Shown: piece by piece, positions 1 to 64,000 of the stretch
Layout of the letters: every line of letters begins with the position of its first letter
How positions within the stretch are numbered: the stretch's first letter is position 1
Assembly: GCF_000166135.1 (NCBI RefSeq)
Contig: NC_014666.1
Location: 930,001 to 994,000 of the forward strand
Source: Pseudofrankia inefficax
GTDB taxonomy: Bacteria > Actinomycetota > Actinomycetes > Frankiales > Frankiaceae
Direction of reading: 5' to 3'
DNA: 64,000 nucleotides
Position numbers and translations under genes: made by a program
Notes under the pieces: model-generated
What the model was told of the DNA's origin: nothing
Databases searched by the model: none
What the model saw: the letters and a program-made list of their open reading frames with translations, nothing else

Positions 1-1
1 G

Positions 2-1039
2 GGCCCGGCCAAAATCCCGGCCGGCGGCGTGCCGGTCCCGGCGGGCGCCAACATCCAGTCCTACATCGACAGCCACCCGGCCGGAACCCAGTTCAACCTC
101 GCCGCCGGCACCTACAAGGGCCCCGGCGTCCTGCTGCCCAAGGCCGGCGACAAGTTCTACGGCGTCAAGGCCGGGCCCGGGGGGACCCTGCTGTCCGGCC
201 TCGGCATCCACCGGCCGAACGGCAGCGCGACCAACGTCGAGGTCCACAACATCTCCATAACGGGCTACTCCGACGGTGGGAAGAACGGCGCGATCGACTC
301 CGACATTCACGAGTCCGACCCCGCCTCCGGTTGGGTGATCAGCAACTCGGAGATCTACGGGAACTATCTGGGTGCGTCCGTCGGGTCCAACTCGCTGGTC
401 GAGAACAACACCTTCCATGACAACTCCTGCAAGGGTGCCGCCGGCGGCATGACCGGCACCATCTGGCGCTACAACCAGTTCATCCACAACAATCTGCCCG
501 GAGTCAGCGACCCCAGCGGTGACTGCGCCGGAATCAAGGTCACGGTCGAGACGAACAACCAGTTCATCGGGAACCTGATCTCGGACAGCGGCCATCCGGC
601 CGGCGGCTGGATGGATGTGTCCTGCCACGGCAACACCTTCACCGACAATATTTCCTACAACAACAACGGCTCCGGCTTCACGGACGAGACCGGCTACAAC
701 AACACCTTCACCAACAACATCGCCGCCGGCAATGGCATCAACACCCCCGACCCCTGGCGGCGCACCGGCATCGTCTTCCAGTCCGCCGCGGGCGACACCG
801 CGACCGGGAACTATGCGTGGCGGAACAACGGCCCCGGCATCACGATCTTCGAGCAGGACCGCCACGACGCCCCCGGCCAGGCGCGCAACTCCAACAACAC
901 CGTCCAGGGCAACTACCTCGACATCGCGCCGGCCGTCATCAAGGTGAACATCGACGCCCCGCAGCACGTGGGCACCAACCCGCTCAGCCACGGCAACGGC
1001 ATCCAGGTCCCGCAGATCGTCGCCGGGCCTCAGATGTGA
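2..1039 (+). CDS. Right-handed parallel beta-helix repeat protein (5' truncated by window edge)
   Basis: The reading frame is open from base 2 with no stop. The first usable start inside the window (GTG at 29) lies within apparent coding sequence, so the true start, and any signal peptide, is probably upstream. The visible ~345 residues are rich in Asn, Gly, Ser and Thr. They contain many short repeats of the type N-N-x-F-x-x-N (NNTFHDN, NNQFIGN, NNTFTNN), spaced about 20-25 residues apart. This is the ladder of a right-handed beta-helix (pectate-lyase-like or carbohydrate-binding fold). Such proteins are usually secreted and act on or bind polysaccharides. No catalytic residues can be assigned, so the substrate is unknown. 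Confidence 0.8.
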   Translation, partial: GPAKIPAGGVPVPAGANIQSYIDSHPAGTQFNLAAGTYKGPGVLLPKAGDKFYGVKAGPGGTLLSGLGIHRPNGSATNVEVHNISITGYSDGGKNGAIDSDIHESDPASGWVISNSEIYGNYLGASVGSNSLVENNTFHDNSCKGAAGGMTGTIWRYNQFIHNNLPGVSDPSGDCAGIKVTVETNNQFIGNLISDSGHPAGGWMDVSCHGNTFTDNISYNNNGSGFTDETGYNNTFTNNIAAGNGINTPDPWRRTGIVFQSAAGDTATGNYAWRNNGPGITIFEQDRHDAPGQARNSNNTVQGNYLDIAPAVIKVNIDAPQHVGTNPLSHGNGIQVPQIVAGPQM

Positions 1040-1142
1040 TCCGATGGCCGGCGCCGAGCCGCCCCGCGGTCCCGGCGCCGGCCACCAGCCGGCAAGCGCC
1101 AGTGGGCAAGCCCCGGCCGGCGAGCGTCGTCAGCGGGTTTCG

Positions 1143-1955
1143 TCAGTGTGCCGCGGGCGTCGCGGGTTCGGCGGCCGGCAGAGGCAGGGGATAGCCGGCC
1201 GCCGCGGCCCGGGCCCGACCGGCCCGCAGTTCACGGTCCAGCGCGCGCAGATAGCCGGCGGTACCGCGGCGCAGGCCGGTCCGGCGCAGGCCGGGACGGT
1301 CGAGCATCGCTGGACCGGCGGGCAGCCGGTAGCGGCCGCGGAGGTATTCGCCGACCCAGCCCGCCTGCGCCTTCGTCACGGCCAGGTCGCGCTCGCCGTC
1401 CGGGCGGACGACCTGCCCGCTGTCGGGAACGCCCAGCAGGAAGACGCCGCCGGCGACCGGGTGGAAGACGCCGCCGTACCAGGGCGCGGCCGTGAGCACG
1501 CCGGCGGCCACCGCGAGGTCGCGCGCGGTGACGACGAGGGCGTCCCAACGCCCGGCCGGCCGGCCAGCGATGCTGATCGCGAAACCGCCGTCCGGGCCGG
1601 TCCCGGTCTCGGCGCCGGAGCGGGTCACAGCAAGCACCGGGTCCCCGCCGGCCGCGGAACCCGCACCGACCGTGAGGCCCGCACCGACCGTGAGGCCCCC
1701 GCCGACCGTGGGGTCCCCGCCGACCGGGGGACCCCCGCCACCCGCCAGGCCCTCAGCCACGTCGACCGGATCGGTCGTACCGGCCTGAAAGATCCAACGA
1801 TCCGCGAGGGCGTGCGCGGCGAGGAGCTCGACGGCGGGCCGGGTCAGCCGGCCGCCGACCCCGGTCGCGTCCAGCCCGGCGTCGACGAGCGTGACGAGCG
1901 CGGTCGCGCCGGCCAGGTCAGGACCGAGCACGGCCACGTGGGGAAGCTGAGGCAC
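1143..1955 (-). CDS. Short flavin-monooxygenase-like protein, probably degenerate
   Basis: I start this at GTG 1955 (PQLPHVAVLGPDLAG); the frame is open to 2045, but the extra N-terminus looks non-coding. The C-terminal third (GGVFHPVAGGVFLLGVP, then KAQAGWVGEYLRGRYRLP) closely resembles the end of flavin-containing monooxygenases. The canonical GxGxxG FAD and NADPH motifs of the ~450-residue family are missing. The middle carries a low-complexity Gly/Pro/Val stretch of repeated TVGxGLTVGxG blocks around 1660-1750. Both features suggest a shortened, possibly non-catalytic relative or a decaying gene. GC3 bias still supports translation. It is transcribed away from the ParA gene, with which it shares an upstream region. 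Confidence 0.5.
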   Translation of the reverse strand: MPQLPHVAVLGPDLAGATALVTLVDAGLDATGVGGRLTRPAVELLAAHALADRWIFQAGTTDPVDVAEGLAGGGGPPVGGDPTVGGGLTVGAGLTVGAGSAAGGDPVLAVTRSGAETGTGPDGGFAISIAGRPAGRWDALVVTARDLAVAAGVLTAAPWYGGVFHPVAGGVFLLGVPDSGQVVRPDGERDLAVTKAQAGWVGEYLRGRYRLPAGPAMLDRPGLRRTGLRRGTAGYLRALDRELRAGRARAAAAGYPLPLPAAEPATPAAH

Positions 1956-2222
1956 GCCGCAGAACTGTAGGCGCCCACGGGTCTGACCCGTCGGGCGGGA
2001 CGCCAGGAAGGCCCGACGCCCGGCCACCGACGGCCACCCGACCACGTCGCTGGCGCCACCCGACCACGCCTGGTCGCCACCCGCGCGACCCCGGCCGTGG
2101 CCCGCCCGGTGCCGCCGCGGCGGCGACTCAGGTGGCTACGAGCAGGACTTAAGTAGGCTGCGCGACACTCGCGGGACCGGAAAGGTTGTGACCACACGGT
2201 TACGCTTGACACACTCTCCGCT

Positions 2223-3314
2223 GTGGCCCGCGTTCTCGCTGTCGCGAATCAGAAGGGTGGCGTCGCCAAGACGACCTCCGTGTCGAGCCTCGGCGCCGCC
2301 CTCACCGAGCTCGGCCAGCGGGTCCTGCTGGTCGACCTGGACCCGCAGGCCTGTCTGACGTTCTCGCTTGGCCTCGACCCGGACGCCCTCGAGCTGTCCG
2401 TGCACGACGTGCTGCTCGGGCGGCTGTCCGCGGGGCTCGTCGTGCTGCGCACGGCTGACGGGTCCGATCTGCTGCCGGCGACGATCGAGCTGGCCGGCTG
2501 CGAGGCGGTGCTGCTGTCGCGGACCGGCCGGGAGCACGTGCTGCGGCTCGCGCTCGCCGAGATCGTCGACGACTACGACTTCGTCCTGGTGGACTGCCCG
2601 CCGTCGCTCGGCGTGCTCACCATCAACGGCCTGACGGCCGCCGACGAGGTCGTCATCCCGCTGCAGTGCGAGACGCTGTCGCACCGGGGCGTCGGCCAGT
2701 TGCTGGACACCGTGCACGACGTCCGGCGCCTGACCAACCCCCGGCTGCGGGTGCGTGGCGTGCTGCCGACCCTCTTCGACGGCCGGACGGCGCACAGCCG
2801 CGCGGTGCTCGCCGACGTGGCCGCCCGCTACCAGATCCGGGTCCTGGAGCCGCCGGTCGCCCGCTCCGTGCGGTTCGCCGAGGCTCCGGGCATCGGTCGC
2901 TCGATCCTGACGACCGCTGCCCGTTCGAAGGGCGCGCACGCCTACCGGGAGCACGCCAGGGCGATCGCGGGCCTCGGCCCGACCGCGCTGTCTGGCGCCG
3001 CCGCGCCGGCGCTGCTGGCGGGCCGCCGTTCCCGGGCCCGGCTGATCGGCGAGGGCGAACTCGTCGGACCTGGCCGCGCGGGTGAACGTCTCGTCGCGGC
3101 CGGCCTTGACGACCTCGCGCTGGATGACGTCGGCCTTGATGAGGTCGTGCTCGACGAAGGAGATCTCGCCGACGACCTGGACGACGGCCTGGTCGTCGAC
3201 GACCTCGTGGACGGCGGGCTGGCGGTCGACCGTGGTGGGGCCACCGGGGTCGCCACCGGATCCGCGAAGGCGATCCGGCAGGTCCGGGCCGCGCTGTCGC
3301 GCTCGGGCCGATGA
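2223..3314 (+). CDS. ParA/Soj-family ATPase
   Basis: A deviant Walker A motif (KGGVAKTT, residues 11-18), a Walker A' segment (LLVDLDPQ) and Walker B (DFVLVDCPP, ~120) identify a ParA/MinD-superfamily ATPase of the Soj type. These form ATP-dependent dimers on DNA or membranes and position cargo. About 250 residues form the ATPase; the remaining ~110 are an Ala-rich and then strongly acidic tail with repeated LDD/VDD units, unusual for chromosomal ParA. No parB or parS lies nearby, so it is an orphan rather than the chromosome-partitioning ParA. The GTG start gives the expected ParA N-terminus. It overlaps the next gene by ATGA, which indicates translational coupling. The position next to a DEAD-box helicase matches mycobacterial Rv3213c. 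Confidence 0.88.
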   Translation: MARVLAVANQKGGVAKTTSVSSLGAALTELGQRVLLVDLDPQACLTFSLGLDPDALELSVHDVLLGRLSAGLVVLRTADGSDLLPATIELAGCEAVLLSRTGREHVLRLALAEIVDDYDFVLVDCPPSLGVLTINGLTAADEVVIPLQCETLSHRGVGQLLDTVHDVRRLTNPRLRVRGVLPTLFDGRTAHSRAVLADVAARYQIRVLEPPVARSVRFAEAPGIGRSILTTAARSKGAHAYREHARAIAGLGPTALSGAAAPALLAGRRSRARLIGEGELVGPGRAGERLVAAGLDDLALDDVGLDEVVLDEGDLADDLDDGLVVDDLVDGGLAVDRGGATGVATGSAKAIRQVRAALSRSGR

Positions 3315-3964
3315 GCGCCCGCCTGCCTGGCCCCCCGGCCGCGCGAGCCAGGCCGGCCCCGGCCGCGAAGAAGCCGAAGACCGCGACAGTGGCGCCCGCG
3401 AAACCGAAGACCGCCACGGCAACGGCCGAGCGGCCGAAGGCGCCCACCGTGCCGCCCGCGAAGCCGAGGGACGCCGCGGCAACGGCCGCGCGGCCGCAGG
3501 CCCCCGCGGCGCCGACAGCGAGGCCCGATGCCGTCGGGGTGGCGCCGGCAAGGCCCACGGCCGTCCCAGCGGCGTCGGTGGCCGCACAGCGGGACGGCGG
3601 GGCGAGCCGGCGGGAGCGGGCCGCGGCGGCCGGCTTCGACCGGCTGCGGCCCCGGGCCGGGCGCCCGGCCGGCGCCGGGACCGGCTCGACGACGCACCGG
3701 CCGGGCGCGATCGGCCGGGACATGCACGGCAAGCGTGCCCTCTACAGCGGTGAGCGCCCGCCCGACCCGCGCACCAACGGCGTGACGGTGCACTGCTCGC
3801 GCTGCGCCCAGGCCACGACCGTCGGCGCCAAGCGAGCCCTGCTGCTGCTCGCGCCCAGCCTTCACCTACCGGTGATCCGGCCCCGCTACCCGTCCCTGCT
3901 GCGCTGCCCGGCCTGCCACCGGATCTCCTGGGTCCGCCTCGCGCTCACCGGCGCGGGCGCCTGA
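3311..3964 (+). CDS. Ala/Pro/Lys-rich protein with C-terminal zinc ribbon
   Basis: The start codon overlaps the parA-like stop (ATGA), so the two are almost certainly co-translated. The first ~120 residues are low-complexity Ala/Pro/Lys/Arg with repeated APAKPKTA-type units and should be disordered and basic. The C-terminal ~75 residues are ordered and contain two CxxC pairs (CSRC and CPAC) separated by about 40 residues, as in a zinc ribbon. The function is unknown. The basic tail plus zinc ribbon suggests nucleic-acid binding, and the acidic tail of the neighbouring ATPase could pair with the basic region, but that is inference. Confidence 0.75.
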   Translation: MSARLPGPPAARARPAPAAKKPKTATVAPAKPKTATATAERPKAPTVPPAKPRDAAATAARPQAPAAPTARPDAVGVAPARPTAVPAASVAAQRDGGASRRERAAAAGFDRLRPRAGRPAGAGTGSTTHRPGAIGRDMHGKRALYSGERPPDPRTNGVTVHCSRCAQATTVGAKRALLLLAPSLHLPVIRPRYPSLLRCPACHRISWVRLALTGAGA

Positions 3965-3969
3965 ACGCA

Positions 3970-4021
3970 CGAACGCCGCCGCCTGGCCCCGATGAGACGG
4001 GGAACCTGGCAGCGGCGTTCG
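3970..4021. terminator. Bidirectional terminator hairpin
   Basis: Inverted arms CGAACGCCGC (3970-3979) and GCGGCGTTCG (4012-4021) enclose an inner CCCC/GGGG pairing. It fills the 63-bp gap between two convergent genes, so it probably ends transcription from both sides. Neither side has a clear U-tract, which is common in high-GC actinobacteria. Confidence 0.7.
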
Positions 4022-4027
4022 GTCGGG

Positions 4028-5803
4028 TCAGGCGGACTCGGCGTGCTCCGCGTCGTCGTCCGCCTCGATCAGGTCGAGTCCCTCGACGGCGGCCCCGGCG
4101 CGGGAGCGCCCCCGGCCACCACGGCGGCGCCGGCGACGGCGTGCGGGCGTACCGTCCGCGTCCAGCTCCTGGTCGGGCAGGTCGGCCACGTCGATGCCGT
4201 CCACGGCGCCGTCCAGGGCGGTGGTGGCCACCGTGTCGAGCGCCGTGACGTCGCCGGTCTCGAGCGCGAGCTCGCTGGTCTCGCTCTCGCTTGCCTCCTC
4301 GGCGAGCCCGGCCGCCGCCGCGGCGGCACCGGCTCCCCGGGTACGGCGCCGGCTCCTGCTGCGGGCGGCCGTGGCGCGGGCCGCGGGCCGGTCGGCATCG
4401 CGTTCCGGCGCCGCGGCAGCGGTCCCGCGGCCACGCCGGGCCCGGTTCCCGCCGCCCAGGTCCTCGATCTCCTCGGCCGCGAGCCCCGCCCGGGTGCGCG
4501 CGGCGCGCGGCAGTACACCGGTGGACCCGCTCGGGATGCCCAGCGCCTCGAACAGGTGCGGGGACGTGGAGTACGTCTCCAGCGGCTCGTCGAACGGCAG
4601 CGCCAGCGCCCGGTTCACCAGCTGCCAGCGGGCCAGGTCGTCCCAGTCGACGAAGGTGACCGCGACGCCGCTGCCGCCGGCCCGGCCGGTCCGGCCGATC
4701 CGGTGCAGGTAGACGCTCTCGTCCTCCGGGCACTGGTAGTTGATGACGTGCGTGACGCCACCGACGTCGATGCCCCGCGCCGCGACGTCCGTCGCGACCA
4801 GCACGTCGACCTTGCCCGCGCGGAACGCGCGCAGCGCCTGCTCGCGCTGGCCCTGACCGAGGTCACCGTGCACCGGCGCGGCCGCGAAGCCACGACGGGC
4901 CAGGTCCTCGGCCACCTTGTCGGCGGTGCGGCGGGTCCGGACGAAGACGATCGACAGGCTGCGTCCCTCGGCCTGCAGGACCCGGGACAGCACCTCCATC
5001 TTGTCCATCGCGTGCGCACGGAAGACGTGCTGGCTGGTGGTCGGGACGGTGCGGCCCTCGTCGGGCTGCTCGGCCGTCACGTGCACCGGCCGGATCATGA
5101 ACCGGCGGGCGAGCGCGATGACCGGCCCGGGCATCGTCGCGGAGAACAACATGGTCTGGCGACCGGCCGGCAGCAGGGCGACGATGCGCTCCACGTCCGG
5201 CAGGAAGCCGAGGTCGAGCATCTCGTCGGCCTCGTCGAGCACCAGGGTGGCGACATTGCCCAGGTTCAGCGTGCGCTGGCGGGCGAGGTCGAGCAGGCGG
5301 CCCGGAGTGCCGACGACGACATCGACGCCGGACTTCAGCGCGCTGGTCTGCGGCTCGTAGGCCCGGCCGCCGTAGACGGACAGGACGCGGATGCGTCGGC
5401 CCTTGCCGGCCCGGTCGAGGTCGTTGGTGACCTGGACGCACAGCTCGCGGGTGGGAACGACGATCAGGGCCTGCGGACGACCGTCCGCGCCCTCGTCGGG
5501 GCCGAGGACCTTCTGGATGACGGGAATGCCGAAGCCCAGGGTCTTGCCGGTGCCGGTGCGCGCCTGGCCGATGATGTCGGTGCCGGCCAGCGCGAGGGGG
5601 AGCGTCAGCTCCTGGATGGCGAAGGGATGAACGATGCCCGCCGCGGCGAGCGTGTCCACCGTCTCCTTGCGGACCCCGAGGTCGGCGAAGGTGAGCTTGG
5701 GCTCGGCCGGCCCGGCCTGCTGGGGCGGGGTCGGCGCGGCGGTGGTGTCGGTGGTACCGGTGTCGGTGTCAGTGGTGGTCAGGGAAGTGGCTGTGACGGA
5801 CAG
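4028..5803 (-). CDS. DEAD-box ATP-dependent RNA helicase (RhlE-type)
   Basis: Counting from the proposed start, all helicase motifs are present: ARTGTGKT (I, 81-88), PTRELCVQV (Ia), DEAD (II, 190-193), SAT (III, 221-223), a VLVATDVAARGID block (V) and HRIGRTGR (VI, 367-374). After ~440 residues comes a ~150-residue Arg/Ala-rich, then acidic, disordered tail with a run of eight consecutive Arg, typical of RNA-tethering tails in actinobacterial RhlE-like helicases. It likely unwinds structured RNA or assists ribosome assembly and RNA decay. The frame is open to 6325, but the upstream sequence looks non-coding and has no ATG, GTG or TTG near the domain. The best-supported start is CTG at 5803, preceded by AGGAG at 7-nt spacing. 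The Mtb counterpart is Rv3211. Confidence 0.9.
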   Translation of the reverse strand: MSVTATSLTTTDTDTGTTDTTAAPTPPQQAGPAEPKLTFADLGVRKETVDTLAAAGIVHPFAIQELTLPLALAGTDIIGQARTGTGKTLGFGIPVIQKVLGPDEGADGRPQALIVVPTRELCVQVTNDLDRAGKGRRIRVLSVYGGRAYEPQTSALKSGVDVVVGTPGRLLDLARQRTLNLGNVATLVLDEADEMLDLGFLPDVERIVALLPAGRQTMLFSATMPGPVIALARRFMIRPVHVTAEQPDEGRTVPTTSQHVFRAHAMDKMEVLSRVLQAEGRSLSIVFVRTRRTADKVAEDLARRGFAAAPVHGDLGQGQREQALRAFRAGKVDVLVATDVAARGIDVGGVTHVINYQCPEDESVYLHRIGRTGRAGGSGVAVTFVDWDDLARWQLVNRALALPFDEPLETYSTSPHLFEALGIPSGSTGVLPRAARTRAGLAAEEIEDLGGGNRARRGRGTAAAAPERDADRPAARATAARSRSRRRTRGAGAAAAAAGLAEEASESETSELALETGDVTALDTVATTALDGAVDGIDVADLPDQELDADGTPARRRRRRRGGRGRSRAGAAVEGLDLIEADDDAEHAESA

Positions 5804-6179
5804 CGGATCGCTCCTGGTCTGCTCCTGAGCGGTGTCCGACGTTGAGGCGCCGCTCGCTATGTGCCAGACAGCGCCAGCGACCCAGTCGGTGACGGGGGAC
5901 CAGCGGCTCGAACCCGGCAGCTTGGCCCAGCGGCCCTCCGAACGGGGCGACGCGAGTGCCTTAGGCGGCCAGCTGGCCTGTGATGACCAGCGGCTACGAC
6001 AAGGATAACCTGTGTGACCGCTTGGTGGGCGCGCTCGGCGACGATCGTGGCCTGTCGGACGTTGGCCAGACTGGAGCCCGATCTGTCGGCTGGCCCGAGC
6101 GGGCCACCGGAGTTCGTGAGGGCCAGTGGGTCGAGCCCGACCACGCGTACACCGATCCACCACCTGGGAGATGAAACAC
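5804..6179. other. Divergent intergenic region, helicase / MiaE-like gene
   Basis: No gene is supported here. It carries the 5' regions of two divergent genes. A 16-bp palindrome, TGGCCCGAGCGGGCCA (6091-6106), is a possible protein-binding site. No clear -35/-10 pair was found. Confidence 0.4.
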
Positions 6180-6926
6180 GTGACGGACAGCACAGTGCTT
6201 CCGGGGGCCCAGGTCGCTGGTGGTGGCCCTGACCCGGCGGCGCAGGTCGCTGACGTCGATGCCACGCAGCGGCAGGCGGGTCTCGAGGGTGCCGACCAGG
6301 CCGTCGTCGACCTGCTGGGGCTCATCGCCTACGGCGAGCTGACCGCGTTCGAGCGGCTGGCGACCGACGCCCGGATGGCGCCGACCCTGACGGACAAGAT
6401 CGCGCTGGCCGCGATGGCGGCCGCGGAGTTCGCGCACTTCGAGGCGATCAGCCGGGCGCTGGCCGGCCGGGGCATCGACCCGGAGGCCGCGATGGCGCCG
6501 TTCATCGGCCCGCTGACCGCCTTCCACGGGGGCACCGCGCCGGCGGACTGGCTGGAGAGCCTGGTCAAGGCCTATGTCGGCGACAGCATCGCCGCCGACT
6601 TCTACCGCGCGATCGCCCATCGGCTCGACGATGACGCCCGTGCGCTCGTCCTCGACGTGCTCGCGGACACCGGGCACGCGGCGTTCGTCGTCGACCGGGT
6701 GCGCGCGGCGATCGTGGCGAATCCTGTGGTGGCCGGGCGCCTCGCGCTGTGGGCGCGCCGGCTCGTGGGGGAGGCGCTCAACCAGGCGAAGCAGGTCGCG
6801 GTCGAGCGGGACGCGCTCACCGGCCTGCTCGTCGGCGTCGGCGACCTGGAGGCCGTCGCCGCTATCTTCGACAGCATCATGAAGGCCCACACCGACCGCA
6901 TGGCCGCCCTGGGCCTGTCTGCCTGA
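6180..6926 (+). CDS. MiaE-like ferritin-fold protein (MiaE_2 family)
   Basis: An all-helical ~248-residue protein of the actinobacterial family described as tRNA-(ms2io6A)-hydroxylase-like (Rv3210c type). Helices carry acidic and His residues in ferritin-like spacing (LIAYGELTAFE, MAAAEFAHFE, AFVVDRV). This fold would bind a di-iron centre, but I cannot assign every ligand. A true tRNA hydroxylase role is not established for this family. I choose GTG 6180 because GGGAG lies 9 nt upstream; an in-frame ATG at 6171 has its Shine-Dalgarno directly adjacent and is less likely. A large hairpin follows the stop. Confidence 0.8.
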   Translation: MTDSTVLPGAQVAGGGPDPAAQVADVDATQRQAGLEGADQAVVDLLGLIAYGELTAFERLATDARMAPTLTDKIALAAMAAAEFAHFEAISRALAGRGIDPEAAMAPFIGPLTAFHGGTAPADWLESLVKAYVGDSIAADFYRAIAHRLDDDARALVLDVLADTGHAAFVVDRVRAAIVANPVVAGRLALWARRLVGEALNQAKQVAVERDALTGLLVGVGDLEAVAAIFDSIMKAHTDRMAALGLSA

Positions 6927-6933
6927 CGCGAGT

Positions 6934-7008
6934 TGATCGGCGGTTCGGCCCTCCGGTGGTCGTTGTCGGGGCCTGCTGACAACCACCGGAGGGCCAAAAC
7001 AGCGATCA
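6934..7008. repeat. Palindromic repeat family B, copy 1 (hairpin between convergent genes)
   Basis: A long imperfect hairpin. The main arms are GGCCCTCCGGTGGT (6947-6960) and ACCACCGGAGGGCC (6982-6995), extended inwards by TTGTC/GACAA after a 2-nt bulge and outwards by TGATCG/CGATCA at the ends. The loop is ~10 nt. It sits between two convergent genes, so it can serve as a bidirectional terminator. The half-site GATCGCTGTTTTGGCCCTCC recurs at 52676 and, diverged, at 11122-11204, so this is a dispersed family and not a simple local terminator. Confidence 0.85.
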
Positions 7009-7045
7009 GTACGTCCGGGCGCGCTCCCGGGGTCGGGCTTTTTGG

Positions 7046-7273
7046 TTAGGACGCGCCGAAGCCGACGCGGCGGGACTCCGCTTCCGCGATCTCGACGTAG
7101 GCCAGCTTCGCGACCGGTACGACCACGCGGCGGCCCTTCTCGTCGAGCAGCGAGAGCAGCCCGTTGTCCGCGGCGAGGGCGGCGGCGACCGCCTCGGCGA
7201 CCTGGTCCGGCGTCTGAGCGCTTTCGAGCACCAGCTCTCGGCCGACGTTCTGCACGCCGATCTTGACCTCCAC
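7046..7273 (-). CDS. DUF3107 family protein
   Basis: A 75-residue protein starting VEVKIGVQNVGRELVLES and ending in a conserved VAKLAYVEI segment, which is diagnostic of DUF3107 (Mtb Rv3208A, TB9.4). The length fits the family. The GTG at 7273 is preceded by a GCGAGG-like Shine-Dalgarno, and upstream in-frame codons look non-coding. The function is not known. In actinobacteria it is consistently next to the TetR gene found just upstream here on the same strand. Confidence 0.85.
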   Translation of the reverse strand: MEVKIGVQNVGRELVLESAQTPDQVAEAVAAALAADNGLLSLLDEKGRRVVVPVAKLAYVEIAEAESRRVGFGAS

Positions 7274-7507
7274 CGGGATGACCTCGCCTTCGTTAGCACC
7301 GCGGGAGGGTGTCCCCCCGGGACGGGCCTGGTCCGACGGCGTGACGGCCGACGGACGTTCACAGGTAACACCGACGATCACAGGACACACTATGGCCCCG
7401 AAGCCGTGTGTGACCGGGCTGGGTCGCCGTGTTCGCCGCTGGCAGAGCGGTCGGGCCGCGTCGTGGCCCGAGGACAGGTGGCGGCCGGCCCGGTCGCCTG
7501 GCGTGCG

Positions 7508-8131
7508 TCAGGCCCGGGGGTAGCCGCCGATGCCGTGCCAGGCCAGCTCGCTCATCGTCTCGATCGCTCGTTCGGAGGAGACGGTCCCGCCCCGGACCAG
7601 CCACCACCGCGAGCAGGTCTCGGCGAGCCCGACCAGGCCGACGGCCAGCAGGTCGGCCTCGTCCTGGGTGAGACCGGTGTCCGAGGCGATGGTCGCGGCG
7701 ATCGCCCGGACGCACTGGGCGAACGCGTCCTCGATCCGCTTCCGGACGGCCGGCTCGCTGCGCAGGTCGCTCTCCAGCACCAGCTGGTGGGCGCCGCTGG
7801 GGTCGTTCACGAAGTCGAAGTACGCGCGGATCGACCGCTCGACCCGCAGGTGGTTGTCCGCGGTCGAGTCGAGCGCCTCGCGGACGCTGGTGACCAGCTT
7901 CGCCGCGTGCTCGTCGACCAACGCCAGGTAGAGCTCGAGCTTTCCGGGAAAGTGCTGGTACAGCACCGGTTTGCTGACGCCGGCCCGTTCCGCGATCTCG
8001 TCCATCGCGGCGGCGTGGTAACCCTGCGCCACGAATACCTCGCGGGCGGCTCCGAGCAGCTGGAAGCGCCGGGCCGTGCGGGGGAGCCTGGGCGTTCTGC
8101 CTGGGCGTGGCGCGGCCGGATCGGCGGTCAC
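7508..8131 (-). CDS. TetR-family transcriptional regulator (Rv3208-like)
   Basis: A 207-residue protein with an N-terminal TetR HTH (MDEIAERAGVSKPVLYQHF, residues ~43-61) preceded by a basic arm, and an all-helical ligand-binding domain. GTG 8131 has an excellent Shine-Dalgarno (AGGAGG, 7-nt spacer). It is followed on the same strand by the DUF3107 gene, the conserved mycobacterial arrangement. The ligand and targets cannot be told from sequence. Confidence 0.9.
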   Translation of the reverse strand: MTADPAAPRPGRTPRLPRTARRFQLLGAAREVFVAQGYHAAAMDEIAERAGVSKPVLYQHFPGKLELYLALVDEHAAKLVTSVREALDSTADNHLRVERSIRAYFDFVNDPSGAHQLVLESDLRSEPAVRKRIEDAFAQCVRAIAATIASDTGLTQDEADLLAVGLVGLAETCSRWWLVRGGTVSSERAIETMSELAWHGIGGYPRA

Positions 8132-8286
8132 CAGCGCACCTCCTGTTGCTCGATCCCGACAACACTACAGACCCGGGTGCTGCGTGCGGCCCCCAGAGCC
8201 GGGGGTGCGAGGCCTGCAACAGGTTATCGGCGGAACCGGCCAGGCCGCCGGTTCCGCCGAATCCATGTCCATTCGAGCTGGATCGC

Positions 8287-8487
8287 CTAGCGGTAGGCGT
8301 CCTCGTCGTCCTGGACCTCGACGGCCTGCTCGACGGCGTCGTACTCGTCGGCCTCCGAACCGTCATGAACGTGCGTCGGCCGCGGCAGGTCGTCGGGAAC
8401 CACCTGGCGGGCCTGGTCGACGGCGTCCGCGGCAGGGACGTCGACGGGAACCTGCATCTCGGTCGGGAGCTCGGTCGGTGCGGTCAT
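8287..8487 (-). CDS. Small acidic protein, 66 aa, unknown
   Basis: It starts at ATG 8487 with GGGAGG upstream at 6 nt and encodes a 66-residue, highly acidic, Val/Asp/Glu-rich peptide (HDGSEADEYDAVEQA near the end). There is no signal peptide, membrane segment or cysteine. Strong Shine-Dalgarno and codon bias support translation; I do not recognise the family. It lies between the TetR gene and the NHEJ polymerase gene, both on the same strand, and its upstream DNA holds a tandem direct repeat. Confidence 0.65.
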   Translation of the reverse strand: MTAPTELPTEMQVPVDVPAADAVDQARQVVPDDLPRPTHVHDGSEADEYDAVEQAVEVQDDEDAYR

Positions 8488-8553
8488 GAGGCCCTCCCCG
8501 TCGTGACGGGATCTCTCGCCGGCTGGTGTCGCGATCATCGAGCTGCCGAAGCA

Positions 8554-8585
8554 CGGCATACCCACGCGGAACCTCGGCATACCCA
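8554..8585 (-). promoter_or_regulatory. Tandem direct repeat upstream of the small acidic gene
   Basis: CGGCATACCCA occurs twice (8554-8564 and 8575-8585) at a 21-bp period, two helical turns, so a protein could bind both on one DNA face. It lies 67-98 bp upstream of the small gene's start. This is a candidate activator or repressor site with no known family assigned. Confidence 0.45.
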
Positions 8586-8633
8586 GGTCACGTTCGGCCT
8601 GAACGTGCCGTTTCACCGGGACGAGGCTGACGA

Positions 8634-9674
8634 TCAGGGCGCCGCCGACAGCGGCCCGAGCAGCGGGGTGAAAAGGTCGCCGTGGGCGGCGACCCGGTCG
8701 AGCACCTGGGTCGCGGTGAAGACGAGGTCCGCGGGCTCGCGCGCCGCGGCGACCTCGTCCCAGGTGACCGGCGTCGAGACGGTCGGCGCCGCCCGGGCCC
8801 GCAGCGAGTACACGGAGACCGTCGTCTTCGCCGGGTTGTTCTGCGACCAGTCCAGCAGCACCCGCCCTGGGCGCAGGTCCTTGCGCATGTTGGACACGAC
8901 GAGGTCCGGGTGGTCCCGGGCCAGCTTCTCGGCGACGACGTGCATCTCGTCGCGCACCTTCATGCTCTCGCGCCCGTCGTCGACCCTGCCGTAGACCTGG
9001 AGCCCCTTCGAGCCGCTGGTCTTGACGCACAGCGGCTCGGGCAGGACGTCGCGCAGCAGCAGCGCGACCCGGGCGCAGTCCAGCACGGTCGTCCCCGGGC
9101 CGGGGTCGAGGTCGGCGACCACGAGGTCCGGTAGCCGGGTGGAGACCCGCCACATCGGGGTGTGCATCTCGATCGCGGCCAGATTCGCCAGCCAGACCAG
9201 CGTCGGGCGTTCCTCGGCGACCAGGTAGTCGATCGTTCCCCGGTTCTTGCTGGAGCCGGGGGACGGCAGCGTCGCGGTGCGCACCCACTCCGGACGGTGT
9301 GACGGGGCGTTCTTGCTGAAGAAGCCCGCGGCGCCGACTCCCTCGGGGAAGCGGACGACGGTCAGGGGACGGTCGGTCAGGTGCGGCAGCAGGACCGAGG
9401 CGATCTCGGTGTAGTAGTGGATCACCTCGGCCTTGGTGGTGCCGGCCTCCGGGTAGAGCACCTTGTCGAGGTTGGTGACCTTGAGCCGGCGCCCGTCCAC
9501 CTCGACGGCTCCCGCCGCGGACTTCTTAGCCGCACCCCCGCCGGCAGTCGCCGCGCCCCCGCCGGCCGTCGCGGTGCCGCCGGCTCCCTTGGGGTCGCTC
9601 GCGGACTCGTCCTTGGTCCCGCGTGCGGACTTGTCGCTTGGTCCCGGTCCGCTCGCGCGGCTTGCCTCGCCCAT
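8634..9674 (-). CDS. LigD-type polymerase (primase/polymerase of non-homologous end joining)
   Basis: This is the archaeo-eukaryotic primase-polymerase domain of LigD as a stand-alone protein of ~346 residues. Visible marks are RPLTVVRFPEGV, the catalytic metal-binding DLDPGP (D-x-D), SGSKGLQVY and a C-terminal LLDWSQNN block. These enzymes add (ribo)nucleotides and bridge broken ends before ligation. The first ~70 residues are Ala/Gly/Lys-rich and disordered. ATG 9674 is preceded by GGGAGG at 6 nt; the frame extends further but is not coding-like. It diverges from the Ku gene, which fits a joint NHEJ role. No ATP-dependent ligase domain is in this protein or the window. Confidence 0.9.
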   Translation of the reverse strand: MGEASRASGPGPSDKSARGTKDESASDPKGAGGTATAGGGAATAGGGAAKKSAAGAVEVDGRRLKVTNLDKVLYPEAGTTKAEVIHYYTEIASVLLPHLTDRPLTVVRFPEGVGAAGFFSKNAPSHRPEWVRTATLPSPGSSKNRGTIDYLVAEERPTLVWLANLAAIEMHTPMWRVSTRLPDLVVADLDPGPGTTVLDCARVALLLRDVLPEPLCVKTSGSKGLQVYGRVDDGRESMKVRDEMHVVAEKLARDHPDLVVSNMRKDLRPGRVLLDWSQNNPAKTTVSVYSLRARAAPTVSTPVTWDEVAAAREPADLVFTATQVLDRVAAHGDLFTPLLGPLSAAP

Positions 9675-9940
9675 CCGCGCCTCCCGCGTACTGACCTCGC
9701 GTGGTGGTTGGTTGTGACGGCCAGCTGGCGGTTCCCACGTTCCCACGTCGGACCGGCCCGATCCACGGTCTGCCTCGCGATCCTTCGGGGCGTCCCGACG
9801 AATGGTCTACGCAGCGGCGATGAGTGGGACGGGTTGGCTGCGTCTACCCAAACAACCAATTCTCGTCCCTCTTCGCCGGTCAGGCGGACAGGACGCGCCG
9901 GGTGGCTCACGATGGGGTTGGAGCGACGTTAGGGGCGAAC

Positions 9941-10999
9941 ATGCGTTCGATCTGGAAGGGTGTGATCAGCTTCGGGCTCGTCTCGATCCCCGTGAAGCTG
10001 TACTCGGCCACGGAGGAGCGGGATGTCGCCTTTCACCAGGTCAGACGTTCCGACGGGTCCCGGATTCGCTACAAGCGGGTCGCGGCGGCCGACGGCGATG
10101 AGGTGCCGTACTCCGAGATCGCCAAGGGCTACGAGCTGCCGGACGGCGAGACGGTGGTGCTCACCGACGAGGACTTCGCGAACCTCCCGCTGTCGACGTC
10201 GCGGGCGATCGACGTGCTGGAGTTCGTGCCCCTGGACCAGGTCGACCCGATCTACTTCGCGAAGAGCTACTACCTGGAGCCGGACAAGACCGGCGCCAAG
10301 CCGTATGTCCTGCTGCGGGACGCGCTGGAGTCCTCCGGCCGGGTCGCGCTCGTGAAGATCGCGCTGCGCCAGCGCGAGCAGCTCGCGACGTTGCGGGTGC
10401 GTGACGGCGTCTTCGTGCTGGAGACCATGCTGTGGCCGGACGAGGTCCGCGCTCCCGACTTCGGGTTCCTCGACGAGGAGATCAAGGTCCGGCCGCAGGA
10501 GCTGGCGATGGCCAGCTCGCTGATCGAGACGCTGGCCGGCGACTTCGACCCGACGCGGTTCACCGACGAGTACCGCGCCGCGCTCACCGAGATGATCGAC
10601 GCCAAGATCGCCGGCCGGGAGATCGTGACGGCCCCGGCGGCGGAGGCGGCCGAGCCCGCCGGTGACCTGATGGCCGCGCTGCGCGCCAGCATCGAGGCGG
10701 CCAGGGCCGGGCGCCCAGGCGGCGCCGCCGCGGACGAGGCGGAGCCGACCGAGCCCGCGCAGGCGAAGAAGCGAGCGTCGCGGGCCCGGGCCGACCAGCC
10801 TGACGACGAGGGCCCGGCCGAGGACGCAGAGACGGACGCCGAGACCACGTCGGCGGCGGGGAAGGCGAAGCCCGGCGGCAGGAAGTCCCCACCGAAGAGC
10901 GCGCCCGCCAAGATCGCGCCGAAGACGGCCGCGAACGGCGCCAAGGCCCCCGCCTCGGCCAAGACGGCCGCCAAGACCCCGACCCGTCGCTCCGCCTGA
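9941..10999 (+). CDS. ku: DNA-end-binding protein Ku
   Basis: The start MRSIWKGVISFGLVSIPVKLYSATEE is the hallmark N-terminus of bacterial Ku. The Ku core runs to about residue 260; bacterial Ku homodimers ring DNA ends and recruit LigD. The ~90-residue extension is Ala/Lys/Pro-rich with repeated basic AK units, like the extended C-terminus of mycobacterial Ku that tethers DNA. ATG 9941 follows an AGGGG sequence; earlier in-frame codons (to 9824) are non-coding. The divergent LigD-polymerase gene lies 266 bp upstream, with promoters for both in between. Confidence 0.95.
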   Translation: MRSIWKGVISFGLVSIPVKLYSATEERDVAFHQVRRSDGSRIRYKRVAAADGDEVPYSEIAKGYELPDGETVVLTDEDFANLPLSTSRAIDVLEFVPLDQVDPIYFAKSYYLEPDKTGAKPYVLLRDALESSGRVALVKIALRQREQLATLRVRDGVFVLETMLWPDEVRAPDFGFLDEEIKVRPQELAMASSLIETLAGDFDPTRFTDEYRAALTEMIDAKIAGREIVTAPAAEAAEPAGDLMAALRASIEAARAGRPGGAAADEAEPTEPAQAKKRASRARADQPDDEGPAEDAETDAETTSAAGKAKPGGRKSPPKSAPAKIAPKTAANGAKAPASAKTAAKTPTRRSA

Positions 11000-11121
11000 C
11001 CTCGGCTGCAGCCGCCTCCGGTCTGATCTCCAGCGGTCGTCGGTGAGCTAGTCCGCTGGCCCGGCCGGCCCGGCTGGCCCACGACCGACCACCCCGGCGA
11101 GATCGCCGGCCGGGCCAGTCC

Positions 11122-11204
11122 GGCAAGATTGCCGTTTCAGCCCTCTCGTGGTTGCGAATCGTCCGCTCGGACGACCACGCCAGGGCGCAAACGGCAATCT
11201 TGCC
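11122..11204. repeat. Palindromic repeat family B, copy 2
   Basis: Perfect 16-bp arms, GGCAAGATTGCCGTTT (11122-11137) and its complement (11189-11204), with inner partial pairing (GCCCT/AGGGC and CGTGG/CCACG). The left half reads AGATTGCCGTTTCAGCCCTC, which matches the copy-1 half-site with a few changes. It lies ~120 bp after the Ku stop and ~210 bp before MoeZ, and could terminate Ku transcription. The other sequence of the 414-bp gap (11000-11413) shows no gene. Confidence 0.8.
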
Positions 11205-11413
11205 CGCTGCGCGCTCCGGCCCACCCGGCGGTCGGGAACATGTGACCGGCGGTGGGCGCTGCACCGGAGTGGATCGCCGGGCCCACGGGGTCGGCGGCCC
11301 GTTGCCCAGCGGTTTTGCCGGCCCGTGATCTCAGGACGGGCCAGCGGCCGTCAGACGTATGGCATCGTCGTGGGGACGCCTCAGCCGGCGATGCCGAACC
11401 GCAAGGAGCACGC

Positions 11414-12589
11414 GTGTCCCTTCCGCCTCTGGTGGCACCCGCCGACGGGCTATCCGTCGACGAGGTCCGCCGTTACTCCCGGCACCTCATCATTCCGGAT
11501 GTCGCGATGGACGGGCAGAAGCGCCTGAAGAACGCCAAGGTGCTGGCGGTCGGCGCGGGCGGCCTGGGATCTCCGACGCTCATGTACCTGGCCGCCGCCG
11601 GCGTCGGCACGCTCGGCATCGTCGAGTTCGACACGGTCGACGAGTCCAACCTCCAGCGCCAGATCATCCACGGCCAGTCCGACGTCGGCCGGTCCAAGGC
11701 CGAGTCCGCGCGGGACTCCGTCCTGGAGATCAACCCGTACGTCAACGTCGTGCTGCACGAGACCCGCCTCGACGTCGACAACGTCATGGAGATCTTCAGC
11801 CAGTACGACCTGATCGTCGACGGCACCGACAACTTCGCGACGCGTTACCTGGTCAATGACGCGGCGGTGCTGCTTGGCAAGCCCTACGTCTGGGGCTCGA
11901 TCTACCGCTTCGACGGCCAGGCCAGCGTCTTCTGGGCGGATCACGGGCCGTGCTACCGCTGCCTGTACCCGGAGCCGCCCCCGCCGGGCATGGTGCCGTC
12001 CTGCGCCGAGGGCGGCGTGCTCGGCGTGCTGTGCGCGTCGATCGGCTCGATCCAGGTTACGGAGGCCATCAAGCTGCTGACGGGCATCGGCGACCCGCTG
12101 GTCGGGCGGCTCATGGTCTACGACGCCCTGGAGATGAGCTACCGCACGATCAAGGTCCGCAAGGACCCTGAGTGCCCGCTCTGCGGCAAGAACCCGTCGA
12201 TCACCTCACTGCTCGAGGACTACGAGGCGTTCTGCGGCGTCGTCTCCGAGGAGGCGCAGCTGGCCGCGGCGGGCTCGACCATCACGGCCGGTGAGCTCAA
12301 GGACTGGATCGACGAGGGCACCGCGATCGAGCTGATCGACGTGCGTGAGCCCGCGGAGTGGGAGATCGTCCGGATTCCGGGCGCCAGGCTGATCCCGAAG
12401 GGGGATCTGCCGGCCCATCTCTCCGAGCTGCCGCAGGACAAGCGGGTCGTCGTCTACTGCAAGTCGGGCGTCCGGTCGGCGGATGCGCTGGCCACCCTGA
12501 AGAACGCCGGCTTCTCGTCGGCCGTGCACGTTCAGGGCGGCGTCACCGCGTGGGCGACCCAGGTCGACAAGTCCCTCCCCGTCTACTGA
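11414..12589 (+). CDS. moeZ: MoeZ: ThiF/MoeB adenylyltransferase-rhodanese fusion
   Basis: The N-terminal ~280 residues are an E1-like ThiF/MoeB domain: nucleotide motif GAGGLGSP, DGTDNFATRY, catalytic-type VPSCAEGGVLG, and a zinc site from CYRC and CPLC pairs. The C-terminal ~100 residues are a rhodanese domain with active-site loop CKSGVRS. MoeZ adenylates and then sulfurates the C-terminal glycine of ThiS/CysO/MoaD-type sulfur carriers, supplying sulfur for molybdopterin, thiamin, cysteine or thioamide metabolites. GTG 11414 is chosen from AAGGAG at 5-nt spacing. The downstream neighbour MoaE-type enzyme in this window (40583) is one pathway user. Confidence 0.95.
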   Translation: MSLPPLVAPADGLSVDEVRRYSRHLIIPDVAMDGQKRLKNAKVLAVGAGGLGSPTLMYLAAAGVGTLGIVEFDTVDESNLQRQIIHGQSDVGRSKAESARDSVLEINPYVNVVLHETRLDVDNVMEIFSQYDLIVDGTDNFATRYLVNDAAVLLGKPYVWGSIYRFDGQASVFWADHGPCYRCLYPEPPPPGMVPSCAEGGVLGVLCASIGSIQVTEAIKLLTGIGDPLVGRLMVYDALEMSYRTIKVRKDPECPLCGKNPSITSLLEDYEAFCGVVSEEAQLAAAGSTITAGELKDWIDEGTAIELIDVREPAEWEIVRIPGARLIPKGDLPAHLSELPQDKRVVVYCKSGVRSADALATLKNAGFSSAVHVQGGVTAWATQVDKSLPVY

Positions 12590-12600
12590 CCCCGCGTTTC

Positions 12601-12637
12601 CGAAAGGGGCCCCGGCATCTCGCCGGGGCTCCTTTCG
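12601..12637 (+). terminator. Intrinsic terminator of moeZ
   Basis: A 15-bp stem, CGAAAGGGGCCCCGG / CCGGGGCTCCTTTCG, with one G-U pair and a 7-nt loop, 12 nt after the moeZ stop. Confidence 0.85.
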
Positions 12638-12802
12638 CGTCTCCAGCCCCCTCGGCCCTGTCCCGGCGCGACCCCACACAGCGGTTCGCCCCGCCGGACG
12701 GGGCCTTCGTCCGGGGCGTGGGCCGGGCTCGGAGCGGGCGTTCGCCTAGGTGGGTGATGGCGCGTTCGGGAGCTGTCGGACGTCGCTGGCATGCTGACCG
12801 GT

Positions 12803-13285
12803 ATGAGCGAGCGCCGGGCAGATCGGCCTGAACGGGACCGGCACCGGTCGGACACGTACCGGTCGAGCGAGCCCGCGCCGGACCGGCGCCGGTCGGAACT
12901 GGCCGCGGTGAGAGCGCCTGCGAGCGTGTCGGCCGGGCTGGGCACCCGGGTGCGGGTGCACGAGGGCGGCCGGCCGGGGGAGTACGCGGTGGCGGTGCTC
13001 GACACGGTCGCGCGGATCCCGCCCGGCAAGGTGATGACCTACGGCGATGTGGCCGAGTACGTCGGCGGCGGTACCGGCCGCCACGTCGGCGCGGTGCTCG
13101 CCAGGTTCGGCTACCAGGAGGACGTTCCCTGGCACCGCGTCATCCGGTCCACGGGCGAGCCGAATCCCACCTCTCCCACCGAAGCGCTCGCACTGCTGAC
13201 CGCGGACGGCACCCCGCTGCGCCCCAACGGCGAACGCGTCGACCTCCAGGCGGCCCGTTGGGACGGCATGTCCACCAGCGAATGA
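12803..13285 (+). CDS. Alkyltransferase-like (ATL) DNA-repair protein
   Basis: The C-terminal ~95 residues are the DNA-binding domain of O6-alkylguanine-DNA alkyltransferases (VARIPPGKVMTYGDVAEYVG, then PWHRVIRSTG). In active methyltransferases the motif is PCHRV; here Trp replaces the acceptor Cys, so this is an ATL protein that recognises O6-alkylguanine and hands it to nucleotide excision repair. The N-terminal ~60 residues are Arg-rich and disordered. ATG 12803 is used; an in-frame start at 12791 is possible and neither has a strong Shine-Dalgarno. It corresponds to Mtb Rv3204. Confidence 0.88.
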   Translation: MSERRADRPERDRHRSDTYRSSEPAPDRRRSELAAVRAPASVSAGLGTRVRVHEGGRPGEYAVAVLDTVARIPPGKVMTYGDVAEYVGGGTGRHVGAVLARFGYQEDVPWHRVIRSTGEPNPTSPTEALALLTADGTPLRPNGERVDLQAARWDGMSTSE

Positions 13286-13829
13286 GCGCCAGGCTGAGTC
13301 CTACGTGGTGGTCGGACTCGGTCGGGCTTCGCGGCCATTAGGTAGGACTCGATCCAATGCCCCCTCCGGCAAGACTCGCCCGTTCCGGCCTCCCCTTGTC
13401 GGGAGGCCTGGCGGTTGCCCGGGTCCTACGCGGTGTGGCCCATCTCGCCCGCGGTCGGGCGGCAGGTAGGAATGGAGCCTGATCCGGGCCTTCTCCCGAA
13501 ACGGGCGCTGGGCGGTTCGGGGTCCGCCGCGCCTCCCGCCGATCTGCAGGTCGGACGGGGGTCCGGTTTCCATACCCGGTCGCGGATCTTCGGGGGAATC
13601 TGGCCGGCCCAGGAGGCAAGATCGCGAACCTGGTATGGATAAAAGGCGCATAGCGGGCGTGGGGCGACCGTTTCGATACCAGACTGGCGATCACCGCGGG
13701 TGAGCACGCCACCCAGGGCCGATGATCGCTGGTTTGGTATGGAAATCGGTGTGGAGCCGATCCGCGAGTAGCCCGACCGCATGCGTGCCGCGCAATCGAA
13801 GGCCTGTCGTGGATGGGAGCCGGCCGGGA
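13286..13829. other. 544-bp intergenic region holding the 186-bp element
   Basis: No gene is supported. It contains an inverted repeat GAGTCCTAC (13296-13304) / GTAGGACTC (13342-13350) just past the ATL stop, which may terminate that gene, and then the 186-bp dispersed element at 13565-13750. The area is locally less GC-rich, around TATGGATAAAAGG. Confidence 0.6.
13565..13750 (+). repeat. 186-bp dispersed two-palindrome element, copy A
   Basis: It consists of two imperfect palindromes. Unit alpha is GGTTTCCATACCCGGTCGCG with its partner AAGATCGCGAACCTGGTATG (13617-13636), followed by GATAAAAGG. Unit beta is TTTCGATACCAGACTGGCGA (13671-13690) with partner TGATCGCTGGTTTGGTATGG (13723-13742). 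A second copy lies in reverse orientation at 53136-53321. Conserved half-sites match position by position without any indel, while the spacers between them differ. No transposase or target duplication is visible. Confidence 0.85.
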
Positions 13830-14579
13830 TCAGCGGGCGGTGTAGCCGCCGTCGGCGAGGTAGACGCTGCCGGTCACGACCGAGGAACGGTCGGAGAGCA
13901 GGAACAGGACGACCTCGGCGACCTCGTCCACCGTGGCGAACCGCGCCATCGGGGCGAGCAGGGCCGCGCCGCGCATCTTGCGGCCTTCGCCCTGGCTGAG
14001 CATGGCCGTGTCGACGAAGCTGGGCGCCACAGCGTTGATCCGGACATTGCGGGTCGCGTACTCCAGGGCGGCGGTCTTGGTCAGCCCGATGACGCCGTGC
14101 TTGGCCGCGACGTAGGCCGCGGTGTCGGCGAAACCGACCAGACCGAGCACGGAGGCCATGTTCACGATCGAGCCGCCACCGGCCGCGAGCATCGCCGGGA
14201 GCTCGGCCCGCATGCAGTAGAAGACGCCGTTGAGGTTGGTCTCGACGACGCGGCGCCAGTCGTCGACGGGAATCTTCTCGATCGGGTGGCGGGGCAGCGA
14301 GATCCCGGCGTTGTTCACGGCCAGGTCCAGCTTCCCGAACGTCCGGACGGCCGCCGCGACGACGTCCGTGGCGGCGTCCGGGTCGGTCACGTCCAGCCCG
14401 AGCGCCAGCACCGGCGTGCCCGAGCTCGCGAGCTCGTCGGCCACGGCCTTGGCGGCGGCCTCGTCGACATCGGTGACGACCACGCGTGCGCCGGCCGCGG
14501 CCAGCTTGCGGGCGCACGCAGCGCCGATGCCGCCGCCCGCTCCGGTCACCAGTACGACCTTGTCCGCGCACTCTTCCAT
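13830..14579 (-). CDS. Short-chain dehydrogenase/reductase (SDR)
   Basis: A 249-residue classical SDR. The NAD(P)-binding TGAGGGIG is near the N-terminus, NNAG (~residue 90) stabilises the sheet, catalytic Ser lies in the NMASVLGLVG region, and the YVAAKHG motif supplies Tyr and Lys. An Asp after the second strand (VVVTDVDE) favours NAD over NADP. It probably oxidises or reduces a secondary alcohol or 3-oxoacyl group; the substrate is unknown. ATG 14579 gives the expected short leader before the Rossmann fold. It diverges from adnA. Confidence 0.9.
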   Translation of the reverse strand: MEECADKVVLVTGAGGGIGAACARKLAAAGARVVVTDVDEAAAKAVADELASSGTPVLALGLDVTDPDAATDVVAAAVRTFGKLDLAVNNAGISLPRHPIEKIPVDDWRRVVETNLNGVFYCMRAELPAMLAAGGGSIVNMASVLGLVGFADTAAYVAAKHGVIGLTKTAALEYATRNVRINAVAPSFVDTAMLSQGEGRKMRGAALLAPMARFATVDEVAEVVLFLLSDRSSVVTGSVYLADGGYTAR

Positions 14580-14702
14580 GCGCAGCAGACTCCCACAGTC
14601 ACCCGTTGCGATGTCCGGTCGGCCGTGCCACCTGCCCCGCCGCCCGACCTCGGCGGCCGAGGCGGTCGGAAAACTGTCGGTGGCCCGTGGTCTCCTTGAT
14701 TC

Positions 14703-17700
14703 GTGACCAGCTCGCCCAGCGCCGTCCAGCCGGCCCGGCCCGTCGTCCTGACGCGGCCGGTCGCCGGCGCGCGGGCGCCGCGCTACCGGCTCGACCGGTC
14801 CGCGCCGGCCCGCTGGCCAGGGCGTCCGGCGGCCCTGGACGACGCGCAGCGAGCGGTCGTGGAGCACCGGGGCGGGCCGCTGCTGGTGCTCGCCGGACCG
14901 GGCACGGGCAAGACCACGACGCTGGTGGAGGCGGTCGCCCGCCGCGTCGAGGCCGGGCAGGAGCTCGGGTCGATCCTCGTGCTCACGTTCAGCAGGCGGG
15001 CGGCGCGGGAGCTGTCCGAGCGGATCACGGCCCGGGTCGGTGCCGCGTTCGGTGGCCCGGTGGCTTGGACGTTCCACTCCTGGTGTTACGCCCAGCTTCG
15101 GGCCTATCCGATGGCGGGCGACCCGGCGCCCCGGCTGCTGACCGGGCCGGAGCGGTTCACCCGGCTGCGCGAGCTGATCGACGGCTCCCGCGAGCTCGGG
15201 CGGCCGGGCTGGCCCGCGCCGCTGGAGGTCTGCCTGCGGACCCGGGGGTTCGCCGAGGAGGTGGAGGCGCTGCTGGCCCGGGTCCGCGAGGTCGGGCTCG
15301 ACCCGGCGAGCCTCGAGGAGCTGGCCGCCCGCGCGCGCCGGCCTGACTGGGCCGCGCTCGCGCGGTTCTACACGGACTACCTGGACAACCTCGGCTACGA
15401 CGGCGCGCTGGACTACCCGGAGCTGGGCCACCGGGCGGCGCGCCTGGTCGAGGACCCGGAACGCGGTCAGCCGATTCGGGACCGGTACCGGGCGGTCTTC
15501 GTCGACGAGTACCAGGACACCGACCCGGCGCAGGAGCGGCTGCTCGCGGCGCTGACTGCCGGCGGCGGCGACCTGGTCGCCTTCGGTGACCCGGATCAGT
15601 CGATCTACGCGTTCCGCGGTGCGCGAGTGCGCGGCCTGCTCGACTTCCCCGCCAGGTTCCGCCGGGCCGACCGGTCACCCGCCGACGTGCTGGCGCTGGG
15701 GGTGTCGAGGCGGATGTCCCCGCCGGTGCTGGCCGCGAGCCGGGAGGTCGCCAGCCGGCTGCCGGTCTCCGGGCTGCCCGTGTGGGCTCTGCGGGCGCAT
15801 CGTCGGCTCGCTCCGGCGGAACCCGACCACGCCGGCGAGGTCGAGGCGCTGTCGTTCCCGTCGGAGGGCGCCGAGACGGAGGCGATCGCCGACCTGCTGC
15901 GCCGCGAGCACCTCACCCGGGCGGTGCCCTGGCACGAGATGGCAGTGCTGACCCGCTCGGCCGAGGCACTGCCCGCGGTCGCGCGGGCCCTCACCGCGGC
16001 CGGCGTGCCGGTCGACCTCGCCGGCGACGAGCCTCCGCTGGCCGAGCGGCCGGCCGCCGCGTTGCTGCTCACCGCGCTGCGCTGCGCCGACGACCCGGGT
16101 TCGCTGACCACGGCGGACGCCCGCTCGCTGCTGCTCTCCCCGCTCGGCGGCGCGGATCCGGCCGGCCTGCGTGCCCTCGGCCGCGCGCTGCGCGACCATG
16201 CCCGTTCCGCGCCCGGCGAAGCGGTCGCCGCCGCGGACGGCGCCGACTCCGACCAGGCTCCCGGTTCGTCGGTGGGCTGGCCGGCGGGGCTGGTGTCGTC
16301 GGCTGAGCTGATCCGGGACCTGGTCGCCGATCCGGGGTCGCTGCCAGGCCCGGTGCCCGCCGAGCTGGCCCGGCCGGCCGTCCAGGTGGGGAGCCTGCTG
16401 GCCCTGGTCGGGCGGCGGCTGCGGGCCGGCGTGACCCCGCAGGACGCGCTCTGGGCGCTGTGGGAGGGCACCGCCTGGCCGGCGCGGCTTCGCCGGGTGT
16501 CGGCGAGTGGCTACGGGGCCGCCCGGCGCGCCGCCGAGGCCGACCTGGACGCCGTCGTCGCCCTGTTCGACGCCGCCGGCCGGCTCGGCGAGCGGCGCGG
16601 GCCCGGCGGCGGCGCCCAAGGGCTGATCGCGGACCTGACCAGCCAGGACTTCGCCGCCGACGACCGGGCCGGCGCCGAGGTCCGCCCGGACGCGGTGCGG
16701 CTGCTCACCGCGCACCGCGCCAAGGGCCTCGAATGGGACGTCGTGGTGATCCGCGGCGTCCAGGACGGCGCCTGGCCGGACCTGCGCGCGCAGCATTCCC
16801 TGCTGGGCACCGAGCAGCTCGACGCACCCCAGCGCGGGGGTCTGCGCCCACCGGAGACCCCACGCGACCGTTGGGCCGAGGAACGCCGGCTGTTCTACGT
16901 CGCGGTGACGCGGGCTCGCCACCGGCTGGTCGTCACCGCCGTCGACGCGGTCGGCGCGGACGGCGCGCGGCGCAGCGAGCTCCTCGCCGAGCTTGGTGTC
17001 CGGATCACGTCCGGCGCGTCCTGGACGCCACGGCCGTTGACCCTGCCCAGCCTGGTCGCCACGCTGCGCCGGCTCGCCGCCGACCCCGGGGCGACCCCCG
17101 CGCTGCGCCAGGCCGCCCGCCGCCGGCTGGCGACGCTCGCGGCCGTCACCGACCATGCGGATCGGCCACTCGTCCTCTCGGCGCATCCCGACCGGTGGTG
17201 GGGTGCCCGCGACGAGACCGCCTCCGACGTGCCGGTGGCCGCGCCGACCGCGCCGATCCCGCTGTCCGGGTCGTCGCTGTCGAGCCTGCGGGACTGCTCG
17301 CTGCGCTGGTTCCTGGAGCACGAGGCGCACGCCGGCCAGCCGGCCACGACCGCGCAGAGCTTCGGCCGGGTCGTCCACGCGCTCGCCGACGAGGTCACCG
17401 CGGGGCGCACTCCCGCCGACCTCGCGGCCCTGGACGCCCGGCTGGACCTGGTCTGGCGGCAGCTCGCCTTCGAGGCGCAGTGGCGTTCGGACCAGGAGCG
17501 GACCGCCGCCCGCCAGGCGCTCGCCCGGTTCCTCGACTGGCACGCTGCCGAGCGTGGCCGGGCCGTATTGGGCTCCGAGGCGCGGTTCGGCATCGATCTG
17601 ACCGTCGACGGCCGTCCGGTCCGGCTGCGTGGCTCGATGGACCGGATCGAGCTTGACGACGGCGGCCAGGTGCACGTGGTCGACTTCAAGACGGGCCGGT

Positions 17701-18125
17701 CCGCCGTCAGCCCCCGGGAGATCGCCGAGCACGTCCAGCTCGGCACCTATCAGCTCGCGGTGCGAGAAGGCGCCGTCGACGACCGGGTCACCACGCGGGA
17801 CGCTCCCAGTCCCGAGACGACGCCTCAGCCTGAGGAGGCCGGCGAGTCCGCTGTTCCCGGCGGGGCCGAACTGGTCTACCTGCGCCGGGAGGCCAACGAG
17901 GACAGAGCCGGCCCCGGCGCGCCGGGCGGCCCGACCGGTCTGCCCCAGGTCCAGCGCCAGGACGCGTTGCCACCCGGCCGGTCCTGGATCGACGAGCTGG
18001 TCGGCGACGCGGTGCGCACGATCACCACCGAGGCGTTCGTCCCGACACCCGGACCGGGCTGCGACTACTGCTCCTTCCGGCGCGCCTGCCCGGCGTTCGT
18101 CGAGGGCCGGCAGGTGGTCACATGA
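14703..18125 (+). CDS. adnA: AdnA: helicase-nuclease subunit of the AdnAB double-strand-break resectase
   Basis: An 1140-residue UvrD-like helicase fused to a C-terminal RecB-type nuclease. Motifs: GPGTGKTT (Walker A, 65-72), VFVDEYQDTDPAQ (II), FGDPDQSIYAFRGA (III), LLTAHRAKGLEWDVVVI (V), VAVTRARHRL (VI). The nuclease shows GSMDRIE and VVDFKTG. A first Cys (SLRDC) plus the terminal CDYC...C cluster form an AddB-like 4Fe-4S site. AdnAB is the actinobacterial RecBCD counterpart that unwinds and resects DNA ends; in this complex AdnB is the main motor while AdnA supplies nuclease activity. The GTG start has little Shine-Dalgarno. It overlaps adnB by 4 nt. At 1140 aa it is somewhat longer than mycobacterial AdnA. 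Confidence 0.95.
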   Translation: MTSSPSAVQPARPVVLTRPVAGARAPRYRLDRSAPARWPGRPAALDDAQRAVVEHRGGPLLVLAGPGTGKTTTLVEAVARRVEAGQELGSILVLTFSRRAARELSERITARVGAAFGGPVAWTFHSWCYAQLRAYPMAGDPAPRLLTGPERFTRLRELIDGSRELGRPGWPAPLEVCLRTRGFAEEVEALLARVREVGLDPASLEELAARARRPDWAALARFYTDYLDNLGYDGALDYPELGHRAARLVEDPERGQPIRDRYRAVFVDEYQDTDPAQERLLAALTAGGGDLVAFGDPDQSIYAFRGARVRGLLDFPARFRRADRSPADVLALGVSRRMSPPVLAASREVASRLPVSGLPVWALRAHRRLAPAEPDHAGEVEALSFPSEGAETEAIADLLRREHLTRAVPWHEMAVLTRSAEALPAVARALTAAGVPVDLAGDEPPLAERPAAALLLTALRCADDPGSLTTADARSLLLSPLGGADPAGLRALGRALRDHARSAPGEAVAAADGADSDQAPGSSVGWPAGLVSSAELIRDLVADPGSLPGPVPAELARPAVQVGSLLALVGRRLRAGVTPQDALWALWEGTAWPARLRRVSASGYGAARRAAEADLDAVVALFDAAGRLGERRGPGGGAQGLIADLTSQDFAADDRAGAEVRPDAVRLLTAHRAKGLEWDVVVIRGVQDGAWPDLRAQHSLLGTEQLDAPQRGGLRPPETPRDRWAEERRLFYVAVTRARHRLVVTAVDAVGADGARRSELLAELGVRITSGASWTPRPLTLPSLVATLRRLAADPGATPALRQAARRRLATLAAVTDHADRPLVLSAHPDRWWGARDETASDVPVAAPTAPIPLSGSSLSSLRDCSLRWFLEHEAHAGQPATTAQSFGRVVHALADEVTAGRTPADLAALDARLDLVWRQLAFEAQWRSDQERTAARQALARFLDWHAAERGRAVLGSEARFGIDLTVDGRPVRLRGSMDRIELDDGGQVHVVDFKTGRSAVSPREIAEHVQLGTYQLAVREGAVDDRVTTRDAPSPETTPQPEEAGESAVPGGAELVYLRREANEDRAGPGAPGGPTGLPQVQRQDALPPGRSWIDELVGDAVRTITTEAFVPTPGPGCDYCSFRRACPAFVEGRQVVT

Positions 18126-21100
18126 CCGAGCAGCCCCACGTCGGGGTGCGGCCGGTGCCGCCGGACCCGGCCAGGCCGGGACTGCCCGGCGGCGCCCGCC
18201 CGCTCGCACTCCTGGGCCGGTCGGCGCGTGCGCAGGAGACCGGCCTGCCCGTGCAGCTGACCCTGACCGGCGAGGCGGAACCGCTCGACCCGGGGCCGGC
18301 CGCCGGCGACGGAGACGCGCTGCCGGTGGACGTCGCCCCCCGGCCCCGCCTCACCCGCGAGGGGCTGCGCGATCTGCTCGGCGTCCCGTACACCGAGGAG
18401 CAGCTCGCGGCGATCTGTGCGCCGGCCGATCCGGGAGTCATCGTCGCGGGTGCGGGCTCAGGCAAGACCTCGGTGATGGCGGCCCGCGTGGTGTGGCTGG
18501 TCGGGCACGAGCAGGTGCCGGCCGAGTCGATCCTCGGCCTGACCTTCACCCGCAAGGCCGCCGCCGAGCTGAACGAGCGGATCGGCGCGGCGCTGGCGAG
18601 GCTGCGCCGCTCGGGCGCAGACCTGCCCGTCACGGCGCCGGACCTGTACGGCGCGCCGGACCTGTACAGCGAGCCAGGCCTGGCAGGTGGGCCAGGCCTG
18701 GCAGGTGGGCCGGGCCTGGCAGGTGGGCCTGGCAGCGAGGGCGTGCCCGACCTGGGCGGCCTGCCCGACCGGGGCGGCGCGGTGACTCCGGTGGGCGGCG
18801 GGTACGCGGACGCCGTGGGCGAGCCGGCCGTCTCGACCTACAACTCCTTCGCCAGCCGGCTCGTCGCCGACCACGCCCTGCGCCTGGGCCTGGAGCCCGA
18901 CTGCGCGCTACTGCCGGCCGCCGCCCGCTACCAGCTCGCCGCGAACGTCGCCCGTGGCTACCCCGGGCGGATCGAGGCGTTCACGGGCTCGCTGGCGGCG
19001 CTCGTCTCGGCCGTCGTCGCGCTCGACGGCCAGTGCGGGGAGCACCTCGTAGACCCGGCCGAGCTGATCGCGTTCGACCGGCGCTGGCTGGCCGACGTGC
19101 TGGCCGCGCTCGACGAGGCGGCGGCCCGGCCGAGGACGGCGACCCTGACCGCCGACCTGCGCCGGCTGGCCCGCACGGCCCGGCGGCGGATCGAGCTGGC
19201 CGGCCTGGTCGTCGAGTACCGCGAGGCGCGGCGCCGACGCGAGCTGCTCGACTACGGCGACCAGATCCGGCTCGCCGCCGAGCTGGCCGAGCGGGTGCCC
19301 GAGGTCGGGGACCTGCTGCGCCGCCAGTTCCAGGTCGTGCTGCTGGACGAGTATCAGGACACCTCGGTGGCCCAGCGCAGGCTGCTCGCCGGCCTGTTCG
19401 GCGGCGGCCACCCCGTCACGGCCGTCGGCGACCCGGCGCAGGCCATCTACGGCTGGCGGGGTGCCTCGGTGGGCAACCTCAGGCGCTTCCCCGAGCACTT
19501 CCGCCGCCTGGGCGGCGATCCGGCCCAGGTCCACCAGCTGACCGTCAACCAGCGCAGCGGCGGACGGCTGCTCACCCTCGCCAACGCCGTGGCCGCGGGC
19601 CTGCCCGTCGACGCCCGCAGCGTCACGCTGCGCCCGCGCCCGGCCGTCGCCCTGGCCGGCGAGACGATCGTCGCCCTGCACACCAGCTGGGCCGAGGAGG
19701 CCGCCTGGCTCGCCGGGCAGCTGGCGGCGAGGCTGCGCGCCGCGTCGCCGGGCGACCCGCGGGAGCCAGGGCCCAGCTGCGCGGTGCTGGCCAGATCCTG
19801 GGCCGACGTCCCCGCGCTGGTCGACGCGCTCGGCGCCGCCGGACTGCCGGTGGAGGTGCTCGGCCTCGGCGGCCTGCTGACCAAGCCCGAGATCGCCGAC
19901 ATCCGGGCCATGCTGGAGGTGCTGGACGATCCGACCGCGAATCCGGCCATGACGCGGCTGCTCAGTGGGCCGCGGCTGCGGCTTGGCCCGCGTGACCTAG
20001 CCGCGCTCGGTCGGCGCGCGGCCGAGCTGGCCCGGTCGGGACTGCCCGGCAGGCCGCGGGCGGTGACGGCGCCGGCCGATCCGTTGGCCGAGGCGGTCGC
20101 CGACGTAGACCCGAGCGACGTGGTCTCGCTCGCCGACGCCCTGGCCGAGCCCGGTGACGAGGTCTCCGCCGAGGCGACGCGACGGCTGAGAGCCTTCGCC
20201 GACGAGCTGGCCGAGCTGCGCGGGCACCTCGGCGCCGGCCTGGTCGAGCTGGTCCATCGGGTGGTCGAGACGACCGGCCTCGACGTCGAGCTGGAGCTGG
20301 CGGCGCCCCGGGGCGGCCGGGGCCGCGAGAACCTCGCGGCGTTCCTGCGGGTCGCGGCCGACTTCGAGCGGTCCGCCGCCGGCTTCGACGACGCGAGCGG
20401 CCGGGCGTCGCTGACCTCGTTCCTCGGCTTCCTGAGCGCCGGCGAACGGTACGAACGGGGCCTCGACGCGGACGTCCCCGGCACCGGCCGGGCCGTGCAG
20501 GTACTCACCATGCACGGCTCGAAGGGCCTGGAATGGGACGTCGTCGCCGTCCCGAACATCAGCCGGACCGCCTTCCCCGACGTGCAACCCGGTGACCGGT
20601 GGATCACCACGCCGGAGATCCTCCCGACGCCGCTGCGCGGGGACGCCGCCGAACTACCGGTGTTCGAGGTCGCCGCCGACCGGGCCGCCTTCGACCGGTT
20701 CGCCGGGGAGTGCCGGGAGCAGGCCGAGCAGGAGGAACGCCGGCTCGCCTATGTCGCGTTCACCCGGGCCCGCTGGACGCTGGTCGCCAGCGGCCACTGG
20801 TGGGGCCCGACGCAGAAGATGCCCCGCGGACCGTCGCCCTTCCTGCTCGAGCTCGCCGAGCACGCGGCCGGCGACGGCAACGGGCGGGTGGACCACTGGG
20901 CGGACACCCCACTGGCCAAGACCAACCCGTCGCTGGAGACCCCGCCGGTCTTCACCTGGCCCGCCCCGCTGAACCCCGTCGAGCACGCGGCCCGCCGGGA
21001 CGCGGCCGACGCCGTCCGCGGCCTGCTGGCGAGCGCCCCGGCCGCGGCCCGCACCGCCGCCGCGAGGGCAGCCGGTGCCCCCCCGGCCGGCGGTGCAGGT

Positions 21101-21853
21101 ATCACCGCCGGTGACGTCGACGGCGCGTCCGAGGAGCCGTCGGCCCGGGACGACCGGGCGGGGATGACGGCGCAGGAGCGCGCGCTGCTCGCCGAGCTGG
21201 ACCAGGAGACCCGGCTGCTGCTGGACGAGCAGCTGACAGCTCGCGCCCCCGCCCGGCTGGTGGCGCTGCCCACCGGCCTGACGGCCACCCAGGTGATGAA
21301 GCTGCGCGCGGACCCGGACGGCCTGGCCCGCGAGCTGGTCCGCCCGATGCCGCGCCGGCCCGTCCCGGCCGCGAGCCGGGGCATCCGCTTCCACGCCTGG
21401 GTCGAGGAGGTCTTCGAACGTCGCCCCCTGCTGGATCACGAGGACCTGCCCGGCGCCGAGGACGACTACCTCGACGACGCCGAGCTGCGGGCCCTCAAGG
21501 ACGCCTTCCTGGCCGGCCCCTACGGCGCCCGGCGGCCCTACGCCGTCGAGGCGCCCTTCGAGCTGCCCCTCGGCGGCCGGGTCGTGCGGGGCCGGATCGA
21601 CGCCGTCTACGACCTCGGCGCCGGCCGCTACGAGGTGGTCGACTGGAAGACCGGCAGCACCCCGGCCGATCCGGTCCAGCTCGCCCTCTACCGCCTCGCC
21701 TGGTCGCGCCTGCGCGCGATCCCGCCGCGGGAGGTCGACGCGGCGTTCTACTACGTCCTGACCAGCCGGGTGGTCCGTCCCGAGCTGTTGACCGAGGGCC
21801 AGCTCGTCGAGCTGCTCGGCGGCGGTGGCGCCGAAGCGGGCCCGGCTCGCTAG
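18122..21853 (+). CDS. adnB: AdnB: motor helicase-nuclease subunit of AdnAB
   Basis: 1243 residues. Walker A AGAGSGKT (110-117), DEYQDT (II), VGDPAQAIYGWRGAS (III), VLTMHGSKGLEWDVVAV (V) and YVAFTRARWTL (VI) give an active SF1A translocase. The C-terminal nuclease has RGIRFHAWVEE, RGRIDAVYDL and EVVDWKTG; it lacks the Fe-S cysteines of AdnA, as expected. An insertion after motif Ia contains three copies of LAGGPG encoded by 18-bp repeats. The start overlaps the adnA stop (ATGA), so the subunits are co-translated, which helps stoichiometric assembly. The 3' end overlaps the convergent hydrolase gene by 4 nt. Confidence 0.95.
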   Translation: MTEQPHVGVRPVPPDPARPGLPGGARPLALLGRSARAQETGLPVQLTLTGEAEPLDPGPAAGDGDALPVDVAPRPRLTREGLRDLLGVPYTEEQLAAICAPADPGVIVAGAGSGKTSVMAARVVWLVGHEQVPAESILGLTFTRKAAAELNERIGAALARLRRSGADLPVTAPDLYGAPDLYSEPGLAGGPGLAGGPGLAGGPGSEGVPDLGGLPDRGGAVTPVGGGYADAVGEPAVSTYNSFASRLVADHALRLGLEPDCALLPAAARYQLAANVARGYPGRIEAFTGSLAALVSAVVALDGQCGEHLVDPAELIAFDRRWLADVLAALDEAAARPRTATLTADLRRLARTARRRIELAGLVVEYREARRRRELLDYGDQIRLAAELAERVPEVGDLLRRQFQVVLLDEYQDTSVAQRRLLAGLFGGGHPVTAVGDPAQAIYGWRGASVGNLRRFPEHFRRLGGDPAQVHQLTVNQRSGGRLLTLANAVAAGLPVDARSVTLRPRPAVALAGETIVALHTSWAEEAAWLAGQLAARLRAASPGDPREPGPSCAVLARSWADVPALVDALGAAGLPVEVLGLGGLLTKPEIADIRAMLEVLDDPTANPAMTRLLSGPRLRLGPRDLAALGRRAAELARSGLPGRPRAVTAPADPLAEAVADVDPSDVVSLADALAEPGDEVSAEATRRLRAFADELAELRGHLGAGLVELVHRVVETTGLDVELELAAPRGGRGRENLAAFLRVAADFERSAAGFDDASGRASLTSFLGFLSAGERYERGLDADVPGTGRAVQVLTMHGSKGLEWDVVAVPNISRTAFPDVQPGDRWITTPEILPTPLRGDAAELPVFEVAADRAAFDRFAGECREQAEQEERRLAYVAFTRARWTLVASGHWWGPTQKMPRGPSPFLLELAEHAAGDGNGRVDHWADTPLAKTNPSLETPPVFTWPAPLNPVEHAARRDAADAVRGLLASAPAAARTAAARAAGAPPAGGAGITAGDVDGASEEPSARDDRAGMTAQERALLAELDQETRLLLDEQLTARAPARLVALPTGLTATQVMKLRADPDGLARELVRPMPRRPVPAASRGIRFHAWVEEVFERRPLLDHEDLPGAEDDYLDDAELRALKDAFLAGPYGARRPYAVEAPFELPLGGRVVRGRIDAVYDLGAGRYEVVDWKTGSTPADPVQLALYRLAWSRLRAIPPREVDAAFYYVLTSRVVRPELLTEGQLVELLGGGGAEAGPAR
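18673..18726 (+). repeat. 3 x 18-bp in-frame tandem repeat inside adnB
   Basis: GCCAGGCCTGGCAGGTGG is repeated three times (third copy with one change), encoding LAGGPG units in a surface loop just after the second conserved helicase motif. The unit is a multiple of three, so copy-number change would not break the frame. Confidence 0.85.
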
Positions 21854-22626
21854 GCGAGGTCCACCAGCAGCGCCCGGTGGTCGGAGACCGGCGTGTGACG
21901 GACCCCCGCGGCCACGACCGGCGGGACCGGGCCGTGCGCGAGAACGTGGTCGAACTGGATCCGGGGTGCGTGCGCCGGATAGGTCGGGGCGGCGGCCAGC
22001 CGGCGCCATCCGGTCAGGGCCCGGGGGAGCGGGCCGGGCAGGTTCAGGTCGCCGAGGATGACCGCGGGTGAGCCGTGCCGGCCCAGGACGCGGACCAGAC
22101 GGCGTAGCTGGCGGGCGTTCCACCCCGGAACGAAGGACAGGTGCGTGGCGGCGACGGTCAGCGGGCCGGCGGGCGTCGCCAGCTCGGCGATGATCGCGGC
22201 CCGGGGCTCGTCGTCGAGCAGGATCAGCCGTGGCCGCCCGTCCGGGCCCGGCACGGCGACCGGCGCGCGCACCGGCGCCCGCCCGAGCTCCACCACCCGC
22301 CAACCGAGCACCGGCAGGCGGCTGACCAGCGCGACGCCGTAGGCCCCTTCGCCGTCCCGGCGCGGCCCGGCCGCGGGCCGCCAGGACTCCCCGGGCGTGC
22401 CGTAGACCGTCGCGGCGAAGCGTCGTCCCCCCGGTTCGACCCCGAGCGCCTCGGCGGCCAGCGCGCACAGGTCGGCCCCGCCGGACCGGGGCTGGTCGAC
22501 GTCGACCTCCTGCAGCGCCAGCACGTCGCAGTCCAGCGAGGCGACGGCAGAGCGGAGCCGGGCCGGGTCGACGGTGGCGTCGGTCATCGACCGGCCGTGC
22601 ATCAGGTTGAACGTCCCGAGCCGCAT
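21850..22626 (-). CDS. Endonuclease/exonuclease/phosphatase (EEP) family protein
   Basis: A 258-residue single-domain EEP hydrolase: TFNLMHGRS (metal-binding Asn), LALQEVD (Glu), THLSF, GDLNLPG (Asp/Asn) and the C-terminal SDHRALLVDL (catalytic His with its Asp). The family hydrolyses phosphodiesters in nucleic acids, phospholipids or sphingolipids. No signal peptide is present, so it is likely cytoplasmic; the substrate is unknown. Its tail-to-tail 4-nt overlap with adnB may be chance. Confidence 0.88.
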   Translation of the reverse strand: MRLGTFNLMHGRSMTDATVDPARLRSAVASLDCDVLALQEVDVDQPRSGGADLCALAAEALGVEPGGRRFAATVYGTPGESWRPAAGPRRDGEGAYGVALVSRLPVLGWRVVELGRAPVRAPVAVPGPDGRPRLILLDDEPRAAIIAELATPAGPLTVAATHLSFVPGWNARQLRRLVRVLGRHGSPAVILGDLNLPGPLPRALTGWRRLAAAPTYPAHAPRIQFDHVLAHGPVPPVVAAGVRHTPVSDHRALLVDLA

Positions 22627-22673
22627 GAGCCGCGACCGTACCCGATCAGCCCGGGAGCGCCCGGCCGGGTGGC

Positions 22674-22679
22674 TACTGT
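22674..22679 (+). promoter_or_regulatory. Candidate -10 element, PucR-type regulator gene
   Basis: TACTGT lies 6 nt before the GTG start, without a Shine-Dalgarno. This is the geometry of a leaderless transcript. Confidence 0.45.
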
Positions 22680-22685
22680 GGCGGT

Positions 22686-23894
22686 GTGGATGCCGCTGTT
22701 CCGCCAGGACAGTTTCCGGCCGGTCTGGGGACCCTGCTGAGCTCGGAACTGGCCTCGGTGGGTGAGGACATCATCGACGCGATCGCCGCCGAGGTGCCGG
22801 CCTATGCCCGGCCGCTGGAGGGGCGGTTCGGGCTGGGGGTACGGGCCGGGGTCGCCGAGGCGCTGCGCCGCTTCCTGTCGATCGTCGACGGCGGGCCCGG
22901 TGACGCGGCGGACGTGGCGGCCAGCCGGGAGATCTACGTCCGGCTCGGGCACGGCGAGTTCCACTCCGGCCGGTCGCTGGACAACCTGCTCGCCGCCTAC
23001 CGGATCGGCACCCGGGTCGCCTGGCGGCGGTTCGCCGAGGCGGCTCGGCTGCGCGGTGGGCTGGACGCCGTCGGCCTGGTGTCCCTGGGCGAGACGCTGT
23101 TCGGCTATATCGACAGCGTCTGCGCCGCGTCGGCCGAGGGCTACGCGCTGGCCCAGTCGGCGGACGCCGGCGCCCGGGACCGGCTGTGGGACCGGATCGG
23201 CGATCTGCTGCTGTCCGGCGCGGACCCGGCGACCGTCGAGGACGTCGCCCAGGCCGGCTCGCTGCGCCTTCCGGAGACCGTCGCGGCGGTGCTGATCCCC
23301 GCGCGGGCCGGGTCAGGCGGCCGCCGGCAGCTTGGCCTGCCGACCGGCTGCCCGAGCACGACACACGGCGCCGACCTGTGGCTGTTCGTCGCCGGCGACG
23401 ACGTGCGCGGGCCACGGCTCGCCGGCCAGCTCGCCGGCCAGTCGGCCGTCGTCGGCCCGACGGTGGCCTGGGCGCACGCGGCGGCGAGCGCCGAACGGGT
23501 CCGCTGCGCCCACGCCGCGCGCGCGGAGGGGCTGCTTCCCACGGATCCGCGCGACGGCCCGCTCTTCACCGACGACCACCTGGCCGTGCTGCTGCTGAGC
23601 CGCGACCCGGACCTGCTCGCCGACCTGACCCGCAGCCGGCTCGCGCCGCTGGATCGCCTGCCGGAGCGCAGTCGGCGCCGGCTGGCCGTCACCCTGCTGT
23701 ACTGGCTCGCGCTGCAGGGCCAGCGTGGGCTGATCGCCCAGCGTCTGCACATCCATCCGCAGACGGTCCGGTACCGCGTCCTGCAGTTGCGCGAGCTGTT
23801 CGGCGACGCTCTCGACGACCCGGACGCACGCTTCGAGCTGGAGCTGGTCCTGCGGGCCGGCGCGGCGAAGGCCTCGAACGGGGACGAGGAGTGA
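22686..23894 (+). CDS. PucR/CdaR-type HTH regulator
   Basis: 402 residues. The C-terminal ~60 residues form the PucR HTH (ALQGQRGLIAQRLHIHPQTV, then RYRVLQLRELFGD), typical of regulators of purine, amino-acid or secondary metabolism in actinobacteria. The N-terminal ~170 residues are a helical sensor region with no recognised ligand motif (ASREIYVRLGHGEFHSGRSL, a pattern common in actinobacterial PucR proteins). Being next to a nucleoside hydrolase gene (convergent), a purine link is possible but unproven. Confidence 0.88.
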   Translation: MDAAVPPGQFPAGLGTLLSSELASVGEDIIDAIAAEVPAYARPLEGRFGLGVRAGVAEALRRFLSIVDGGPGDAADVAASREIYVRLGHGEFHSGRSLDNLLAAYRIGTRVAWRRFAEAARLRGGLDAVGLVSLGETLFGYIDSVCAASAEGYALAQSADAGARDRLWDRIGDLLLSGADPATVEDVAQAGSLRLPETVAAVLIPARAGSGGRRQLGLPTGCPSTTHGADLWLFVAGDDVRGPRLAGQLAGQSAVVGPTVAWAHAAASAERVRCAHAARAEGLLPTDPRDGPLFTDDHLAVLLLSRDPDLLADLTRSRLAPLDRLPERSRRRLAVTLLYWLALQGQRGLIAQRLHIHPQTVRYRVLQLRELFGDALDDPDARFELELVLRAGAAKASNGDEE

Positions 23895-23928
23895 CTCCGC
23901 GCCGGGCCCGTGGGCGCGACGGCCGGGC

Positions 23929-24918
23929 CTACTCGCCCGCGAGCTGGCGGATGGCCGCGCGGAAGTAGTCGACGTCGACCGTCAGGCCGACCGCGACCGC
24001 GGCGCCGGTGCCCCCGGCGTTCCCGTCGGGCCCGCTCCCGGCGGGCGTCGGACGTGGCGGCGGCGAGAACCGGCGCCAGGCCAGCTGGCGCAGGTCGACG
24101 ACGGTCTGGCCCCAGGCCGCGCTGCCACCGGTGTCGACCTCGACGGGCAGCACCTCCACCCCGAGGACGTCCGGCCGGACGGCCGCCATCGCGGCCAGCA
24201 GGTCGTGGCACGGCGTCTCGCCCTCGGCGCACAGCGTGCCGGCGTTGCGGCGGTAGAACGACAGCGGGCCGTAGAGAAAGGCGGCGGCCGCGGTCTGCCG
24301 GCGGGCGAGTGAGTCGAACTCGGTCTCGCGCAGCGTCGCCCGATGGGTCACGTTGAGGCCGACCATCACGGGCGGGGTCGCCCATTCGGCGGCCAACGAG
24401 GTCGCGGCGGCCAGCGGGTCGTTCGCGACGTTGGCCTCGGCGCTCGGCCGGGCGTTGCCCTCCGCGCGGGCACTGCCACCCATCAAGGTCAGGCGGCTCG
24501 ACCTGGCGGCTCCCGCGTCGGCCCGGACGGCCGCCGCGAGGTTCGTCATCGGGCCCAGCGTCAGCACCGACGCGCCTCGGCGCATCTCCCGGACCAGCAC
24601 CTCGACGGCCGGGGTGTCCGCGTCGGCCCCGCGGCGCGGGTCGGGGAGGCCGACGTCGCCCAGCCCGTCCTCGCCGTGAATGAAGGTTGGCCGGGGGATG
24701 TGCGGCGCCGGGTCGGTCGGATCGGACCCGATATGGACCGGCACGTCCGGCCGACCGGCCGCCTCAAGGATGATCCGCAGATTGCGCGCGGCCTGCCGGA
24801 CCTCGACGTTCCCGCCGACCGCCGTGACGGCGGCGATCTCGACGTCCGGTCGTCCGCACAGCCACACGATCGCCGCGGCGTCGTCGATCCCGCCGTCACT
24901 GTCAACGACCAGCCTCAT
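23929..24918 (-). CDS. Inosine-uridine-preferring nucleoside hydrolase family
   Basis: MRLVVDSDGGIDDAAAI at the N-terminus is the family's calcium-binding D-x-D-x-x-x-DD motif (here with Ser and Gly substitutions). GPMTNLAAAV and a later C-terminal catalytic block (ETPCHDLLAAMAAV) follow. These enzymes release nucleobases from ribonucleosides for salvage. ATG 24918 is selected because GGGAGGGG lies just upstream; 15 further in-frame codons are non-coding-like. The C-terminal ~40 residues include a Gly/Pro-rich linker, unusual for the family. Confidence 0.88.
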   Translation of the reverse strand: MRLVVDSDGGIDDAAAIVWLCGRPDVEIAAVTAVGGNVEVRQAARNLRIILEAAGRPDVPVHIGSDPTDPAPHIPRPTFIHGEDGLGDVGLPDPRRGADADTPAVEVLVREMRRGASVLTLGPMTNLAAAVRADAGAARSSRLTLMGGSARAEGNARPSAEANVANDPLAAATSLAAEWATPPVMVGLNVTHRATLRETEFDSLARRQTAAAAFLYGPLSFYRRNAGTLCAEGETPCHDLLAAMAAVRPDVLGVEVLPVEVDTGGSAAWGQTVVDLRQLAWRRFSPPPRPTPAGSGPDGNAGGTGAAVAVGLTVDVDYFRAAIRQLAGE

Positions 24919-25006
24919 CCGGCTCACCCCTCCCGCCATCCGTCCTGAGTCTGGCGGGGCCACACCGCAGGCCGCTAACCGGTGCCTTCGGACCCCCTCG
25001 GCGCAG

Positions 25007-25012
25007 TAGCGT
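25007..25012 (+). promoter_or_regulatory. Candidate -10 element, M16 peptidase gene
   Basis: TAGCGT lies 8 nt before GTG 25021, with no Shine-Dalgarno between. This suggests a leaderless mRNA. Confidence 0.45.
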
Positions 25013-25020
25013 GGCCAGAT

Positions 25021-26364
25021 GTGTCCTCACGTACCGGCACCGGCCCGACGGCGTCAGCCACGATGACCTCTTCTTTGCCCTCGCCCGCGTACCCGCTGGA
25101 GAAGTCCCGGCTCGACAACGGGCTGCGGGTCGTGCTCGCTCCGGACTCGACGGCGCCGGTGGTGGCCGTCGCGGTCCACTACGACGTCGGTTTCCGGTCG
25201 GAGCCCGAGGGCCGCACCGGCTTCGCGCACCTGTTCGAACACATGATGTTCCAGGGCAGCGAGCATGTCGGGAAGGCCGAGCATCCGAAGTACGTGCAGG
25301 CGGCCGGCGGCATTTTTAACGGTTCGACGCACCCGGACCACACGGACTACTACGAGCTGCTTCCGGCCGGCGCTCTCGAACTGGCGCTGTTCCTCGAAGC
25401 CGACCGGATGCGCGCGCCGAAGATCACCCGGGAGAACCTGGACAACCAGATCGCGGTCGTTCAGGAAGAAATCCGGGTAAACGTGATGAATCGCCCTTAT
25501 GGCGGCTTCCCGTGGATCAGCCTGCCGCCGGTCGCGTTCGACACTTTCCCCAACGCGCACAACGGCTACGGCGACTTCAGCGAGCTTGAGGCGTCCAGCC
25601 TCGACGACGCCGAGGACTTCTTCGACAAGTTCTACGCGCCGGGCAACGCCGTCCTCACGGTCGCCGGTGACTTCGCGGTCGCCGAGGTGGCGAAGCTCGT
25701 CGAGCGGTACTTCGGCGACATCGCGGCCCGCGCGGTCCCCGAGCGGCGCAGCTTCACCGAGCCGGTCCGGGCCGAGGAACGGCGCAGCCAGTTCGTCGAC
25801 AAGCTCGCGCCCCGACCGGCGCTCGCGATCGGCTACCGGACGCCGGACCCGGACACCGACCTCACCGCCTTCCTCGCCCACTACCTGCTCACCGACGTGC
25901 TGACCAGCGGTGACGCCAGCCGCCTGGAGCGGCGCCTGGTGCAGCACGACCGGTCGGTCATCGGGATCAGCAGCTACGTCGGCACCTTCGGCGACCCGTT
26001 CGACCAGCGTGACCCGCTGCTGCTGACGATCGAGGCCCGCCACCCCGCGGAGTCCTCGGCCGACACGATCCTGGGCGCGATCGACGAGGAGCTCGACAAG
26101 ATCGCTACCGATGGGCTCGACGCGGGTGAGCTGGCGCGCGTGCGGGCCCGGGTGGCCTCCGGCCTGCTGCGGGAGGCTGACGACGCGCTCGGGCGGGCAC
26201 TGGCCTTCGGCGCGTTCGAGCTGCATCGCGGCCGCCCGGAGACGCTCAACGAGCTGCCCGCCCTGCTGTCCGAGGTGACCGCGGACGCGGTCGCCGCGGC
26301 GGCCGCCGGGCTGCGCGCGCAGGGTCGTTCGGTGCTGGAGCTGCAGGCGGGAGCGACGGCGTGA
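25021..26364 (+). CDS. M16-family zinc metallopeptidase, catalytic subunit
   Basis: The inverted zinc motif HLFEH (HxxEH) is intact, with the distal Glu in VVQEEIRVN about 75 residues later. The remainder is the two-domain insulysin/processing-peptidase fold (~445 aa). No signal peptide is obvious. M16 peptidases degrade or process unfolded peptides, often as heterodimers. The next gene on the same strand is a second M16 member without the zinc motif, exactly as in such pairs. Start GTG 25021 is favoured by a leaderless -10; ATG 25063 is an alternative. Confidence 0.92.
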   Translation: MSSRTGTGPTASATMTSSLPSPAYPLEKSRLDNGLRVVLAPDSTAPVVAVAVHYDVGFRSEPEGRTGFAHLFEHMMFQGSEHVGKAEHPKYVQAAGGIFNGSTHPDHTDYYELLPAGALELALFLEADRMRAPKITRENLDNQIAVVQEEIRVNVMNRPYGGFPWISLPPVAFDTFPNAHNGYGDFSELEASSLDDAEDFFDKFYAPGNAVLTVAGDFAVAEVAKLVERYFGDIAARAVPERRSFTEPVRAEERRSQFVDKLAPRPALAIGYRTPDPDTDLTAFLAHYLLTDVLTSGDASRLERRLVQHDRSVIGISSYVGTFGDPFDQRDPLLLTIEARHPAESSADTILGAIDEELDKIATDGLDAGELARVRARVASGLLREADDALGRALAFGAFELHRGRPETLNELPALLSEVTADAVAAAAAGLRAQGRSVLELQAGATA

Positions 26365-26434
26365 CGGGCCACCAGCGCGGCCAGGACCAGGACCGGCCGA
26401 CGGCGGGGGCCATGACGACAGGGCGGGGAAGCCG

Positions 26435-27772
26435 ATGACGACGACGACCGAGCGGCCGAGCGTCATCCCGGCCGTCCGCCCGACCCTGCCGGCCGAGCTG
26501 CCGACGGTGGTGGAGCGGACGCTGCCCAACGGGCTGCGGGTCCTGGTGGTCGCGCGCACCAGCGTGCCGCTGGTCGAGCTACGGCTGCGGATCCCGTTCG
26601 CCGGCCTGGGCGCCGACCACGCCGCCCGCGCCGAGCTGCTCACCGAGACGATCTTCACCGGGACCGCCGGGCGGGACCGGGTCGAGATCGCCACCGCCGT
26701 GCAGGCACTGGGTGGTGCGCTGTCGGTCGGCGTCGACGCCGACCGGCTGGCGATCGTCGGCTCGGCGCTGGCCACGAACCTGAACCCGCTGCTGGGCATC
26801 CTCGCCGAGGTGCTCACGGAGCCGACCTACCCGGACGACGAGTTCGTCGGCGAGCGCGACCGGGTGGTCGAGGACGCCACGATGGCGCTCAGCCAGCCGG
26901 CGGTGATCGCCCGGGAGGCGCTGCTCGGCCGGATGTTCCCCGGGCACCCCTACGGCACCGCGATCGTCGGGCCCACGGTGCTCGCCGGCGTCGAGGTCGG
27001 CGCGGTCCGGGACCTGCACGCCACCCGGATCTCGCCGCGCGGCGCGATCCTCACGCTGGTCGGCGACGTCGAGCCGGAGGCGGCGCTGGACGCCGTCGGC
27101 GCGGCGCTCGGCGGCTGGACCGGTGGTGAGCCCGAGAAGATGCCGACCGTGCCGACGCTGGCCGCCGGCCCCATCATCATCGTCAACCGGCCCGGCGCGG
27201 TGCAGACCAACATCCGGCTCGGGGGAGTCGCCCTCGACCGGACCGCGCCCGGTTACCCCGCGCAACGGCTGGCGAACACCATCTTCGGCGGCTACTTCAG
27301 CTCCCGGCTGGTGGACAACATCCGCGAGGACAAGGGCTACACCTACTCGCCGCGCAGCTCGGTCGACCACTACCTCGCCGGCTCCCGGTTCACCGTCGCC
27401 GCCGACGTGGCGACCGACGTGACCGGCCCGGCCATGGTCGAGATCCTCTACGAGCTCGGCCGGCTGGCGGTGCTCGCGCCGTCGGCCGACGAGCTCGAGG
27501 CCGCGCGGCAGTACTCGGTCGGGACGATGGCGCTCGGCAGCGCGACGGCCGCCGGCCTCGCCTCGACCCTGTCGGGGCTCGCCGGTGCCGGCATCGGGGT
27601 CGAGTACCTGCGCGACCACCCGGCGGCGCTGACGAAGGTCACCGCCGAGGAGGTGCTCGCCGTCTCGGCCGGTCTGCTCGCGCCGACGAGGCTGGTCACC
27701 GTCCTCGTCGGTGACGCCGAGAAGATCACCAGCGCGGTCGCGGCCCTCGGCGCGGTCACCGCGGCCGACTGA
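26435..27772 (+). CDS. M16-family protein, non-catalytic partner
   Basis: A 445-residue M16 fold in which the zinc motif position reads DHAARAELL, so no HxxEH is present. The Arg/Tyr pair that contacts substrate is retained (NIREDKGYTYS). This is the alpha-type subunit that pairs with a catalytic M16 protein, the preceding gene, 70 bp upstream. GGGGAAG precedes ATG 26435 at ~5 nt. A terminator hairpin follows the stop. Confidence 0.92.
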   Translation: MTTTTERPSVIPAVRPTLPAELPTVVERTLPNGLRVLVVARTSVPLVELRLRIPFAGLGADHAARAELLTETIFTGTAGRDRVEIATAVQALGGALSVGVDADRLAIVGSALATNLNPLLGILAEVLTEPTYPDDEFVGERDRVVEDATMALSQPAVIAREALLGRMFPGHPYGTAIVGPTVLAGVEVGAVRDLHATRISPRGAILTLVGDVEPEAALDAVGAALGGWTGGEPEKMPTVPTLAAGPIIIVNRPGAVQTNIRLGGVALDRTAPGYPAQRLANTIFGGYFSSRLVDNIREDKGYTYSPRSSVDHYLAGSRFTVAADVATDVTGPAMVEILYELGRLAVLAPSADELEAARQYSVGTMALGSATAAGLASTLSGLAGAGIGVEYLRDHPAALTKVTAEEVLAVSAGLLAPTRLVTVLVGDAEKITSAVAALGAVTAAD

Positions 27773-27792
27773 CCGAGCGCGGGCATCCGACG

Positions 27793-27832
27793 CCCAGGCC
27801 TTCCCCGCGGGCGACCACGGGGATGGCCTGGG
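27793..27832. terminator. Bidirectional terminator between M16 and GAF-ANTAR genes
   Basis: Arms CCCAGGCC (27793-27800) and GGCCTGGG (27825-27832), with an inner CCCCG/CGGGG pairing, fill the 60-bp gap between convergent genes. Confidence 0.75.
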
Positions 27833-29212
27833 TCAGTGCTGGCTCGGGGTGGTCCGTGGCGGCATCGACCGCGGGCTCGGACCGCCTGGGCCGGGCCCGC
27901 CGGCGGAGGCGGGCCCTGGGCGGCCGCCCAGCTCACCGGGCAGGGTGATCCGCGGGTCGCTGACCGAGTCCACGACCTGGCGGGCCAGGTCGTGGACCCG
28001 CCGTCCCATGCCGCGTGCCGTGCGCCGCAGTCGCTCGAAGGCGTCCCGCGGCTTGATGTGGTGGCGTTCGGCCAGCACGCCGATGGCCTGCTCCACGATG
28101 ACCCGGGACGCGAGGGCGTGCTCCAGCTGCACCACGGACAGCCGTAGCTTCTCGATCTCGCCGAGCTCGCGGTCGGCGCGACGAGGGCGGCCGGGCGGGT
28201 TCAGGTCCTCCGCCAGCAGGTCGGCGAGCACCATCGCGGAGATCAGGTCCCCGACCGGCCGGACGTCCGTGCCCGGCCCCTCCACGATCCAGCCCGCGCT
28301 GGTGCGGCGCAGCCGCAGTTCGGCGCCGGGCCCGGGCGCCGGGGCCGGCGGTGCGGCCGGCGGCTGCGCGGGCCGGGCGGGTGTCGTTCGCGGTGGCGGG
28401 CTTGGCCGAGGTCCCGGCCTGGGTGGCGGGGCCGGCCGAGGCGCCCGCCCCGCCCCAACGTGCAGGGGCGAGCCCACGGCGGTCGGCGCGGGAGGCGAGC
28501 CAGCGGCGCCGGGCGGGGGTGGCGGTGGCGAGCCGGCGGCCCCCGGTGGGACCGCGACGGGGGATTCGCGCCCGGGTCCGGGCGGCGGCGCGGGGGTGGT
28601 GCTGGTGGGTGGCATCGGCATCGGTCCCGTCGACGCGGGCGGCGTCGGCGCCGCCGGCGGTGTCCTAGCCGGGAGCGCCAGATCGGCCGGCGTCGGCGCC
28701 GGGCCGGGGGCCAGGCCAGTGGGCGCTTCCGACGCTTTCGCTTCCGGCGCCGCCGCGGCCGGCTCGGGGACGGCGCCGGACGGCCAGGCCGCGCCCAGCC
28801 CGTCGGCGATGCCGCGCAGCAACGGCAGCGCGGTGGGCGCGATGTCGACGCCACCCCGGTCCAGCCCGACCAGAAGGCCGGCGAGCTCCCCCGCGTCCGT
28901 CAGCACCGGGACGACGACATGGCTGCGCACCCCGAGGCGCTCGTGCTCGTCCGTGTCCACCAGGCTCGCCTCGGCCGCCGCGCCGGTGCCGATGGCCGGG
29001 GCACCGTCGAGGACGCGGGCGACCAGGCTCGCCGCGCGTGGAACCTGCGTGCCCGGTTCAAGGCCGGGCAGCGTCCCAGCGACCTGCAGGTAGGTGGCCG
29101 TCGTCGCGGAAATCTCCACGAACGCGGTCGCCTCCATGTGGTGGAGGGCCTGCGCGGCCCGCGCTGCAGCGTCCACTGTGCTGCGCGCCTGTCCTGAGGG
29201 TGGTGACGACAC
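27833..29212 (-). CDS. GAF-ANTAR regulatory protein
   Basis: 459 residues in three parts: an N-terminal GAF-like sensor (~1-150), a ~140-residue Pro/Ala/Gly-rich linker, and a C-terminal ANTAR domain (RVIVEQAIGVLAERHHIKPR, then DAFERLRRTARG) after a coiled-coil-like helix. ANTAR domains bind two-hairpin RNA and act as transcription antiterminators. A short Pro-rich tail follows. GTG 29212 has GGGAG upstream. The linker is much longer than usual and is highly biased in composition. The RNA target is unknown; none of the window's hairpins is clearly a two-hexaloop ANTAR target. Confidence 0.88.
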   Translation of the reverse strand: MSSPPSGQARSTVDAAARAAQALHHMEATAFVEISATTATYLQVAGTLPGLEPGTQVPRAASLVARVLDGAPAIGTGAAAEASLVDTDEHERLGVRSHVVVPVLTDAGELAGLLVGLDRGGVDIAPTALPLLRGIADGLGAAWPSGAVPEPAAAAPEAKASEAPTGLAPGPAPTPADLALPARTPPAAPTPPASTGPMPMPPTSTTPAPPPGPGRESPVAVPPGAAGSPPPPPPGAAGSPPAPTAVGSPLHVGAGRAPRPAPPPRPGPRPSPPPRTTPARPAQPPAAPPAPAPGPGAELRLRRTSAGWIVEGPGTDVRPVGDLISAMVLADLLAEDLNPPGRPRRADRELGEIEKLRLSVVQLEHALASRVIVEQAIGVLAERHHIKPRDAFERLRRTARGMGRRVHDLARQVVDSVSDPRITLPGELGGRPGPASAGGPGPGGPSPRSMPPRTTPSQH

Positions 29213-29325
29213 AGGCCGAACTCTCCCACAAACTTCACGGGCAGTGACGGACACCGTCCCATGAGCCGGCCGTGTATGCGTCCGGAGGGCGTCGAGCGCC
29301 GATTTCTCGTTGCTCTGCGTATCCG

Positions 29326-29565
29326 TTATGCGGCAGAAGTGACTTTCTCGGTGACCTGACGGATGGAGGGATTCGTCATCACCGTCCCATCCGGGAAGAC
29401 CACTGTGGGTACGGTCGCGTTGCCGTTGTTCGCTTCGCGGACAAGTTGCTCCGCCGTCGGGTCGGACTCGATGTCGATGACCTGATAGCCGATGCCTGCG
29501 TCGTCCAGCTGCCGCTTTAGCCGCTTGCAGTAGCCGCACCAGCTGGTGCTGTACATCGTGAGCAC
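29326..29565 (-). CDS. mrx1: Mycoredoxin-type glutaredoxin
   Basis: 79 residues with active site CGYC in MYSTSWCGYCKRLKRQL, a cis-Pro motif (TVPTVV) and the family's usual length. It is the mycoredoxin-1 family (Mtb Rv3198A), which reduces mycothiol mixed disulfides. Its position beside uvrD2 and whiB7 matches mycobacteria, and WhiB7 also controls redox balance there. GTG 29565 has GAGAGG 6 nt upstream. Confidence 0.92.
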   Translation of the reverse strand: MLTMYSTSWCGYCKRLKRQLDDAGIGYQVIDIESDPTAEQLVREANNGNATVPTVVFPDGTVMTNPSIRQVTEKVTSAA

Positions 29566-29735
29566 TGTCGTCCTCTCGCCGTCCGCGAAGGCAACACCGT
29601 ACGCCGCGCACTACGCCCCGCCCGCCGGCTATTGCCGGCCGGCGCCGCGGCCCGGTGCCCTGACCGCCCGGGAACGGGCAGCCCGTCAGCCCAAACCCGT
29701 TCCCGGGCCCGCAGCTTCCCGTCAGTGGCGGTGAC

Positions 29736-29741
29736 TACCGT
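29736..29741 (+). promoter_or_regulatory. Candidate -10 element of uvrD2
   Basis: TACCGT lies 8 nt before ATG 29750, with no Shine-Dalgarno between. This suggests a leaderless start. Confidence 0.45.
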
Positions 29742-29749
29742 GTGAACGC

Positions 29750-31951
29750 ATGTCCGGTGAGCTGTCTGCCTCGTCCCGCCCCAGCCCCCAGGCCCCGGCG
29801 CCGAGGCCGGCCGACGGCGGCGCGGCGGGGGAGCCCGACGGCTGGGGGCTGGACCCGGAGCAGCGGGCCGCGGTGTTCGCCCCGGTGGGGCCGGTGTGCA
29901 TTCTCGCCGGCGCCGGCACCGGCAAGACCAGGACCATCACGCGCCGGATCGCGCACCTGACCGGCCAGGGCGTGCCCGGCGGCCAGGTCCTCGCCGTCAC
30001 CTTCACCACCCGGGCCGCCGGCGAGCTGCGGGCCCGGCTGCGTGGCATGGACGTCGAGGGCGTGCAGGCGAGAACGTTCCACGCCGCCGCGCTGCGCCAG
30101 CTGTCCTACTTCTGGCCCAAGGTCGCCGGCACCGCTCTCCCGTCGCTCGTCGACAGCCGGATTCCCCTGATCGCGAAGGCGGCCGGTGGGCGCCGGCTGG
30201 ACCGCTCCGAGCTGCGCGACCTCGCCTCCGAGGTCGAGTGGGCCAAGGCCACCCTGGTGACCCCCGAGGACTACCCGGTCGCCGCCGAGAAGGCCGGCCG
30301 CGACACCGTCTGGCCGCCGGACGCCGTGGCCGGGCTCTACGCCGGCTACGAGAAGGCGAAACGCGCGGCGGGGGTGCTCGACTTCGACGACCTGCTGCTG
30401 CTGACCGCCGCCGTCATCGAGGAGCACTCCTGGGTCGCCACCGAGCTGCGCACCCAGTACCGCCACTTCGTCGTCGACGAGTACCAGGACGTCAACCCGT
30501 TGCAGCAGCGGGTGCTGGACGCCTGGCTCGGCGACCGGGACAGCCTGTGCGTCGTCGGCGACCCGAACCAGACCATCTATTCGTTCAGCGGTGCCTCGCC
30601 GCGCTACCTGGTCGAGTTCCCGCGCCGTTTTCCGGAGGCGACGGTCGTCTCGCTGGTCCGGGACTACCGCTCCACGCCCCAGGTGGTCGCGCTCGCCAAC
30701 GCCCTGCTCGACGGCGCCGGCACCGCGGAGCCGCCGACCGGCGGACTCGGCGCTCAGGCCGCCCCCCGCGGACTCGCCGAGGTGCCCGCCCGACGGCCGG
30801 CGCTGGTCGCGATGCGTCCCCCGGGCCCCGAGCCGACGCTGCTGGAGTGCGCGGACGAGGCGGCCGAGGCGAAGGCGGTGGTCGCCCGGATCGGCGCGCT
30901 GATCGCCCTCGGCGTGCCGGCGAGCGAGATAGCCGTGCTCTACCGGATCAACGCGGCTTCCGAGGCCTATGAAGAGGCCATCGGCGCAGCCGGCCTGCCA
31001 TACCTGGTGAAAGGCGGAGACCGGTTCTTCGACCGGCCCGAGGTCCGGGACGCCATCCGGCTGCTGCGGGCCGCGGTGCGCTCGGCCGAGGCCGACCGTC
31101 CCGCCGGGCTCGCCGACGTGGTCGCCGACGTGCTGCGCGCGGGTGGCTGGCGGGCCACGGCGCCGAGCGTCGGCGCCGAGCGGGAGCGTTGGGAGAACCT
31201 GGCCGCGCTGCACCGGCTCGCCGTCGCGCTCGCCGCGGCCGAGCCCGAGGCCGGCCTGGAGCGCTTCGTCGCCGAGCTCGCCGACCGGGCCGCCCACCAG
31301 CACGTGCCCACCGTCGAGGGCGTCACGCTGGCGTCCCTGCACGCGGCGAAGGGCCTCGAGTGGGACGCCGTGTTCCTGGTCGGTCTCGCCGACGGGATGG
31401 TGCCGCTCGTGCATGCCCAGAGCGACGAGGAGATCGAGGAGGAGCGCCGGCTGCTCTACGTCGGGATCACCAGGGCGCGGGCGCACCTGACGCTGTCGTG
31501 GGCGCTGGCCCGGACCGAGGGCGGCCGGCCCCGGCGGCGGTCCCGGTTCCTCGACGGGTTGCGCCCCACCCGGGCGCGGTCGACGCCGGCCCGGGCCGCG
31601 CGGGACGAGCGCGGCGAGCGAGGTGGCGACACCCGGGCCCGGGTCAGGGCCGCGGTGCGCTGCCGGGTGTGCGGGCAGGCGCTCAGCGGGGCCGCGGCGC
31701 GCACCGGCCGGTGCGAGACCTGCCCGAGCCGGGTCGACCGGGCGCTGCTGAACCGGCTGCGGGCCTGGCGGGCGGCGAAGGCGGAGGAACTGCGTCAGCC
31801 GGCGTTCGTCATCCTGACCGACGCGACGCTGGAGGCGATCGCCGAGAGCCGGCCCGCCAGCCCCGCCGATCTCGTCGCCCTGCCCGGCATCGGCCAGGTG
31901 AAGCTCGACCGCTACGGCGCCGAGGTGCTCGCCCTGGTAGCCGGGGTCTAG
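29750..31951 (+). CDS. uvrD2: UvrD2: ATP-dependent DNA helicase with zinc motif and HRDC domain
   Basis: 733 residues. Walker A AGAGTGKT (~53-60), DEYQDV (II), GDPNQTIYSFSGAS (III), LHAAKGLEWDAVFL (V) and YVGITRARAHLTL (VI). After the helicase core comes a four-cysteine zinc module (CRVC ... CETC, ~645-670) and a C-terminal HRDC domain (ILTDATLEAIAE). That is the domain plan of the essential actinobacterial UvrD2 (Mtb Rv3198c). It translocates 3' to 5' and acts in DNA repair and replication maintenance. Confidence 0.95.
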   Translation: MSGELSASSRPSPQAPAPRPADGGAAGEPDGWGLDPEQRAAVFAPVGPVCILAGAGTGKTRTITRRIAHLTGQGVPGGQVLAVTFTTRAAGELRARLRGMDVEGVQARTFHAAALRQLSYFWPKVAGTALPSLVDSRIPLIAKAAGGRRLDRSELRDLASEVEWAKATLVTPEDYPVAAEKAGRDTVWPPDAVAGLYAGYEKAKRAAGVLDFDDLLLLTAAVIEEHSWVATELRTQYRHFVVDEYQDVNPLQQRVLDAWLGDRDSLCVVGDPNQTIYSFSGASPRYLVEFPRRFPEATVVSLVRDYRSTPQVVALANALLDGAGTAEPPTGGLGAQAAPRGLAEVPARRPALVAMRPPGPEPTLLECADEAAEAKAVVARIGALIALGVPASEIAVLYRINAASEAYEEAIGAAGLPYLVKGGDRFFDRPEVRDAIRLLRAAVRSAEADRPAGLADVVADVLRAGGWRATAPSVGAERERWENLAALHRLAVALAAAEPEAGLERFVAELADRAAHQHVPTVEGVTLASLHAAKGLEWDAVFLVGLADGMVPLVHAQSDEEIEEERRLLYVGITRARAHLTLSWALARTEGGRPRRRSRFLDGLRPTRARSTPARAARDERGERGGDTRARVRAAVRCRVCGQALSGAAARTGRCETCPSRVDRALLNRLRAWRAAKAEELRQPAFVILTDATLEAIAESRPASPADLVALPGIGQVKLDRYGAEVLALVAGV

Positions 31952-32050
31952 GCACCTCGGTGACGCCGCGCAGGTGTCTGCTCGCGGATCGTCGATCACC
32001 GAGGTTCCACGGCGGGGTCTGATCGCGAGTCGTGTCGGCCGCGCGACTCG

Positions 32051-32088
32051 AAAAATAAGTTGTCGCGATGCGGGTGGCCCCCTACCGT
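32051..32088 (+). promoter_or_regulatory. Probable autoregulated whiB7-type promoter
   Basis: AAAAATAA (32051-32058) lies one base from a -35 hexamer TTGTCG (32060-32065). After a 17-bp spacer there is a -10 TACCGT (32083-32088). An A/T-rich patch just before -35 is the recognised feature of WhiB7-activated promoters, where the AT-hook binds beside the sigma factor. In this GC-rich sequence such a patch is very rare. The gene it serves is the leader plus whiB7, although whiB7 itself starts ~765 bp downstream. Confidence 0.65.
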
Positions 32089-32093
32089 TACCC

Positions 32094-32192
32094 GTGAACG
32101 CCGCAGCGGGTGACGCTGAGCGCTGGGACTGGACGATCGTGGTCCGATTGTCCAGAGCGCGCGTCCCGGCTCCGGGTCGAAGGAAGAGCTGA
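32094..32192 (+). CDS. whiB7 leader peptide (leaderless uORF, 32 aa)
   Basis: GTG 32094 lies 5 nt after the -10 hexamer, so a leaderless start is expected. It encodes a 32-residue peptide containing WDWTIVVRLSRARVPAP and ending RRKS. The second half uses codons that are rare in this genome (CGA, TTG, AGA, CGA, AGG), which suits ribosome slowing. WhiB7/WblC leaders in mycobacteria and Streptomyces contain such uORFs that sense ribosome-targeting antibiotics through attenuation. The stop is 3 nt before another possible ATG with its own Shine-Dalgarno. Confidence 0.5.
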   Translation: MNAAAGDAERWDWTIVVRLSRARVPAPGRRKS

Positions 32193-32240
32193 CTGATGTC
32201 GGCCGCGGAAGCGGTCCGGCCACGCGAAAGGAGAGGCCCC

Positions 32241-32723
32241 GTGCTGAACATGCCTATGGCTGTCTCCGGCGTCGGCTGTGACCACGACGGCAAAGCCCTC
32301 ATGCGACTGGGCGGTCTGCTGACCGGGCCCACGACTGGGCTGCTCGGTGCCGACCGGGTGCCCGCCCCGCTCGCCATGACCGCTGGTTCCGACTCCACGC
32401 TCGCCGGTTGGCGGGACGAGCCGGGCCTGGAGGTCAGCCCGTGGGCCGTCGGCGCCGCTGAGACCTCGGCCGAAGACTTCATGCACCCCGCGATGGCGGA
32501 CCTGCCGGCGGCGGACGCGTGGACGGGCGAGGACCGGCGTGCCGCCGTGTCGGCCCGCGAGCTCGCGGCCATGCCGGCCATCGCTCGGGCAGCGCGCCTG
32601 TGGGGGAGCGCAGCCCTCATCGCGCAGGACACGTATGCCGCCCACCAGACGGCCAAGCCCGCCCACATCGACCAGGCCAAGGCGTCCTTCCGACGCAACG
32701 TACGCAGCAGGGGTCCGTCCTAG
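32241..32723 (+). CDS. Hypothetical protein encoded inside the whiB7 leader
   Basis: GTG 32241 has an excellent Shine-Dalgarno (AAGGAGAGG); ATG 32196 (AGGAAGAG upstream) is an alternative that would couple it to the uORF. The 160-residue product has strong GC3 bias and no known domain, signal peptide or cysteine cluster. An Ala-rich helical region lies in the second half (ARELAAMPAIARAARLW), and it ends QAKASFRRNVRSRG. It sits between the proposed whiB7 promoter and the terminator that precedes whiB7. It may be an accessory protein or a long leader ORF; I do not recognise the family. Confidence 0.55.
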   Translation: MLNMPMAVSGVGCDHDGKALMRLGGLLTGPTTGLLGADRVPAPLAMTAGSDSTLAGWRDEPGLEVSPWAVGAAETSAEDFMHPAMADLPAADAWTGEDRRAAVSARELAAMPAIARAARLWGSAALIAQDTYAAHQTAKPAHIDQAKASFRRNVRSRGPS

Positions 32724-32763
32724 ACGGATCGCCGGCCCAACGCCGGCACCAGGCCCGAAACCC

Positions 32764-32805
32764 AAGGCCGCGGACCCCAGCTGGGGACCGCGGCCTTTGT
32801 GTTTT
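32764..32805 (+). terminator. Strong intrinsic terminator 5' of whiB7 (candidate attenuator)
   Basis: AAGGCCGCGGACCCCAG (32764-32780) pairs with CTGGGGACCGCGGCCTT (32781-32797) over 17 positions with one mismatch. It is followed by TGTGTTTT, a rare U-rich run in this genome. It lies 48 nt before the whiB7 start. It is either the terminator of the 160-aa ORF or the conditional terminator of whiB7 attenuation. Confidence 0.85.
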
Positions 32806-32852
32806 GCCCTTCTGACCGCACCGAAGAAATTCCCGTGTCGGAGGTGACACCG

Positions 32853-33128
32853 GTGTTCGACCCCTCGATCATGGCCCGGATCGAGCTGGAGCGTATTTCG
32901 CTGCCCTGCTGGGACGCTGATCCCGATCTCTTCTTCGCTGAGTCCCCGACGGATGTCGAGACCGCGAAGGCCATCTGCGTCGACTGCCCCGTCCGGCTGG
33001 CCTGCCTGTCGACCGCGCTCGACCGGCACGAGCCGTGGGGCGTGTGGGGCGGTGAGCTCGTGGTCACCGGAGTGGTGGTCCCGCGCAAGCGCCCCCGTGG
33101 CCGCCCCCGCAAGGTGGTTGCCGCCTGA
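32853..33128 (+). CDS. whiB7: WhiB7-type transcriptional activator
   Basis: A Wbl protein with four Fe-S cysteines: one in ISLPCWDAD, then the CVDCPVRLAC triplet. The WhiB7-specific marks are the turn EPWGVWGGEL and the C-terminal AT-hook RGRPRK. WhiB7 binds the primary sigma factor through its cluster domain, contacts AT-rich DNA just upstream of -35, and activates intrinsic antibiotic resistance genes and its own promoter. GTG 32853 is chosen because GGAGG lies 8 nt upstream (91 aa); GTG 32835 is possible. It is preceded by a long structured leader. Confidence 0.93.
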   Translation: MFDPSIMARIELERISLPCWDADPDLFFAESPTDVETAKAICVDCPVRLACLSTALDRHEPWGVWGGELVVTGVVVPRKRPRGRPRKVVAA

Positions 33129-33447
33129 GTGCCAGCCCATCCCTACGGACTCCATCCCTACTGATCCAGTTCCTTCGAGCCGCCCGATCGGGCATTCACC
33201 AGCTGGCCGTCGGCCACCCCAGTCCGGGGCGGCCGGCGGCCAGCGCCGTCTCCGCCGGATTGGCCCTGACCCCGTGCGACCGGGTGAGCCCGGGCAGGGT
33301 GGTTCGGTGGCCGCGCCACCCGGTGACCGCGGCGAGGACGTGCCACAAACGGACGGTTCGCGCGGCCCCAGTTGTTCGGTGTTTCGCCCTTTGCGGGCGA
33401 TGGTCAGGTCGCCTGTTGGTGCAGTGGGTAACGGTAGTGTTTCGCTC
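33129..33447. other. Intergenic region, whiB7 to phosphodiesterase
   Basis: 319 bp without a supported gene. The 3' end carries the promoter-like TAGTGT before the next gene. I see no repeat or hairpin with clear terminator character. Confidence 0.4.
33435..33440 (+). promoter_or_regulatory. Candidate -10 element, phosphodiesterase gene
   Basis: TAGTGT lies 7 nt before GTG 33448, with no Shine-Dalgarno. Leaderless mRNA is predicted. Confidence 0.5.
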
Positions 33448-35085
33448 GTGCCAAGCAGCGAGCGGACCTACGCCGTCCGGACCGGTGCCGTCCAGCCCAG
33501 CGCGGCGCCCAGCCCGTCCGATGGGCTCGGGCTGTCCCATACGCCCAGCCCGTCCCGCGCGCTCGGCCTGGCTGGTTCGGACCGCGCCGCGCTCGCGGCG
33601 GCGGTCGCCACGCTGACCGCCCCCGGCCTGGCCCACGTCGTCGACCTGGTCGCCTGGGTGGCGGACGGCTGGCTGAACGTCGCGAACGCCGCCGGTTCCG
33701 CCCGACTGCCGGTGACGGCCCCCGCGGGCGCCTGGCAGGTGCTGGCCGGGCGCAACCCGGTCGAGCGGCAGGACCCGATGCACGGCGTCCCGCGCGCGTC
33801 GGCCCTCGCCGACCCGTCGCCGCCGAACGAGCGCAACTCCTACCCGCTGGCCGGCCCGCGGCTGCTGTCGGTGTTCGCCGACCCGACCCGCTCGCCCGAC
33901 CTGGTCGTCGTCCACACCGCCGGCCACTACTGGCCCGACCGGGGCGGCCACCGCGGCGAGCACGGCTCGCTGGACGCCGGGCAGTCCCGCGCGCCACTCC
34001 TGCTGTCCGGTGCCGGCGTGCGTGCCCGCGGCCTGCTGGCCCGGCACGCCCGGGTCATCGACCTCGCCCCGACGCTCGCCGCGCTCGCCGGCGCCCCGAT
34101 GCCGGACGTCGAGGGAACGTCCCTCGCCGAACTGCTGGAGGCGGATCTGGCGGCCTCGCCGCCGCGCCACGTGGTCGGGCTGCTCTGGGACGGCACCAAC
34201 TGCAACGACCTGCTTGAGCTGGTCCGCGAGGGCAAGCTGCCCAACGTCGCCCGGCTGCTCGGGCGTGGCTGCGCGCTGACCGGCGGCGCCATCGCCGAGT
34301 TCCCCAGCGTCACACTGACCAACCACACCTCGGCGCTGACCGGCGTCGGGCCCGGCCGGCACGGCATCCTGAACAACGTCTACTTCGACCGGGCCGCCGG
34401 CGAGCAGGTCGTCACCAACGAGGTGCGGGTCTGGCACAAGGCCTGCGACCACCTTCGGCCCGGGGTCCGGACCGTGTTCGAGGCGATCGGGGCCGCCAGG
34501 CCCGGCGTGATGACCGCCTGCGTCAACGAGCCGATCGACCGCGGCGCGACCTACTCGACCTTCGAGCTGGTCCGCGCGATGGAGAGCCTCGACGGCCCCG
34601 GTGGCATCGCCGACCATCTGCCGTCCGACGACAACGACCCGCACACCAGCCACGACTGGACCGCCGCGGATTCGGACTACGCCTGGTCGAGCCGGGTCGA
34701 CGCGCTCGGGCTGCGCCAGATGCTGGACCTGTGGGCGAACGGCGAGCCGCCCGCCTTCACCTGGTGGAACACCACCGCGACGGACACCGGCCACCACGGG
34801 GGCGGGCCCTACTCGCCGCAGTCGCGGGCGTCGATGCTGGACGCGGACCGACGCCTCGGCGCCTTCCTGGACCTGGTCGAGGCCCGCGGGCTGACGGAGC
34901 AGACGACGGTGGTGCTGACGGCCGACCACGGCAGCGAGGCGGCCCGGCCGAACTGTCTCGGCGACTGGGACGAGGCCCTGCGCGCCGCCGGCATCGACTT
35001 CAGGGACGAGGGCTACGGCTTCCTCTACCTGGGGGACCTGGGCGGTCAGCTGCCGCCCGAGCCACGCCGCTCGACCGAGGGCTGA
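33448..35085 (+). CDS. Alkaline-phosphatase-superfamily phosphodiesterase with permuted motif order
   Basis: 545 residues. The N-terminal ~225 contain HTAGHYW, GEHGSL, SRAPLLLSGAGV and VIDLAPTLAALAG, which in normal family members belong to the C-terminal half (last metal His and cap). The second half then starts VVGLLWDGTN, with SVTLTNHTSALTG (nucleophile Thr region, HGI..N), TDTGHHGGG (D-x-x-x-H) and TADHG near its end, followed by only ~40 residues. The order thus looks circularly permuted relative to nucleotide pyrophosphatases. No signal peptide is seen, so it may be cytoplasmic. Substrate is unknown. Only 20 bp separates it from the convergent kinase gene. Confidence 0.82.
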   Translation: MPSSERTYAVRTGAVQPSAAPSPSDGLGLSHTPSPSRALGLAGSDRAALAAAVATLTAPGLAHVVDLVAWVADGWLNVANAAGSARLPVTAPAGAWQVLAGRNPVERQDPMHGVPRASALADPSPPNERNSYPLAGPRLLSVFADPTRSPDLVVVHTAGHYWPDRGGHRGEHGSLDAGQSRAPLLLSGAGVRARGLLARHARVIDLAPTLAALAGAPMPDVEGTSLAELLEADLAASPPRHVVGLLWDGTNCNDLLELVREGKLPNVARLLGRGCALTGGAIAEFPSVTLTNHTSALTGVGPGRHGILNNVYFDRAAGEQVVTNEVRVWHKACDHLRPGVRTVFEAIGAARPGVMTACVNEPIDRGATYSTFELVRAMESLDGPGGIADHLPSDDNDPHTSHDWTAADSDYAWSSRVDALGLRQMLDLWANGEPPAFTWWNTTATDTGHHGGGPYSPQSRASMLDADRRLGAFLDLVEARGLTEQTTVVLTADHGSEAARPNCLGDWDEALRAAGIDFRDEGYGFLYLGDLGGQLPPEPRRSTEG

Positions 35086-35105
35086 GGGGCCCGTCCTGTC
35101 GGCCG

Positions 35106-36815
35106 TCAGGCGTCGCGGCCGCGGGCTGTCTCGGGAGGCTCGGGCTCTCGCTGGCGTGGCGCCTTGGCGGTCCGGCTGGCCCGCCGAGGCCGGGGCGGGC
35201 TGAACAGCGAAGGACCCTGCTCGGGCAACTCGGCGCCGGCGACCGTGCCCGGCGCCGCCAGGGGGAGCTTGCGGCCCGGCCGGTTCGCCCGGGCCGCGTG
35301 CCGAGCGTTGGCCGAGCCCGGCGGCGCGAAGCCGGGCTGCCACCGTTCCATCTCCTGGCGCAGCCCGGCCGTCGCCTCCAGCTGGCACAGCAGGCCGATC
35401 CCGCTCATCGTGACCCGGTGGATCAGCAGGTACGACGCCGGCAGGTTGAGCTGACGGGAGACCTGGGCGGCCGGGGAACGCCAGTCGGCGAGCCGCATCG
35501 CCTGCTCGCGCAGCCAGGCTCGGGAGAAGGTGAACTCCTCCACGGCGAGGGCGTCGAGCAGCGGGCCGAGGCTGGCGAGGAACTCGTGCGCGTCGATGGT
35601 CGCGTTCGGTGGGATGAAGCCCTCGCGGCGCAGCCCGTCGAGTACCGCGGCGGTCGTCTCGTCGTCGGCGGACGACTCCGCCTCGGCGGGGGAGCCGGCG
35701 CGGTTCGCGCCATCGGCACGGTCCGCGCCATCGGCACGGTCCTCTGCGGCGACCGCGGCGCGGTGGGCGTCCAGGGCGAGCCTGGTCAGCCGGCCGATCA
35801 CCTCGGGCATCCCGTCCGGCAGCTGCTTGACCGCGCCGAAGTCCAGCACGCCGAGCCGGCCGTCGGCCAGTAGCCGGAAGTTGCCCGGGTGCGGGTCGGC
35901 GTGCAGCAGCCCGGCCCGCGCCGGGCCAGACCACAGGAAGCGGCACAGCAGCGCCCCGGCCCGGTCACGCCGGTCCTGCTCACCATGGGCGATGACGTCG
36001 GCCAACGGGGTGCCGTCGAGCCACTCGCTGACCAGGATGTGGTCGCCGGCGGCGACCGGCCACGGGATGGCGATGTCGGGGTCGCCCCGGAAGGCCTCGG
36101 CGAAGGCCTGCTGCCAACGGCCCTCCAACCGGTAGTCCAGCTCCTCGGCGACGCGCGCGCGCAGCTCCTCGATCAGCGGCTTCACGTCCAGGCCGGGGGC
36201 GAGTACACCGAACAGCCGGGCGACCCGCCCGAGCTGGGTGAGGTCCGACAGCAGCGCCGGCCCGGCCCCCGGGTACTGCACCTTGACGGCGACGTCGCGT
36301 CCGTCGGACCAGACGGCCCGGTGCACCTGGCCGATGCTGGCCGCGGCGACCGGGCTGTCGTCGAACGAGCGGAACAGCGTGCGCCAGTCCGGGCCGAGCT
36401 CGGCGGCCAGCACCTTGTGGATGGTCGCCGCCGGCAGTGGCGGCGCCGCCTCCTGCAGCTTCGTCAGCGCGGCCCGGTAGGGGCCGGCGACCTCGTCGGG
36501 CAGGGCCGCCTCGAAGACGGACAGCGCTTGGCCGAGCTTCATCGCTCCGCCCTTGAGCTCGCCGAGGACGCGGAAGACCTGCTCGGCCGTGCGTCGCTGG
36601 ACCTCGGTCGCCACGGCCTCGGCCGGCCGGCCGCCAAGCCGGCGGCCGACGCCGAGCGTGGCCCGGCCGGCGTAGCCGATGGGCAGGGTGGCGAGCCGGG
36701 CGGTGCGGACCACGGCGCGGCGCGGTATGTCGGACACCGCTCTATCGTCGCTGCCGGCGGCCGAATCCGCGCGAGCTCGGCCGGAACGGTCATCCCGGAG
36801 AGTGCGATTGGTCAC
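35106..36815 (-). CDS. ABC1/AarF (UbiB) atypical kinase
   Basis: 569 residues with the diagnostic N-terminal KGGAMKLGQALS (KxGQ), Ala-rich nucleotide loop VAAASIGQVHRA, catalytic HADPHPGNF and metal-binding VLDFGAVKQ. The family are lipid-linked, kinase-like ATPases; in bacteria they aid quinone or other isoprenoid metabolism. The Mtb counterpart is Rv3197, in the WhiB7 neighbourhood. A ~35-residue acidic/Ala insertion and a Pro/Arg-rich tail with no TM segments are visible. GTG 36815 overlaps the stop of the upstream ThiF-like gene by 4 nt, so the two proteins are co-translated. Confidence 0.92.
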   Translation of the reverse strand: MTNRTLRDDRSGRARADSAAGSDDRAVSDIPRRAVVRTARLATLPIGYAGRATLGVGRRLGGRPAEAVATEVQRRTAEQVFRVLGELKGGAMKLGQALSVFEAALPDEVAGPYRAALTKLQEAAPPLPAATIHKVLAAELGPDWRTLFRSFDDSPVAAASIGQVHRAVWSDGRDVAVKVQYPGAGPALLSDLTQLGRVARLFGVLAPGLDVKPLIEELRARVAEELDYRLEGRWQQAFAEAFRGDPDIAIPWPVAAGDHILVSEWLDGTPLADVIAHGEQDRRDRAGALLCRFLWSGPARAGLLHADPHPGNFRLLADGRLGVLDFGAVKQLPDGMPEVIGRLTRLALDAHRAAVAAEDRADGADRADGANRAGSPAEAESSADDETTAAVLDGLRREGFIPPNATIDAHEFLASLGPLLDALAVEEFTFSRAWLREQAMRLADWRSPAAQVSRQLNLPASYLLIHRVTMSGIGLLCQLEATAGLRQEMERWQPGFAPPGSANARHAARANRPGRKLPLAAPGTVAGAELPEQGPSLFSPPRPRRASRTAKAPRQREPEPPETARGRDA

Positions 36816-38026
36816 TCGGTGGTCGCGGAGGCGGGCGGCGCGGTGGCGCTGCGCGCTGCCCGGCAGGGGCAGTCCGGATGCAGGGGCCAGGTGCGCCGAC
36901 GGATCCGCCAGTCCGGGGTGGCGATCTCCAATGTGCCGTCGGCGGTGGCCGGAACAGGCCGACCGACGGCCTCACCGGAACCTGGAGCCGCCGCCCCCGG
37001 CCCGGCGAAACGCCCCGCTATGGCCGGGCCGGCGTCGAGGAAGGCGAGCGCCTGGGCGGCGGCCAGCGCGCCGACCAGGGTGGCAAGTGTCACCTCACAG
37101 GCGTCCGGCCCCGGCTCGGCGCGCCGGGCCAGCTGGAGCGCGAGCAGCGGCCAGGCCGCGTCGGCCGCGAACCGGTGCAGATGTTGGCAGTGCAGGCACG
37201 CCGTCAGCCCCGGCACGACGAGGGGGCCGACCACGCCGGTCGTCTCCCGGACGCCGGCCAGCAGGTGCGGGACCGCTCGGCGCTCCAGCCCCAGCGACTC
37301 GTCCGGCCGCAGCACGGGCAGTCCGACCGGCGCGAGCACGAGCAGGTCCGGCCGGAAGGGCGCGGCCGCTCCCGTCAGCACCGACGGGCGGGCCACCCGG
37401 GCGAGCGCGGCCATCGTCGCGACCGCGCGCGGCCGGCCGACGTCGTCGAGACCGAGGCCGCCGGGCGCGACGTCGGCCGGGCCCGTGAGGCCCGCGTCGT
37501 CGACGACGACGTGACCGACGCCGGCGGCCGCGAGCAGGGTGGCGACCTGGGCGCCGACCCGGCCCGCGCCCTGGACGCTGACCCTGGCGAGCCGGCGGCG
37601 GGCGAGCACCCGGCGGGCACCGTTCGGGTCGGCGGTGGCCAGTGAGAGGGCGGCCAGGTCGGGCCGCAGCCGGTCTCGTTCGGTGGCGCTCAGCGGCGGG
37701 AGCGCGGCCTCCCGCGCGCCGGTGCGGTCCGCGCCGGTGAGATCACGGCCGGGCCCGCCTGGGGCTTCGAGTCCGTCGGGACCGTCCGCCGTGGCGTCGT
37801 CGAGCAGGCCCGCCTCGCCGAGCAGGTGGACCAGGGCGACGGTGGCGGGGTCCTCGTCCTGGGCGAGCCGGGCGTGGGTACGGGAGCCGTCCAGCGCCGC
37901 CAACGCGGTGGCGTGCGCGGGCGTCACCTCCGGGAGCACGAGCGCGCGGGACGGGTCGACCCCGAGCTGCAGGGTCGACCCGTCCCGCCACAGGCGGCGC
38001 AGGCCGGGCTTGAGTACCGGGCGCAC
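36812..38026 (-). CDS. E1-like ThiF-family protein with N-terminal peptide-binding-type domain
   Basis: 404 residues. The C-terminal ~220 form a Rossmann E1 domain (VSVQGAGRVGAQVATLLAAA, then HVVVDDAGL) with zinc-type pairs CLHC and CPC. The N-terminal ~90 (VRPVLKPGLRRLWRDGSTLQ, then ALVLPEVTPAHATAL) resemble the RRE-like wing found on ThiF-type proteins of azole-modified peptide (TOMM) pathways. The clear ATP-binding Arg/Asp signature of active E1 enzymes is weak, so it may act as a peptide-binding scaffold rather than an adenylating enzyme. It is a conserved actinobacterial neighbour of AarF (Rv3196-like). GTG 38026 has GGAGG upstream. Confidence 0.75.
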   Translation of the reverse strand: MRPVLKPGLRRLWRDGSTLQLGVDPSRALVLPEVTPAHATALAALDGSRTHARLAQDEDPATVALVHLLGEAGLLDDATADGPDGLEAPGGPGRDLTGADRTGAREAALPPLSATERDRLRPDLAALSLATADPNGARRVLARRRLARVSVQGAGRVGAQVATLLAAAGVGHVVVDDAGLTGPADVAPGGLGLDDVGRPRAVATMAALARVARPSVLTGAAAPFRPDLLVLAPVGLPVLRPDESLGLERRAVPHLLAGVRETTGVVGPLVVPGLTACLHCQHLHRFAADAAWPLLALQLARRAEPGPDACEVTLATLVGALAAAQALAFLDAGPAIAGRFAGPGAAAPGSGEAVGRPVPATADGTLEIATPDWRIRRRTWPLHPDCPCRAARSATAPPASATTE

Positions 38027-38260
38027 GGGCACCTCCTCGCCCGACCGGCGCCGCCCGGTCCATGGCCGGGCAGGCCCAGCGGGACCGCCGACGGGGACCG
38101 GCGACGGCCGGCGACCCGGGCGGGTCGCCGGCCGTGCGCGGCTGGGAGCCGCACGTTCGCACACGGCGCCAGCCCTGGCACCTGGCGTGGCCACGGTGCC
38201 GCGCGGCGGCCACTTGACACCCGTCCGGCCTGGCCCGCTGCCCCCGCCGCGGTGCCGGAA

Positions 38261-38422
38261 TCAGGCCTTGCCGAGAATCCGGTTGATCGTCGAGCCGCAG
38301 ACCGGGCAGGTGCCCCGGGCCATCCGGCGGCCGGACTCGCTGATCCGGACTTCGCCCTCGTAGTTGCGCTTCTCCTTGCACTTCACGCAGTAGCCCTCGT
38401 AGCTGGCGAGGCTGTCGGCCAC
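38261..38422 (-). CDS. DUF5679-type zinc-ribbon small protein
   Basis: A 53-residue peptide with CVKC and CPVC pairs 28 residues apart and basic residues (KEKRNYEGEVRISESGRRMA) between them: a zinc ribbon. It matches the widely conserved actinobacterial DUF5679 family of unknown function, which sits beside this ThiF-like gene in many genomes. GTG 38422 follows GGGAGA at about 7 nt. No precursor-peptide-like C-terminus of azole type is evident, so a role as a modified peptide is only speculative. Confidence 0.8.
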   Translation of the reverse strand: MADSLASYEGYCVKCKEKRNYEGEVRISESGRRMARGTCPVCGSTINRILGKA

Positions 38423-39062
38423 GCGGTCTCCCTTCCCAGGTCCGCACCCGGCCGCATCGGCGGGTGCGGACGCCCAAGTGATGCTCTGGACAGATGCTCG
38501 AGACGGTCGTGCCCCAGGCCGTGGTGCGCTTGCCGCCAGGCCGGTTGATGAGCGTCGGCCGGCGGCCGGGCCGGGCGGGCTCCCGGTCAGCTGGCCGGGC
38601 CGTCTCCAGCGACGCGGGCCGAGGTCGGCCACGCGCGCGCCGCCCCGAATCCGGAACCCGTCAGCGCGGGTCGGTGTCGGTGCGGCTGCGGAATTGATCC
38701 TGCCCAGCCGGGGTTTGGCGGCGGTCGGCGGGCCAGCCCGGGGGGTCTCGGTCAACCGTGTGTTCGGACGGCGGTGACCGCCCGGCGCGTGCGCCTAGGG
38801 TGCGCTGTTCCCTCGCGGCGCTCGGGCCGCGGCCACCGCGACGGCGGAGATCGAGGGTGCGCCGACCACGCAGCGCGTGAAAGGGAAACCCCCGGTAGAT
38901 CCGACCTCTCCCAGCTTCCCCTTCCGAGAGAGATCGACTACCGGGGGTTTCTCGATGGTGACGCTAAGGCGATGAGGCCGTGACGTCAACGTCCCGAAAG
39001 CCCGCCTGAAACCGGGTGCCCGACCAGTTGAAGCTGGTTGGCGCCCGTTGACCCCCAGGTGT
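38423..39062. other. 640-bp intergenic region
   Basis: No supported gene. It contains the long hairpin at 38885-38951 and the 5' region of the DUF5679 gene. Short open frames present here lack ribosome sites and codon bias. Confidence 0.5.
38885..38951. terminator. Long hairpin downstream of the Zincin_2 gene
   Basis: Perfect outer arms GAAACCCCCGGTAG (38885-38898) and CTACCGGGGGTTTC (38938-38951), with inner partial pairing ATC/GAT and CTCTC/GAGAG. It is about 110 nt after the minus-strand metalloprotease stop, and on that strand is followed by a short pyrimidine run. Probably a terminator, though it is large enough to be a structured RNA. Confidence 0.65.
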
Positions 39063-40424
39063 CTACTCGGCGGACCGGGGGCCCTGCTCCTCCGGAGGTG
39101 CCTCGCCGAGCTTCTCGATCTCCGCGATCGGGTCGAGGGTGCTCGCCGACGATCCGGAGACGAAGCCATCCGGGTCGCTCAGGTCGTCAGCCGACGGAAG
39201 CAGGTCCGGGTGGCCCCAGACGGCGTCCCGCCCGTCGGCGCCGCGCGCGGCCCGCAGGGCCTCCCAGAGCGCCGCGGCCTCGCGCAGCCGGCGTGGCCGC
39301 AGCGAGAGACCGACCAGCGTGGCGAAGGTCTGCTCCGCCGGGCCGCCCTCGGCCCGCCGGCGGCGGACCATCTCGCGCAGCCGGGGCGCGGACGGCAGGT
39401 GCTCGGCGGCCGCGGTGTCCGTCACGTGGTCGATCCAGCCCTCGACGAGCGCGAGGGCGACCTCCAGCCGCCCGAGGGCGGCCTCCTGCTCCGGGGTGGT
39501 CGCATCGGCGAAGACGTCCTCGCCGAGCGCCTCCGAGAGCTTCTCCGGATCGGTCAGCATGCTCGGGTCGACCATCCGCATCATCTGGCCGAGTGCCTCC
39601 TGGTCGACCGTGATGCCGCGGGCGTACTCCTCGACGGTGCCGAGCAGGTGCGCGCGCAGCCACGAGACGTGGGCGAACAGCCGGGTCGCGGCCGCCTCCC
39701 GCAGCGCCAGGTAGATGCGGATCTCCTCGGCGTCGACGCCGAGCCCCTCGCCGAAGGCGGCGACGTTCGCCGGCAGCAGCGCCGCCGTCCCGGCCGGCGC
39801 CAGCGGCAGGCCGATCTCGGTGGACGAGACGACCTCCCCGGCCAGCGTGCCGATCGCCTGGCCGACCTGGGCGCCGAACAGCATCCCGCCGACCCGGTTC
39901 ATCATCTCGACGACCGGGCCGCCGGCCGCCATCAGCGCGCCGAGGTCCAGGCCCGGCGGCAGCCCGGCCGCGAGCTCCGGCGGCAGCCCGCCCGCGTCGC
40001 CCAGCTGCGCCAGCCCACCGGACAGGCCGGTCCGCATCGCCTCGACGACCCTGGCCGCGACCGGGTCGCACAGCTTCTGCCAGATCGGCAACGTGGCCTC
40101 GATCCAGCGTGCCCGCGTCCAGGCCTGCGCCCGCGCGCCGCCGGCCGGCAGCGTGGTGACCGGGTCGATCCAGACGTCCGCGATCCGCAGCGCGCCGGCG
40201 ACGGCCTCCTCGTCAGCCGAGGTGAGCTTCGGGTCGTCGGCGCCGACGGACCGCACCGCGATCTGTTTGGCGAGCTCCCAGTTGACCGGGCCGCCCTGCC
40301 AGGACAACAGCTTTTCCAGCTCAGCGAAGAACGGCGCGGCGCCGCCAAACGGGCCGAACGGCCCTTGGCCGCCGTCGCCGCCCCCGCCGCCGGGGGTGAA
40401 GCCGAACGGAAACTGGCTACTCAT
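39063..40424 (-). CDS. Zincin_2 (DUF2342) zinc-dependent metalloprotease-like protein
   Basis: 453 residues. The core matches the actinobacterial zinc-dependent metalloprotease family (Mtb Rv3195) also called coenzyme F420 biosynthesis-associated. Marks are WELAKQIAVRS, FGAQVGQAIGTLAGEVVSST near the middle, and LREAAATRLFAHVSWLRAHL in the motif region. In related proteins this region contains His-rich HExxH-like residues; here only one His is clear, so proteolytic activity is uncertain. A Gly/Pro-rich N-terminus precedes it. ATG 40424 gives MSSQFPFGFTPGGG. It diverges from moaE. Confidence 0.85.
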   Translation of the reverse strand: MSSQFPFGFTPGGGGGDGGQGPFGPFGGAAPFFAELEKLLSWQGGPVNWELAKQIAVRSVGADDPKLTSADEEAVAGALRIADVWIDPVTTLPAGGARAQAWTRARWIEATLPIWQKLCDPVAARVVEAMRTGLSGGLAQLGDAGGLPPELAAGLPPGLDLGALMAAGGPVVEMMNRVGGMLFGAQVGQAIGTLAGEVVSSTEIGLPLAPAGTAALLPANVAAFGEGLGVDAEEIRIYLALREAAATRLFAHVSWLRAHLLGTVEEYARGITVDQEALGQMMRMVDPSMLTDPEKLSEALGEDVFADATTPEQEAALGRLEVALALVEGWIDHVTDTAAAEHLPSAPRLREMVRRRRAEGGPAEQTFATLVGLSLRPRRLREAAALWEALRAARGADGRDAVWGHPDLLPSADDLSDPDGFVSGSSASTLDPIAEIEKLGEAPPEEQGPRSAE

Positions 40425-40440
40425 CAGACCCGGAACCTCG

Positions 40441-40481
40441 CTACACGCTGTGCGATCTACAGGCTGTGATCTACAGGCTGT
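40441..40481. repeat. Short tandem repeat in the divergent promoter region
   Basis: GATCTACAGGCTGT occurs twice in tandem (40454-40467, 40468-40481), with a degenerate third copy (CTACACGCTGTGC) at 40441. It lies in the 158-bp gap between two divergent genes, 17-57 bp upstream of the metalloprotease start. It may be a regulator binding array or a recent slippage. Confidence 0.5.
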
Positions 40482-40570
40482 GCTGACTACGAACTGTCTT
40501 GACAACGAACGGCTGCCCGGACATGTGTCCACGGTAGTCCGATCAGAAGCGGACGGCCCGGCGCGGCGGA

Positions 40571-40576
40571 TACCGT
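40571..40576 (+). promoter_or_regulatory. Candidate -10 element of moaE
   Basis: TACCGT lies 6 nt before ATG 40583, without a Shine-Dalgarno. A leaderless mRNA is predicted. Confidence 0.5.
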
Positions 40577-40582
40577 CAGTAG

Positions 40583-41128
40583 ATGGACCTCTCCCTGGCG
40601 GCCCCGGTGGCGCGCGCGGACCGCCGGCCGCTCGTCGTGGCAGCCCTGCGGGACGCGCCGCTGTCGGTGGATGAATGCCTTGCTGCGGTCGCGCTGCCCG
40701 AGGCAGGCGGAACCGCCCTGTTCATCGGGACTGTCCGGGACCATGACGGCGGGAAGTCCGTGGTGGAGCTGGAGTACTCGGCCCATCCGTCGGCCGAGCA
40801 GACGATGGCGGCCGTCGCCCGCGAGGTCGCGGACGGCCTTGTTCCCGAGACCGCGGCGTGGGCCGGCTCGCCCGCCCAGCCACACCGCCACGAGGGCGCC
40901 CACGCCCACGGGGCCGCCCCGCTCGGACTGTTGGCCGTGGCAGTGCACCACCGCACCGGATTGCTCACGATCGGGGACATCGCGGTCGTCGCCGCGGCGT
41001 CCGCCGCGCACCGGGCTGAGGCGTTCGTGGCCTGTCGGCAGCTCATCGACCAGATCAAGACACGGGTACCGATCTGGAAGCGGCAGATGTTCGCCGACGG
41101 CACGTCGGAATGGGTAGGCGCCTGCTGA
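40583..41128 (+). CDS. moaE: MoaE, molybdopterin synthase catalytic subunit
   Basis: A 181-residue protein with FIGTVRDHDGGKSVVELEY, HHRTGLLTIGDIAVVAAASA and LIDQIKTRVPIWKRQ, where the Lys is the conserved active-site residue that binds precursor or the MoaD tail. MoaE joins sulfur from thiocarboxylated MoaD to precursor Z, making molybdopterin. No moaD or other Moco gene is adjacent. MoeZ in this window (11414) would sulfurate MoaD. A His/Ala-rich insertion near residue 100 (HRHEGAHAHG) is unusual. Confidence 0.93.
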   Translation: MDLSLAAPVARADRRPLVVAALRDAPLSVDECLAAVALPEAGGTALFIGTVRDHDGGKSVVELEYSAHPSAEQTMAAVAREVADGLVPETAAWAGSPAQPHRHEGAHAHGAAPLGLLAVAVHHRTGLLTIGDIAVVAAASAAHRAEAFVACRQLIDQIKTRVPIWKRQMFADGTSEWVGAC

Positions 41129-41137
41129 CGGGGCACT

Positions 41138-41143
41138 TAGGAT
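41138..41143 (+). promoter_or_regulatory. Candidate -10 element upstream of the membrane-anchored gene
   Basis: TAGGAT, a good match to the principal-sigma -10, lies 62 bp before ATG 41206. The same hexamer is found at 41843 before the next gene. Confidence 0.4.
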
Positions 41144-41205
41144 GCAGGTGGGGCTAGGACAGAGATCCCCGTCTTTCCTACTCCCGGATCGATGGCGAGG
41201 CCGCC

Positions 41206-41775
41206 ATGTGGGTGTTGCTCATTCCGGTCGTGACGTTGCTGGTGGCGCTGCTGTGGGGCGCGTCGCGCGGCCGTCCGAGGCGCGCCCGGGAAGCCGCGAC
41301 GATCGAGGGCTACCGCCGGATGGTCACGGCGCTCGAACGCCCGGTCGGTACCCCCGGTGACGCACCGGACGCGGCCAGGCCCGCCGACGCCCCGCGGGAC
41401 GCGGGCGAGGACCCGGACAACCGACACCTGCGGGTTCCAGACGTGCTGCGCGGTCTGCGCCGGTCTCCGAAGCAGCCGCGGCAGCAGACCGGCCAGGCAT
41501 CGGCCCGTCCGGCACCGGCCCGCGCGGCCGAGAGCCTGGACGTGGACCTGCTGGCGGACGGCGACCCCGTGTACCCAACGGACCGGGACACCCCGTTGAC
41601 CGCTGTCCCCGCGGCGGCGTCCGTCCCGCCGTCAACCCCGGTCACACAGCCGGACGCGGTCATCCCGGCCACCCGCGCGGTCGTCGACGCCCCGGTCGCG
41701 GACGAGCCCGAGCGGCCTGCCACCGCGGCACGTGAGGTGTCGGCCGCGGCCGAGGCGCCCGCCGACAGCGGCTGA
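41206..41775 (+). CDS. Single-pass membrane-anchored hypothetical protein
   Basis: 189 residues. The first ~18 (WVLLIPVVTLLVALLWGA) form one hydrophobic segment followed by a positively charged patch (RGRPRRAR), so the long C-terminal region is probably cytoplasmic. This region is Pro/Ala/Asp-rich and disordered, without a domain. No family recognised. It lies between moaE and the S16 protease gene on the same strand but has its own promoter-like sequence. Confidence 0.65.
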   Translation: MWVLLIPVVTLLVALLWGASRGRPRRAREAATIEGYRRMVTALERPVGTPGDAPDAARPADAPRDAGEDPDNRHLRVPDVLRGLRRSPKQPRQQTGQASARPAPARAAESLDVDLLADGDPVYPTDRDTPLTAVPAAASVPPSTPVTQPDAVIPATRAVVDAPVADEPERPATAAREVSAAAEAPADSG

Positions 41776-41842
41776 GCGCCGACCGGTCGTCGGGCCCTTC
41801 GCCGAGAAGCGACCGGAATCGGTAGCGAGCCGGTGCCGTACA

Positions 41843-41848
41843 TAGGAT
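41843..41848 (+). promoter_or_regulatory. Candidate -10 element of the PDZ-S16 protease gene
   Basis: TAGGAT lies 7 nt before ATG 41856, without a Shine-Dalgarno; this is the leaderless geometry. Confidence 0.5.
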
Positions 41849-41855
41849 GCGGGGC

Positions 41856-42896
41856 ATGGCGCGCCGGACTCAGACCCTGCTCGTCGCGGCCGTGCTCGCG
41901 CTGGTGCTGGGGATCGCGGGGCTGTGGCTTCCGGTGCCCTTCGTCACGCTCGCGCCCGGGCCGGTCACCGACACCCTTGGCAGCGTCAAGGGCGTGTCGT
42001 TGATCGACGTGGAGGGCCGCGCGACCTACCCGACGAGCGGCCGCCTCGAGCTCACCACGGTCGAGGAGACGCCCCGGCTGAACCTGCTCGGCGCGCTGGA
42101 GGACTGGCTCGACGGCGACCGCGCGGTCGTCCCGCGTGAGCTGATCGAGCCGCCCGGCGCCAGCCAGGCGGAGATCCAGCAGGAGAACACCCAGGCGATG
42201 CTGGACTCGCAGACCGAGGCCACCGTCGCCGCGCTCACCCAGCTCGGGATCAAACCGACCGGTACCGCCGTCGTCGTGTACGCGATCCCGTCCGGGTCAC
42301 CGGCCGCCGGCAAGCTGAACTCCGGTGACGTGATCACCGAGGTCGACGGGGTGGCCGTGCACTCCCAGGACGAACTCAAGACCCAGATCGCCAAGGTCAA
42401 ACCGGGCGAGGACGTGAAGATCGGCTATCAGCGCGGCTCCGGCGCGACCGCGCTCACCGCCGTCACGACGAAGCCGTCCCCGGATGACGCGACCAAGCCG
42501 ATCATCGGCATCACGACGACCGAGCGGCAGCTCTACCCGTTCACGGTCCGCATCCGCCTCTCGGACGTCGGCGGCCCGAGCGCCGGGCTCATGTTCGCCC
42601 TCGGCATCGTCGACAAGCTCACCCCCGGGCAGCTCACCGGCGGCCGGACCATCGCCGGCACCGGCACCATCGACCAGACCGGCAAGGTCGGCCCGATCGG
42701 CGGCATCCAGCAGAAGATCCTCGGAGCCCGCGGCTCCGGCGCCTCGGTGTTCCTGGTCCCGTCCGGCAACTGCGCCGACGCCAAGCGGATGGCCCCGCGC
42801 GGCCTCACCCTGATCAAGGTGGACACCCTGTCCGGCGCCCTCGACGCCGTCAAGAAGCTCGGCACCCCCCAGCAGGCCTCGATCCCAGCTTGTTAG
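41856..42896 (+). CDS. Membrane PDZ domain / Lon-type (S16) serine protease
   Basis: 346 residues: an N-terminal transmembrane anchor (~6-30), a PDZ domain (SPAAGKLNSGDVITEVDGVA, ~130-200), then a Lon-like S16 catalytic domain with Ser in VGGPSAGLMF and Lys in GGIQQKILGARGSG, forming the Ser-Lys dyad. Such actinobacterial proteins (Mtb Rv3194c) sit outside the membrane and may cleave membrane or secreted proteins. The second ATG is preferred for its leaderless -10; the first ATG is at 41847. Confidence 0.92.
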   Translation: MARRTQTLLVAAVLALVLGIAGLWLPVPFVTLAPGPVTDTLGSVKGVSLIDVEGRATYPTSGRLELTTVEETPRLNLLGALEDWLDGDRAVVPRELIEPPGASQAEIQQENTQAMLDSQTEATVAALTQLGIKPTGTAVVVYAIPSGSPAAGKLNSGDVITEVDGVAVHSQDELKTQIAKVKPGEDVKIGYQRGSGATALTAVTTKPSPDDATKPIIGITTTERQLYPFTVRIRLSDVGGPSAGLMFALGIVDKLTPGQLTGGRTIAGTGTIDQTGKVGPIGGIQQKILGARGSGASVFLVPSGNCADAKRMAPRGLTLIKVDTLSGALDAVKKLGTPQQASIPAC

Positions 42897-42900
42897 CGCC

Positions 42901-43410
42901 TTACAGGAACGTGGCGAAGAGGCCGTCGACGAGGGCGTCGGCTACGTCGGGGTCTACGACCACTTCGGTGGCGTCGACGCGGCGGCGCAGGCAGGACGAG
43001 TAGGCGCCCGAACGGGTCACCGCGACGGCGACCCGGACGTCCTGGCGCTCCGGATGGGTGGTCGCCCAGACGTCGATCTCGTAGTCCTCGTACGGGATCT
43101 CCTCCTCGGCGCTCGGCGGCAGCAACACCAGTTCGGTGACCAGCACGCAGCCCTCCACCTCGGCCGGCCAGCCAATCGTGGAGAGCACCTGCTCCAGCGG
43201 CCCCTCGGGCAGGTCCTCCTGCTCGATCGGGGTCAGCGGCCGGGAGGCCGCGTCGCCGAGATGCTCGGACAGGCTGGGGTCATAGGCGAGCAGGTCCGTG
43301 GTGTGCGCGAGCGCGTAGAGCCGGCGTGGCTGGTTCCAGCCGGCCGCGGCGACATATTCCTCGAGCTCGAGCACGACCTCGGTCAGCTCCGGGAGTTTGG
43401 GGCTCGTCAC
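42901..43410 (-). CDS. PPA1309-family protein
   Basis: A 169-residue acidic protein, starting TSPKLPELTEVVLELEEYVA. Features are RLYALAHTTDLLAYDPSL, EGPLEQVLSTIGWPAEVEGC and EYEIDVWATTHPERQDVRV-like conserved blocks, ending DALVDGLFATFL. This matches the actinobacterial PPA1309 family of unknown function, often next to UPF0182. GTG 43410 is preferred over ATG 43419 by position of GAGAGG. It diverges from the UPF0182 gene with a ~217-bp promoter region. Confidence 0.82.
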   Translation of the reverse strand: MTSPKLPELTEVVLELEEYVAAAGWNQPRRLYALAHTTDLLAYDPSLSEHLGDAASRPLTPIEQEDLPEGPLEQVLSTIGWPAEVEGCVLVTELVLLPPSAEEEIPYEDYEIDVWATTHPERQDVRVAVAVTRSGAYSSCLRRRVDATEVVVDPDVADALVDGLFATFL

Positions 43411-43627
43411 GGGCCTCATCCTCTCTGATCGCCCCAGACGGCTCACCGGGCGCCCCGGCTGCTGGCGTAGGTTGCCCTTAGCGGGCCAAAGCCGCACCGC
43501 CCGTAGAGACCTGGGTGAGGCGGGCGTGGGCCCGGACACTGGGATCGCCGGACACAAGGGATCACCGAACGCACGGGGGGCACAGCGGGCATCAGCCCGC
43601 CAGCCCACAGCCGCACGGAGGAAGCAC

Positions 43628-46600
43628 GTGTCAGCAGAGCCGTCCGCGCGAGGAGCCTCGGCACCGGGGGGAATGGCCCGTCGGCTGATCGTGGGGCGCC
43701 TTCGCGTGATCGTGCCGCTGCTCGTGCTGGTGGCCGTGGTGGTCCTGTTCGTCGTGCTGACCCCCATCTACACGGATCTGTTGTTCTACCGGTCGGTGAA
43801 CTTCAGCAAGGTGTTCACCACCGTCCTGTGGACCCGGGTGCTGCTGTTCGTGCTGTTCGGCGTGGTGATGGCCGTCGTGATCGGCACGAACCTGGTGCTC
43901 GCGTACCGGCTACGGCCCCCGTTGCGGCCGCTCTCGGTGGAGCAGCAGAACCTTGAGCGCTACCGGACGGCACTGGAGCCGTACCTGCTCGCGGTGCTGT
44001 TCGGGGTGACCGCGCTGTTCGGCCTGGCCGCTGGCCTCTCGGCGTCCGGCCGGTGGCGGACGTGGCTGCAGTGGGTCAACGGGCAGAAGTTCGGCGTCAG
44101 CGACCCGCAGTTCCACCGGGACGTCAGCTACTACGCGTTCACGTACCCGTTCCAGCGGTTCCTGCTCGGATTCCTGCTCTCGGCCGTGGTGCTCTCGCTG
44201 GTGGTCACGACGATCACCCACTACCTGTTCGGCGGCATCCGGATCCAGTCGCCGCGCCACGGTGACGTCCGCATCGAGACCGAACGGGTCAGCCCGGCGG
44301 CGAAGGCCCATCTGTCCGTGCTGCTGGGCCTGCTCGCGCTGCTGAAGGCCTGGGCGTACTACCTGGACCGGTTCGGGCTGGTCTTCTCCTCGCGCGGCGT
44401 GGTCTCCACCGGCGCCGGCTACACCGACGTGCACGCCGTGCTGCCGGCCAAGCTGATCCTGCTGTTCATCTCGTTGGCCTGCGCCGGCCTGTTCATCTAC
44501 AACATCTTCCAGCGCGGCTGGACGCTGCCCCTGCTCGGCGCAGGCATCCTGGTGCTGTCCGCCGTGGTGATCGGCGGGATCTACCCGGCGATCGTCCAGC
44601 AGCTGCAGGTGAAGCCGAACGAGGCGTCGCGGGAGTCGCCCTACATCGCGCGCAACATCGCGGCGACCAGGGACGCCTACGGCATCTCCAGCGTCATGCC
44701 GCAGAACTATCCGGTGGCGACCCAGCTGAGCGCGACGGCGGTCCAGAACGACGTCGGCACCGTGTCCAACGTGCGGCTGCTCGACCCGAACAAGCTGTCC
44801 AAGACGTTCAAGCAGCTTCAGCAGTTCAAGGGCTACTACGGCTTCCCGGACACCCTGGACATCGACCGGTACACCGTCGGCTCCACCACCCAGGACTACG
44901 TCGTCTCGGTGCGCGAGCTGGACCAGAGCGGACTGGCTCCGACGCAGAAGAACTGGATCAACGAGCACCTCACCTACACCCACGGCAAGGGCTTCGTCGC
45001 GGCTCCGGCGAACAAGGTCGAAGGCGGCAAGCCGGACTTCGAGGTCGGGAACCTGCCTCAGCTGGGCCCGTTCGACATCACCGAGAACCAGGTCTACTTC
45101 GGGGAGATGTCACCGAACTACTCGATCGTCGGCACGAAGCAGCAGGAGATCGACGGGCCCGGCGCCGCGCAGGGCAGCACCACGACCACCAGCTACACGG
45201 GCGACGGCGGCGTCTCGATCGGCTCCTGGTTCAACCGCGCGGTCTTCGCGGCCCGGTTCGGCGAGAAGAACATCCTGTTCTCGTCGGACATCACCCCGCA
45301 GTCGCGGATCCTGTACGAACGCAACCCACGCGACCGGGTCGCCAAGGTCGCGCCGTGGCTCACCCTCGACGGGGACCCGTACCCGGCGGTGGTCAACGGG
45401 CGGATCACCTGGATCCTCGACGGCTACACCACCTCCGACGGCTACCCGTACTCCGAGCGCAACGCGCTCGGTCAGGTCACCGCCGACGCGGTCACCGGGC
45501 AGAACCGCGTGAAACAGGGCACGAACGACGTCAACTACATCCGCAACTCGGTGAAGGCGACCGTCGACGCGTATGACGGAACCGTCACCCTCTACGCGTT
45601 CGACGAGTCCGATCCCGTACTGCGGACCTGGATGCGGGCGTTCCCGGGCACGGTCAAGCCGGCCAAGGACATTCCGGCCGAGCTGCGGGCACATTTCCGC
45701 TACCCCGAGGACCTGTTCAAGGCCCAGCGGGACGTGCTCGCCGACTATCACGTGACCGACCCGGCGGCGTTCTACTCGCAGGAGGACTTCTGGGACGTCT
45801 CTCCGGCTCCGGACGACCAGAACACCGATCAGCCGCCGTTCTACGTCTACAGCCAGCTTCCCGGCCACAAGACGCCGTCGTTCAACCTGACGTCTCCGCT
45901 GATCTCACGAAGATCCTCCAAGCTCGCCGCGTACGTCGCCGTCTCGAGCGATCCGAACGACTACGGCAAGTTCACCGTGCTGCGGCTGCCCCAGGGCGTC
46001 ACGATCAGCGGCCCCTCGCAGATGCAGAACCAGATCGAGACGAACAGTGAGGCCGCGTCGAAGCTCACGCTCTGGCGCGGCGGCCTGTCGAACACCACGA
46101 TCCAGACGATCGAGGGGAACCTGCTGACCCTGCCGGTCGCCGGTGGACTGGTGTACATCGAGCCGTACTACGTGCAGGCCAGGGGGTCGGCCGGGTATCC
46201 GACGCTGCAGGGGGTCGCCGTGGCCTTCGGTGACAAGATCGCGTTGGAGGACTCGCTCGAACAGGCGCTGGACGTCGTGTTCGGTCCGGGGGCGGGTAAG
46301 CCGGCGGCCGCCGCCGGGAGTGGGACCGGGGCCGCGGGGGCTGATACGAGCGGCACGCAGCCGCCAGGCGGCTCGGCGAGCCCGAGCCCGTCGCTCACCC
46401 CAGCGCCGGGGGAGACGCTGAGCCCCGACCTCCTGGCGGCGATCGGCGCGGCCCAGGCCGCCAACAAGGCCGGCCAGCAGGCTCTCGCGAAGAACCCGCC
46501 GGACTGGTCCGCCTTCGGGGCCGCGCAGAGCGACCTGGCCAAGGCGCTGGCCAGCATCTCGGCGCTGAGCGGATCGAGCACGCCCAGCCCCAGCGCGACG

Positions 46601-46696
46601 CCAGCACCGTCCGCGGCGCCCTACGGCACCGCGTCGCCATCCGCGACCGCGGTGCCGCCCACCACGGCCAGTCCCACGACCGGTCCGTCGGGCTAG
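43628..46696 (+). CDS. UPF0182 integral membrane protein
   Basis: 1022 residues. Seven or so transmembrane segments are in the first ~330 residues (VIVPLLVLVAVVVLFVVLTP is the first), followed by a long extracellular region with conserved family blocks (PTQKNWINEHLTYTHGKGF, RNPRDRVAKVAPWLTLDGDP). The tail is Ala/Pro/Ser/Thr-rich (~100 residues) and likely disordered. UPF0182 (Mtb Rv3193c) is an actinobacterial membrane family of unknown function. GTG 43628 is preceded by GGAGG; the frame is open further upstream. The TAGGTT at 43468-43473 is a possible -10. Confidence 0.92.
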   Translation: MSAEPSARGASAPGGMARRLIVGRLRVIVPLLVLVAVVVLFVVLTPIYTDLLFYRSVNFSKVFTTVLWTRVLLFVLFGVVMAVVIGTNLVLAYRLRPPLRPLSVEQQNLERYRTALEPYLLAVLFGVTALFGLAAGLSASGRWRTWLQWVNGQKFGVSDPQFHRDVSYYAFTYPFQRFLLGFLLSAVVLSLVVTTITHYLFGGIRIQSPRHGDVRIETERVSPAAKAHLSVLLGLLALLKAWAYYLDRFGLVFSSRGVVSTGAGYTDVHAVLPAKLILLFISLACAGLFIYNIFQRGWTLPLLGAGILVLSAVVIGGIYPAIVQQLQVKPNEASRESPYIARNIAATRDAYGISSVMPQNYPVATQLSATAVQNDVGTVSNVRLLDPNKLSKTFKQLQQFKGYYGFPDTLDIDRYTVGSTTQDYVVSVRELDQSGLAPTQKNWINEHLTYTHGKGFVAAPANKVEGGKPDFEVGNLPQLGPFDITENQVYFGEMSPNYSIVGTKQQEIDGPGAAQGSTTTTSYTGDGGVSIGSWFNRAVFAARFGEKNILFSSDITPQSRILYERNPRDRVAKVAPWLTLDGDPYPAVVNGRITWILDGYTTSDGYPYSERNALGQVTADAVTGQNRVKQGTNDVNYIRNSVKATVDAYDGTVTLYAFDESDPVLRTWMRAFPGTVKPAKDIPAELRAHFRYPEDLFKAQRDVLADYHVTDPAAFYSQEDFWDVSPAPDDQNTDQPPFYVYSQLPGHKTPSFNLTSPLISRRSSKLAAYVAVSSDPNDYGKFTVLRLPQGVTISGPSQMQNQIETNSEAASKLTLWRGGLSNTTIQTIEGNLLTLPVAGGLVYIEPYYVQARGSAGYPTLQGVAVAFGDKIALEDSLEQALDVVFGPGAGKPAAAAGSGTGAAGADTSGTQPPGGSASPSPSLTPAPGETLSPDLLAAIGAAQAANKAGQQALAKNPPDWSAFGAAQSDLAKALASISALSGSSTPSPSATPAPSAAPYGTASPSATAVPPTTASPTTGPSG

Positions 46697-46785
46697 CCCT
46701 CGTCAGGTGACGGCCACGTAACGGTCGGCTCACCGCCCGCGTTTTGACACCTCCCCAACCGCGTCTGATACGGTGTCCTTACCGA

Positions 46786-46862
46786 CGCGGGGTGGAGCAG
46801 CTCGGTAGCTCGCTGGGCTCATAACCCAGAGGTCACAGGTTCAAATCCTGTCCCCGCTACCA
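46786..46862 (+). tRNA. Initiator tRNA-fMet(CAT), copy 1
   Basis: A 77-nt cloverleaf with encoded CCA. Acceptor CGCGGGG pairs with CCCCGC apart from the first base pair (C1 opposite U72, unpaired as initiators need), and the anticodon stem has three G-C pairs (GGGCTCATAACCC), both initiator marks. Anticodon is CAT. TTGACA (46744) and TACGGT (46769) upstream, 19 bp apart, make a candidate promoter. The same tRNA recurs at 49130. Confidence 0.97.
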
Positions 46863-46867
46863 CTTGG

Positions 46868-46901
46868 CGAATGGCCGGTTCCTTCGGGAACCGGCCATTC
46901 G
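46868..46901. terminator. tRNA terminator hairpin
   Basis: A perfect 15-bp stem (CGAATGGCCGGTTCC / GGAACCGGCCATTCG) capped by a UUCG tetraloop, starting 6 nt after the tRNA. It also ends the convergent amine oxidase gene. Confidence 0.9.
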
Positions 46902-46936
46902 CATTTCTGCGTCCTGAATCGTCGCGGTGTCGCTCC

Positions 46937-48937
46937 TTAGTGGCAGGCGCACTGCCCGTCGGCGCAGTGGGAGCAGCCGCCGGTGCCGGCGGGGTGGCCG
47001 ACCTGCTTCTCCGGCGGGAGGTCGAGCATCGGATTGCCGTCGAAGAAGCCGAACGGCTTGAGATGAAAGCCGACCCTGGTCACGGGCATGACCGGCCAGT
47101 CCTCCGGCCGTACGACATGGTGGGCGCCGGCCGTGTACCAGAGCACGACGTCGGTGTCGGTCAACGGCCGGTCGGCCTCGACATACCGGCTCACGCCGTC
47201 GCCGCTGACGTTCTGGGCGACGTAGTCACCGGCGGCGTACCGCTGGGCCGGGTCGTACGCGGTGACCCACAGCTGCTTGGTGGCGAACCCGCCGCGCCGC
47301 GACTGCTGGGAGCCGTCGACCCACAGCGGCGCCGTGTACGCCCCGGGCTCCAGCTTGTACGCCGTCGGGGCGCCCAGCAGGGAGGTCCGGTCGGCGCTGG
47401 TGATCAGCCATGAGCGGCCGTTGAGGGGGTTGCCGTCCCGGCCGCCCGCCGCCTCCGACGTGATCGCGGTCCGGACGGTCCGCCAGGCGTTCCCGTGCGG
47501 GTTCGCGGGGCCCATCGGGCCGGCCGAGCGGGAGTCGACCTCGAAGACGCTGTTCCGGTCGCCGTCGACGCGCATGTCGAGCCGGATGCTGAAGTAGTGC
47601 TCGTGGTTGGGCGCGTAGAGCCCCGGCGCGATCAGCGTGCCGTGCTCGGGGTCCGAGCCCGGCTCACAGGCACCGGTCGACAGGACGCCCGTGAGCTTGA
47701 TCTCCAGCTCGATCGAGCCGTCCAGGTAGAGGTTCCAGTAGAAGCCGTACTCGTAGTTCCCCACCGTGGCGAAGAACGAGATGACGAGCCGGCGGTTGCG
47801 GCGCACCTCGCCGCGCAGGGTCCGGAAGTCGGTGTGCTTCCAGCCGACGGAGGCGTCCTCCTCGTGCATGCAGATCGCGTTCGGGATCGTCGTCGGGCCG
47901 CCGTCCTGGTCGTTCACCACGCCGTCGAAGTAGAAGATCTCGCCGAGGCAGTCGCAGCCGAGGGTGAGCGAGTTGGCCAACCAGCCGAGGCCGTACTCGC
48001 CCATGTCGAAGACGTTCTTGTTCCAGTGCGTCGGTCCCGGGTCGCCGTACGGCACGTACATCTCGGCGACCGACGCCCGGTAGAGGACCGGGCGGGTGAC
48101 CCCGGCCTCGACGTAGCCGACGTCGTGCAGCACCAGGCCCTCGCGCGGCGTGAACCCGATCCGCAGCCGCCAGTTGGCCCACTCGACGTGGTGCCCGCTG
48201 ACGGTGAAGCTCGGGCCGTCCGGCTGTGTGATCACTATTGGCCGCAGCGGTTCGCGCAGCCGGGTGAAGCCGGTTACGTTGCCCGGCTCGACCAGGAGGT
48301 CGGGCTCGTAGTTGCCGGCGAGCGGGGGCAGCGGGACGACGCCGTGGTCGATGACGTCGATGACCTCCATGGCGTCGAGGTCGACGACCGCGATCAGCCC
48401 CTCGACCGGACGGGCGTACCCGTTGTCATGCGGCGAGGTGCGCACGAACGTGAGCGGGCGCAGGATCCGGCGCAGCGCTGGATCGTCCTCGGGCCCGGTG
48501 TGGCCGGCCGCCCACGGGTCGACCATGCAGAGGCCGAAGTCGCTGACCCCGCGCCGGCGCATCGCCGCCTGCCAGCGCGGGTCGGCCCGCACGATCTCCT
48601 CGCACGCCATGAACTCCGCGGCCGTGGTCGGGGCCTGCAGGCCCTCGGCGACCCGCCACGAGACGACCAGGCCCCGGGTGAGCGAGACGACCGCCTCATA
48701 GGTGCTGCGCGTCTTCGGGTTGCGCAGCAGCAGCGCTACCTGTCGGTCCCACGGGGTTCCGGGCACCCAGGCGACGACGTCCGCCTTCGGCGGCTCGGCC
48801 AGCTCGATGAAGACAAACCGCGAGCCTTCGACGAAGACCTCGGACGCGGTCAGGATCGCGGAGGCCGCGGCCACCTCGTCGGCGTCGAGTGGCTCGAGCG
48901 GATGGCCCGAGATCGCGACCGTGTCGGTGCTGGTCAT
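46937..48937 (-). CDS. Copper amine oxidase (topaquinone enzyme)
   Basis: 666 residues. The TPQ-precursor Tyr is in TVGNYEYGF (T-x-x-N-Y-E/D), the catalytic Asp in YVPYGDPGP, two copper His in PNHEHYF, and the third in AHHVVRPEDWPVMP. The enzyme oxidises primary amines to aldehydes with H2O2 and NH3. No signal peptide is seen, so it is cytoplasmic. The last ~30 residues hold a Cys/His cluster (GCSHCADGQCACH) not typical of the family. It lies on the opposite strand to the two tRNA genes that flank it, and an aldehyde dehydrogenase plus other amine genes follow downstream at 50-57 kb. Confidence 0.93.
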   Translation of the reverse strand: MTSTDTVAISGHPLEPLDADEVAAASAILTASEVFVEGSRFVFIELAEPPKADVVAWVPGTPWDRQVALLLRNPKTRSTYEAVVSLTRGLVVSWRVAEGLQAPTTAAEFMACEEIVRADPRWQAAMRRRGVSDFGLCMVDPWAAGHTGPEDDPALRRILRPLTFVRTSPHDNGYARPVEGLIAVVDLDAMEVIDVIDHGVVPLPPLAGNYEPDLLVEPGNVTGFTRLREPLRPIVITQPDGPSFTVSGHHVEWANWRLRIGFTPREGLVLHDVGYVEAGVTRPVLYRASVAEMYVPYGDPGPTHWNKNVFDMGEYGLGWLANSLTLGCDCLGEIFYFDGVVNDQDGGPTTIPNAICMHEEDASVGWKHTDFRTLRGEVRRNRRLVISFFATVGNYEYGFYWNLYLDGSIELEIKLTGVLSTGACEPGSDPEHGTLIAPGLYAPNHEHYFSIRLDMRVDGDRNSVFEVDSRSAGPMGPANPHGNAWRTVRTAITSEAAGGRDGNPLNGRSWLITSADRTSLLGAPTAYKLEPGAYTAPLWVDGSQQSRRGGFATKQLWVTAYDPAQRYAAGDYVAQNVSGDGVSRYVEADRPLTDTDVVLWYTAGAHHVVRPEDWPVMPVTRVGFHLKPFGFFDGNPMLDLPPEKQVGHPAGTGGCSHCADGQCACH

Positions 48938-49088
48938 GGGGTCGGGTCCCTTCGGACGGGTGGCCCACGCTAGGACACGCCTGTTTGCCGGCGGCACTCG
49001 TCGCGTTTCGAGCAGGGAAAACAGGTCCGGCCGCGGAGCGTCCGGCATCGAGGCCGGCGTCGCCAGAAGTCCCGGGCGATGATCAAGG

Positions 49089-49115
49089 TTGACAGCCTGA
49101 TCCATCGGGTACAGT
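49089..49115 (+). promoter_or_regulatory. Promoter of initiator tRNA copy 2
   Basis: TTGACA (49089-49094) and TACAGT (49110-49115) are separated by 15 bp, a little short of 17 bp. They lie 14 bp before the tRNA. Confidence 0.6.
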
Positions 49116-49129
49116 GACACCAACACCGA

Positions 49130-49206
49130 CGCGGGGTGGAGCAGCTCGGTAGCTCGCTGGGCTCATAACCCAGAGGTCACAGGTTCAAATCCTGTCCCCG
49201 CTACCA
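49130..49206 (+). tRNA. Initiator tRNA-fMet(CAT), copy 2
   Basis: Identical in all 77 nt to the copy at 46786, including encoded CCA. The upstream four bases CCGA match too, but the promoters differ, so each copy is likely expressed. No integrase lies near either copy. Confidence 0.97.
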
Positions 49207-49212
49207 TCTGAT

Positions 49213-49247
49213 CAAGGGCGTCCGTCTCATCGAGGCGGGCGCCCTTG
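49213..49247 (+). terminator. Terminator of tRNA copy 2
   Basis: CAAGGGCGTCCGTCTC pairs with GAGGCGGGCGCCCTTG (16 bp with two G-U pairs) around a 3-nt loop, then GTCTTG. Confidence 0.7.
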
Positions 49248-49274
49248 GTCTTGCGCGGCCTTGATCCGTGCGCG

Positions 49275-49874
49275 CTAGCTGACCGACGTCGGCGCCTCCG
49301 GGCGGCCGAGGGCCGCCGGGTCCCAGCCGGCGGCAATCGCCTGGGCGGCGGCCGCGAGGTCGTCGACGCCCATGGCAAGCTCGTCGGGCCGGTCGGTGCT
49401 CAGGTCGAGGTGGAACCCGTACAGGCTGGAGTCGACAAGCCGGACCACTCGGGCGACCCGCTCCGGGGGCGCTCCACAGCGGACCAGGTAGTCCTCCAGA
49501 GCCCGCACCCACCGGTCGTTCGCCTCGCACACGATGGCGGCGAAGCGTTCCTGACCGATCAGCCCGGTCGCCGCCGCCTGGACGTAGATGTCCGTGGCGC
49601 GGTGGAGCGGGTCGGTCTGCAGGGCCGCCCACAGGGCATTGACCCCCTGACGCACCCCATCCGTCCCGGGAAGCGCGTCGACCGCGGCGATCGCCCGGTC
49701 CTCCGCGCGGGTGACGACAGCCGCGACGAGCTCGTCGCGGCTGTTGAAGTGGTAGATGAGCATCCGGTCGCTGGTGCCGATCGCCGCGGCGACCGGGCGC
49801 AGCGTCAGACCGATGAGGCCATGTTCGAAGACATGGTCGGTGACCTGGTCGAGCAGGTCCTCTCGTCGCCCCAT
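49275..49874 (-). CDS. TetR-family repressor of the adjacent SMR pump
   Basis: 199 residues with the N-terminal TetR HTH (LTLRPVAAAIGTSDRMLIYH, residues ~23-42). The C-terminal domain is helical, with no known ligand motif. It diverges from the SMR efflux gene, and the intergenic DNA contains two 16-bp palindromes. I use ATG 49874; a GTG at 49883 lies directly next to TACGAT, a probable -10. The typical arrangement is repression of the pump and itself until a cationic drug binds. Confidence 0.88.
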   Translation of the reverse strand: MGRREDLLDQVTDHVFEHGLIGLTLRPVAAAIGTSDRMLIYHFNSRDELVAAVVTRAEDRAIAAVDALPGTDGVRQGVNALWAALQTDPLHRATDIYVQAAATGLIGQERFAAIVCEANDRWVRALEDYLVRCGAPPERVARVVRLVDSSLYGFHLDLSTDRPDELAMGVDDLAAAAQAIAAGWDPAALGRPEAPTSVS

Positions 49875-49914
49875 GAAGCCCACATCGTAGGCGGGTCGCC
49901 TCCGCGACTCTGAA

Positions 49915-49953
49915 TGTAGCGACCGCTACGCTACGCTTGTAGCGATCGCTACG
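49915..49953. promoter_or_regulatory. Twin palindromic operator, TetR/SMR
   Basis: Two near-identical palindromes: TGTAGCGACCGCTACG (49915-49930) and TGTAGCGATCGCTACG (49938-49953), centres 23 bp apart. The TACGCT between them (49932-49937) is a good -10 for the SMR gene, and the first operator fills exactly the 17 bp before it, i.e. the -35/-10 spacer. Binding would block the pump promoter directly. CGGAGGA before ATG 49968 completes the unit. Confidence 0.85.
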
Positions 49954-49967
49954 TTCGGAGGAACGTC

Positions 49968-50291
49968 ATGTACGCAGCCTTTGCCCTGCTCATCGCGGCG
50001 ATTGGCAGCGAGGTCACCGCCACCGCGCTGCTTCCGCGTGCGGAAGGTTTCAAGGACCCGTGGTGGTCCGCCGTCGTGCTGCTCGGCTACGGCCTGTCGA
50101 TCTGGCTGCTGGCCCGCGTGGTCCGAACCCTGTCGGTGTCCGTGACCTACGCGATCTGGGCGGGGGTCGGCACCGCGGCCGTCGCCGTGGTCGGGGTCTT
50201 CTTTCTCGGCGAGTCGATGGGCTGGATCAAGACCATCTCGCTCGCCCTGATCATCGCCGGCGTCATCGGCCTGAACCTGGTAGCCGAATAG
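49968..50291 (+). CDS. SMR-family multidrug efflux transporter (EmrE/QacE type)
   Basis: 107 residues and four transmembrane helices. The essential Glu is in the first helix (GSEVTATALLPRAEGF), and the conserved YAIWAGVGTAAVAV of helix 3 and a final LIIAGVIGLNLVAE are present. It works as an antiparallel dimer that exports cationic antiseptics or amines in exchange for protons. It is controlled by the divergent TetR gene. Confidence 0.95.
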   Translation: MYAAFALLIAAIGSEVTATALLPRAEGFKDPWWSAVVLLGYGLSIWLLARVVRTLSVSVTYAIWAGVGTAAVAVVGVFFLGESMGWIKTISLALIIAGVIGLNLVAE

Positions 50292-50312
50292 GCGAGACGT
50301 ACGTGGTCCGGT

Positions 50313-50347
50313 GCGGGCAGAGGCGCGCGACCGCCGTCTCTGCCCGC
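50313..50347. terminator. Bidirectional terminator
   Basis: GCGGGCAGAG (50313-50322) pairs with CTCTGCCCGC (50338-50347), between the convergent SMR and aminotransferase genes. Confidence 0.75.
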
Positions 50348-50352
50348 TCGCC

Positions 50353-51768
50353 TCAGTTGGTCAGGTCCTTGGCCATGGCGTCGAGGCTTTCCAGGTAACG
50401 GTCGACGTCGGCGTCGGTGTGCTGGACGGAGAGGGTCCACTCCTCCTCGCGGCCGGGGGCCATCAGGACGCCCCGGTTGGCGTTGTACAGCCAGGCGAGC
50501 TCGGGCAACTCGGCGTTCTGGTGCTCCATGAACGAGGTGTAGTCCCGGATCGGCGCGTCGGTGAAGTGCACACAGCCCTTGGACGAGATGCCGACCGTGT
50601 AGCCCGCGATCCCATAGCGGCCAAGGATCTCGTCGCAGCCGGCGATCAGACGGTCGTTGAGTCGATCCAGGTGGACATACGCCTCGGGAGTGAGCACCTC
50701 GGCCAGGCTGGCGCGGGCCGCGGCCATCGACAGCGGGTTGCCGTTGTAGGTGCCGACCTGCTTCACCTTGTCGGAGGCGACCACTTCCATGATCTCGTCG
50801 GTGGCCCCGATCGCGCCCGACGGCAGGCCGCCGCCGAGCGCCTTGGCCAGCGTCACCATGTCGGGGGTGACGCCGAACCGCTCGGTCGCGCCGCCGGCGG
50901 CGACACACAGGCCGGTCTTCACCTCGTCGAAGATCAGGACGATCCCGTGCCGACGCGTGATCTCCCGGACGGCCTCCAGGTAGCCCGGCTCCGGCAGGAT
51001 CACGCCGAGGTTCATCATGGCGGCTTCCATGATCACGCAGGCCGGCTTGCGGCCCTCGGCGATCAGGCGCTCGATCCGGGCCTCCATCGCGGGCGCGTCG
51101 TTGAACGGCACCGGGACGGTCAGGTCGATGACGGCCTGGGGGATGCCGGCGCCGTAGCCGAGGGAGTTCATGTTGTCGGCCGGGCCGATGTCCGAGTACG
51201 GCGCGCCGATCGAGACCATCACGTAGTCGTGGTGGCCGTGGTACGAGCCGAAGATCTTGACGATGGTGTCCCGGCCTGTGACGCCGCGGGCGATCCGGAT
51301 CGCGTCCATCGTCGCCTCGGAGCCCGAGTTGACGTAGCGCCACTGCGGCAGCCCGAACCGGCGGGCCAACTCCTCGCTGACGACGACCGAGTCCTCGGTC
51401 GGCATCGCGAAATGGGTTCCCAGCCCGACCCGCTCGGTGACGGCCCGGATGATCGCCGGATGGGCGTGACCCTGCACCATCGAGCCGAAGCCGTTGTGGA
51501 AGTCGGAGTACTCGTTGCCGTCCACGTCCCAGACCCGGGCCCCCTTGCCGTGGGTCAGGTAGATCGGCCACGGGTCGCGCGACTGGTAGGAGGACGGCAC
51601 CCCGCCGGTCATCGTGCGCAGCGCGCGCTCGTGCAGCGCGCCGGAGCCGGGCGTGGCCGCGGCCAGGCGCGCCTCCTCCCGCTCGGCCAGCCCGGAGGCC
51701 CGCCCGGCGAGCGCCGCCTCGACCGTCGTGGATTCGGTTGCAGCCGTGGTCGTATCAGCCGTGGTCAC
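50353..51768 (-). CDS. Class III PLP-dependent aminotransferase
   Basis: 471 residues with PLP-Lys in VTLAKALGGGLPSGA, GSEATMDAIRIARGVTGRD for phosphate binding, and LIFDEVKTG. The overall shape resembles glutamate-1-semialdehyde aminomutase-like and omega-amine aminotransferases; N-terminal residues 1-35 are low-complexity Ala/Thr. In this set with an aldehyde dehydrogenase and an amine/amino-acid oxidase it likely transfers an amino group from a diamine or omega-amino acid. GTG 51768 has GGAGG at 6 nt. It diverges from the Lrp gene with a shared regulatory region. Confidence 0.9.
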   Translation of the reverse strand: MTTADTTTAATESTTVEAALAGRASGLAEREEARLAAATPGSGALHERALRTMTGGVPSSYQSRDPWPIYLTHGKGARVWDVDGNEYSDFHNGFGSMVQGHAHPAIIRAVTERVGLGTHFAMPTEDSVVVSEELARRFGLPQWRYVNSGSEATMDAIRIARGVTGRDTIVKIFGSYHGHHDYVMVSIGAPYSDIGPADNMNSLGYGAGIPQAVIDLTVPVPFNDAPAMEARIERLIAEGRKPACVIMEAAMMNLGVILPEPGYLEAVREITRRHGIVLIFDEVKTGLCVAAGGATERFGVTPDMVTLAKALGGGLPSGAIGATDEIMEVVASDKVKQVGTYNGNPLSMAAARASLAEVLTPEAYVHLDRLNDRLIAGCDEILGRYGIAGYTVGISSKGCVHFTDAPIRDYTSFMEHQNAELPELAWLYNANRGVLMAPGREEEWTLSVQHTDADVDRYLESLDAMAKDLTN

Positions 51769-51860
51769 GGTAGCCCTCCAAGGCGCACGTCGAGCGGTCT
51801 CAACGCTGAAAGCGTAGCCGATCGGTCGCCTGTACGAGGGAATCCGCAGGAAGAACCCGA

Positions 51861-51897
51861 TATGACTGCCGCATCATGGCAGTCACGGCAAGGTCAT
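51861..51897. promoter_or_regulatory. Candidate Lrp-type operator
   Basis: TGACTGCC (51863-51870), 7-bp spacer, GGCAGTCA (51878-51885): perfect 8-bp inverted arms. It is enclosed by a wider TATGAC / GTCATA pair (51861-51866, 51892-51897). It lies between divergent aminotransferase and Lrp genes, so it could control both. Confidence 0.65.
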
Positions 51898-52008
51898 ACG
51901 ATTGCAACCGCCATCGCGCCGCGGGTCACCGTCTCAGGACGTTCCGACGCCGACGGCCACAGTGCGGGGGCCGGCCGGCGGTCGGACGCGCGGGCGAGGA
52001 GGAAGCCG

Positions 52009-52497
52009 GTGCAGACACGTAAGGCGCCAGGTGGTCGCGCGTCGGCCGAACCGCTGTTGGATGACGTCAACAAGGCGATCATCGAACAGCTCCAGCAGGA
52101 CGGCCGGCGGTCCTACGCCGCGATGGCCGCGGCGGTTGGCCTGTCCGAGGCCGCGGTACGCCAGCGGGTGCAGCGCCTCCTGGACGCCGGCATCATGCAG
52201 ATCGTCGCGGTCACCGACCCGTTGCGGGTCGGGTTCAAGCGCCAGGCGATGATCGGCGTCCGCGTGACGGGCGATACCCGCGTCGTCGCCGACGCGCTCG
52301 CCGGCCTGCCGGAGGTCGACTACGTCGTCATCACGGCCGGGTCGTTCGACCTGCTGCTGGAGATCGTCGCCGAGGATGACGAGCACCTGATCTCGCTGGT
52401 CAACGACCACATTCGCGCGCTGCCACAGGTCCGCGAGACCGAGACCTTCGTCTACCTCCGCCTGGTCAAGCAGACCTACACCTGGGGCGTTCGCTGA
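52009..52497 (+). CDS. Lrp/AsnC-family transcriptional regulator
   Basis: 162 residues: an N-terminal winged HTH (LLDDVNKAIIEQLQQDGRRS, then MAAAVGLSEAAVRQRVQRLL) and a RAM/AsnC effector domain (EVDYVVITAGSFDLLLEIVA). GTG 52009 is preferred over ATG 51862: it has GAGGAAG upstream, gives the normal Lrp length, and leaves the 51863 palindrome in non-coding DNA. Located beside amine-metabolism genes, it likely responds to an amino acid or amine. A terminator follows. Confidence 0.88.
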   Translation: MQTRKAPGGRASAEPLLDDVNKAIIEQLQQDGRRSYAAMAAAVGLSEAAVRQRVQRLLDAGIMQIVAVTDPLRVGFKRQAMIGVRVTGDTRVVADALAGLPEVDYVVITAGSFDLLLEIVAEDDEHLISLVNDHIRALPQVRETETFVYLRLVKQTYTWGVR

Positions 52498-52523
52498 TCG
52501 GACGCCCGGAGGGCGTCTGATCA
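52495..52523 (+). terminator. Terminator of the Lrp gene
   Basis: TGATCGGACGCCC (52495-52507), 3-nt loop, GGGCGTCTGATCA; one mismatch in 13. The stem begins at the stop codon itself. Confidence 0.7.
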
Positions 52524-52836
52524 ACGAACGCCTGTCGGGCGCTGAGCGCCCTCCCAACGTCTGTTGTCAGCTGGCGTGGATGTTCGTGGTCGGCCTCCGG
52601 CGGTGGCCGGGTTCTTGGGTCGCGTGGGCGGGGCCAGGTTCCGGGCGTCTGGTCGCGTCGGATCAGGGGCACTGAAGATCGCTGTTTCGGCCCTCCGGTG
52701 GTTCGATTTGGGGACGCATCGGGAGATGGTTCACGTGAAACAACTGATGCACAACCAGTGGATCGGGTTGGGAGTCCGACTGGGGTAGGGCGGCCGGACC
52801 AGGCCTGGCTCGCCCCAGGGATGGATAGGACGGCCC
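52498..52836. other. 339-bp intergenic region after the Lrp gene
   Basis: No gene. It includes part of the Lrp terminator, a GGGCGC/GCGCCC mini-hairpin, and a solitary half-site of repeat family B (52676-52706). Confidence 0.5.
52676..52706 (+). repeat. Palindromic repeat family B, solitary half-site
   Basis: AGATCGCTGTTTCGGCCCTC, continuing CGGTGGTT, matches the half-site of the hairpin at 6934-7008 nearly base for base. No complementary arm is found within 100 bp, so it looks like a decayed or incomplete copy. Confidence 0.75.
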
Positions 52837-53112
52837 ATGGCACTGGTCGAGCGCGATCCGTCGGACAGGACACTCGTCACCCACCTCGGCGGGGCCGAGA
52901 TCACCGTCAGACCGGAGGCGTCGTCCGGCGCCGGGAACGCGCCGGTCGTGTTGCTTCGGCTGGTGTCGCCGATGTTCGACTCGTTCGCCGTCGCCTACCT
53001 CGGGCCGGTCGAGGCGACGGCCCTCGCACGCGCCCTGCTCGCCGCCGCCGAGGCCGCCGACGGCCGCCCAGGCACCACTGTCCACGGCTGGCGGAACCGG
53101 CCGCTGCACTGA
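52837..53112 (+). CDS. Small hypothetical protein, 91 aa
   Basis: ATG 52837. The product has mixed beta-strand and helix pattern (APVVLLRLVSPMFDSFAVAY, then VEATALARALLAAAEAAD) with no signal peptide or Cys. Codon bias supports it; TAGGAC lies 6 nt before the start (near -10). I do not recognise the family. It is isolated between repeat elements. Confidence 0.6.
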   Translation: MALVERDPSDRTLVTHLGGAEITVRPEASSGAGNAPVVLLRLVSPMFDSFAVAYLGPVEATALARALLAAAEAADGRPGTTVHGWRNRPLH

Positions 53113-53526
53113 TCCCACCCGTAGCCACCCGGAGCGCCGGTTTCCATACCCAACTGGCGATCACAGGCTAGTTGACCTGTCGCAGGACGCCTTGATCGCG
53201 AACCAGGTATGGAAACTGGCGCCTGGTGGCCGATTTGCTCCTTTTATCCATACGTGGTTCGCGATCATGATGAGCCACTGGCTCGGCGCCGCCTGAAGAT
53301 CCGCGTCTGGGTATGGAATCCGTCGCCGCCCGGCTGTGGCGAAGATCGACGGGGGCCCCAGCCGCGCCCGCGGGCCCGCCAGCTCCCAGCCGAGCCCAGC
53401 CGGCCGAGCCCAGCCGAACCCGGCCGCCCGGCCGCCCGGGCGGCCGGGCCGAATACGGCCGGGCGACCTGGTGGGGCTAGCCGGCCGGGGCCGAGCCCAG
53501 CTCTCCTCGGTCGGGGCGAGCTGGGC
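53113..53526. other. 414-bp intergenic region with the second 186-bp element
   Basis: No gene. It contains copy B of the 186-bp element, then ~130 bp of very GC-rich sequence with short CCCAGCCGAG-type repeats, and the terminator of the oxidoreductase gene. Confidence 0.5.
53136..53321 (-). repeat. 186-bp dispersed two-palindrome element, copy B (reverse orientation)
   Basis: Same element as 13565-13750 but inverted: base x here corresponds to 66886 minus x there, without any insertion or deletion. Half-sites: TTTCCATACCCAACTGGCGA (53141), TTGATCGCGAACCAGGTATG (53192), CTTTTATCCATACGTGGTTC (53241) and AGATCCGCGTCTGGGTATGG (53297). The regions between the arms have diverged completely, while TGGATAAAAG and GGTATGGAAA remain identical. 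Confidence 0.85.
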
Positions 53527-53528
53527 TC
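53493..53528 (-). terminator. Terminator of the FAD oxidoreductase gene
   Basis: GAGCCCAGCTC (53493-53503) and GAGCTGGGCTC (53518-53528) form a perfect 11-bp stem around a 14-nt loop; one arm overlaps the stop codon. Confidence 0.7.
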
Positions 53529-54903
53529 AGTGGCCGGTGAGCAGCTCCAGGGCCTTGCCGAGGTGGGACGGGCGGCCTGTGCGGTTCTCGCGGGCGTCGG
53601 TCGCGGCGGCGCCGATGCGGCCCGCGTTGATGCCCAGCCAGCGCAGCGGTTCCGGCTCCCACTGCCGTGGGGCGCGGTTCACCCAGGGCAGCTTCGTGTT
53701 CGGGGTCTCGTGCCCGGCGACCAGCTCGGCCAGGGTTCTGCCGGCCAGCGCCGCCGCGGCGACGCCGTCGCCGACGTAGCCGCCGCCACTGCCCAGGCCC
53801 GTCGCCGGGTCGAACCGCACGGTCGGGGTCCAGTCGCGCGGCACCCCGAGCGGGCCGCCCCAGCGGTGGGTGATCTCGGCGCGCGCGGCGGCGGGGAACA
53901 GCGTGCCCAGCGTGTGGCGCAGGTGCTCGAAGACGGTGTCCTCGCGGTCGTACGCCGGCCTGATCCGGGAGCCGAGGTGGTAGGGCGCGCCCCGGCCGCC
54001 GAGCACGATGCGCCCATCGGCGGTGCGCTGGGCGTAGATGATCAGATGCCGGTTGTCGTTGAGGGTGAACCGCTCGCGCCAGCCGATCTCGTCCCAGACG
54101 GCGGCCGGCAGCGGCTCGGTCGCGATGATCAGTGAGTAGAGCGGAACGATCTCGCGGGAGTAACCGGGCAGCCGAGGCGTCCAGGCCTCCGTCGCCCGGA
54201 TCACCGCGTCAGCGCGGACCGAGCCGCCCGCGAGGTCGACCCGTCCGGCCGAGATCCGGCGCGCGGCGGACTGCTCGTAGATCGTGACACCGCGCCGCTC
54301 GGCCGCCTCGGCGAGCCCGCGCACCAGCTTGGCGGGGGACAGCGCGGCACAGTCCGGGTCGAAGGTGCCGCCGAGCGCGCCGGCGACCCGCACCCGGGCG
54401 GCGACGGCGTCCGCGTCCAGCCAGTCGTCACCGGCGGTGGTGCGTAGCCGGGAGGCCTGCGCAGGCGTGGTCGCGAGGCACAGGTAGCCCGCCTTGGCGA
54501 AGTCGCAGTCGATGCCCTCCGCGGCGGCGATGGCGCCGACCTCGTCGATGGTCGCCGCGAGCGCCGGCCGCATCGCCTCCGCCAGCGACTCGACCGGGAA
54601 CAGCGCCGAGCACCAGCCCCCGTTGCGGCCGGAGGCGCCGAATCCGGCCACCTCGCGCTCGACCACCACGATCCGCTTGTCCGGCGCGAGCCCGGCCAGG
54701 TGGTAGGCCGTCCACAACCCGGTGAAGCCGGCGCCGACGATGCACACGTCCGCGGTCACCGTGCCGCTCAGCGCCGGGCGTGCCGTCACCGGGGCAGCGA
54801 GCTGGTCGGTCCAGAGCGAGGCCACGAGGCCCGCCGAGGGAGGCGTCTTGCGGCCGGGCAGCAGCCCGGCCGTGCGGCGGAGGAACCGGCTCGCGTCAGC
54901 CAC
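53527..54903 (-). CDS. FAD-dependent DAO-family oxidoreductase (amine/gamma-glutamylputrescine-oxidase-like)
   Basis: 458 residues. GAGFTGLWTAYHLA is the FAD dinucleotide motif near residue 57, GASGRNGGWCSALFPVESLA covers the isoalloxazine site (RNGG is typical of gamma-glutamylputrescine oxidase and related DadA-like enzymes), and the C-terminal GGYVGDGVAAAALAGRTLAE closes the FAD fold. It probably oxidises an amine to an imine/aldehyde, producing H2O2. GTG 54903 is used. The divergent aldehyde dehydrogenase would consume the product. No signal peptide. Confidence 0.87.
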   Translation of the reverse strand: MADASRFLRRTAGLLPGRKTPPSAGLVASLWTDQLAAPVTARPALSGTVTADVCIVGAGFTGLWTAYHLAGLAPDKRIVVVEREVAGFGASGRNGGWCSALFPVESLAEAMRPALAATIDEVGAIAAAEGIDCDFAKAGYLCLATTPAQASRLRTTAGDDWLDADAVAARVRVAGALGGTFDPDCAALSPAKLVRGLAEAAERRGVTIYEQSAARRISAGRVDLAGGSVRADAVIRATEAWTPRLPGYSREIVPLYSLIIATEPLPAAVWDEIGWRERFTLNDNRHLIIYAQRTADGRIVLGGRGAPYHLGSRIRPAYDREDTVFEHLRHTLGTLFPAAARAEITHRWGGPLGVPRDWTPTVRFDPATGLGSGGGYVGDGVAAAALAGRTLAELVAGHETPNTKLPWVNRAPRQWEPEPLRWLGINAGRIGAAATDARENRTGRPSHLGKALELLTGH

Positions 54904-55333
54904 CGTGGCTGCCTACCCTTCGTAGCGATACAGCACCGGATCTCGTCCAGCCTGTCGCCGAACGGGGTGCGTCATCTGTGCCTGATTCTCGTCGTCGCCT
55001 CTCCCGGCCCGGGGGCTGGGCTGTCGTCGGGCGGCGCTCGACCGACCGGTCCGTCCGGCAGCCGGCGGCCCGGCGGGGTGCGTACCCGGAGATCTCTCTG
55101 CCGAGATCCCTCCACAAGCACGGTATCCGTGCTTTAGTCTGCCCTAAACCGCCGACTTCGACCGTACTACCCCGGTTCGGAGACGGCATCCGTATGTCCA
55201 GTGCGGATCCGGCGTGTTTCCTGAACCGACATGTGACGGGTGCGCCGGGCAAGCGTGGGAACGTCGTCACGAACATCGCGGCGGGCAGCACAACAGGCGT
55301 GGTCAGCAGGACGTCGGGGACTGGAGAGGTCGG
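54904..55333. other. 430-bp divergent regulatory region, oxidase / aldehyde dehydrogenase
   Basis: No gene. It contains a perfect inverted repeat at 55116-55134, TTTAG/CTAAA arms just after it, and the dehydrogenase Shine-Dalgarno at its 3' end. Confidence 0.5.
55116..55134. promoter_or_regulatory. Candidate operator, oxidase/dehydrogenase
   Basis: AAGCACGG, 3-bp spacer TAT, CCGTGCTT: perfect 8-bp inverted repeat, in the shared region of two divergent amine genes. A repressor or Lrp site is plausible. Confidence 0.55.
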
Positions 55334-56764
55334 ATGGGCGAGGTTCTGAGCAACTTCATCGGCGGCGAGTACGTGCCGACGGCCGACGGCCGGACGATGC
55401 CGATCGTCGACCCGTCGACCGGCGAGCAGTACGCCGAGGCACCGCTGTCGGGCGCCGCCGACGTGGACAAGGCCATGGCCGCCGCGGCGAAGGCGTTCGA
55501 GGGCTGGCGGGACGCGACGCCCAGCGAGCGGTCCCGGGCGCTGCTGAAGCTCGCCGACGCGATCGAGGAGCGCGCCGACGACCTCGTCGCGGCCGAGGTG
55601 CGCAACACGGGCAAGCCGGTCGGGCTCACGCTCAGTGAGGAGATCCCGCCGTCGGCCGACCAGGTCCGGTTCTTCGCGGGCGCGGCCCGGCTGCTGGAGG
55701 GCCGGTCGGCCGGGGAGTACATGCACGGGCACACGAGCTACGTGCGGCGCGAGCCGATCGGCGTGTGCGGCCAGGTGACCCCGTGGAACTACCCGTTCAT
55801 GATGGCGATCTGGAAGATCGCTCCGGCGATCGCCGCCGGGAACGCCGTGGTGATCAAGCCGTCGGACACGACCCCGGCGAGCACCCTGCTGCTGGCCGAG
55901 ATCGCGGCCGAGTTCCTGCCGCCCGGCGTGCTCAACGTCGTCTGTGGCGACCGGGACAGCGGCCGCGCGGTGGTGGCGCACAAGACGCCCGCGATGGTCT
56001 CGGTGACCGGCAGCGTCCGGGCCGGCATGGAGGTCGCCAAGGCGGCCGCCGACGACCTCAAGAAGGTCCACCTGGAGCTGGGCGGCAAGGCGCCGGTCGT
56101 CGTGTTCGACGACGTCGACGCGGCGAAGGTCGCCGAGGGCATCGCTGGCGCCGGCTACTTCAACGCCGGCCAGGACTGCACGGCCGCGACCCGCGTGCTG
56201 GCCGCGCCCGGCATCTACGCCGACCTGGTCGCCGCTCTCGGCGACGCGGCCCGGGCCACCAAGGTGGGCCCGCCGTCGGACGAGGACGCCGCGTTCGGCC
56301 CGCTCAACAGCGCGAACCAGCTCGCCCGGGTGTCCGGGATGGTCGGGCGCACGCCCGAGCACGCCCAGGTCGTCACGGGGGGTGTGGCGCTGGACGGGCC
56401 CGGGTACTTCTACCCACCCACGGTCATCGCCGGCGTCCGGCAGGACGACGAGCTCGCCCAGTCGGAGATCTTCGGCCCGGTGGTGACCGTGCAGCAGTTC
56501 TCGGATGAGGACGAGGCGGTGCGATGGGCCAACGGCGTCGAGTACGGGCTGGCGTCCAGCGTCTGGACGACCGACCACGGCCGGGCGATGCGGGTCGCCC
56601 GACGACTCGACTTCGGCGCGGTCTGGGTGAACACCCATATTCCGATCGTGGCCGAGATGCCACATGGTGGTTTCAAGAAGAGTGGATACGGCAAAGATCT
56701 GTCGATCTACGGTCTTGAGGACTACACACGTATTAAGCACGTGATGCACAACTTCGAGTTCTGA
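55334..56764 (+). CDS. Aldehyde dehydrogenase, gamma-aminobutyraldehyde type
   Basis: 476 residues. [11 protein letters not shown] contains the general-base Glu and GQDCTAATR the nucleophile Cys; [20 protein letters not shown] and KSGYGKDLS complete the family profile. The sequence resembles gamma-aminobutyraldehyde/betaine-aldehyde dehydrogenases (PatD type), which oxidise the aldehyde from putrescine to GABA. ATG 55334 has GGAGAGG upstream. The neighbouring DAO-family oxidase, aminotransferase and Lrp genes fit amine catabolism, although no ABC importer accompanies them. Confidence 0.9.
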
Positions 56765-56816
56765 GCCTCGCGGCGGCCTGGTCTGGCTGAGCCCCGCGGG
56801 CGACGCGGCCGGCGAA

Positions 56817-56848
56817 GGGCGGCGCGACGGGTCATCCTTCGCGCCGCC
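56817..56848 (+). terminator. Terminator of the aldehyde dehydrogenase gene
   Basis: GGCGGCGCGA (56818-56827) pairs with TCGCGCCGCC (56839-56848) around an 11-nt loop, ~50 nt after the stop. Confidence 0.65.
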
Positions 56849-56880
56849 GCCCCTCTCCGGGCGAAAGGCGAGTGGTCGCT

Positions 56881-58131
56881 ATGCGGACGGCGGGCGGGGA
56901 CGACGGGACCGGGACGGGCGGGGCGTCGCGGCTGGTCGCGGACGCGAGTGGCGGCGGGTCTGACGAGGCCGGCGGCCGGCGGGACGCGGCCGTCCGCGCG
57001 CCTGCCGCCAAGGCGGGCGGTGCCACGCGAACGGGCGGCGCCACGAGCCGCAAGGACACACTTTCGCCCCGGTTCCTCACCGTGCACGGCCATCGACGGG
57101 CCTACCTGCGGGCCGGTCGTGGGTCGCCGGTGCTTCTCATCCACGGCATCGGGGACAGTTCGGCGACGTGGCTCCCGGTACTGCCCGGACTCGCCCGCCG
57201 GCACACCGTCATCGCCCCGGACCTGCTGGGCCACGGCCTGTCCGACAAACCGCGGGCCGACTATTCGGTCGGCGGGTTCGCCTGCGGGATGCGCGACCTG
57301 TTGACGGTCCTCGGCATCGAGCGGGTCACCGTGGTGGGTCACTCGCTCGGCGGCGGGGTGGCGATGCAGTTCGCCTACCAGTTCCCGGAGCGGTGCGAGC
57401 GGCTGGTACTGGTCGGCACCGGCGGGGTCGGGCCGCAGGTCAGCCCGTTGCTGCGGCTGGCCGCCTCGCCCGGTGGTGAGGCGCTCCTGTCGTTGCTGCG
57501 GCTGCCGCCGGCTCGGCTCGCCGGCCACGGGGTGATCAGCGCCCTCGGCCTGTTGGGCACCGACCTCGGCCGCGACTCGGACGAGGTGGCCCGGGTGTTC
57601 GGCGGGCTCGCGACGGGGCAGTCGCGGGCCGCGTTCCTGCGAACGCTGCGCTCCGCCGTGGACGCCCGGGGCCAGGCGATCACGATGCTGGACCGCTGCT
57701 ATCTGGCCCAGGGCATGCCGACGCTGATCATGTGGGGAGCGCATGACGCGGTCATCCCGGTCGAGCACGCCCGGATTGCCCACGAGGCGATGCCCGGCAG
57801 CCGCCTGGAGATCTTCCCGGACGCCGGCCATTTCCCGCATCACACCGATCCGGACCGTTTTCAGGCCGTCCTAGCCGATTTCTTCGCCACCACGCGACCG
57901 GGCAGTCACACCGTTCGAGAGTGGCGCGCGCTGCTGCGGTCGCGCGCCCTGCCGCCGGACGCGCCGGCCGAGGAGGCATCCCGGCCGGTCTCGGCGCCAC
58001 GTGCCCGCCATGGCGATGCGGAGGGTCGGACGGGCCGCGCCGGACCCGCGGGCCGCCCTGGACGCCTCGCCGACGCCGACCGGGATGCCGGCCGGAGCGA
58101 CCCGGCCGCGCGCCTTTTCAAAGCCGGCTGA
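56881..58131 (+). CDS. Alpha/beta hydrolase
   Basis: 416 residues: a disordered Ala/Gly-rich N-terminus (~60 aa), then an alpha/beta hydrolase with HGIGDSSATW oxyanion loop, nucleophile GHSLGGG, catalytic Asp in GAHDAVIP and His in DAGHFPHH. A ~70-residue Arg/Ala/Pro-rich tail follows. It likely hydrolyses an ester or lipid; substrate not known. ATG 56881 is used; GTG 56872 is possible with poor spacing. There is no signal peptide. Confidence 0.87.
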   Translation: MRTAGGDDGTGTGGASRLVADASGGGSDEAGGRRDAAVRAPAAKAGGATRTGGATSRKDTLSPRFLTVHGHRRAYLRAGRGSPVLLIHGIGDSSATWLPVLPGLARRHTVIAPDLLGHGLSDKPRADYSVGGFACGMRDLLTVLGIERVTVVGHSLGGGVAMQFAYQFPERCERLVLVGTGGVGPQVSPLLRLAASPGGEALLSLLRLPPARLAGHGVISALGLLGTDLGRDSDEVARVFGGLATGQSRAAFLRTLRSAVDARGQAITMLDRCYLAQGMPTLIMWGAHDAVIPVEHARIAHEAMPGSRLEIFPDAGHFPHHTDPDRFQAVLADFFATTRPGSHTVREWRALLRSRALPPDAPAEEASRPVSAPRARHGDAEGRTGRAGPAGRPGRLADADRDAGRSDPAARLFKAG

Positions 58132-58531
58132 CCGAGACGCGGATATCGTGAACGAACCGTGGATGATCTACCGTGCGGCCGATCGCCAGGAGAAGATCGC
58201 GTGAAGATCGGGCAGGGTCGTGACAAGCGGCACGGGTATGTTCCACATTTAGTCCCGAGGAAGCGCTACCGTAGAGTTAGCGGCGTCGGTCACTCGCATG
58301 TCGTGGGGCACCAGCTCGTTGGGTACCAGCTCGTTGGACTCCAGCTTGCAGGGCACCAGTTCGTTGGACCCAGCTCGCGGCGCAACAGTTCGCGGCGAAT
58401 GCGACCTTCGTTGGTGACGGCTGCAGACACGGACGGGCCACCTTGTTCGACGTTGGTCCGCCGGGCCCCGCAATGTCTGCCCTGGGGGGAGACCCCCGGA
58501 CGCCCCGATGGAACTATTCGGAGGTCGATCC
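58132..58531. other. 400-bp region of low GC3 with tandem repeats
   Basis: This stretch has AT-richer patches (CCACATTTAGTCCCG, TACCGTAGAGTTAGC) than its neighbours and the 15-bp tandem repeat below. A GTG at 58201 with GGAG upstream opens a ~117-codon frame starting VKIGQGRDKRHGYVPHLVPR and running into the next gene. It shows many rare codons, so coding is doubtful. Confidence 0.4.
58311..58370. repeat. 4 x 15-bp tandem repeat
   Basis: Units CCAGCTCGTTGGGTA, CCAGCTCGTTGGACT, CCAGCTTGCAGGGCA, CCAGTTCGTTGGACC run head to tail, with a partial fifth. The 15-bp period equals five codons in the possible frame (QLVG-type pentapeptide repeats). They are too similar and closely packed for CRISPR. 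Confidence 0.75.
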
Positions 58532-58735
58532 TTGGCACGCCGTGCACGTCTTAGCTGGCCCGAGGAACGTCGTGACTCGAGCGAGGTTGTGGTGACCCGG
58601 TTCGACCCGGGCCGCGGCTGGACCCTTGACCAGGCCCGTGACCTGGTACGTCAGGGTTACTCGGTAGATAACGTCGCACAGCGGACGGGCTTTCCGGCGC
58701 AGATGTTGAAAGTCGCCGTCGCCGACGAGGGCTGA
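58532..58735 (+). CDS. Small HTH-like protein, 67 aa
   Basis: TTG 58532 has a near-perfect Shine-Dalgarno (GGAGG, 7-nt spacer); ATG 58508 in frame has none. The basic N-terminus is followed by a predicted helix-turn-helix: LDQARDLVRQGYSVDNVAQR, then TGFPAQMLKVAVADEG. That pattern (Q/A-rich helix, GY turn, second helix before a TGW/F motif) resembles small DNA-binding proteins of actinobacteria. The family is not identified. The gene is followed by two hairpins. Confidence 0.7.
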   Translation: MARRARLSWPEERRDSSEVVVTRFDPGRGWTLDQARDLVRQGYSVDNVAQRTGFPAQMLKVAVADEG

Positions 58736-59051
58736 ACCGCTCACCGATTCGGTGACCGTCGCCCGCGCGCGGGCGGCTCCCCGGCTGGGCGTCAGGCGGA
58801 GGAGTGTGAGATCTGGTCACCCGCCTGAGGTTGGCGGGTGACCGGGGCCGCTCGCGATCTCGCGTCCGCTTCGCCGACGCGCCGATCGGAAGACCGCTGG
58901 AAATTGCGCCGCCCGGTAGGGGACTGATGTCGGACGGCGATCGACATGCGATTCCGGATGCCACCGGCCCGCCCGCCGTTGTTCCTATTACTGACCGGCG
59001 GGAGACGGACAATCCACCGGTACGCAATGTGTGGCGGTGTTCGGGCGCCGA
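58736..59051. other. 316-bp intergenic region
   Basis: No gene. It contains the 15-bp palindrome TCACCGATTCGGTGA (58741-58755) just after the small gene, the hairpin below, and no other recognisable signals. Confidence 0.45.
58815..58843. terminator. Hairpin, probable terminator
   Basis: GGTCACCCGCC and GGCGGGTGACC, perfect 11-bp arms with a 7-nt loop. It follows the small HTH-like gene by 80 nt. Confidence 0.65.
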
Positions 59052-59777
59052 TCAGACGGCGCTGTTCGTCGTCGCCGCGACGAGTCGGTCGACATGGTCG
59101 CTGTAGACCGCATCCAGGCCGTAACCGAGCAGCCGTCGTAGCGTCGCGGATCGCTGGGCATCCCAGCCGAATGCCAGCAGACCGTGATCGTGTAGTACGC
59201 CCACCATCGGCGCTGTCGGCGCGACCCAGTCTCTTGACCGCAGATTCAGCGCGTTCGCCCCGGCTTCGACCAATGAGCGCGCATACGGCCCAATCCCGCC
59301 GTCCGCCCGGATGTCCCGGACCGAGGTCGAGTTGACCAGACGGACGTCCGGGTCGAGCTCCCGCCAGGCGCGCAGGCATCCGCGCGGCCCGCAGATCCAC
59401 AGCCGGCGCACCGCGTCCGTGCCGCCGGCCGCCCTGGCCTCCGTGATCACCGCGGCCACGGCGGCGTCGGCCGTCTCACCGGCCGGGGTCTTCACGTCGA
59501 GGCTGAACTCGAAGCCGGTGCCCAGCCGCTGGTAGAAGGCGGCCAGCGTCGGCAGCCAGCCGGGCAGCGCTCCGGACGTCAATCCCGGCACCGGCGCCCG
59601 CATCCTGGCCGGACCGAGTTCCTGGTCGTGGTGCAGGACAGGCACGCCGTCGGCGGTGAGCCAGACGTCCGACTCCAGCCCGGAGGCGCCGTGGGCGAGC
59701 GCTCGCTCGAACGCGGCGAGGGTGTTCTCCCGCTGGTACCAGGCCGGCGCTCCCCGGTGCGCGAACCCGATGGCCAC
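59052..59777 (-). CDS. Glycerophosphodiester phosphodiesterase (GDPD)
   Basis: 241 residues with GFAHRGAP (catalytic His, Arg), ENTLAAFERAL, GLESDVWLTADGVPVLHHD (metal-binding Glu/Asp and second His) and SLDVK, the GDPD TIM-barrel signature. It hydrolyses glycerophosphodiesters to glycerol-3-phosphate and alcohol. No signal peptide, so cytoplasmic. GTG 59777 is 14 nt after the hisN stop, so it is probably co-transcribed; its Shine-Dalgarno is weak. Confidence 0.92.
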   Translation of the reverse strand: MAIGFAHRGAPAWYQRENTLAAFERALAHGASGLESDVWLTADGVPVLHHDQELGPARMRAPVPGLTSGALPGWLPTLAAFYQRLGTGFEFSLDVKTPAGETADAAVAAVITEARAAGGTDAVRRLWICGPRGCLRAWRELDPDVRLVNSTSVRDIRADGGIGPYARSLVEAGANALNLRSRDWVAPTAPMVGVLHDHGLLAFGWDAQRSATLRRLLGYGLDAVYSDHVDRLVAATTNSAV

Positions 59778-59791
59778 CGCGGCCGGCCCCG

Positions 59792-60658
59792 TTACTCGGT
59801 CTTGAACGAGGCGAGCGCGGTGTCGTGCAGCAGGCCGTTCGAGCTGAGCACCGTGCCGTGACCGGCGCCGCGCACCCCGCGCAGGTCGGTGAACCGGCCC
59901 CCGGCCTCCTCGACGATGATCTGTAGCGCCGCCAGGTCCCACAGCGACACCACCGACTCGGCAGCGACGTCGACGGCGCCCTCGGCGACCATCATGTGGG
60001 ACCAGAAGTCGCCGTACGCCCGGGTCCGCCAGACCTGGGCGGCCAGGTGCAGCAGCTCGGGCAGGCGGTCGCGCTCGGTCCAGCTCTCGATCGACGCGAA
60101 CGACAGGAAGGCGTCCTCCAGCCGTCCGACCGAGGAGACCCGCAGCGCCCGGGTATCGCCCGTGGCGGTGCGGGTGAAGGCGCCGCCGCCCTTGGCCGCC
60201 CACCAGCGCCGGCCCATCGCCGGGGCGCTCGCGACGCCGGCGACGATCTCGCCGTCGACCTCCAGCCCCAGCAGGGTTCCCCAGACCGGGACGCCGCGAA
60301 CGAAGTTCTTGGTGCCGTCGACCGGGTCGAGGATCCAGCGCCGCTTCGCGTCGCCAGCGCCCGCGAGGCCCTCCTCCTCACCGAGGACGGCGTCGGCCGG
60401 GCGGACCGCGGTCAGCCGCTCCCGGATCATCGACTCCACCGCGGTGTCCGCGTCCGACACGGGGGTGTTGTCCGGCTTCGACTCGACCCGCAGGTCCACC
60501 GCCTGGAAGCGGGCCAGCGTGATCTTGTCGGCTGCGTCGGCGAGGCTGAGCGCGAGGGCGAGGTCGTCCGCCGGTGTCGGCCAACTCTCGCCGGTGGGCT
60601 CACCCACGGCGCCCGTCGAGGAGGCGGAGACGACCGCCGCTGTGTCAGACAGCTTCAC
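59792..60658 (-). CDS. hisN: HisN-type inositol-monophosphatase-fold histidinol phosphatase
   Basis: 288 residues. The three-part metal site is GEEEGLAG, DPVDGTKNFVRGVPVWGTLL and SLWDLAALQIIVEEAGG, in line with the IMPase superfamily. The actinobacterial single-domain members with VDGTKNF and WDLA act as histidinol-phosphate phosphatases (Mtb HisN, Rv3137), although an inositol or other monophosphatase role is possible. A disordered N-terminus of ~30 residues precedes the fold. Start GTG 60658 has TAGGCT 6 nt upstream. Confidence 0.85.
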   Translation of the reverse strand: MKLSDTAAVVSASSTGAVGEPTGESWPTPADDLALALSLADAADKITLARFQAVDLRVESKPDNTPVSDADTAVESMIRERLTAVRPADAVLGEEEGLAGAGDAKRRWILDPVDGTKNFVRGVPVWGTLLGLEVDGEIVAGVASAPAMGRRWWAAKGGGAFTRTATGDTRALRVSSVGRLEDAFLSFASIESWTERDRLPELLHLAAQVWRTRAYGDFWSHMMVAEGAVDVAAESVVSLWDLAALQIIVEEAGGRFTDLRGVRGAGHGTVLSSNGLLHDTALASFKTE

Positions 60659-60664
60659 GCCTAG

Positions 60665-60670
60665 AGCCTA
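60665..60670 (-). promoter_or_regulatory. Candidate -10 element of hisN
   Basis: On the minus strand TAGGCT lies 6 nt before the GTG start, with no Shine-Dalgarno; leaderless geometry. Confidence 0.45.
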
Positions 60671-60741
60671 CGGGCCAGCCAGCGCACGAAACGGCTTCTG
60701 TGACGGGGCGGACGCCTTTGCCGCCGATCCGCCGGCGCGGA

Positions 60742-61824
60742 TCAGGCCGCCGAGCCGCCACGGGCGGCGAGCAGCCGGCGCAGGCTGGCCAGCCGGGCCG
60801 GTTCCGCCCGTCCGTCGCGGACCGCCTCGTCGAGGCCGCAGTCCGCCAGGCCCTCGGCGTGCGTGCACCCGGGCGGGCAGTCGGCCGCGGCCTCCGCCAG
60901 TTCGGCGAACGCGGCGAGCACCCTGGCCAGGCTGACCGCCCCCAGCCCGAACGAGCGCACGCCCGGGGTGTCCACCACCCAGCCGCCGCCCGGCACCGGC
61001 AGCGCCACCGCGGCCGACGAGGTATGCCGGCCGCGGCCGGTGACCGCGTTGACCGCGCCGATCTCCTGGGCCGCGTCCGGGACCAGCCGGTTGACCAGCG
61101 TCGACTTGCCGACGCCGCTGTGCCCGAACATCACGCTCACCCGGCCGGTGATCAGCTCGCGCAGCTCGGCGGGATCGACGTCCGGCCGGCTTGTGACGAT
61201 CATCACTCCGAGTGGCCGGTACAGCTCGCGCAGCGCGCCGTCGTCGGCGAGGTCGGCCTTGGTCAGGCACAGCACCGGCTCCAGCCCGCCGTCATAGGCG
61301 GCGACCAGGCACCGGTCGATCAGCCCGGTCCGTGGCGGCGGGTCGGCGAGCGCGGCGACGATGACGAGCCGGTCGGCGTTCGCGACGATCGGCCGCTCGG
61401 ACGGGTCGGTGTCGTCCGCGGTGCGTCGCAGCACGCTGGTGCGCTCGGCCCGCCGGACGATCCGGGCGAGCGCGCCAGGACGGCCGGACGTGTCGCCCAC
61501 CAGCGAGACCCGGTCGCCGACCACGACCGGGACCCGGCGCACGGCGCCGCCGCGGATCGCCTCGATCAGCGCGCCCGCCTGGTCCCGGGCCGCGCGGGCC
61601 CGTTCGTCCCTGGCCCGCTCGGGGCCCGGGTGCACGGCCCGGCCGTCGGCCGCGGTGCGCCGGCAGGTGTAGCGGCCGCGGTCGACCGCGACGACGACGC
61701 CGTCCACCGCGTCGGCGTGCTCGGGCCGCTCGCGGGTGCGCGGCCGGGAGCCCTTGCCCGGCCGGGCCCGGACGTCGTCCTCGTCCAGCTCGCGGCGCCC
61801 GGAGTCGCGCCGGACACCGGTCAC
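60742..61824 (-). CDS. rsgA: RsgA ribosome-assembly GTPase
   Basis: 360 residues. The order is circularly permuted, as in RsgA/YjeQ: OB-type N-terminus, then G4 (TKAD), G1 (FGHSGVGKSTLVN), G3 (VDTPG), and a C-terminal zinc finger (CPPGCTHAEGLADC). It matures the 30S subunit and its GTPase is activated by the ribosome. The N-terminal ~55 residues are Arg/Asp-rich. It follows aroA (84 bp) on the same strand and precedes hisN (83 bp), as in mycobacteria for aroA-rsgA. Confidence 0.95.
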   Translation of the reverse strand: MTGVRRDSGRRELDEDDVRARPGKGSRPRTRERPEHADAVDGVVVAVDRGRYTCRRTAADGRAVHPGPERARDERARAARDQAGALIEAIRGGAVRRVPVVVGDRVSLVGDTSGRPGALARIVRRAERTSVLRRTADDTDPSERPIVANADRLVIVAALADPPPRTGLIDRCLVAAYDGGLEPVLCLTKADLADDGALRELYRPLGVMIVTSRPDVDPAELRELITGRVSVMFGHSGVGKSTLVNRLVPDAAQEIGAVNAVTGRGRHTSSAAVALPVPGGGWVVDTPGVRSFGLGAVSLARVLAAFAELAEAAADCPPGCTHAEGLADCGLDEAVRDGRAEPARLASLRRLLAARGGSAA

Positions 61825-61908
61825 CGCCGGTCACCGCTCATGGTCGCCCGCCGGTCATGGGGTCGCCCGCCGGTCAGGTCTCGGTCGCCGATCACCGCTG
61901 TGTGCCGC

Positions 61909-63225
61909 TCATGCAGCCAGCATCGCCGCCCACATCGCTGGAAACTCGGGCACCGTCTTCCCGGTCGTCGCGATGTCGTCGACGGTGATCCCGGGCACCC
62001 GCAGCCCGACCACCGCGTAGGTCATCGCCAGTCGGTGGTCGGCGAGCGGGTCGAGCCGAGCGCCGCGCAGCGGTGCCGGCCGGATCGCCAGGCCGTCCTC
62101 GGTGACCGAGATGTCCGCGCCGAGCCGGCCGAGCTGATCGGCGAGCGCCCCGAGACGGTCGGTCTCCTGCAGCCGCAGGTGCGCGATGCCCCGCAGCCGG
62201 GACGGCGAGTCCGCGAGCACCGCGAGCGCCGTCAGCACCGGGGCGGCCTCGCCGACGTCACCGAGGTCGGCGTCCAGACCGTGCAGCCCGTCCCCGCCAC
62301 GCACCCGCAGGCCCTCGGGAGTCAGCTCCGTGTGCGCGCCCATCGCCTCCAGCAGCCCGGGCAGCATCCGACCGGGCTGGGTGGTCACCGCGGGCCAGTC
62401 CGGGATCGTCACCTCGCCGCCGGTGGCGACCGCGGCGGCGAGGAACGGCGCCGCGCTGTTGAGGTCCGGCTCGATCGCGCGGTCGTAGGCCCGCAGCGGG
62501 CCGGGCGTGACCCGCCAGGTCGGCGGCTTGCCCGTCGGGTCCGCGGGATCGCCGGGCTCGGTCTCGACGGTCGCGCCGGCCGCGCGCAGGTCGGTGACCG
62601 TCATGTCCAGATACGGCCCGGACGGCAGCCGGCCGCCGACGTGGCTGACCTCGACGCCCTGGTCGTAGCCGGGCGCGGCCAGCAGCAGGCCCGAGATCAG
62701 CTGGCTGGAGTCGGACGCGTCGACGGTCACCGCGCCACCGGTGATCCCGCCGCGGCCGCGCACGACCAGCGGCATGGTGTCGCCGTCGACGACGGCGCCC
62801 AGGGCGCGCAACGCGTCGAGCAGCGGGGTCAGCGGCCGGTGGCGCATCCGCGGGTCGCCGTCGAACGTCACGTCGCCGTCGGTCAGCGCGGCCAGCGCCG
62901 GGGTGAACCGGGCGACGGTGCCCGCGTTGCCGCAGTCGATCGCGGTCGGCGTCCCGTCCCGGCGGCCCAGCCCGCCGCGGACCACCCACGCGGACTCGTC
63001 CTGGTCGATCCCGACGCCGAGCGCGCGCAGCGCCCCGGCCATCAGGACGGTGTCCCGCGAGCGCAGCGCGCCGCGCAGCCGGGAGACGCCGTCCGCCGCG
63101 GCGGCGAGGACGAGGGCGCGGTTCGTGCCGGACTTGGAGCCGGGTACCCGCACCACAGCCCGCACGGGGCCGTGGGCCGTCGGTGCCGGCCAGGGGTCGG
63201 CGGGGACGCGCGTCGCTGTCGTCAC
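61909..63225 (-). CDS. aroA: 3-phosphoshikimate 1-carboxyvinyltransferase (EPSP synthase)
   Basis: 438 residues, two-domain EPSPS fold: PGSKSGTNRALVL (shikimate-3-phosphate loop), IDCGNAGTVARF (phosphoenolpyruvate loop; normally GNAGTxxR), DGDPRMRHRPLTPLL, SDSSQLISGLLLAA, LQETDRLGAL and the C-terminal DHRLAM. It catalyses the sixth shikimate step and is the glyphosate target. GNAGTVARF has Val at the position that is usually Ala; I infer nothing about resistance. It is 18 bp after the methyltransferase gene. Confidence 0.96.
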   Translation of the reverse strand: MTTATRVPADPWPAPTAHGPVRAVVRVPGSKSGTNRALVLAAAADGVSRLRGALRSRDTVLMAGALRALGVGIDQDESAWVVRGGLGRRDGTPTAIDCGNAGTVARFTPALAALTDGDVTFDGDPRMRHRPLTPLLDALRALGAVVDGDTMPLVVRGRGGITGGAVTVDASDSSQLISGLLLAAPGYDQGVEVSHVGGRLPSGPYLDMTVTDLRAAGATVETEPGDPADPTGKPPTWRVTPGPLRAYDRAIEPDLNSAAPFLAAAVATGGEVTIPDWPAVTTQPGRMLPGLLEAMGAHTELTPEGLRVRGGDGLHGLDADLGDVGEAAPVLTALAVLADSPSRLRGIAHLRLQETDRLGALADQLGRLGADISVTEDGLAIRPAPLRGARLDPLADHRLAMTYAVVGLRVPGITVDDIATTGKTVPEFPAMWAAMLAA

Positions 63226-63243
63226 GCCCCCTATTTTGCCCGG

Positions 63244-64000
63244 CTAGCCGGGGCGGCGAGCCGAGGCGATGAGGTGGATGCCGATGGACTCGCCCTCGCG
63301 CTCGGCGGCGAGCTCGACCTCGGTCCGGACGAGGGTGGGGAATGACGACATGTCGGCGGCCAGTGCGCGCTTGACGGCCTCCGCCGACAGCACGCTGCGC
63401 GGCCTGACCCAGTCGACCTCGAGGCCCGCGCTGGTCAGCACGGCCTTGAGCTCCTCGGGCCAGAAGCACCGGGTGATCGTCCCGTCCTCGGCCGGGACCA
63501 GCACGACGTCCGCCCGCGGCACGTCGGACAGCTCGGCCCACCGGTGCTGCTCGGCCAGCCGGGCGAGCCCGAGCAGCAGCGAGTCGACGCACAGCAGCAG
63601 CTGGCCGCCCGGGCGCAGCAGCCGGTAGATCTCCTCGAGGGTGGCCTCGGTGGCCAGGCAGAACGACAGCGCCCGGCCCTCGGCGAGGACGGCGTCGAAG
63701 GAGCCGGGAGCGAACCAGTCGAGACTGCGGGCGTCGCCGGCCACCCGCAGCAGGGCCCCCGGCGCCAGCCGGGAGTCGGGATGCTCGGCCGCGCGCCGCA
63801 CGTCGGCCGCGGCCCGGGCCGGGGCGGGCTGCCGCGGGTCGCCGACAACCCGGATCACCCGGTGCCCGGCGGCCGCCATCTGGTGGGCGAACCTGTCTCG
63901 TTGGCCGGACACGTCGAGGACCCGGGAGGGCACGGGCGGCAGCCACTGCCTCAGCTGAACCGAGGCGACCTCGTCGTAGAACGACCAGTAGGGATCGTCG
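63244..64000 (-). CDS. Class I SAM-dependent methyltransferase (5' end outside window)
   Basis: The frame stays open to the window edge; the visible upstream residues (YWSFYDEVASVQLRQWLPP) look coding, so GTG 63933 is probably not the start. At least ~250 residues. SAM motifs: RVLDVSGQRDRFAHQMAAAG (degenerate GxGxG), GDARSLDWFAPGSFDAVLAE and EEIYRLLRPGGQLLLCVDS. It is likely a small-molecule or lipid methyltransferase. It heads the operon-like set with aroA and rsgA. Confidence 0.85.
   Translation of the reverse strand, partial: DDPYWSFYDEVASVQLRQWLPPVPSRVLDVSGQRDRFAHQMAAAGHRVIRVVGDPRQPAPARAAADVRRAAEHPDSRLAPGALLRVAGDARSLDWFAPGSFDAVLAEGRALSFCLATEATLEEIYRLLRPGGQLLLCVDSLLLGLARLAEQHRWAELSDVPRADVVLVPAEDGTITRCFWPEELKAVLTSAGLEVDWVRPRSVLSAEAVKRALAADMSSFPTLVRTEVELAAEREGESIGIHLIASARRPG

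Follow-up and report, generated by a model that had tools for sequence, protein, structure and literature searches.

Bacterial interspersed palindromes are mostly explained either as REPs driven by RAYT transposases or as dead MITEs. ERIC, RU-1 and other MITE-like intergenic repeats are about 100–200 bp long, lie between genes and have no transposase at hand. BIME and REP clusters are described as extragenic, present in many copies and composed of regularly spaced units in alternating orientation, and BIMEs are reported to bind IHF or gyrase (PMC2817692). For REPINs, common compensatory changes and cognate RAYTs have been reported (PMC3116915). Palindromes tagged with GTAG or CGTC are short, carry a fixed end tag and are spread between genes, the CGTC types having no known transposase, and the main text of the paper on them makes no mention of Frankia or Actinobacteria (PMC3733652). 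Titles and abstracts of the open literature on Frankia and Pseudofrankia repeats, with few subscription journals among them, contained no account of a four-site repeat.

Pseudofrankia inefficax (G000) is a soil and root bacterium related to Frankia. The window, the whole 64,000-nt stretch of DNA that was analysed, corresponds to G000:C1:930001-994000 of its 8,815,781-bp chromosome. Over the full window, CTAG falls far short of its trinucleotide expectation (18 observed, 62.5 expected), and GATC does not (444 observed, 426 expected). Two tRNA matches of equal score and length are located 2.3 kb apart on one strand, at 46786-46859 and 49130-49203. An earlier note on this DNA described a 186-bp dispersed element made of two palindromes kept in exact register. 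Its coordinates and register are right: position 13565 pairs with 53321 (sum 66886), and the two copies align without gaps over 186 bp, with 121 of the 186 positions identical (local blastn of 13001–14300 against the window, E=1.5e-16, 71% identity). The element itself is real, and it is better described as four half-sites (+ - + -) around a partly conserved 39-bp centre, hereafter the tetrad, than as two separate palindromes.

Anatomy and register of the repeats

The tetrad comprises the bipartite half-sites A(+), A'(-), B(+) and B'(-), each of the form ATACC-N6-GCGATCA or a variant of it, with the weight-matrix consensus ATTTCCATACCAGGCTGGCGATCATCGC. The half-sites are spaced 47-57-47 bp, and 47-58/59-47 in the diverged classes. 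Two sequence profiles were used: R1, based on sequence only, was built from 41 copies (alignment A1), and R2 from 38 more diverse copies (alignment A2). Measured between core starts, the spacing in 41 copies is 47, 57 and 47 bp and never departs from these values by more than 1, a few weak fourth arms (e.g. L018, L039 and L042) having been placed by the register. Since our element finder accepted only spacings of 46–48, 56–60 and 46–48, its register counts are not independent evidence. The constant spacing, to which the earlier note had attached its argument for selection, was nevertheless borne out in other genomes of the genus, also with the spacing left free to 200 bp in 101 sequences. ATACC half-sites then form 213 pairs, 66 of them +- at 47 and 35 -+ at 57, and CTGCG half-sites form 209, with 45 +- at 47 and 27 -+ at 58. 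The pattern ATACCN5GGCGATCA, with at most one mismatch, occurs at 98 places genome-wide, compared with 0 for a reversed-pattern control. On both strands of the window, the half-site weight matrix, whose training set is the tetrad family with both window copies included, gives eight matches above 5 bits, which are the eight half-sites of the two copies (Table 1).

Table 1. Positions of the repeats, their half-sites and associated features, in window coordinates unless a contig is named
Feature	Position	Strand	Remark
Tetrad element copy 1	13565..13750	+	class I
Copy 1 half-site cores	A 13572-13589; A' 13619-13636; B 13676-13693; B' 13723-13740		18-bp cores
Tetrad element copy 2	53136..53321	-	class I
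Copy 2 half-site cores	B' 53146-53163; B 53193-53210; A' 53250-53267; A 53297-53314
Intergenic DNA holding copy 1	13288..13821		convergent genes either side; outer limits vary by ~20 bp among genomes
Intergenic DNA holding copy 2	53120..53494
Family B two-half-site palindrome	6934..7008		75 bp
Orphan Dam-type adenine methyltransferase gene	G000:C1:8635801-8636475 (L234)		beside a GNAT gene

The diverged classes (CTGCGC or CTACCC; GTGATCAAGG type) have the order and arm signatures of class I. Each of the four arms in alignment A2 keeps GATC without exception, and the 39-bp A'-B centre is partly conserved as GGATAAA...CAAA...GGGC. Sites that face the same way are 104–106 bp apart, corresponding to ten helical turns of 10.4–10.6 bp. 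DnaA boxes were considered and rejected: the class I A' arm, TTATCCATA, is near the DnaA-box consensus, but the arms of classes II and III do not keep it. Several side features accompany individual copies. At L021 (~2005-2192; G000 3647628-3647810), the A'-B segment is inverted relative to the outer arms, with the switch located inside the half-sites. Tandem arrays of a GATC-containing 25-bp unit, with up to 15.6 identical copies, adjoin several elements (L053 1071-1461; also L050, L051, L054, L140 and L162); their units are 99–100% alike within an array and different between arrays. Similarity among some copies reaches about 150 bp further left (window ~13417 to 13759). The stretch to the left of copy 1, at 13290-13480, contains further inverted GTCCTAC/GTAGGAC repeats; tetrad-copy similarity can run into it (from ~13417 onward), and G004 has a similar stretch in the same place.

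The earlier note had suspected that a palindrome at 6934, termed family B, belongs with the tetrad to one larger family. Its sequence, TGATCGG-N6-GGCCC-N39-GGGCC-N6-GCGATCA, has the bipartite half-site of the tetrad in exactly the tetrad's inner 57-bp register. Among the pairs of GGGCC half-sites within 200 bp at the fetched loci, 37 of 80 are -+ at 57 bp and 2 of 80 are -+ at 58, while the other combinations listed occur at most once each. Profile R1 does not detect the copy at 6934-7008, and the link therefore depends on the shared grammar and register rather than on overall similarity; on that footing, the suspicion is supported. With up to three mismatches, the 75-bp pattern was found 283 times in G000, 325 in AgB1.9 (G006), 37 in G002, 29 in G004, 28 in G003, 5 in G001, 4 in G005 and 0 in G007, and once or twice in 4 of 26 other genomes of the taxonomic family. 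The backward-pattern control gave 0 in every genome searched. Of the five relatives displayed at the 6934 locus, four carry different sequence there, parts of which look like hairpins on inspection. In G004, an insert of about 150 bp interrupts the orthologue (G004:C1 ~2212247-2212808; L245, L251); this insert is bounded by terminal inverted repeats of its own and is, by eye, apparently another small mobile repeat.

Distribution, setting and constraint

A plain DNA search of the P. inefficax genome yielded 38 matches, the best paralogue of copy 1 being 84% identical. Profile R1 yielded 161 matches at E<=1, and the 139 matches listed at E<=1e-4 fall at 65 distinct places in the chromosome. The profile searches of this genome and its relatives thus place the element well beyond the two copies from which it had been described. 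At E<=0.001, R2 gave at least 83, 8, at least 75, 25, at least 63, 37, at least 89 and 0 matches in G000 to G007, respectively, with 75 first-look candidates scored per genome and opposite-strand matches included. The tetrad family is accordingly present in seven of the eight congeners. Among 27 other genomes of the taxonomic family, R2 detected one marginal match (G012), and R1 at E<=0.01 gave one or two weak matches in four. A scan of a genome collection matched five contigs of Frankia sp. AgB1.9 (G006); 14 other records from unrelated taxa, with one match each, were taken as chance. A phage or plasmid origin was rejected, as blastn in distant mode with window 13417-13760 found 0 matches in 50,697 phage and 72,556 plasmid records.

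The intergenic location claimed for the two window copies proved to be general, since none of the 49 other G000 tetrads overlaps a gene called by a simple codon-based caller. These 49 lie between convergent (21), tandem (18) or divergent (9) genes, with one unresolved; 14 of the 18 tandem copies lie closer to the 3' end of the upstream gene (hand tally). Both window copies are situated between convergent genes. The convergent enrichment is moderate, because 13 of 47 neighbouring gene pairs in the window are convergent and convergent gaps make up 24% of its intergenic length. For 37 family B sites, the setting is convergent in 15, tandem in 15, divergent in 3 and unresolved in 4, with no gene overlap. 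The neighbours had been characterized as small orphan or repair genes. One of them is repair-like, carrying the DNA_binding_1 domain of alkylguanine methyltransferases, but no general rule emerges, as the remaining annotated genes have ordinary metabolic, regulatory or housekeeping roles; the annotated neighbours include the alkylguanine-methyltransferase-like gene, an SDR, a DAO oxidoreductase, LexA, trigger factor and L7/L12. Where annotated, the gene families common to the element flanks are large, widespread ones. In an all-against-all comparison of flanking frames, the largest clusters are frames that overlap the element, and five representatives of other flank clusters are two short-chain dehydrogenases, an acyl-CoA dehydrogenase, a luciferase-like protein and an ABC ATPase.

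Comparison between sister species revealed where the copies resist change. In 11 orthologous pairs (G000 versus G006 or G004), 42 of 571 core positions have changed, as against 253 of 1328 in the rest of the element (P=1.2e-11). The difference is found in class I (cores 7/260, 2.7%; elsewhere 94/601, 15.6%; P=3e-9) and in class II (35/311 versus 159/727; P=4e-5), and sliding the core mask from -12 to +12 places the minimum of change at zero shift. In a broader tally, after filtering for flanks and gaps had retained 15 of 17 comparisons, 604 of 649 core positions and 1339 of 1635 spacer positions are identical, while the flanks are 87% identical. Only loci with a profile match in both genomes entered as orthologous pairs, and decayed orthologous copies are therefore under-counted in these figures. 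Since orthologues of sister species change far less in the half-site cores, these cores are constrained in place. Together with the 84% identity of its closest paralogue to copy 1, this supports the view of the earlier note that spaced units are under selection, rather than recently duplicated.

The copies differ in their history. At the copy 1 locus, the DNA of 13288-13821 is aligned in none of the seven congeners, which have 25 to 111 bp there instead. At the copy 2 locus, G004 lacks the 375 bp and has 3 bp left, while AgB1.9 retains a lone B' half-site with the outer flank, suggesting that the element probably predates that split; the other five congeners align too poorly across the gap to tell. 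Other tetrad copies are common to orthologous loci. A 357-bp block is 98% identical between unrelated loci at 898 kb and 998 kb of G000 (L114 3962-4318 and L115 3950-4305). G004 at the 898 kb locus and G006 at the 998 kb locus have a diverged element, which indicates that ectopic gene conversion is the likely cause. Gene conversion between copies could slow their divergence, and it could favour the cores only if the cores were its hot spots.

Protein binding, folding and mobility

In our estimate, the chances are even that the element is a dispersed protein-binding DNA site, with a predicted nucleoprotein complex near the 3' ends of genes. The supporting facts are a half-site grammar that stays constant across several species, the location of the copies between genes and the half-site constraint in fixed orthologous copies. 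According to this model, which is drawn from sequence comparison, each 18-bp half-site core would be recognised at two blocks, one a variable 5-mer and the other GCGATCA, separated by roughly one turn of the helix. The two half-sites of family B, or the four of the tetrad, would be bound by a host protein or by a set of variants differing in specificity, one for each class, and the bound half-sites would form a defined nucleoprotein complex near the 3' ends of genes. This complex would probably separate or end transcription, or manage supercoiling between converging genes, a BIME-like role proposed by analogy with the reported IHF- or gyrase-binding BIMEs. The copies would have spread in the past by a route other than a present-day RAYT transposase, and would now persist, be lost by deletion and sometimes be homogenised by gene conversion.

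The arms might instead matter through pairing, as a structured RNA or a bidirectional terminator hairpin at 3' ends. The copies have the matching 3'-end placement, the family B palindrome at 6934 is long and begins 7 bp past a stop codon with convergent genes on either side, and the single strands of copy 1 give better folds than their shuffled versions (z -3.1 and -3.6), which may be what an imperfect palindrome gives too. The B-B' arms match more within than between elements (z 2.6), and their mismatches lean towards G-U (102 versus 89 A-C), most markedly mid-stem. However, the A-A' arms have the opposite bias (113 A-C versus 59 G-U) and a z of 0.6, A-B' gives z 0.7 and A'-B z 1.4 (middle six, p=0.017), and the arms A'-B', which are unable to pair, match nearly as well as B-B' (z 2.4; the likewise non-pairing A-B, z -1.0). 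The compensatory changes that the earlier note had pointed to as a mark of folding were not borne out: 3 of the 20 pairs of the consensus fold have two-sided changes, and the covariation term is just -0.24 kcal/mol. Stem pairing in family B is 0.739 versus 0.736 in shuffled sets, with one short stretch at p=0.03. Some pairing signal does remain, in B-B', in the middle of A'-B and in the three pairs of the consensus fold with two-sided changes. Scoring around copy 1 gave no terminator-like site, and a search of the window at Rfam gathering scores matched only the two tRNAs and nothing at the copies. RNA folding was accordingly rejected, since the single strands fold well but covariation and the two permutation tests are weak or null, and we regard the hairpin as unlikely. 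With little or no covariation between arms, protein binding fits better than folding. The earlier note had left the choice between folded and protein-bound units; the folded version is not supported, as the arms change without clear compensation, and the protein-bound version survives.

A MITE-like, non-autonomous transposon, whose half-sites would bind a trans-acting transposase, is another possible account; conservation would then reflect past mobilisation rather than function in place. Such an origin agrees with the scatter of many copies over unrelated loci, with presence-absence differences between congeners at both window loci, and with an inverted-repeat arrangement whose outer arms are similar. 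Family B also ends sharply at 75 bp, as most of the short matches listed for a longer query stop within a few bases of 6934 and 7008. We nevertheless find a MITE-like origin rather doubtful. The preferential retention of cores in fixed orthologous copies is unpredicted for a dead insertion, and no recent burst is seen, since at the loci compared the identity between tetrad paralogues of a single genome reaches about 87% at most, one converted pair aside. The earlier note had seen no transposase beside the two copies, and none occurs among the 24 nearby proteins scanned at 17 loci. The empty sites of congeners have ragged flanks, and a target-site duplication was not established. As a candidate autonomous element, the 2-kb difference between L032 and L170 was rejected, for it holds a radical SAM gene and not a transposase.

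The invariant GATC in every A2 arm raises the further idea of methylation-dependent sites, at which an orphan Dam-type methyltransferase would set half-site occupancy. D12-class adenine methyltransferase genes (PF02086) are found in G000, G002, G004 and G006, the genomes with the most R2 matches (at least 83, 75, 63 and 89), and not in G001, G003, G005 and G007 (8, 25, 37 and 0). The G000 protein matches TIGR00571 (2.2e-59) and DpnM of the PDB (7.5e-52), and no restriction gene was present among the scanned neighbours. The pair of Dam-type and GNAT genes was also scanned in G004, and G006 has genes in the same order and of similar size, judged by size and order alone. Yet the carriers G000, G004 and G006 are close relatives and hence not independent, the G002 protein is diverged, falls under the TIGR00571 cut-off and adjoins a DndB-like gene, elements are present in genomes without a PF02086 gene, and 60.7 kb around the PF02086 genes contain no element. 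The correlation between the methylase and element counts is suggestive and confounded by relatedness, and as the main explanation, methylation-dependent occupancy seems very improbable.

Returning to protein binding as the preferred reading, we tentatively extend it, with a confidence short of even, to a genus-specific system of GATC-anchored nucleoprotein sites in Pseudofrankia, with about 350 in P. inefficax. A 75-bp two-site palindrome and a 186-bp four-site tetrad would share the 5-mer-N6-GCGATCA grammar, the 57-bp inner register and the ten-turn period. Such a system would have no RAYT origin, would be selected near gene ends, and might be tuned by the orphan Dam methylase, with a family of binding proteins of class-dependent specificity as its readers.

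Comparison with known repeat systems

Compared with ERIC and RU-1, the tetrad has its constraint concentrated in four half-sites held in helical register, and no target-site duplication was established for it. Unlike the GTAG- and CGTC-tagged palindromes, it has TGATCGC/GCGATCA as the end block at both ends; no GTAG or CGTC end tag is present, the conserved end block being GATC, and CTAC/GTAG occurs inside some class II arms only. A RAYT origin was rejected for the carrier genomes, because the Y1_Tnp profile (PF01797) has no match in G000–G006; its one match lies in G007, a genome without an R2 match. REPINs, the REP doublets of Pseudomonas, have two inverted conserved ends and a length-constrained spacer (PMC3116915), and family B is the nearest look-alike. 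In contrast to REPINs, covariation was tested and not found in family B, and it is weak at most in the tetrads. By the three tested features, namely the tag, the RAYT and compensatory changes, the repeats are not REPs or REPINs.

These repeats represent an abundant, rigidly spaced actinobacterial family without a REP tag and without a transposase in its carriers, and selection acts in place on its half-sites. The tetrad, with its strict geometry, provides concrete bait for finding its protein, and because two-site and four-site designs are related, it can be tested directly whether such repeats organise transcription or supercoiling between genes. The closest kind is the BIME/REPIN repeats, minus the tag, the transposase and the compensatory changes. 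Relative to BIME and REP clusters, the units of the tetrad are bipartite half-sites with a GATC block instead of GTAG-tagged palindromes, there are typically four per element in a fixed register, and the carrier genomes have no RAYT gene; the two are alike in their extragenic position, many copies, regular spacing and alternating orientation (PMC2817692).

Follow-up and report, generated by a model that had tools for sequence, protein, structure and literature searches.

Two copies of a four-site element in the window

The window, i.e., the whole 64-kb stretch of DNA that was analysed (positions 930001-994000 of a single 8,815,781-bp contig), contains two copies of an element composed of four 22-bp half-sites (h1 to h4) of the type TTTCSATACC-N6-GCGATC, which alternate in orientation. 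Copy 1 lies on the minus strand (13567..13745, half-sites numbered in that direction) and is matched by our sequence-only profile, R1, with 128.4 bits (E 4.7e-39). Its four half-sites are h1 (13724..13745, minus strand), h2 (13671..13692, plus strand, inverted relative to h1), h3 (13620..13641, minus strand, of the TATCCATACC type that served as orientation marker), and h4 (13567..13588, plus strand). Copy 2 lies on the plus strand (53141..53319; R1 118.9 bits, E 3.9e-36) and comprises h1 (53141..53162, plus strand), h2 (53194..53215, minus strand), h3 (53245..53266, plus strand), and h4 (53298..53319, minus strand); the first base of h4 departs from the half-site pattern. The two copies share 71% identity, and the coordinate rule that had linked them in the original prediction (x + y = 66886, e.g., 13565 + 53321) holds without indels, with both copies at the positions given there.

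Both copies are intergenic, as had been proposed, and lie between convergent genes, and no transposase was noticed among their neighbours. Copy 1 is preceded by a gene on the plus strand with an alkyltransferase-like DNA-binding domain (PF01035, 12791..13285), which points toward the element, and followed by a short-chain dehydrogenase ORF on the minus strand (PF13561, 13830..15431), the true start of which is probably internal to the ORF. Copy 2 is flanked by a 91-aa ORF with no family assigned (52837..53112, plus strand) and by the gene for an FAD-dependent oxidoreductase (PF01266, 53527..54903, minus strand). A proposed kinship with the sequence at 6934 was not supported, since R1 gives no match there at E values up to 10. 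Elsewhere in the window, a weak R1 match at 26647-26778 (12.7 bits, E 0.0035) is probably due to chance, and a near-identical pair of tRNA genes (46786-46859 and 49130-49203) was found 2.3 kb apart.

A dispersed family within one genus

The observation that led to this analysis was right, and the family is much larger than two copies: a genome-wide search yielded 35 full copies for alignment from the window's own genome (G000). A BLAST search of this genome with copy 1 gave at least 70 matches, at least 19 of which (query included) span at least 180 of the 206 query bases; both counts are lower bounds, as the best 40 of 80 candidates were scored. In most of the 35 aligned copies, from which L014 with its inverted centre, L034, and partial copies had been left out, the half-sites start at positions 0, 53, 104, and 157, corresponding to steps of +53, +51, and +53 bp in the main group. 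The mean information per column amounts to 1.45 bits in the half-sites and 0.71 bits elsewhere (28 of the 35 copies taken as 179 bp, 4 of these 28 being one base off register at one end). Furthermore, the half-site pattern with up to 1 mismatch has 149 matches in this genome, compared with 3 for a reversed control. The 92 exact half-site matches among the 100 listed all overlap an R1 match when compared by eye, leaving no isolated half-site among them.

Across genomes, R1 found matches at E 0.01 in 7 of 8 genomes of the genus, a genus of soil and root-nodule bacteria, and none in the eighth (G007); G004 has at least 4 such matches. At E 1e-6, 7 of 35 genomes of the family were matched, all of them within the genus, and 0 of the 27 other family genomes. 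The numbers of matches are lower bounds, as scoring was limited to the top 150 or 77 candidates of each genome, and many elements are matched on both strands because of their palindromic build. A pattern scan of 84,980 species genomes, for which the CATACC class (see below) was used and in which the window's own genome may be absent, returned 11 loci, 10 of them in Frankia sp. AgB1.9 and Pseudofrankia sp. BMG5.36 and 1 in Succinivibrio. As judged from these searches, the four-site element is genus-specific dispersed DNA of approximately 190 bp that is present in dozens of copies.

Carriage by plasmids or viruses was considered and rejected. The single short plasmid match (53 of 281 bases) lies inside a Shinella relaxase gene, and a plasmid search with the element plus array gave no match, nor did a phage search. 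Three viral contigs were picked up by pattern, none of which was matched by the profile at E values up to 1, and no tandem arrays of the kind described below were found in viral contigs. The literature that we searched on Frankia intergenic repeats holds no report of such an element or of the 25-bp tandem repeats, and the element is absent from the passages seen of PMC3733652 and PMC2770080. As far as this limited literature search goes, the four-site element is apparently unreported.

Tandem arrays beside the elements

A subset of the copies is accompanied by short tandem repeats. The 25-bp unit TTCCGCGG-N7-GATCTCCGCG, searched with up to 2 mismatches, has 53 matches in 13 clusters in the window's own genome (e.g., at 898268, 998355, 1586423, 7261683, and 7740742), 12 of which lie 40-110 bp past h4 of an R1 element and share its orientation; the remaining cluster, at 256000 (L188), adjoins no detectable four-site element. 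Other species (arrays L203-L213) have 25-27-bp arrays of up to 29.8 copies, some of them without a detectable four-site element. Perfect and near-perfect arrays consist of a core like GATCTCCGCGTTCCGCGG followed by 7-9 bp that vary by array and stand behind a GC palindrome, and a lead like GGGCGCCCCGGCGCCC is found upstream of most arrays examined. Two arrays (L204 and L205, both on contig 2 of G006) are located near a stretch that we take to resemble 16S rRNA; a run of N separates them from it, so that their true place is uncertain.

Site spacing is kept in place

The original prediction held that the spacing of the half-sites is constrained and that the spacers are freer to change. A table was drawn up of 109 elements found in seven genomes; four intact GATCs are present in 87 of these elements (six genomes). 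The distance from GATC to GATC is 34-36 bp between h1 and h2 (35 bp in 71 of 87), 68-71 bp between h2 and h3 (69 bp in 45 and 70 bp in 34), and again 34-36 bp between h3 and h4 (35 bp in 69), with windows of 30-40 and 62-76 bp having been allowed. Taken alone, this table is biased, because R1 was built from elements spaced in this way and favours near-equal lengths.

A comparison in place, within orthologous pairs, is cleaner. Six such pairs were compared, with the half-sites placed by the GATCs of each element. Inside the elements, 2 indel events (2 bases) were found in 1078 positions, compared with 29 events (133 bases) in 1382 positions of the flanks, although up to 12 of the 29 flank events may be alignment ends (up to two per pair) and the flank counts are inflated by the right flank of L009/L049, which is partly non-homologous (6 events). 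Substitutions affect 48 of 528 half-site positions, 100 of 550 spacer positions, and 281 of 1382 flank positions, and the difference between half-sites and spacers is significant over the six pooled pairs (Fisher 1.3e-5). This effect is carried by three pairs, L006 (9/88 vs 24/91), L011 (7/88 vs 26/91), and L167 (12/88 vs 23/92), with little or none in L009 (5/88 vs 6/91), L165 (9/88 vs 10/92), and L024 (6/88 vs 11/93). A seventh pair, L031/L100, which was not pooled because its orthology is less certain, shows the opposite trend (9/88 in half-sites vs 6/91 in spacers). Both parts of the claim are supported, and the sequences indicate that spacing has been kept to 1-2 bp over six species while the spacers drift.

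One locus differs in this respect. In a G004 copy that is orthologous to an element of G006, 25 of 85 half-site positions are changed (plus 4 indel bases), compared with 18 of 90 spacer positions (plus 2 indel bases), i.e., the half-sites at this locus look as if they were decaying in the way expected after loss of a protein that reads them.

The four sites share a switchable core

Each 22-bp site combines a changeable core, which might be called its address, with a near-invariant GATC. Over 108 elements, the cores fall into the classes CATACC, CTGCGC, and CGTAC (the last in G003), and the core form GCATACCC of G005 and G006 was scored together with CATACC. Outside these classes are 63 of the 432 sites, 28 sites are gapped, and 42 of the 108 elements contain at least one site that belongs to none of the three classes. 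With regard to CATACC and CTGCGC, the sites of one element agree almost without exception: in 231 of 231 site pairs in the window's own genome (shuffles: mean 0.607, maximum 0.696), in 44 of 44 in G002 (shuffle maximum 0.911), and in 97% of 59 in G001 (shuffle maximum 0.930). Only 1 of the 108 elements mixes CATACC with CTGCGC; 11 mix CATACC with CGTAC, classes that are one base apart. From these sequences, it looks as though the recognition sequence varies between groups of elements as well as between species.

The summed mutual information of the cores is 1.26 bits for h1:h2, 1.29 for h3:h4, 1.10 for h1:h4, and 1.39 for h2:h3, and it is of similar size for h1:h3 (1.04) and h2:h4 (1.21), which have the same orientation and are unable to base-pair. 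Since the core covaries equally in same-strand and pairable sites, the pattern points to a single sequence-reading protein. A shared core could also arise if the sites within an element homogenised one another; this is the less likely explanation, since the N6 part of CTGCGC-class sites is specific to each site and common to the window's own genome and G001.

The same sums bear on the original view of the element as two folded units. If it were a structured RNA or DNA hairpin element with its fold under selection, one would expect the good folding that each window copy does show relative to shuffles (z -3.1 and -6.9), as well as the individual column pairs that score above the shuffled level (z 5.9 and 4.0 for hairpin 1; z 4.8, 3.9, and 3.5 for the giant fold). 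However, the two window copies fold differently, one into a pair of hairpins and the other into a single large one, and when both folds were tried on the 35 copies, mean pairing was approximately that of shuffles, with 0.73 vs 0.70 for hairpin 1, 0.58 vs 0.58 for hairpin 2, and 0.68 vs 0.67 (outside) and 0.63 vs 0.63 (inside) for the giant fold. The compensatory arm changes suggested as a check are scarce: RNAalifold finds 3 of 17 pairs with both sides changed, and for one of these pairs the change is seen in 8 of 35 sequences, but its covariation term is only -0.21. At the gathering score, Rfam yields two tRNAs in the 64-kb window and nothing else. Because the core covaries also between sites unable to pair, folded units are not supported, and we regard selection on a fold as very improbable.

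Gene context and movement of copies

Using a simple gene caller, we examined 27 copies, 1 of which (L005) overlaps with a called ORF. Among the 22 copies with both neighbours called, 14 lie between convergent, 5 between tandem, and 3 between divergent genes, an excess of convergent settings both against an expectation of 0.25 (p 1.4e-4) and against the 9 of 39 pairs in the window itself (p 5.6e-5). This preference was noted post hoc and was not a prior hypothesis; it could reflect tolerance of insertions. It is also what a bidirectional transcription terminator between convergent genes would show, but a simple scan of the two window copies revealed no site resembling an intrinsic terminator (GC-rich stem with a T run), and the 31-bp interval within each inverted pair together with the fixed spacing is not a terminator trait, which makes this reading, too, highly unlikely. 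No widely recurring neighbour gene was found among 168 ORFs near elements, which form groups of at most 4, including the dehydrogenase beside copy 1. Of 11 neighbour proteins that were scanned, 4 have no match and 7 belong to ordinary families, among them the two right-hand genes of the window and the alkyltransferase-like gene.

The region around copy 1 (13288..13821) is without an equivalent in G002, the nearest relative, which has 25 bp in its place; six other relatives have 33-111 bp with nearly the same edges. Copy 1 is hence absent from this place in 7 of 7 relatives, with 25-111 bp there compared with 534-568 bp in the window, depending on the edges matched. Insertion in this lineage is the simplest explanation, and repeated loss is less simple. 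Among the scored matches in its own genome, the closest source for copy 1 has 83% identity, and no target duplication was made out at its edges, which are not sharp. Copy 2 is older. At its place, G001 shows a 3-bp gap, G002 retains h1 only, and for the other five relatives the left flank could not be connected with the right one. The original prediction had put selection in opposition to recent duplication; this contrast was too sharp, given that the family has spread and that none of the seven relatives has copy 1 at that place.

Two further copies, L167 and L168, share 98% identity across 357 bp. A recent transposition was considered for L168 and dropped, because an element occupies the corresponding place in G002; as G001, in addition, holds a shortened site and an array remnant there, we read the pair as a case of gene conversion.

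These data also bear on a purely selfish origin, in which the copies would be non-autonomous, MITE-like DNA, their sites would be recognised by a trans-acting transposase, and conservation across copies would reflect no more than the requirements of active copies. Like MITEs, the element is short and dispersed, with presence and absence at the place of copy 1, and has terminal inverted repeats, namely h1 and h4, which are extended by CGCCGA/TCGGCG in many copies. The scatter of copies over unrelated gene settings, the absence of copy 1 together with its surroundings from that place in all seven relatives, and the existence of distinct subfamilies within one genome fit this reading as well. Unlike a typical MITE, however, the element has two extra internal sites and conserved internal spacing. 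No target duplication was made out at the blurred edges of copy 1, and neither a partner element nor a larger gene-bearing version was seen in the stretches examined. Old orthologous copies retain their spacing in place, copy 1 is without a near-identical source among the scored matches, and the one near-identical pair is better explained by gene conversion. We therefore consider a purely selfish element a serious but doubtful explanation.

Comparison with known dispersed repeats

Dispersed repeats in bacteria are frequently explained by a hairpin together with a Y1 transposase. Such a RAYT partner was rejected here: none of the 7 element-bearing genomes of the genus has a match to the Y1 transposase family (PF01797), and the only match among the genus genomes is in G007, in which R1 found no element. 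The element resembles REP sequences, BIMEs, and REPINs in its dispersed occurrence and its regularly spaced, alternating intergenic units, an arrangement described for BIMEs (PMC2817692), and in having subfamilies that differ in sequence. It differs from them in its 22-bp unit, the lack of a conserved hairpin, and four sites at near-fixed spacing, as well as in carriers that lack a match to RAYT (TnpA-REP) or Y1 transposases. Of the two tags that may mark the foot of a REP hairpin, GTAG is absent from the site consensus when inspected by eye, and CGTC is present between h2 and h3. The copies that precede head-to-tail 25-27-bp repeats are reminiscent of iteron-like or satellite arrays, but arrays in other species also stand without a detectable four-site element, and no replication gene was noticed beside the arrays.

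A putative docking platform

Considering the spacing, the shared core, and the spread of copies together, we think it probable that the element serves as a docking platform whose four sites are bound by a single multimeric protein with sequence specificity. With about five helical turns between sites, all four would lie on one face of the DNA, where a putative protein multimer could occupy them and bridge or wrap the DNA. In this view, the copies would have been dispersed as non-autonomous mobile DNA, and a benefit from the complex bound to them would account for the retention of some old ones. The most likely benefit is a boundary, topological or transcriptional, that separates convergent genes; of all steps in the proposal, this one is the least certain. 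Against the docking platform, it must be noted that the neighbour genes yield no widely recurring candidate protein and that gene conversion, as in L167/L168, homogenises copies too. We regard the element as a dispersed intergenic repeat that is most likely a four-site protein platform.

A more far-reaching version would be a genus-specific chromosome-organising system, in which a protein with an evolvable address reads the four-site elements and forms bridged boundaries between convergent genes, the CATACC and CTGCGC classes, which almost never mix, correspond to two paralogous proteins with separate sets of boundaries, and the tandem arrays are a second component. We offer this version tentatively, as a possibility that is rather unlikely to hold in full.

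The family combines constrained site spacing with a shared, switchable recognition core in carriers without a Y1 transposase match. If the reader protein were found, the natural variants, which comprise several addresses (two of them in one genome) and a species with seemingly decaying sites, would provide a ready test of how a protein and its dozens of scattered sites change together.

Rearranged and paired elements

A few elements depart from the common arrangement. In L014 (3647624-3647821 of the window's own genome), the central stretch between h2 and h3 lies in the opposite orientation with respect to the outer sites, which resembles the outcome of a recombination between the inner inverted sites. 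Furthermore, at L007, L009, L012, and L049, two elements are found a few hundred bp from each other and form a composite repeat, and some further elements likewise occur as close pairs.
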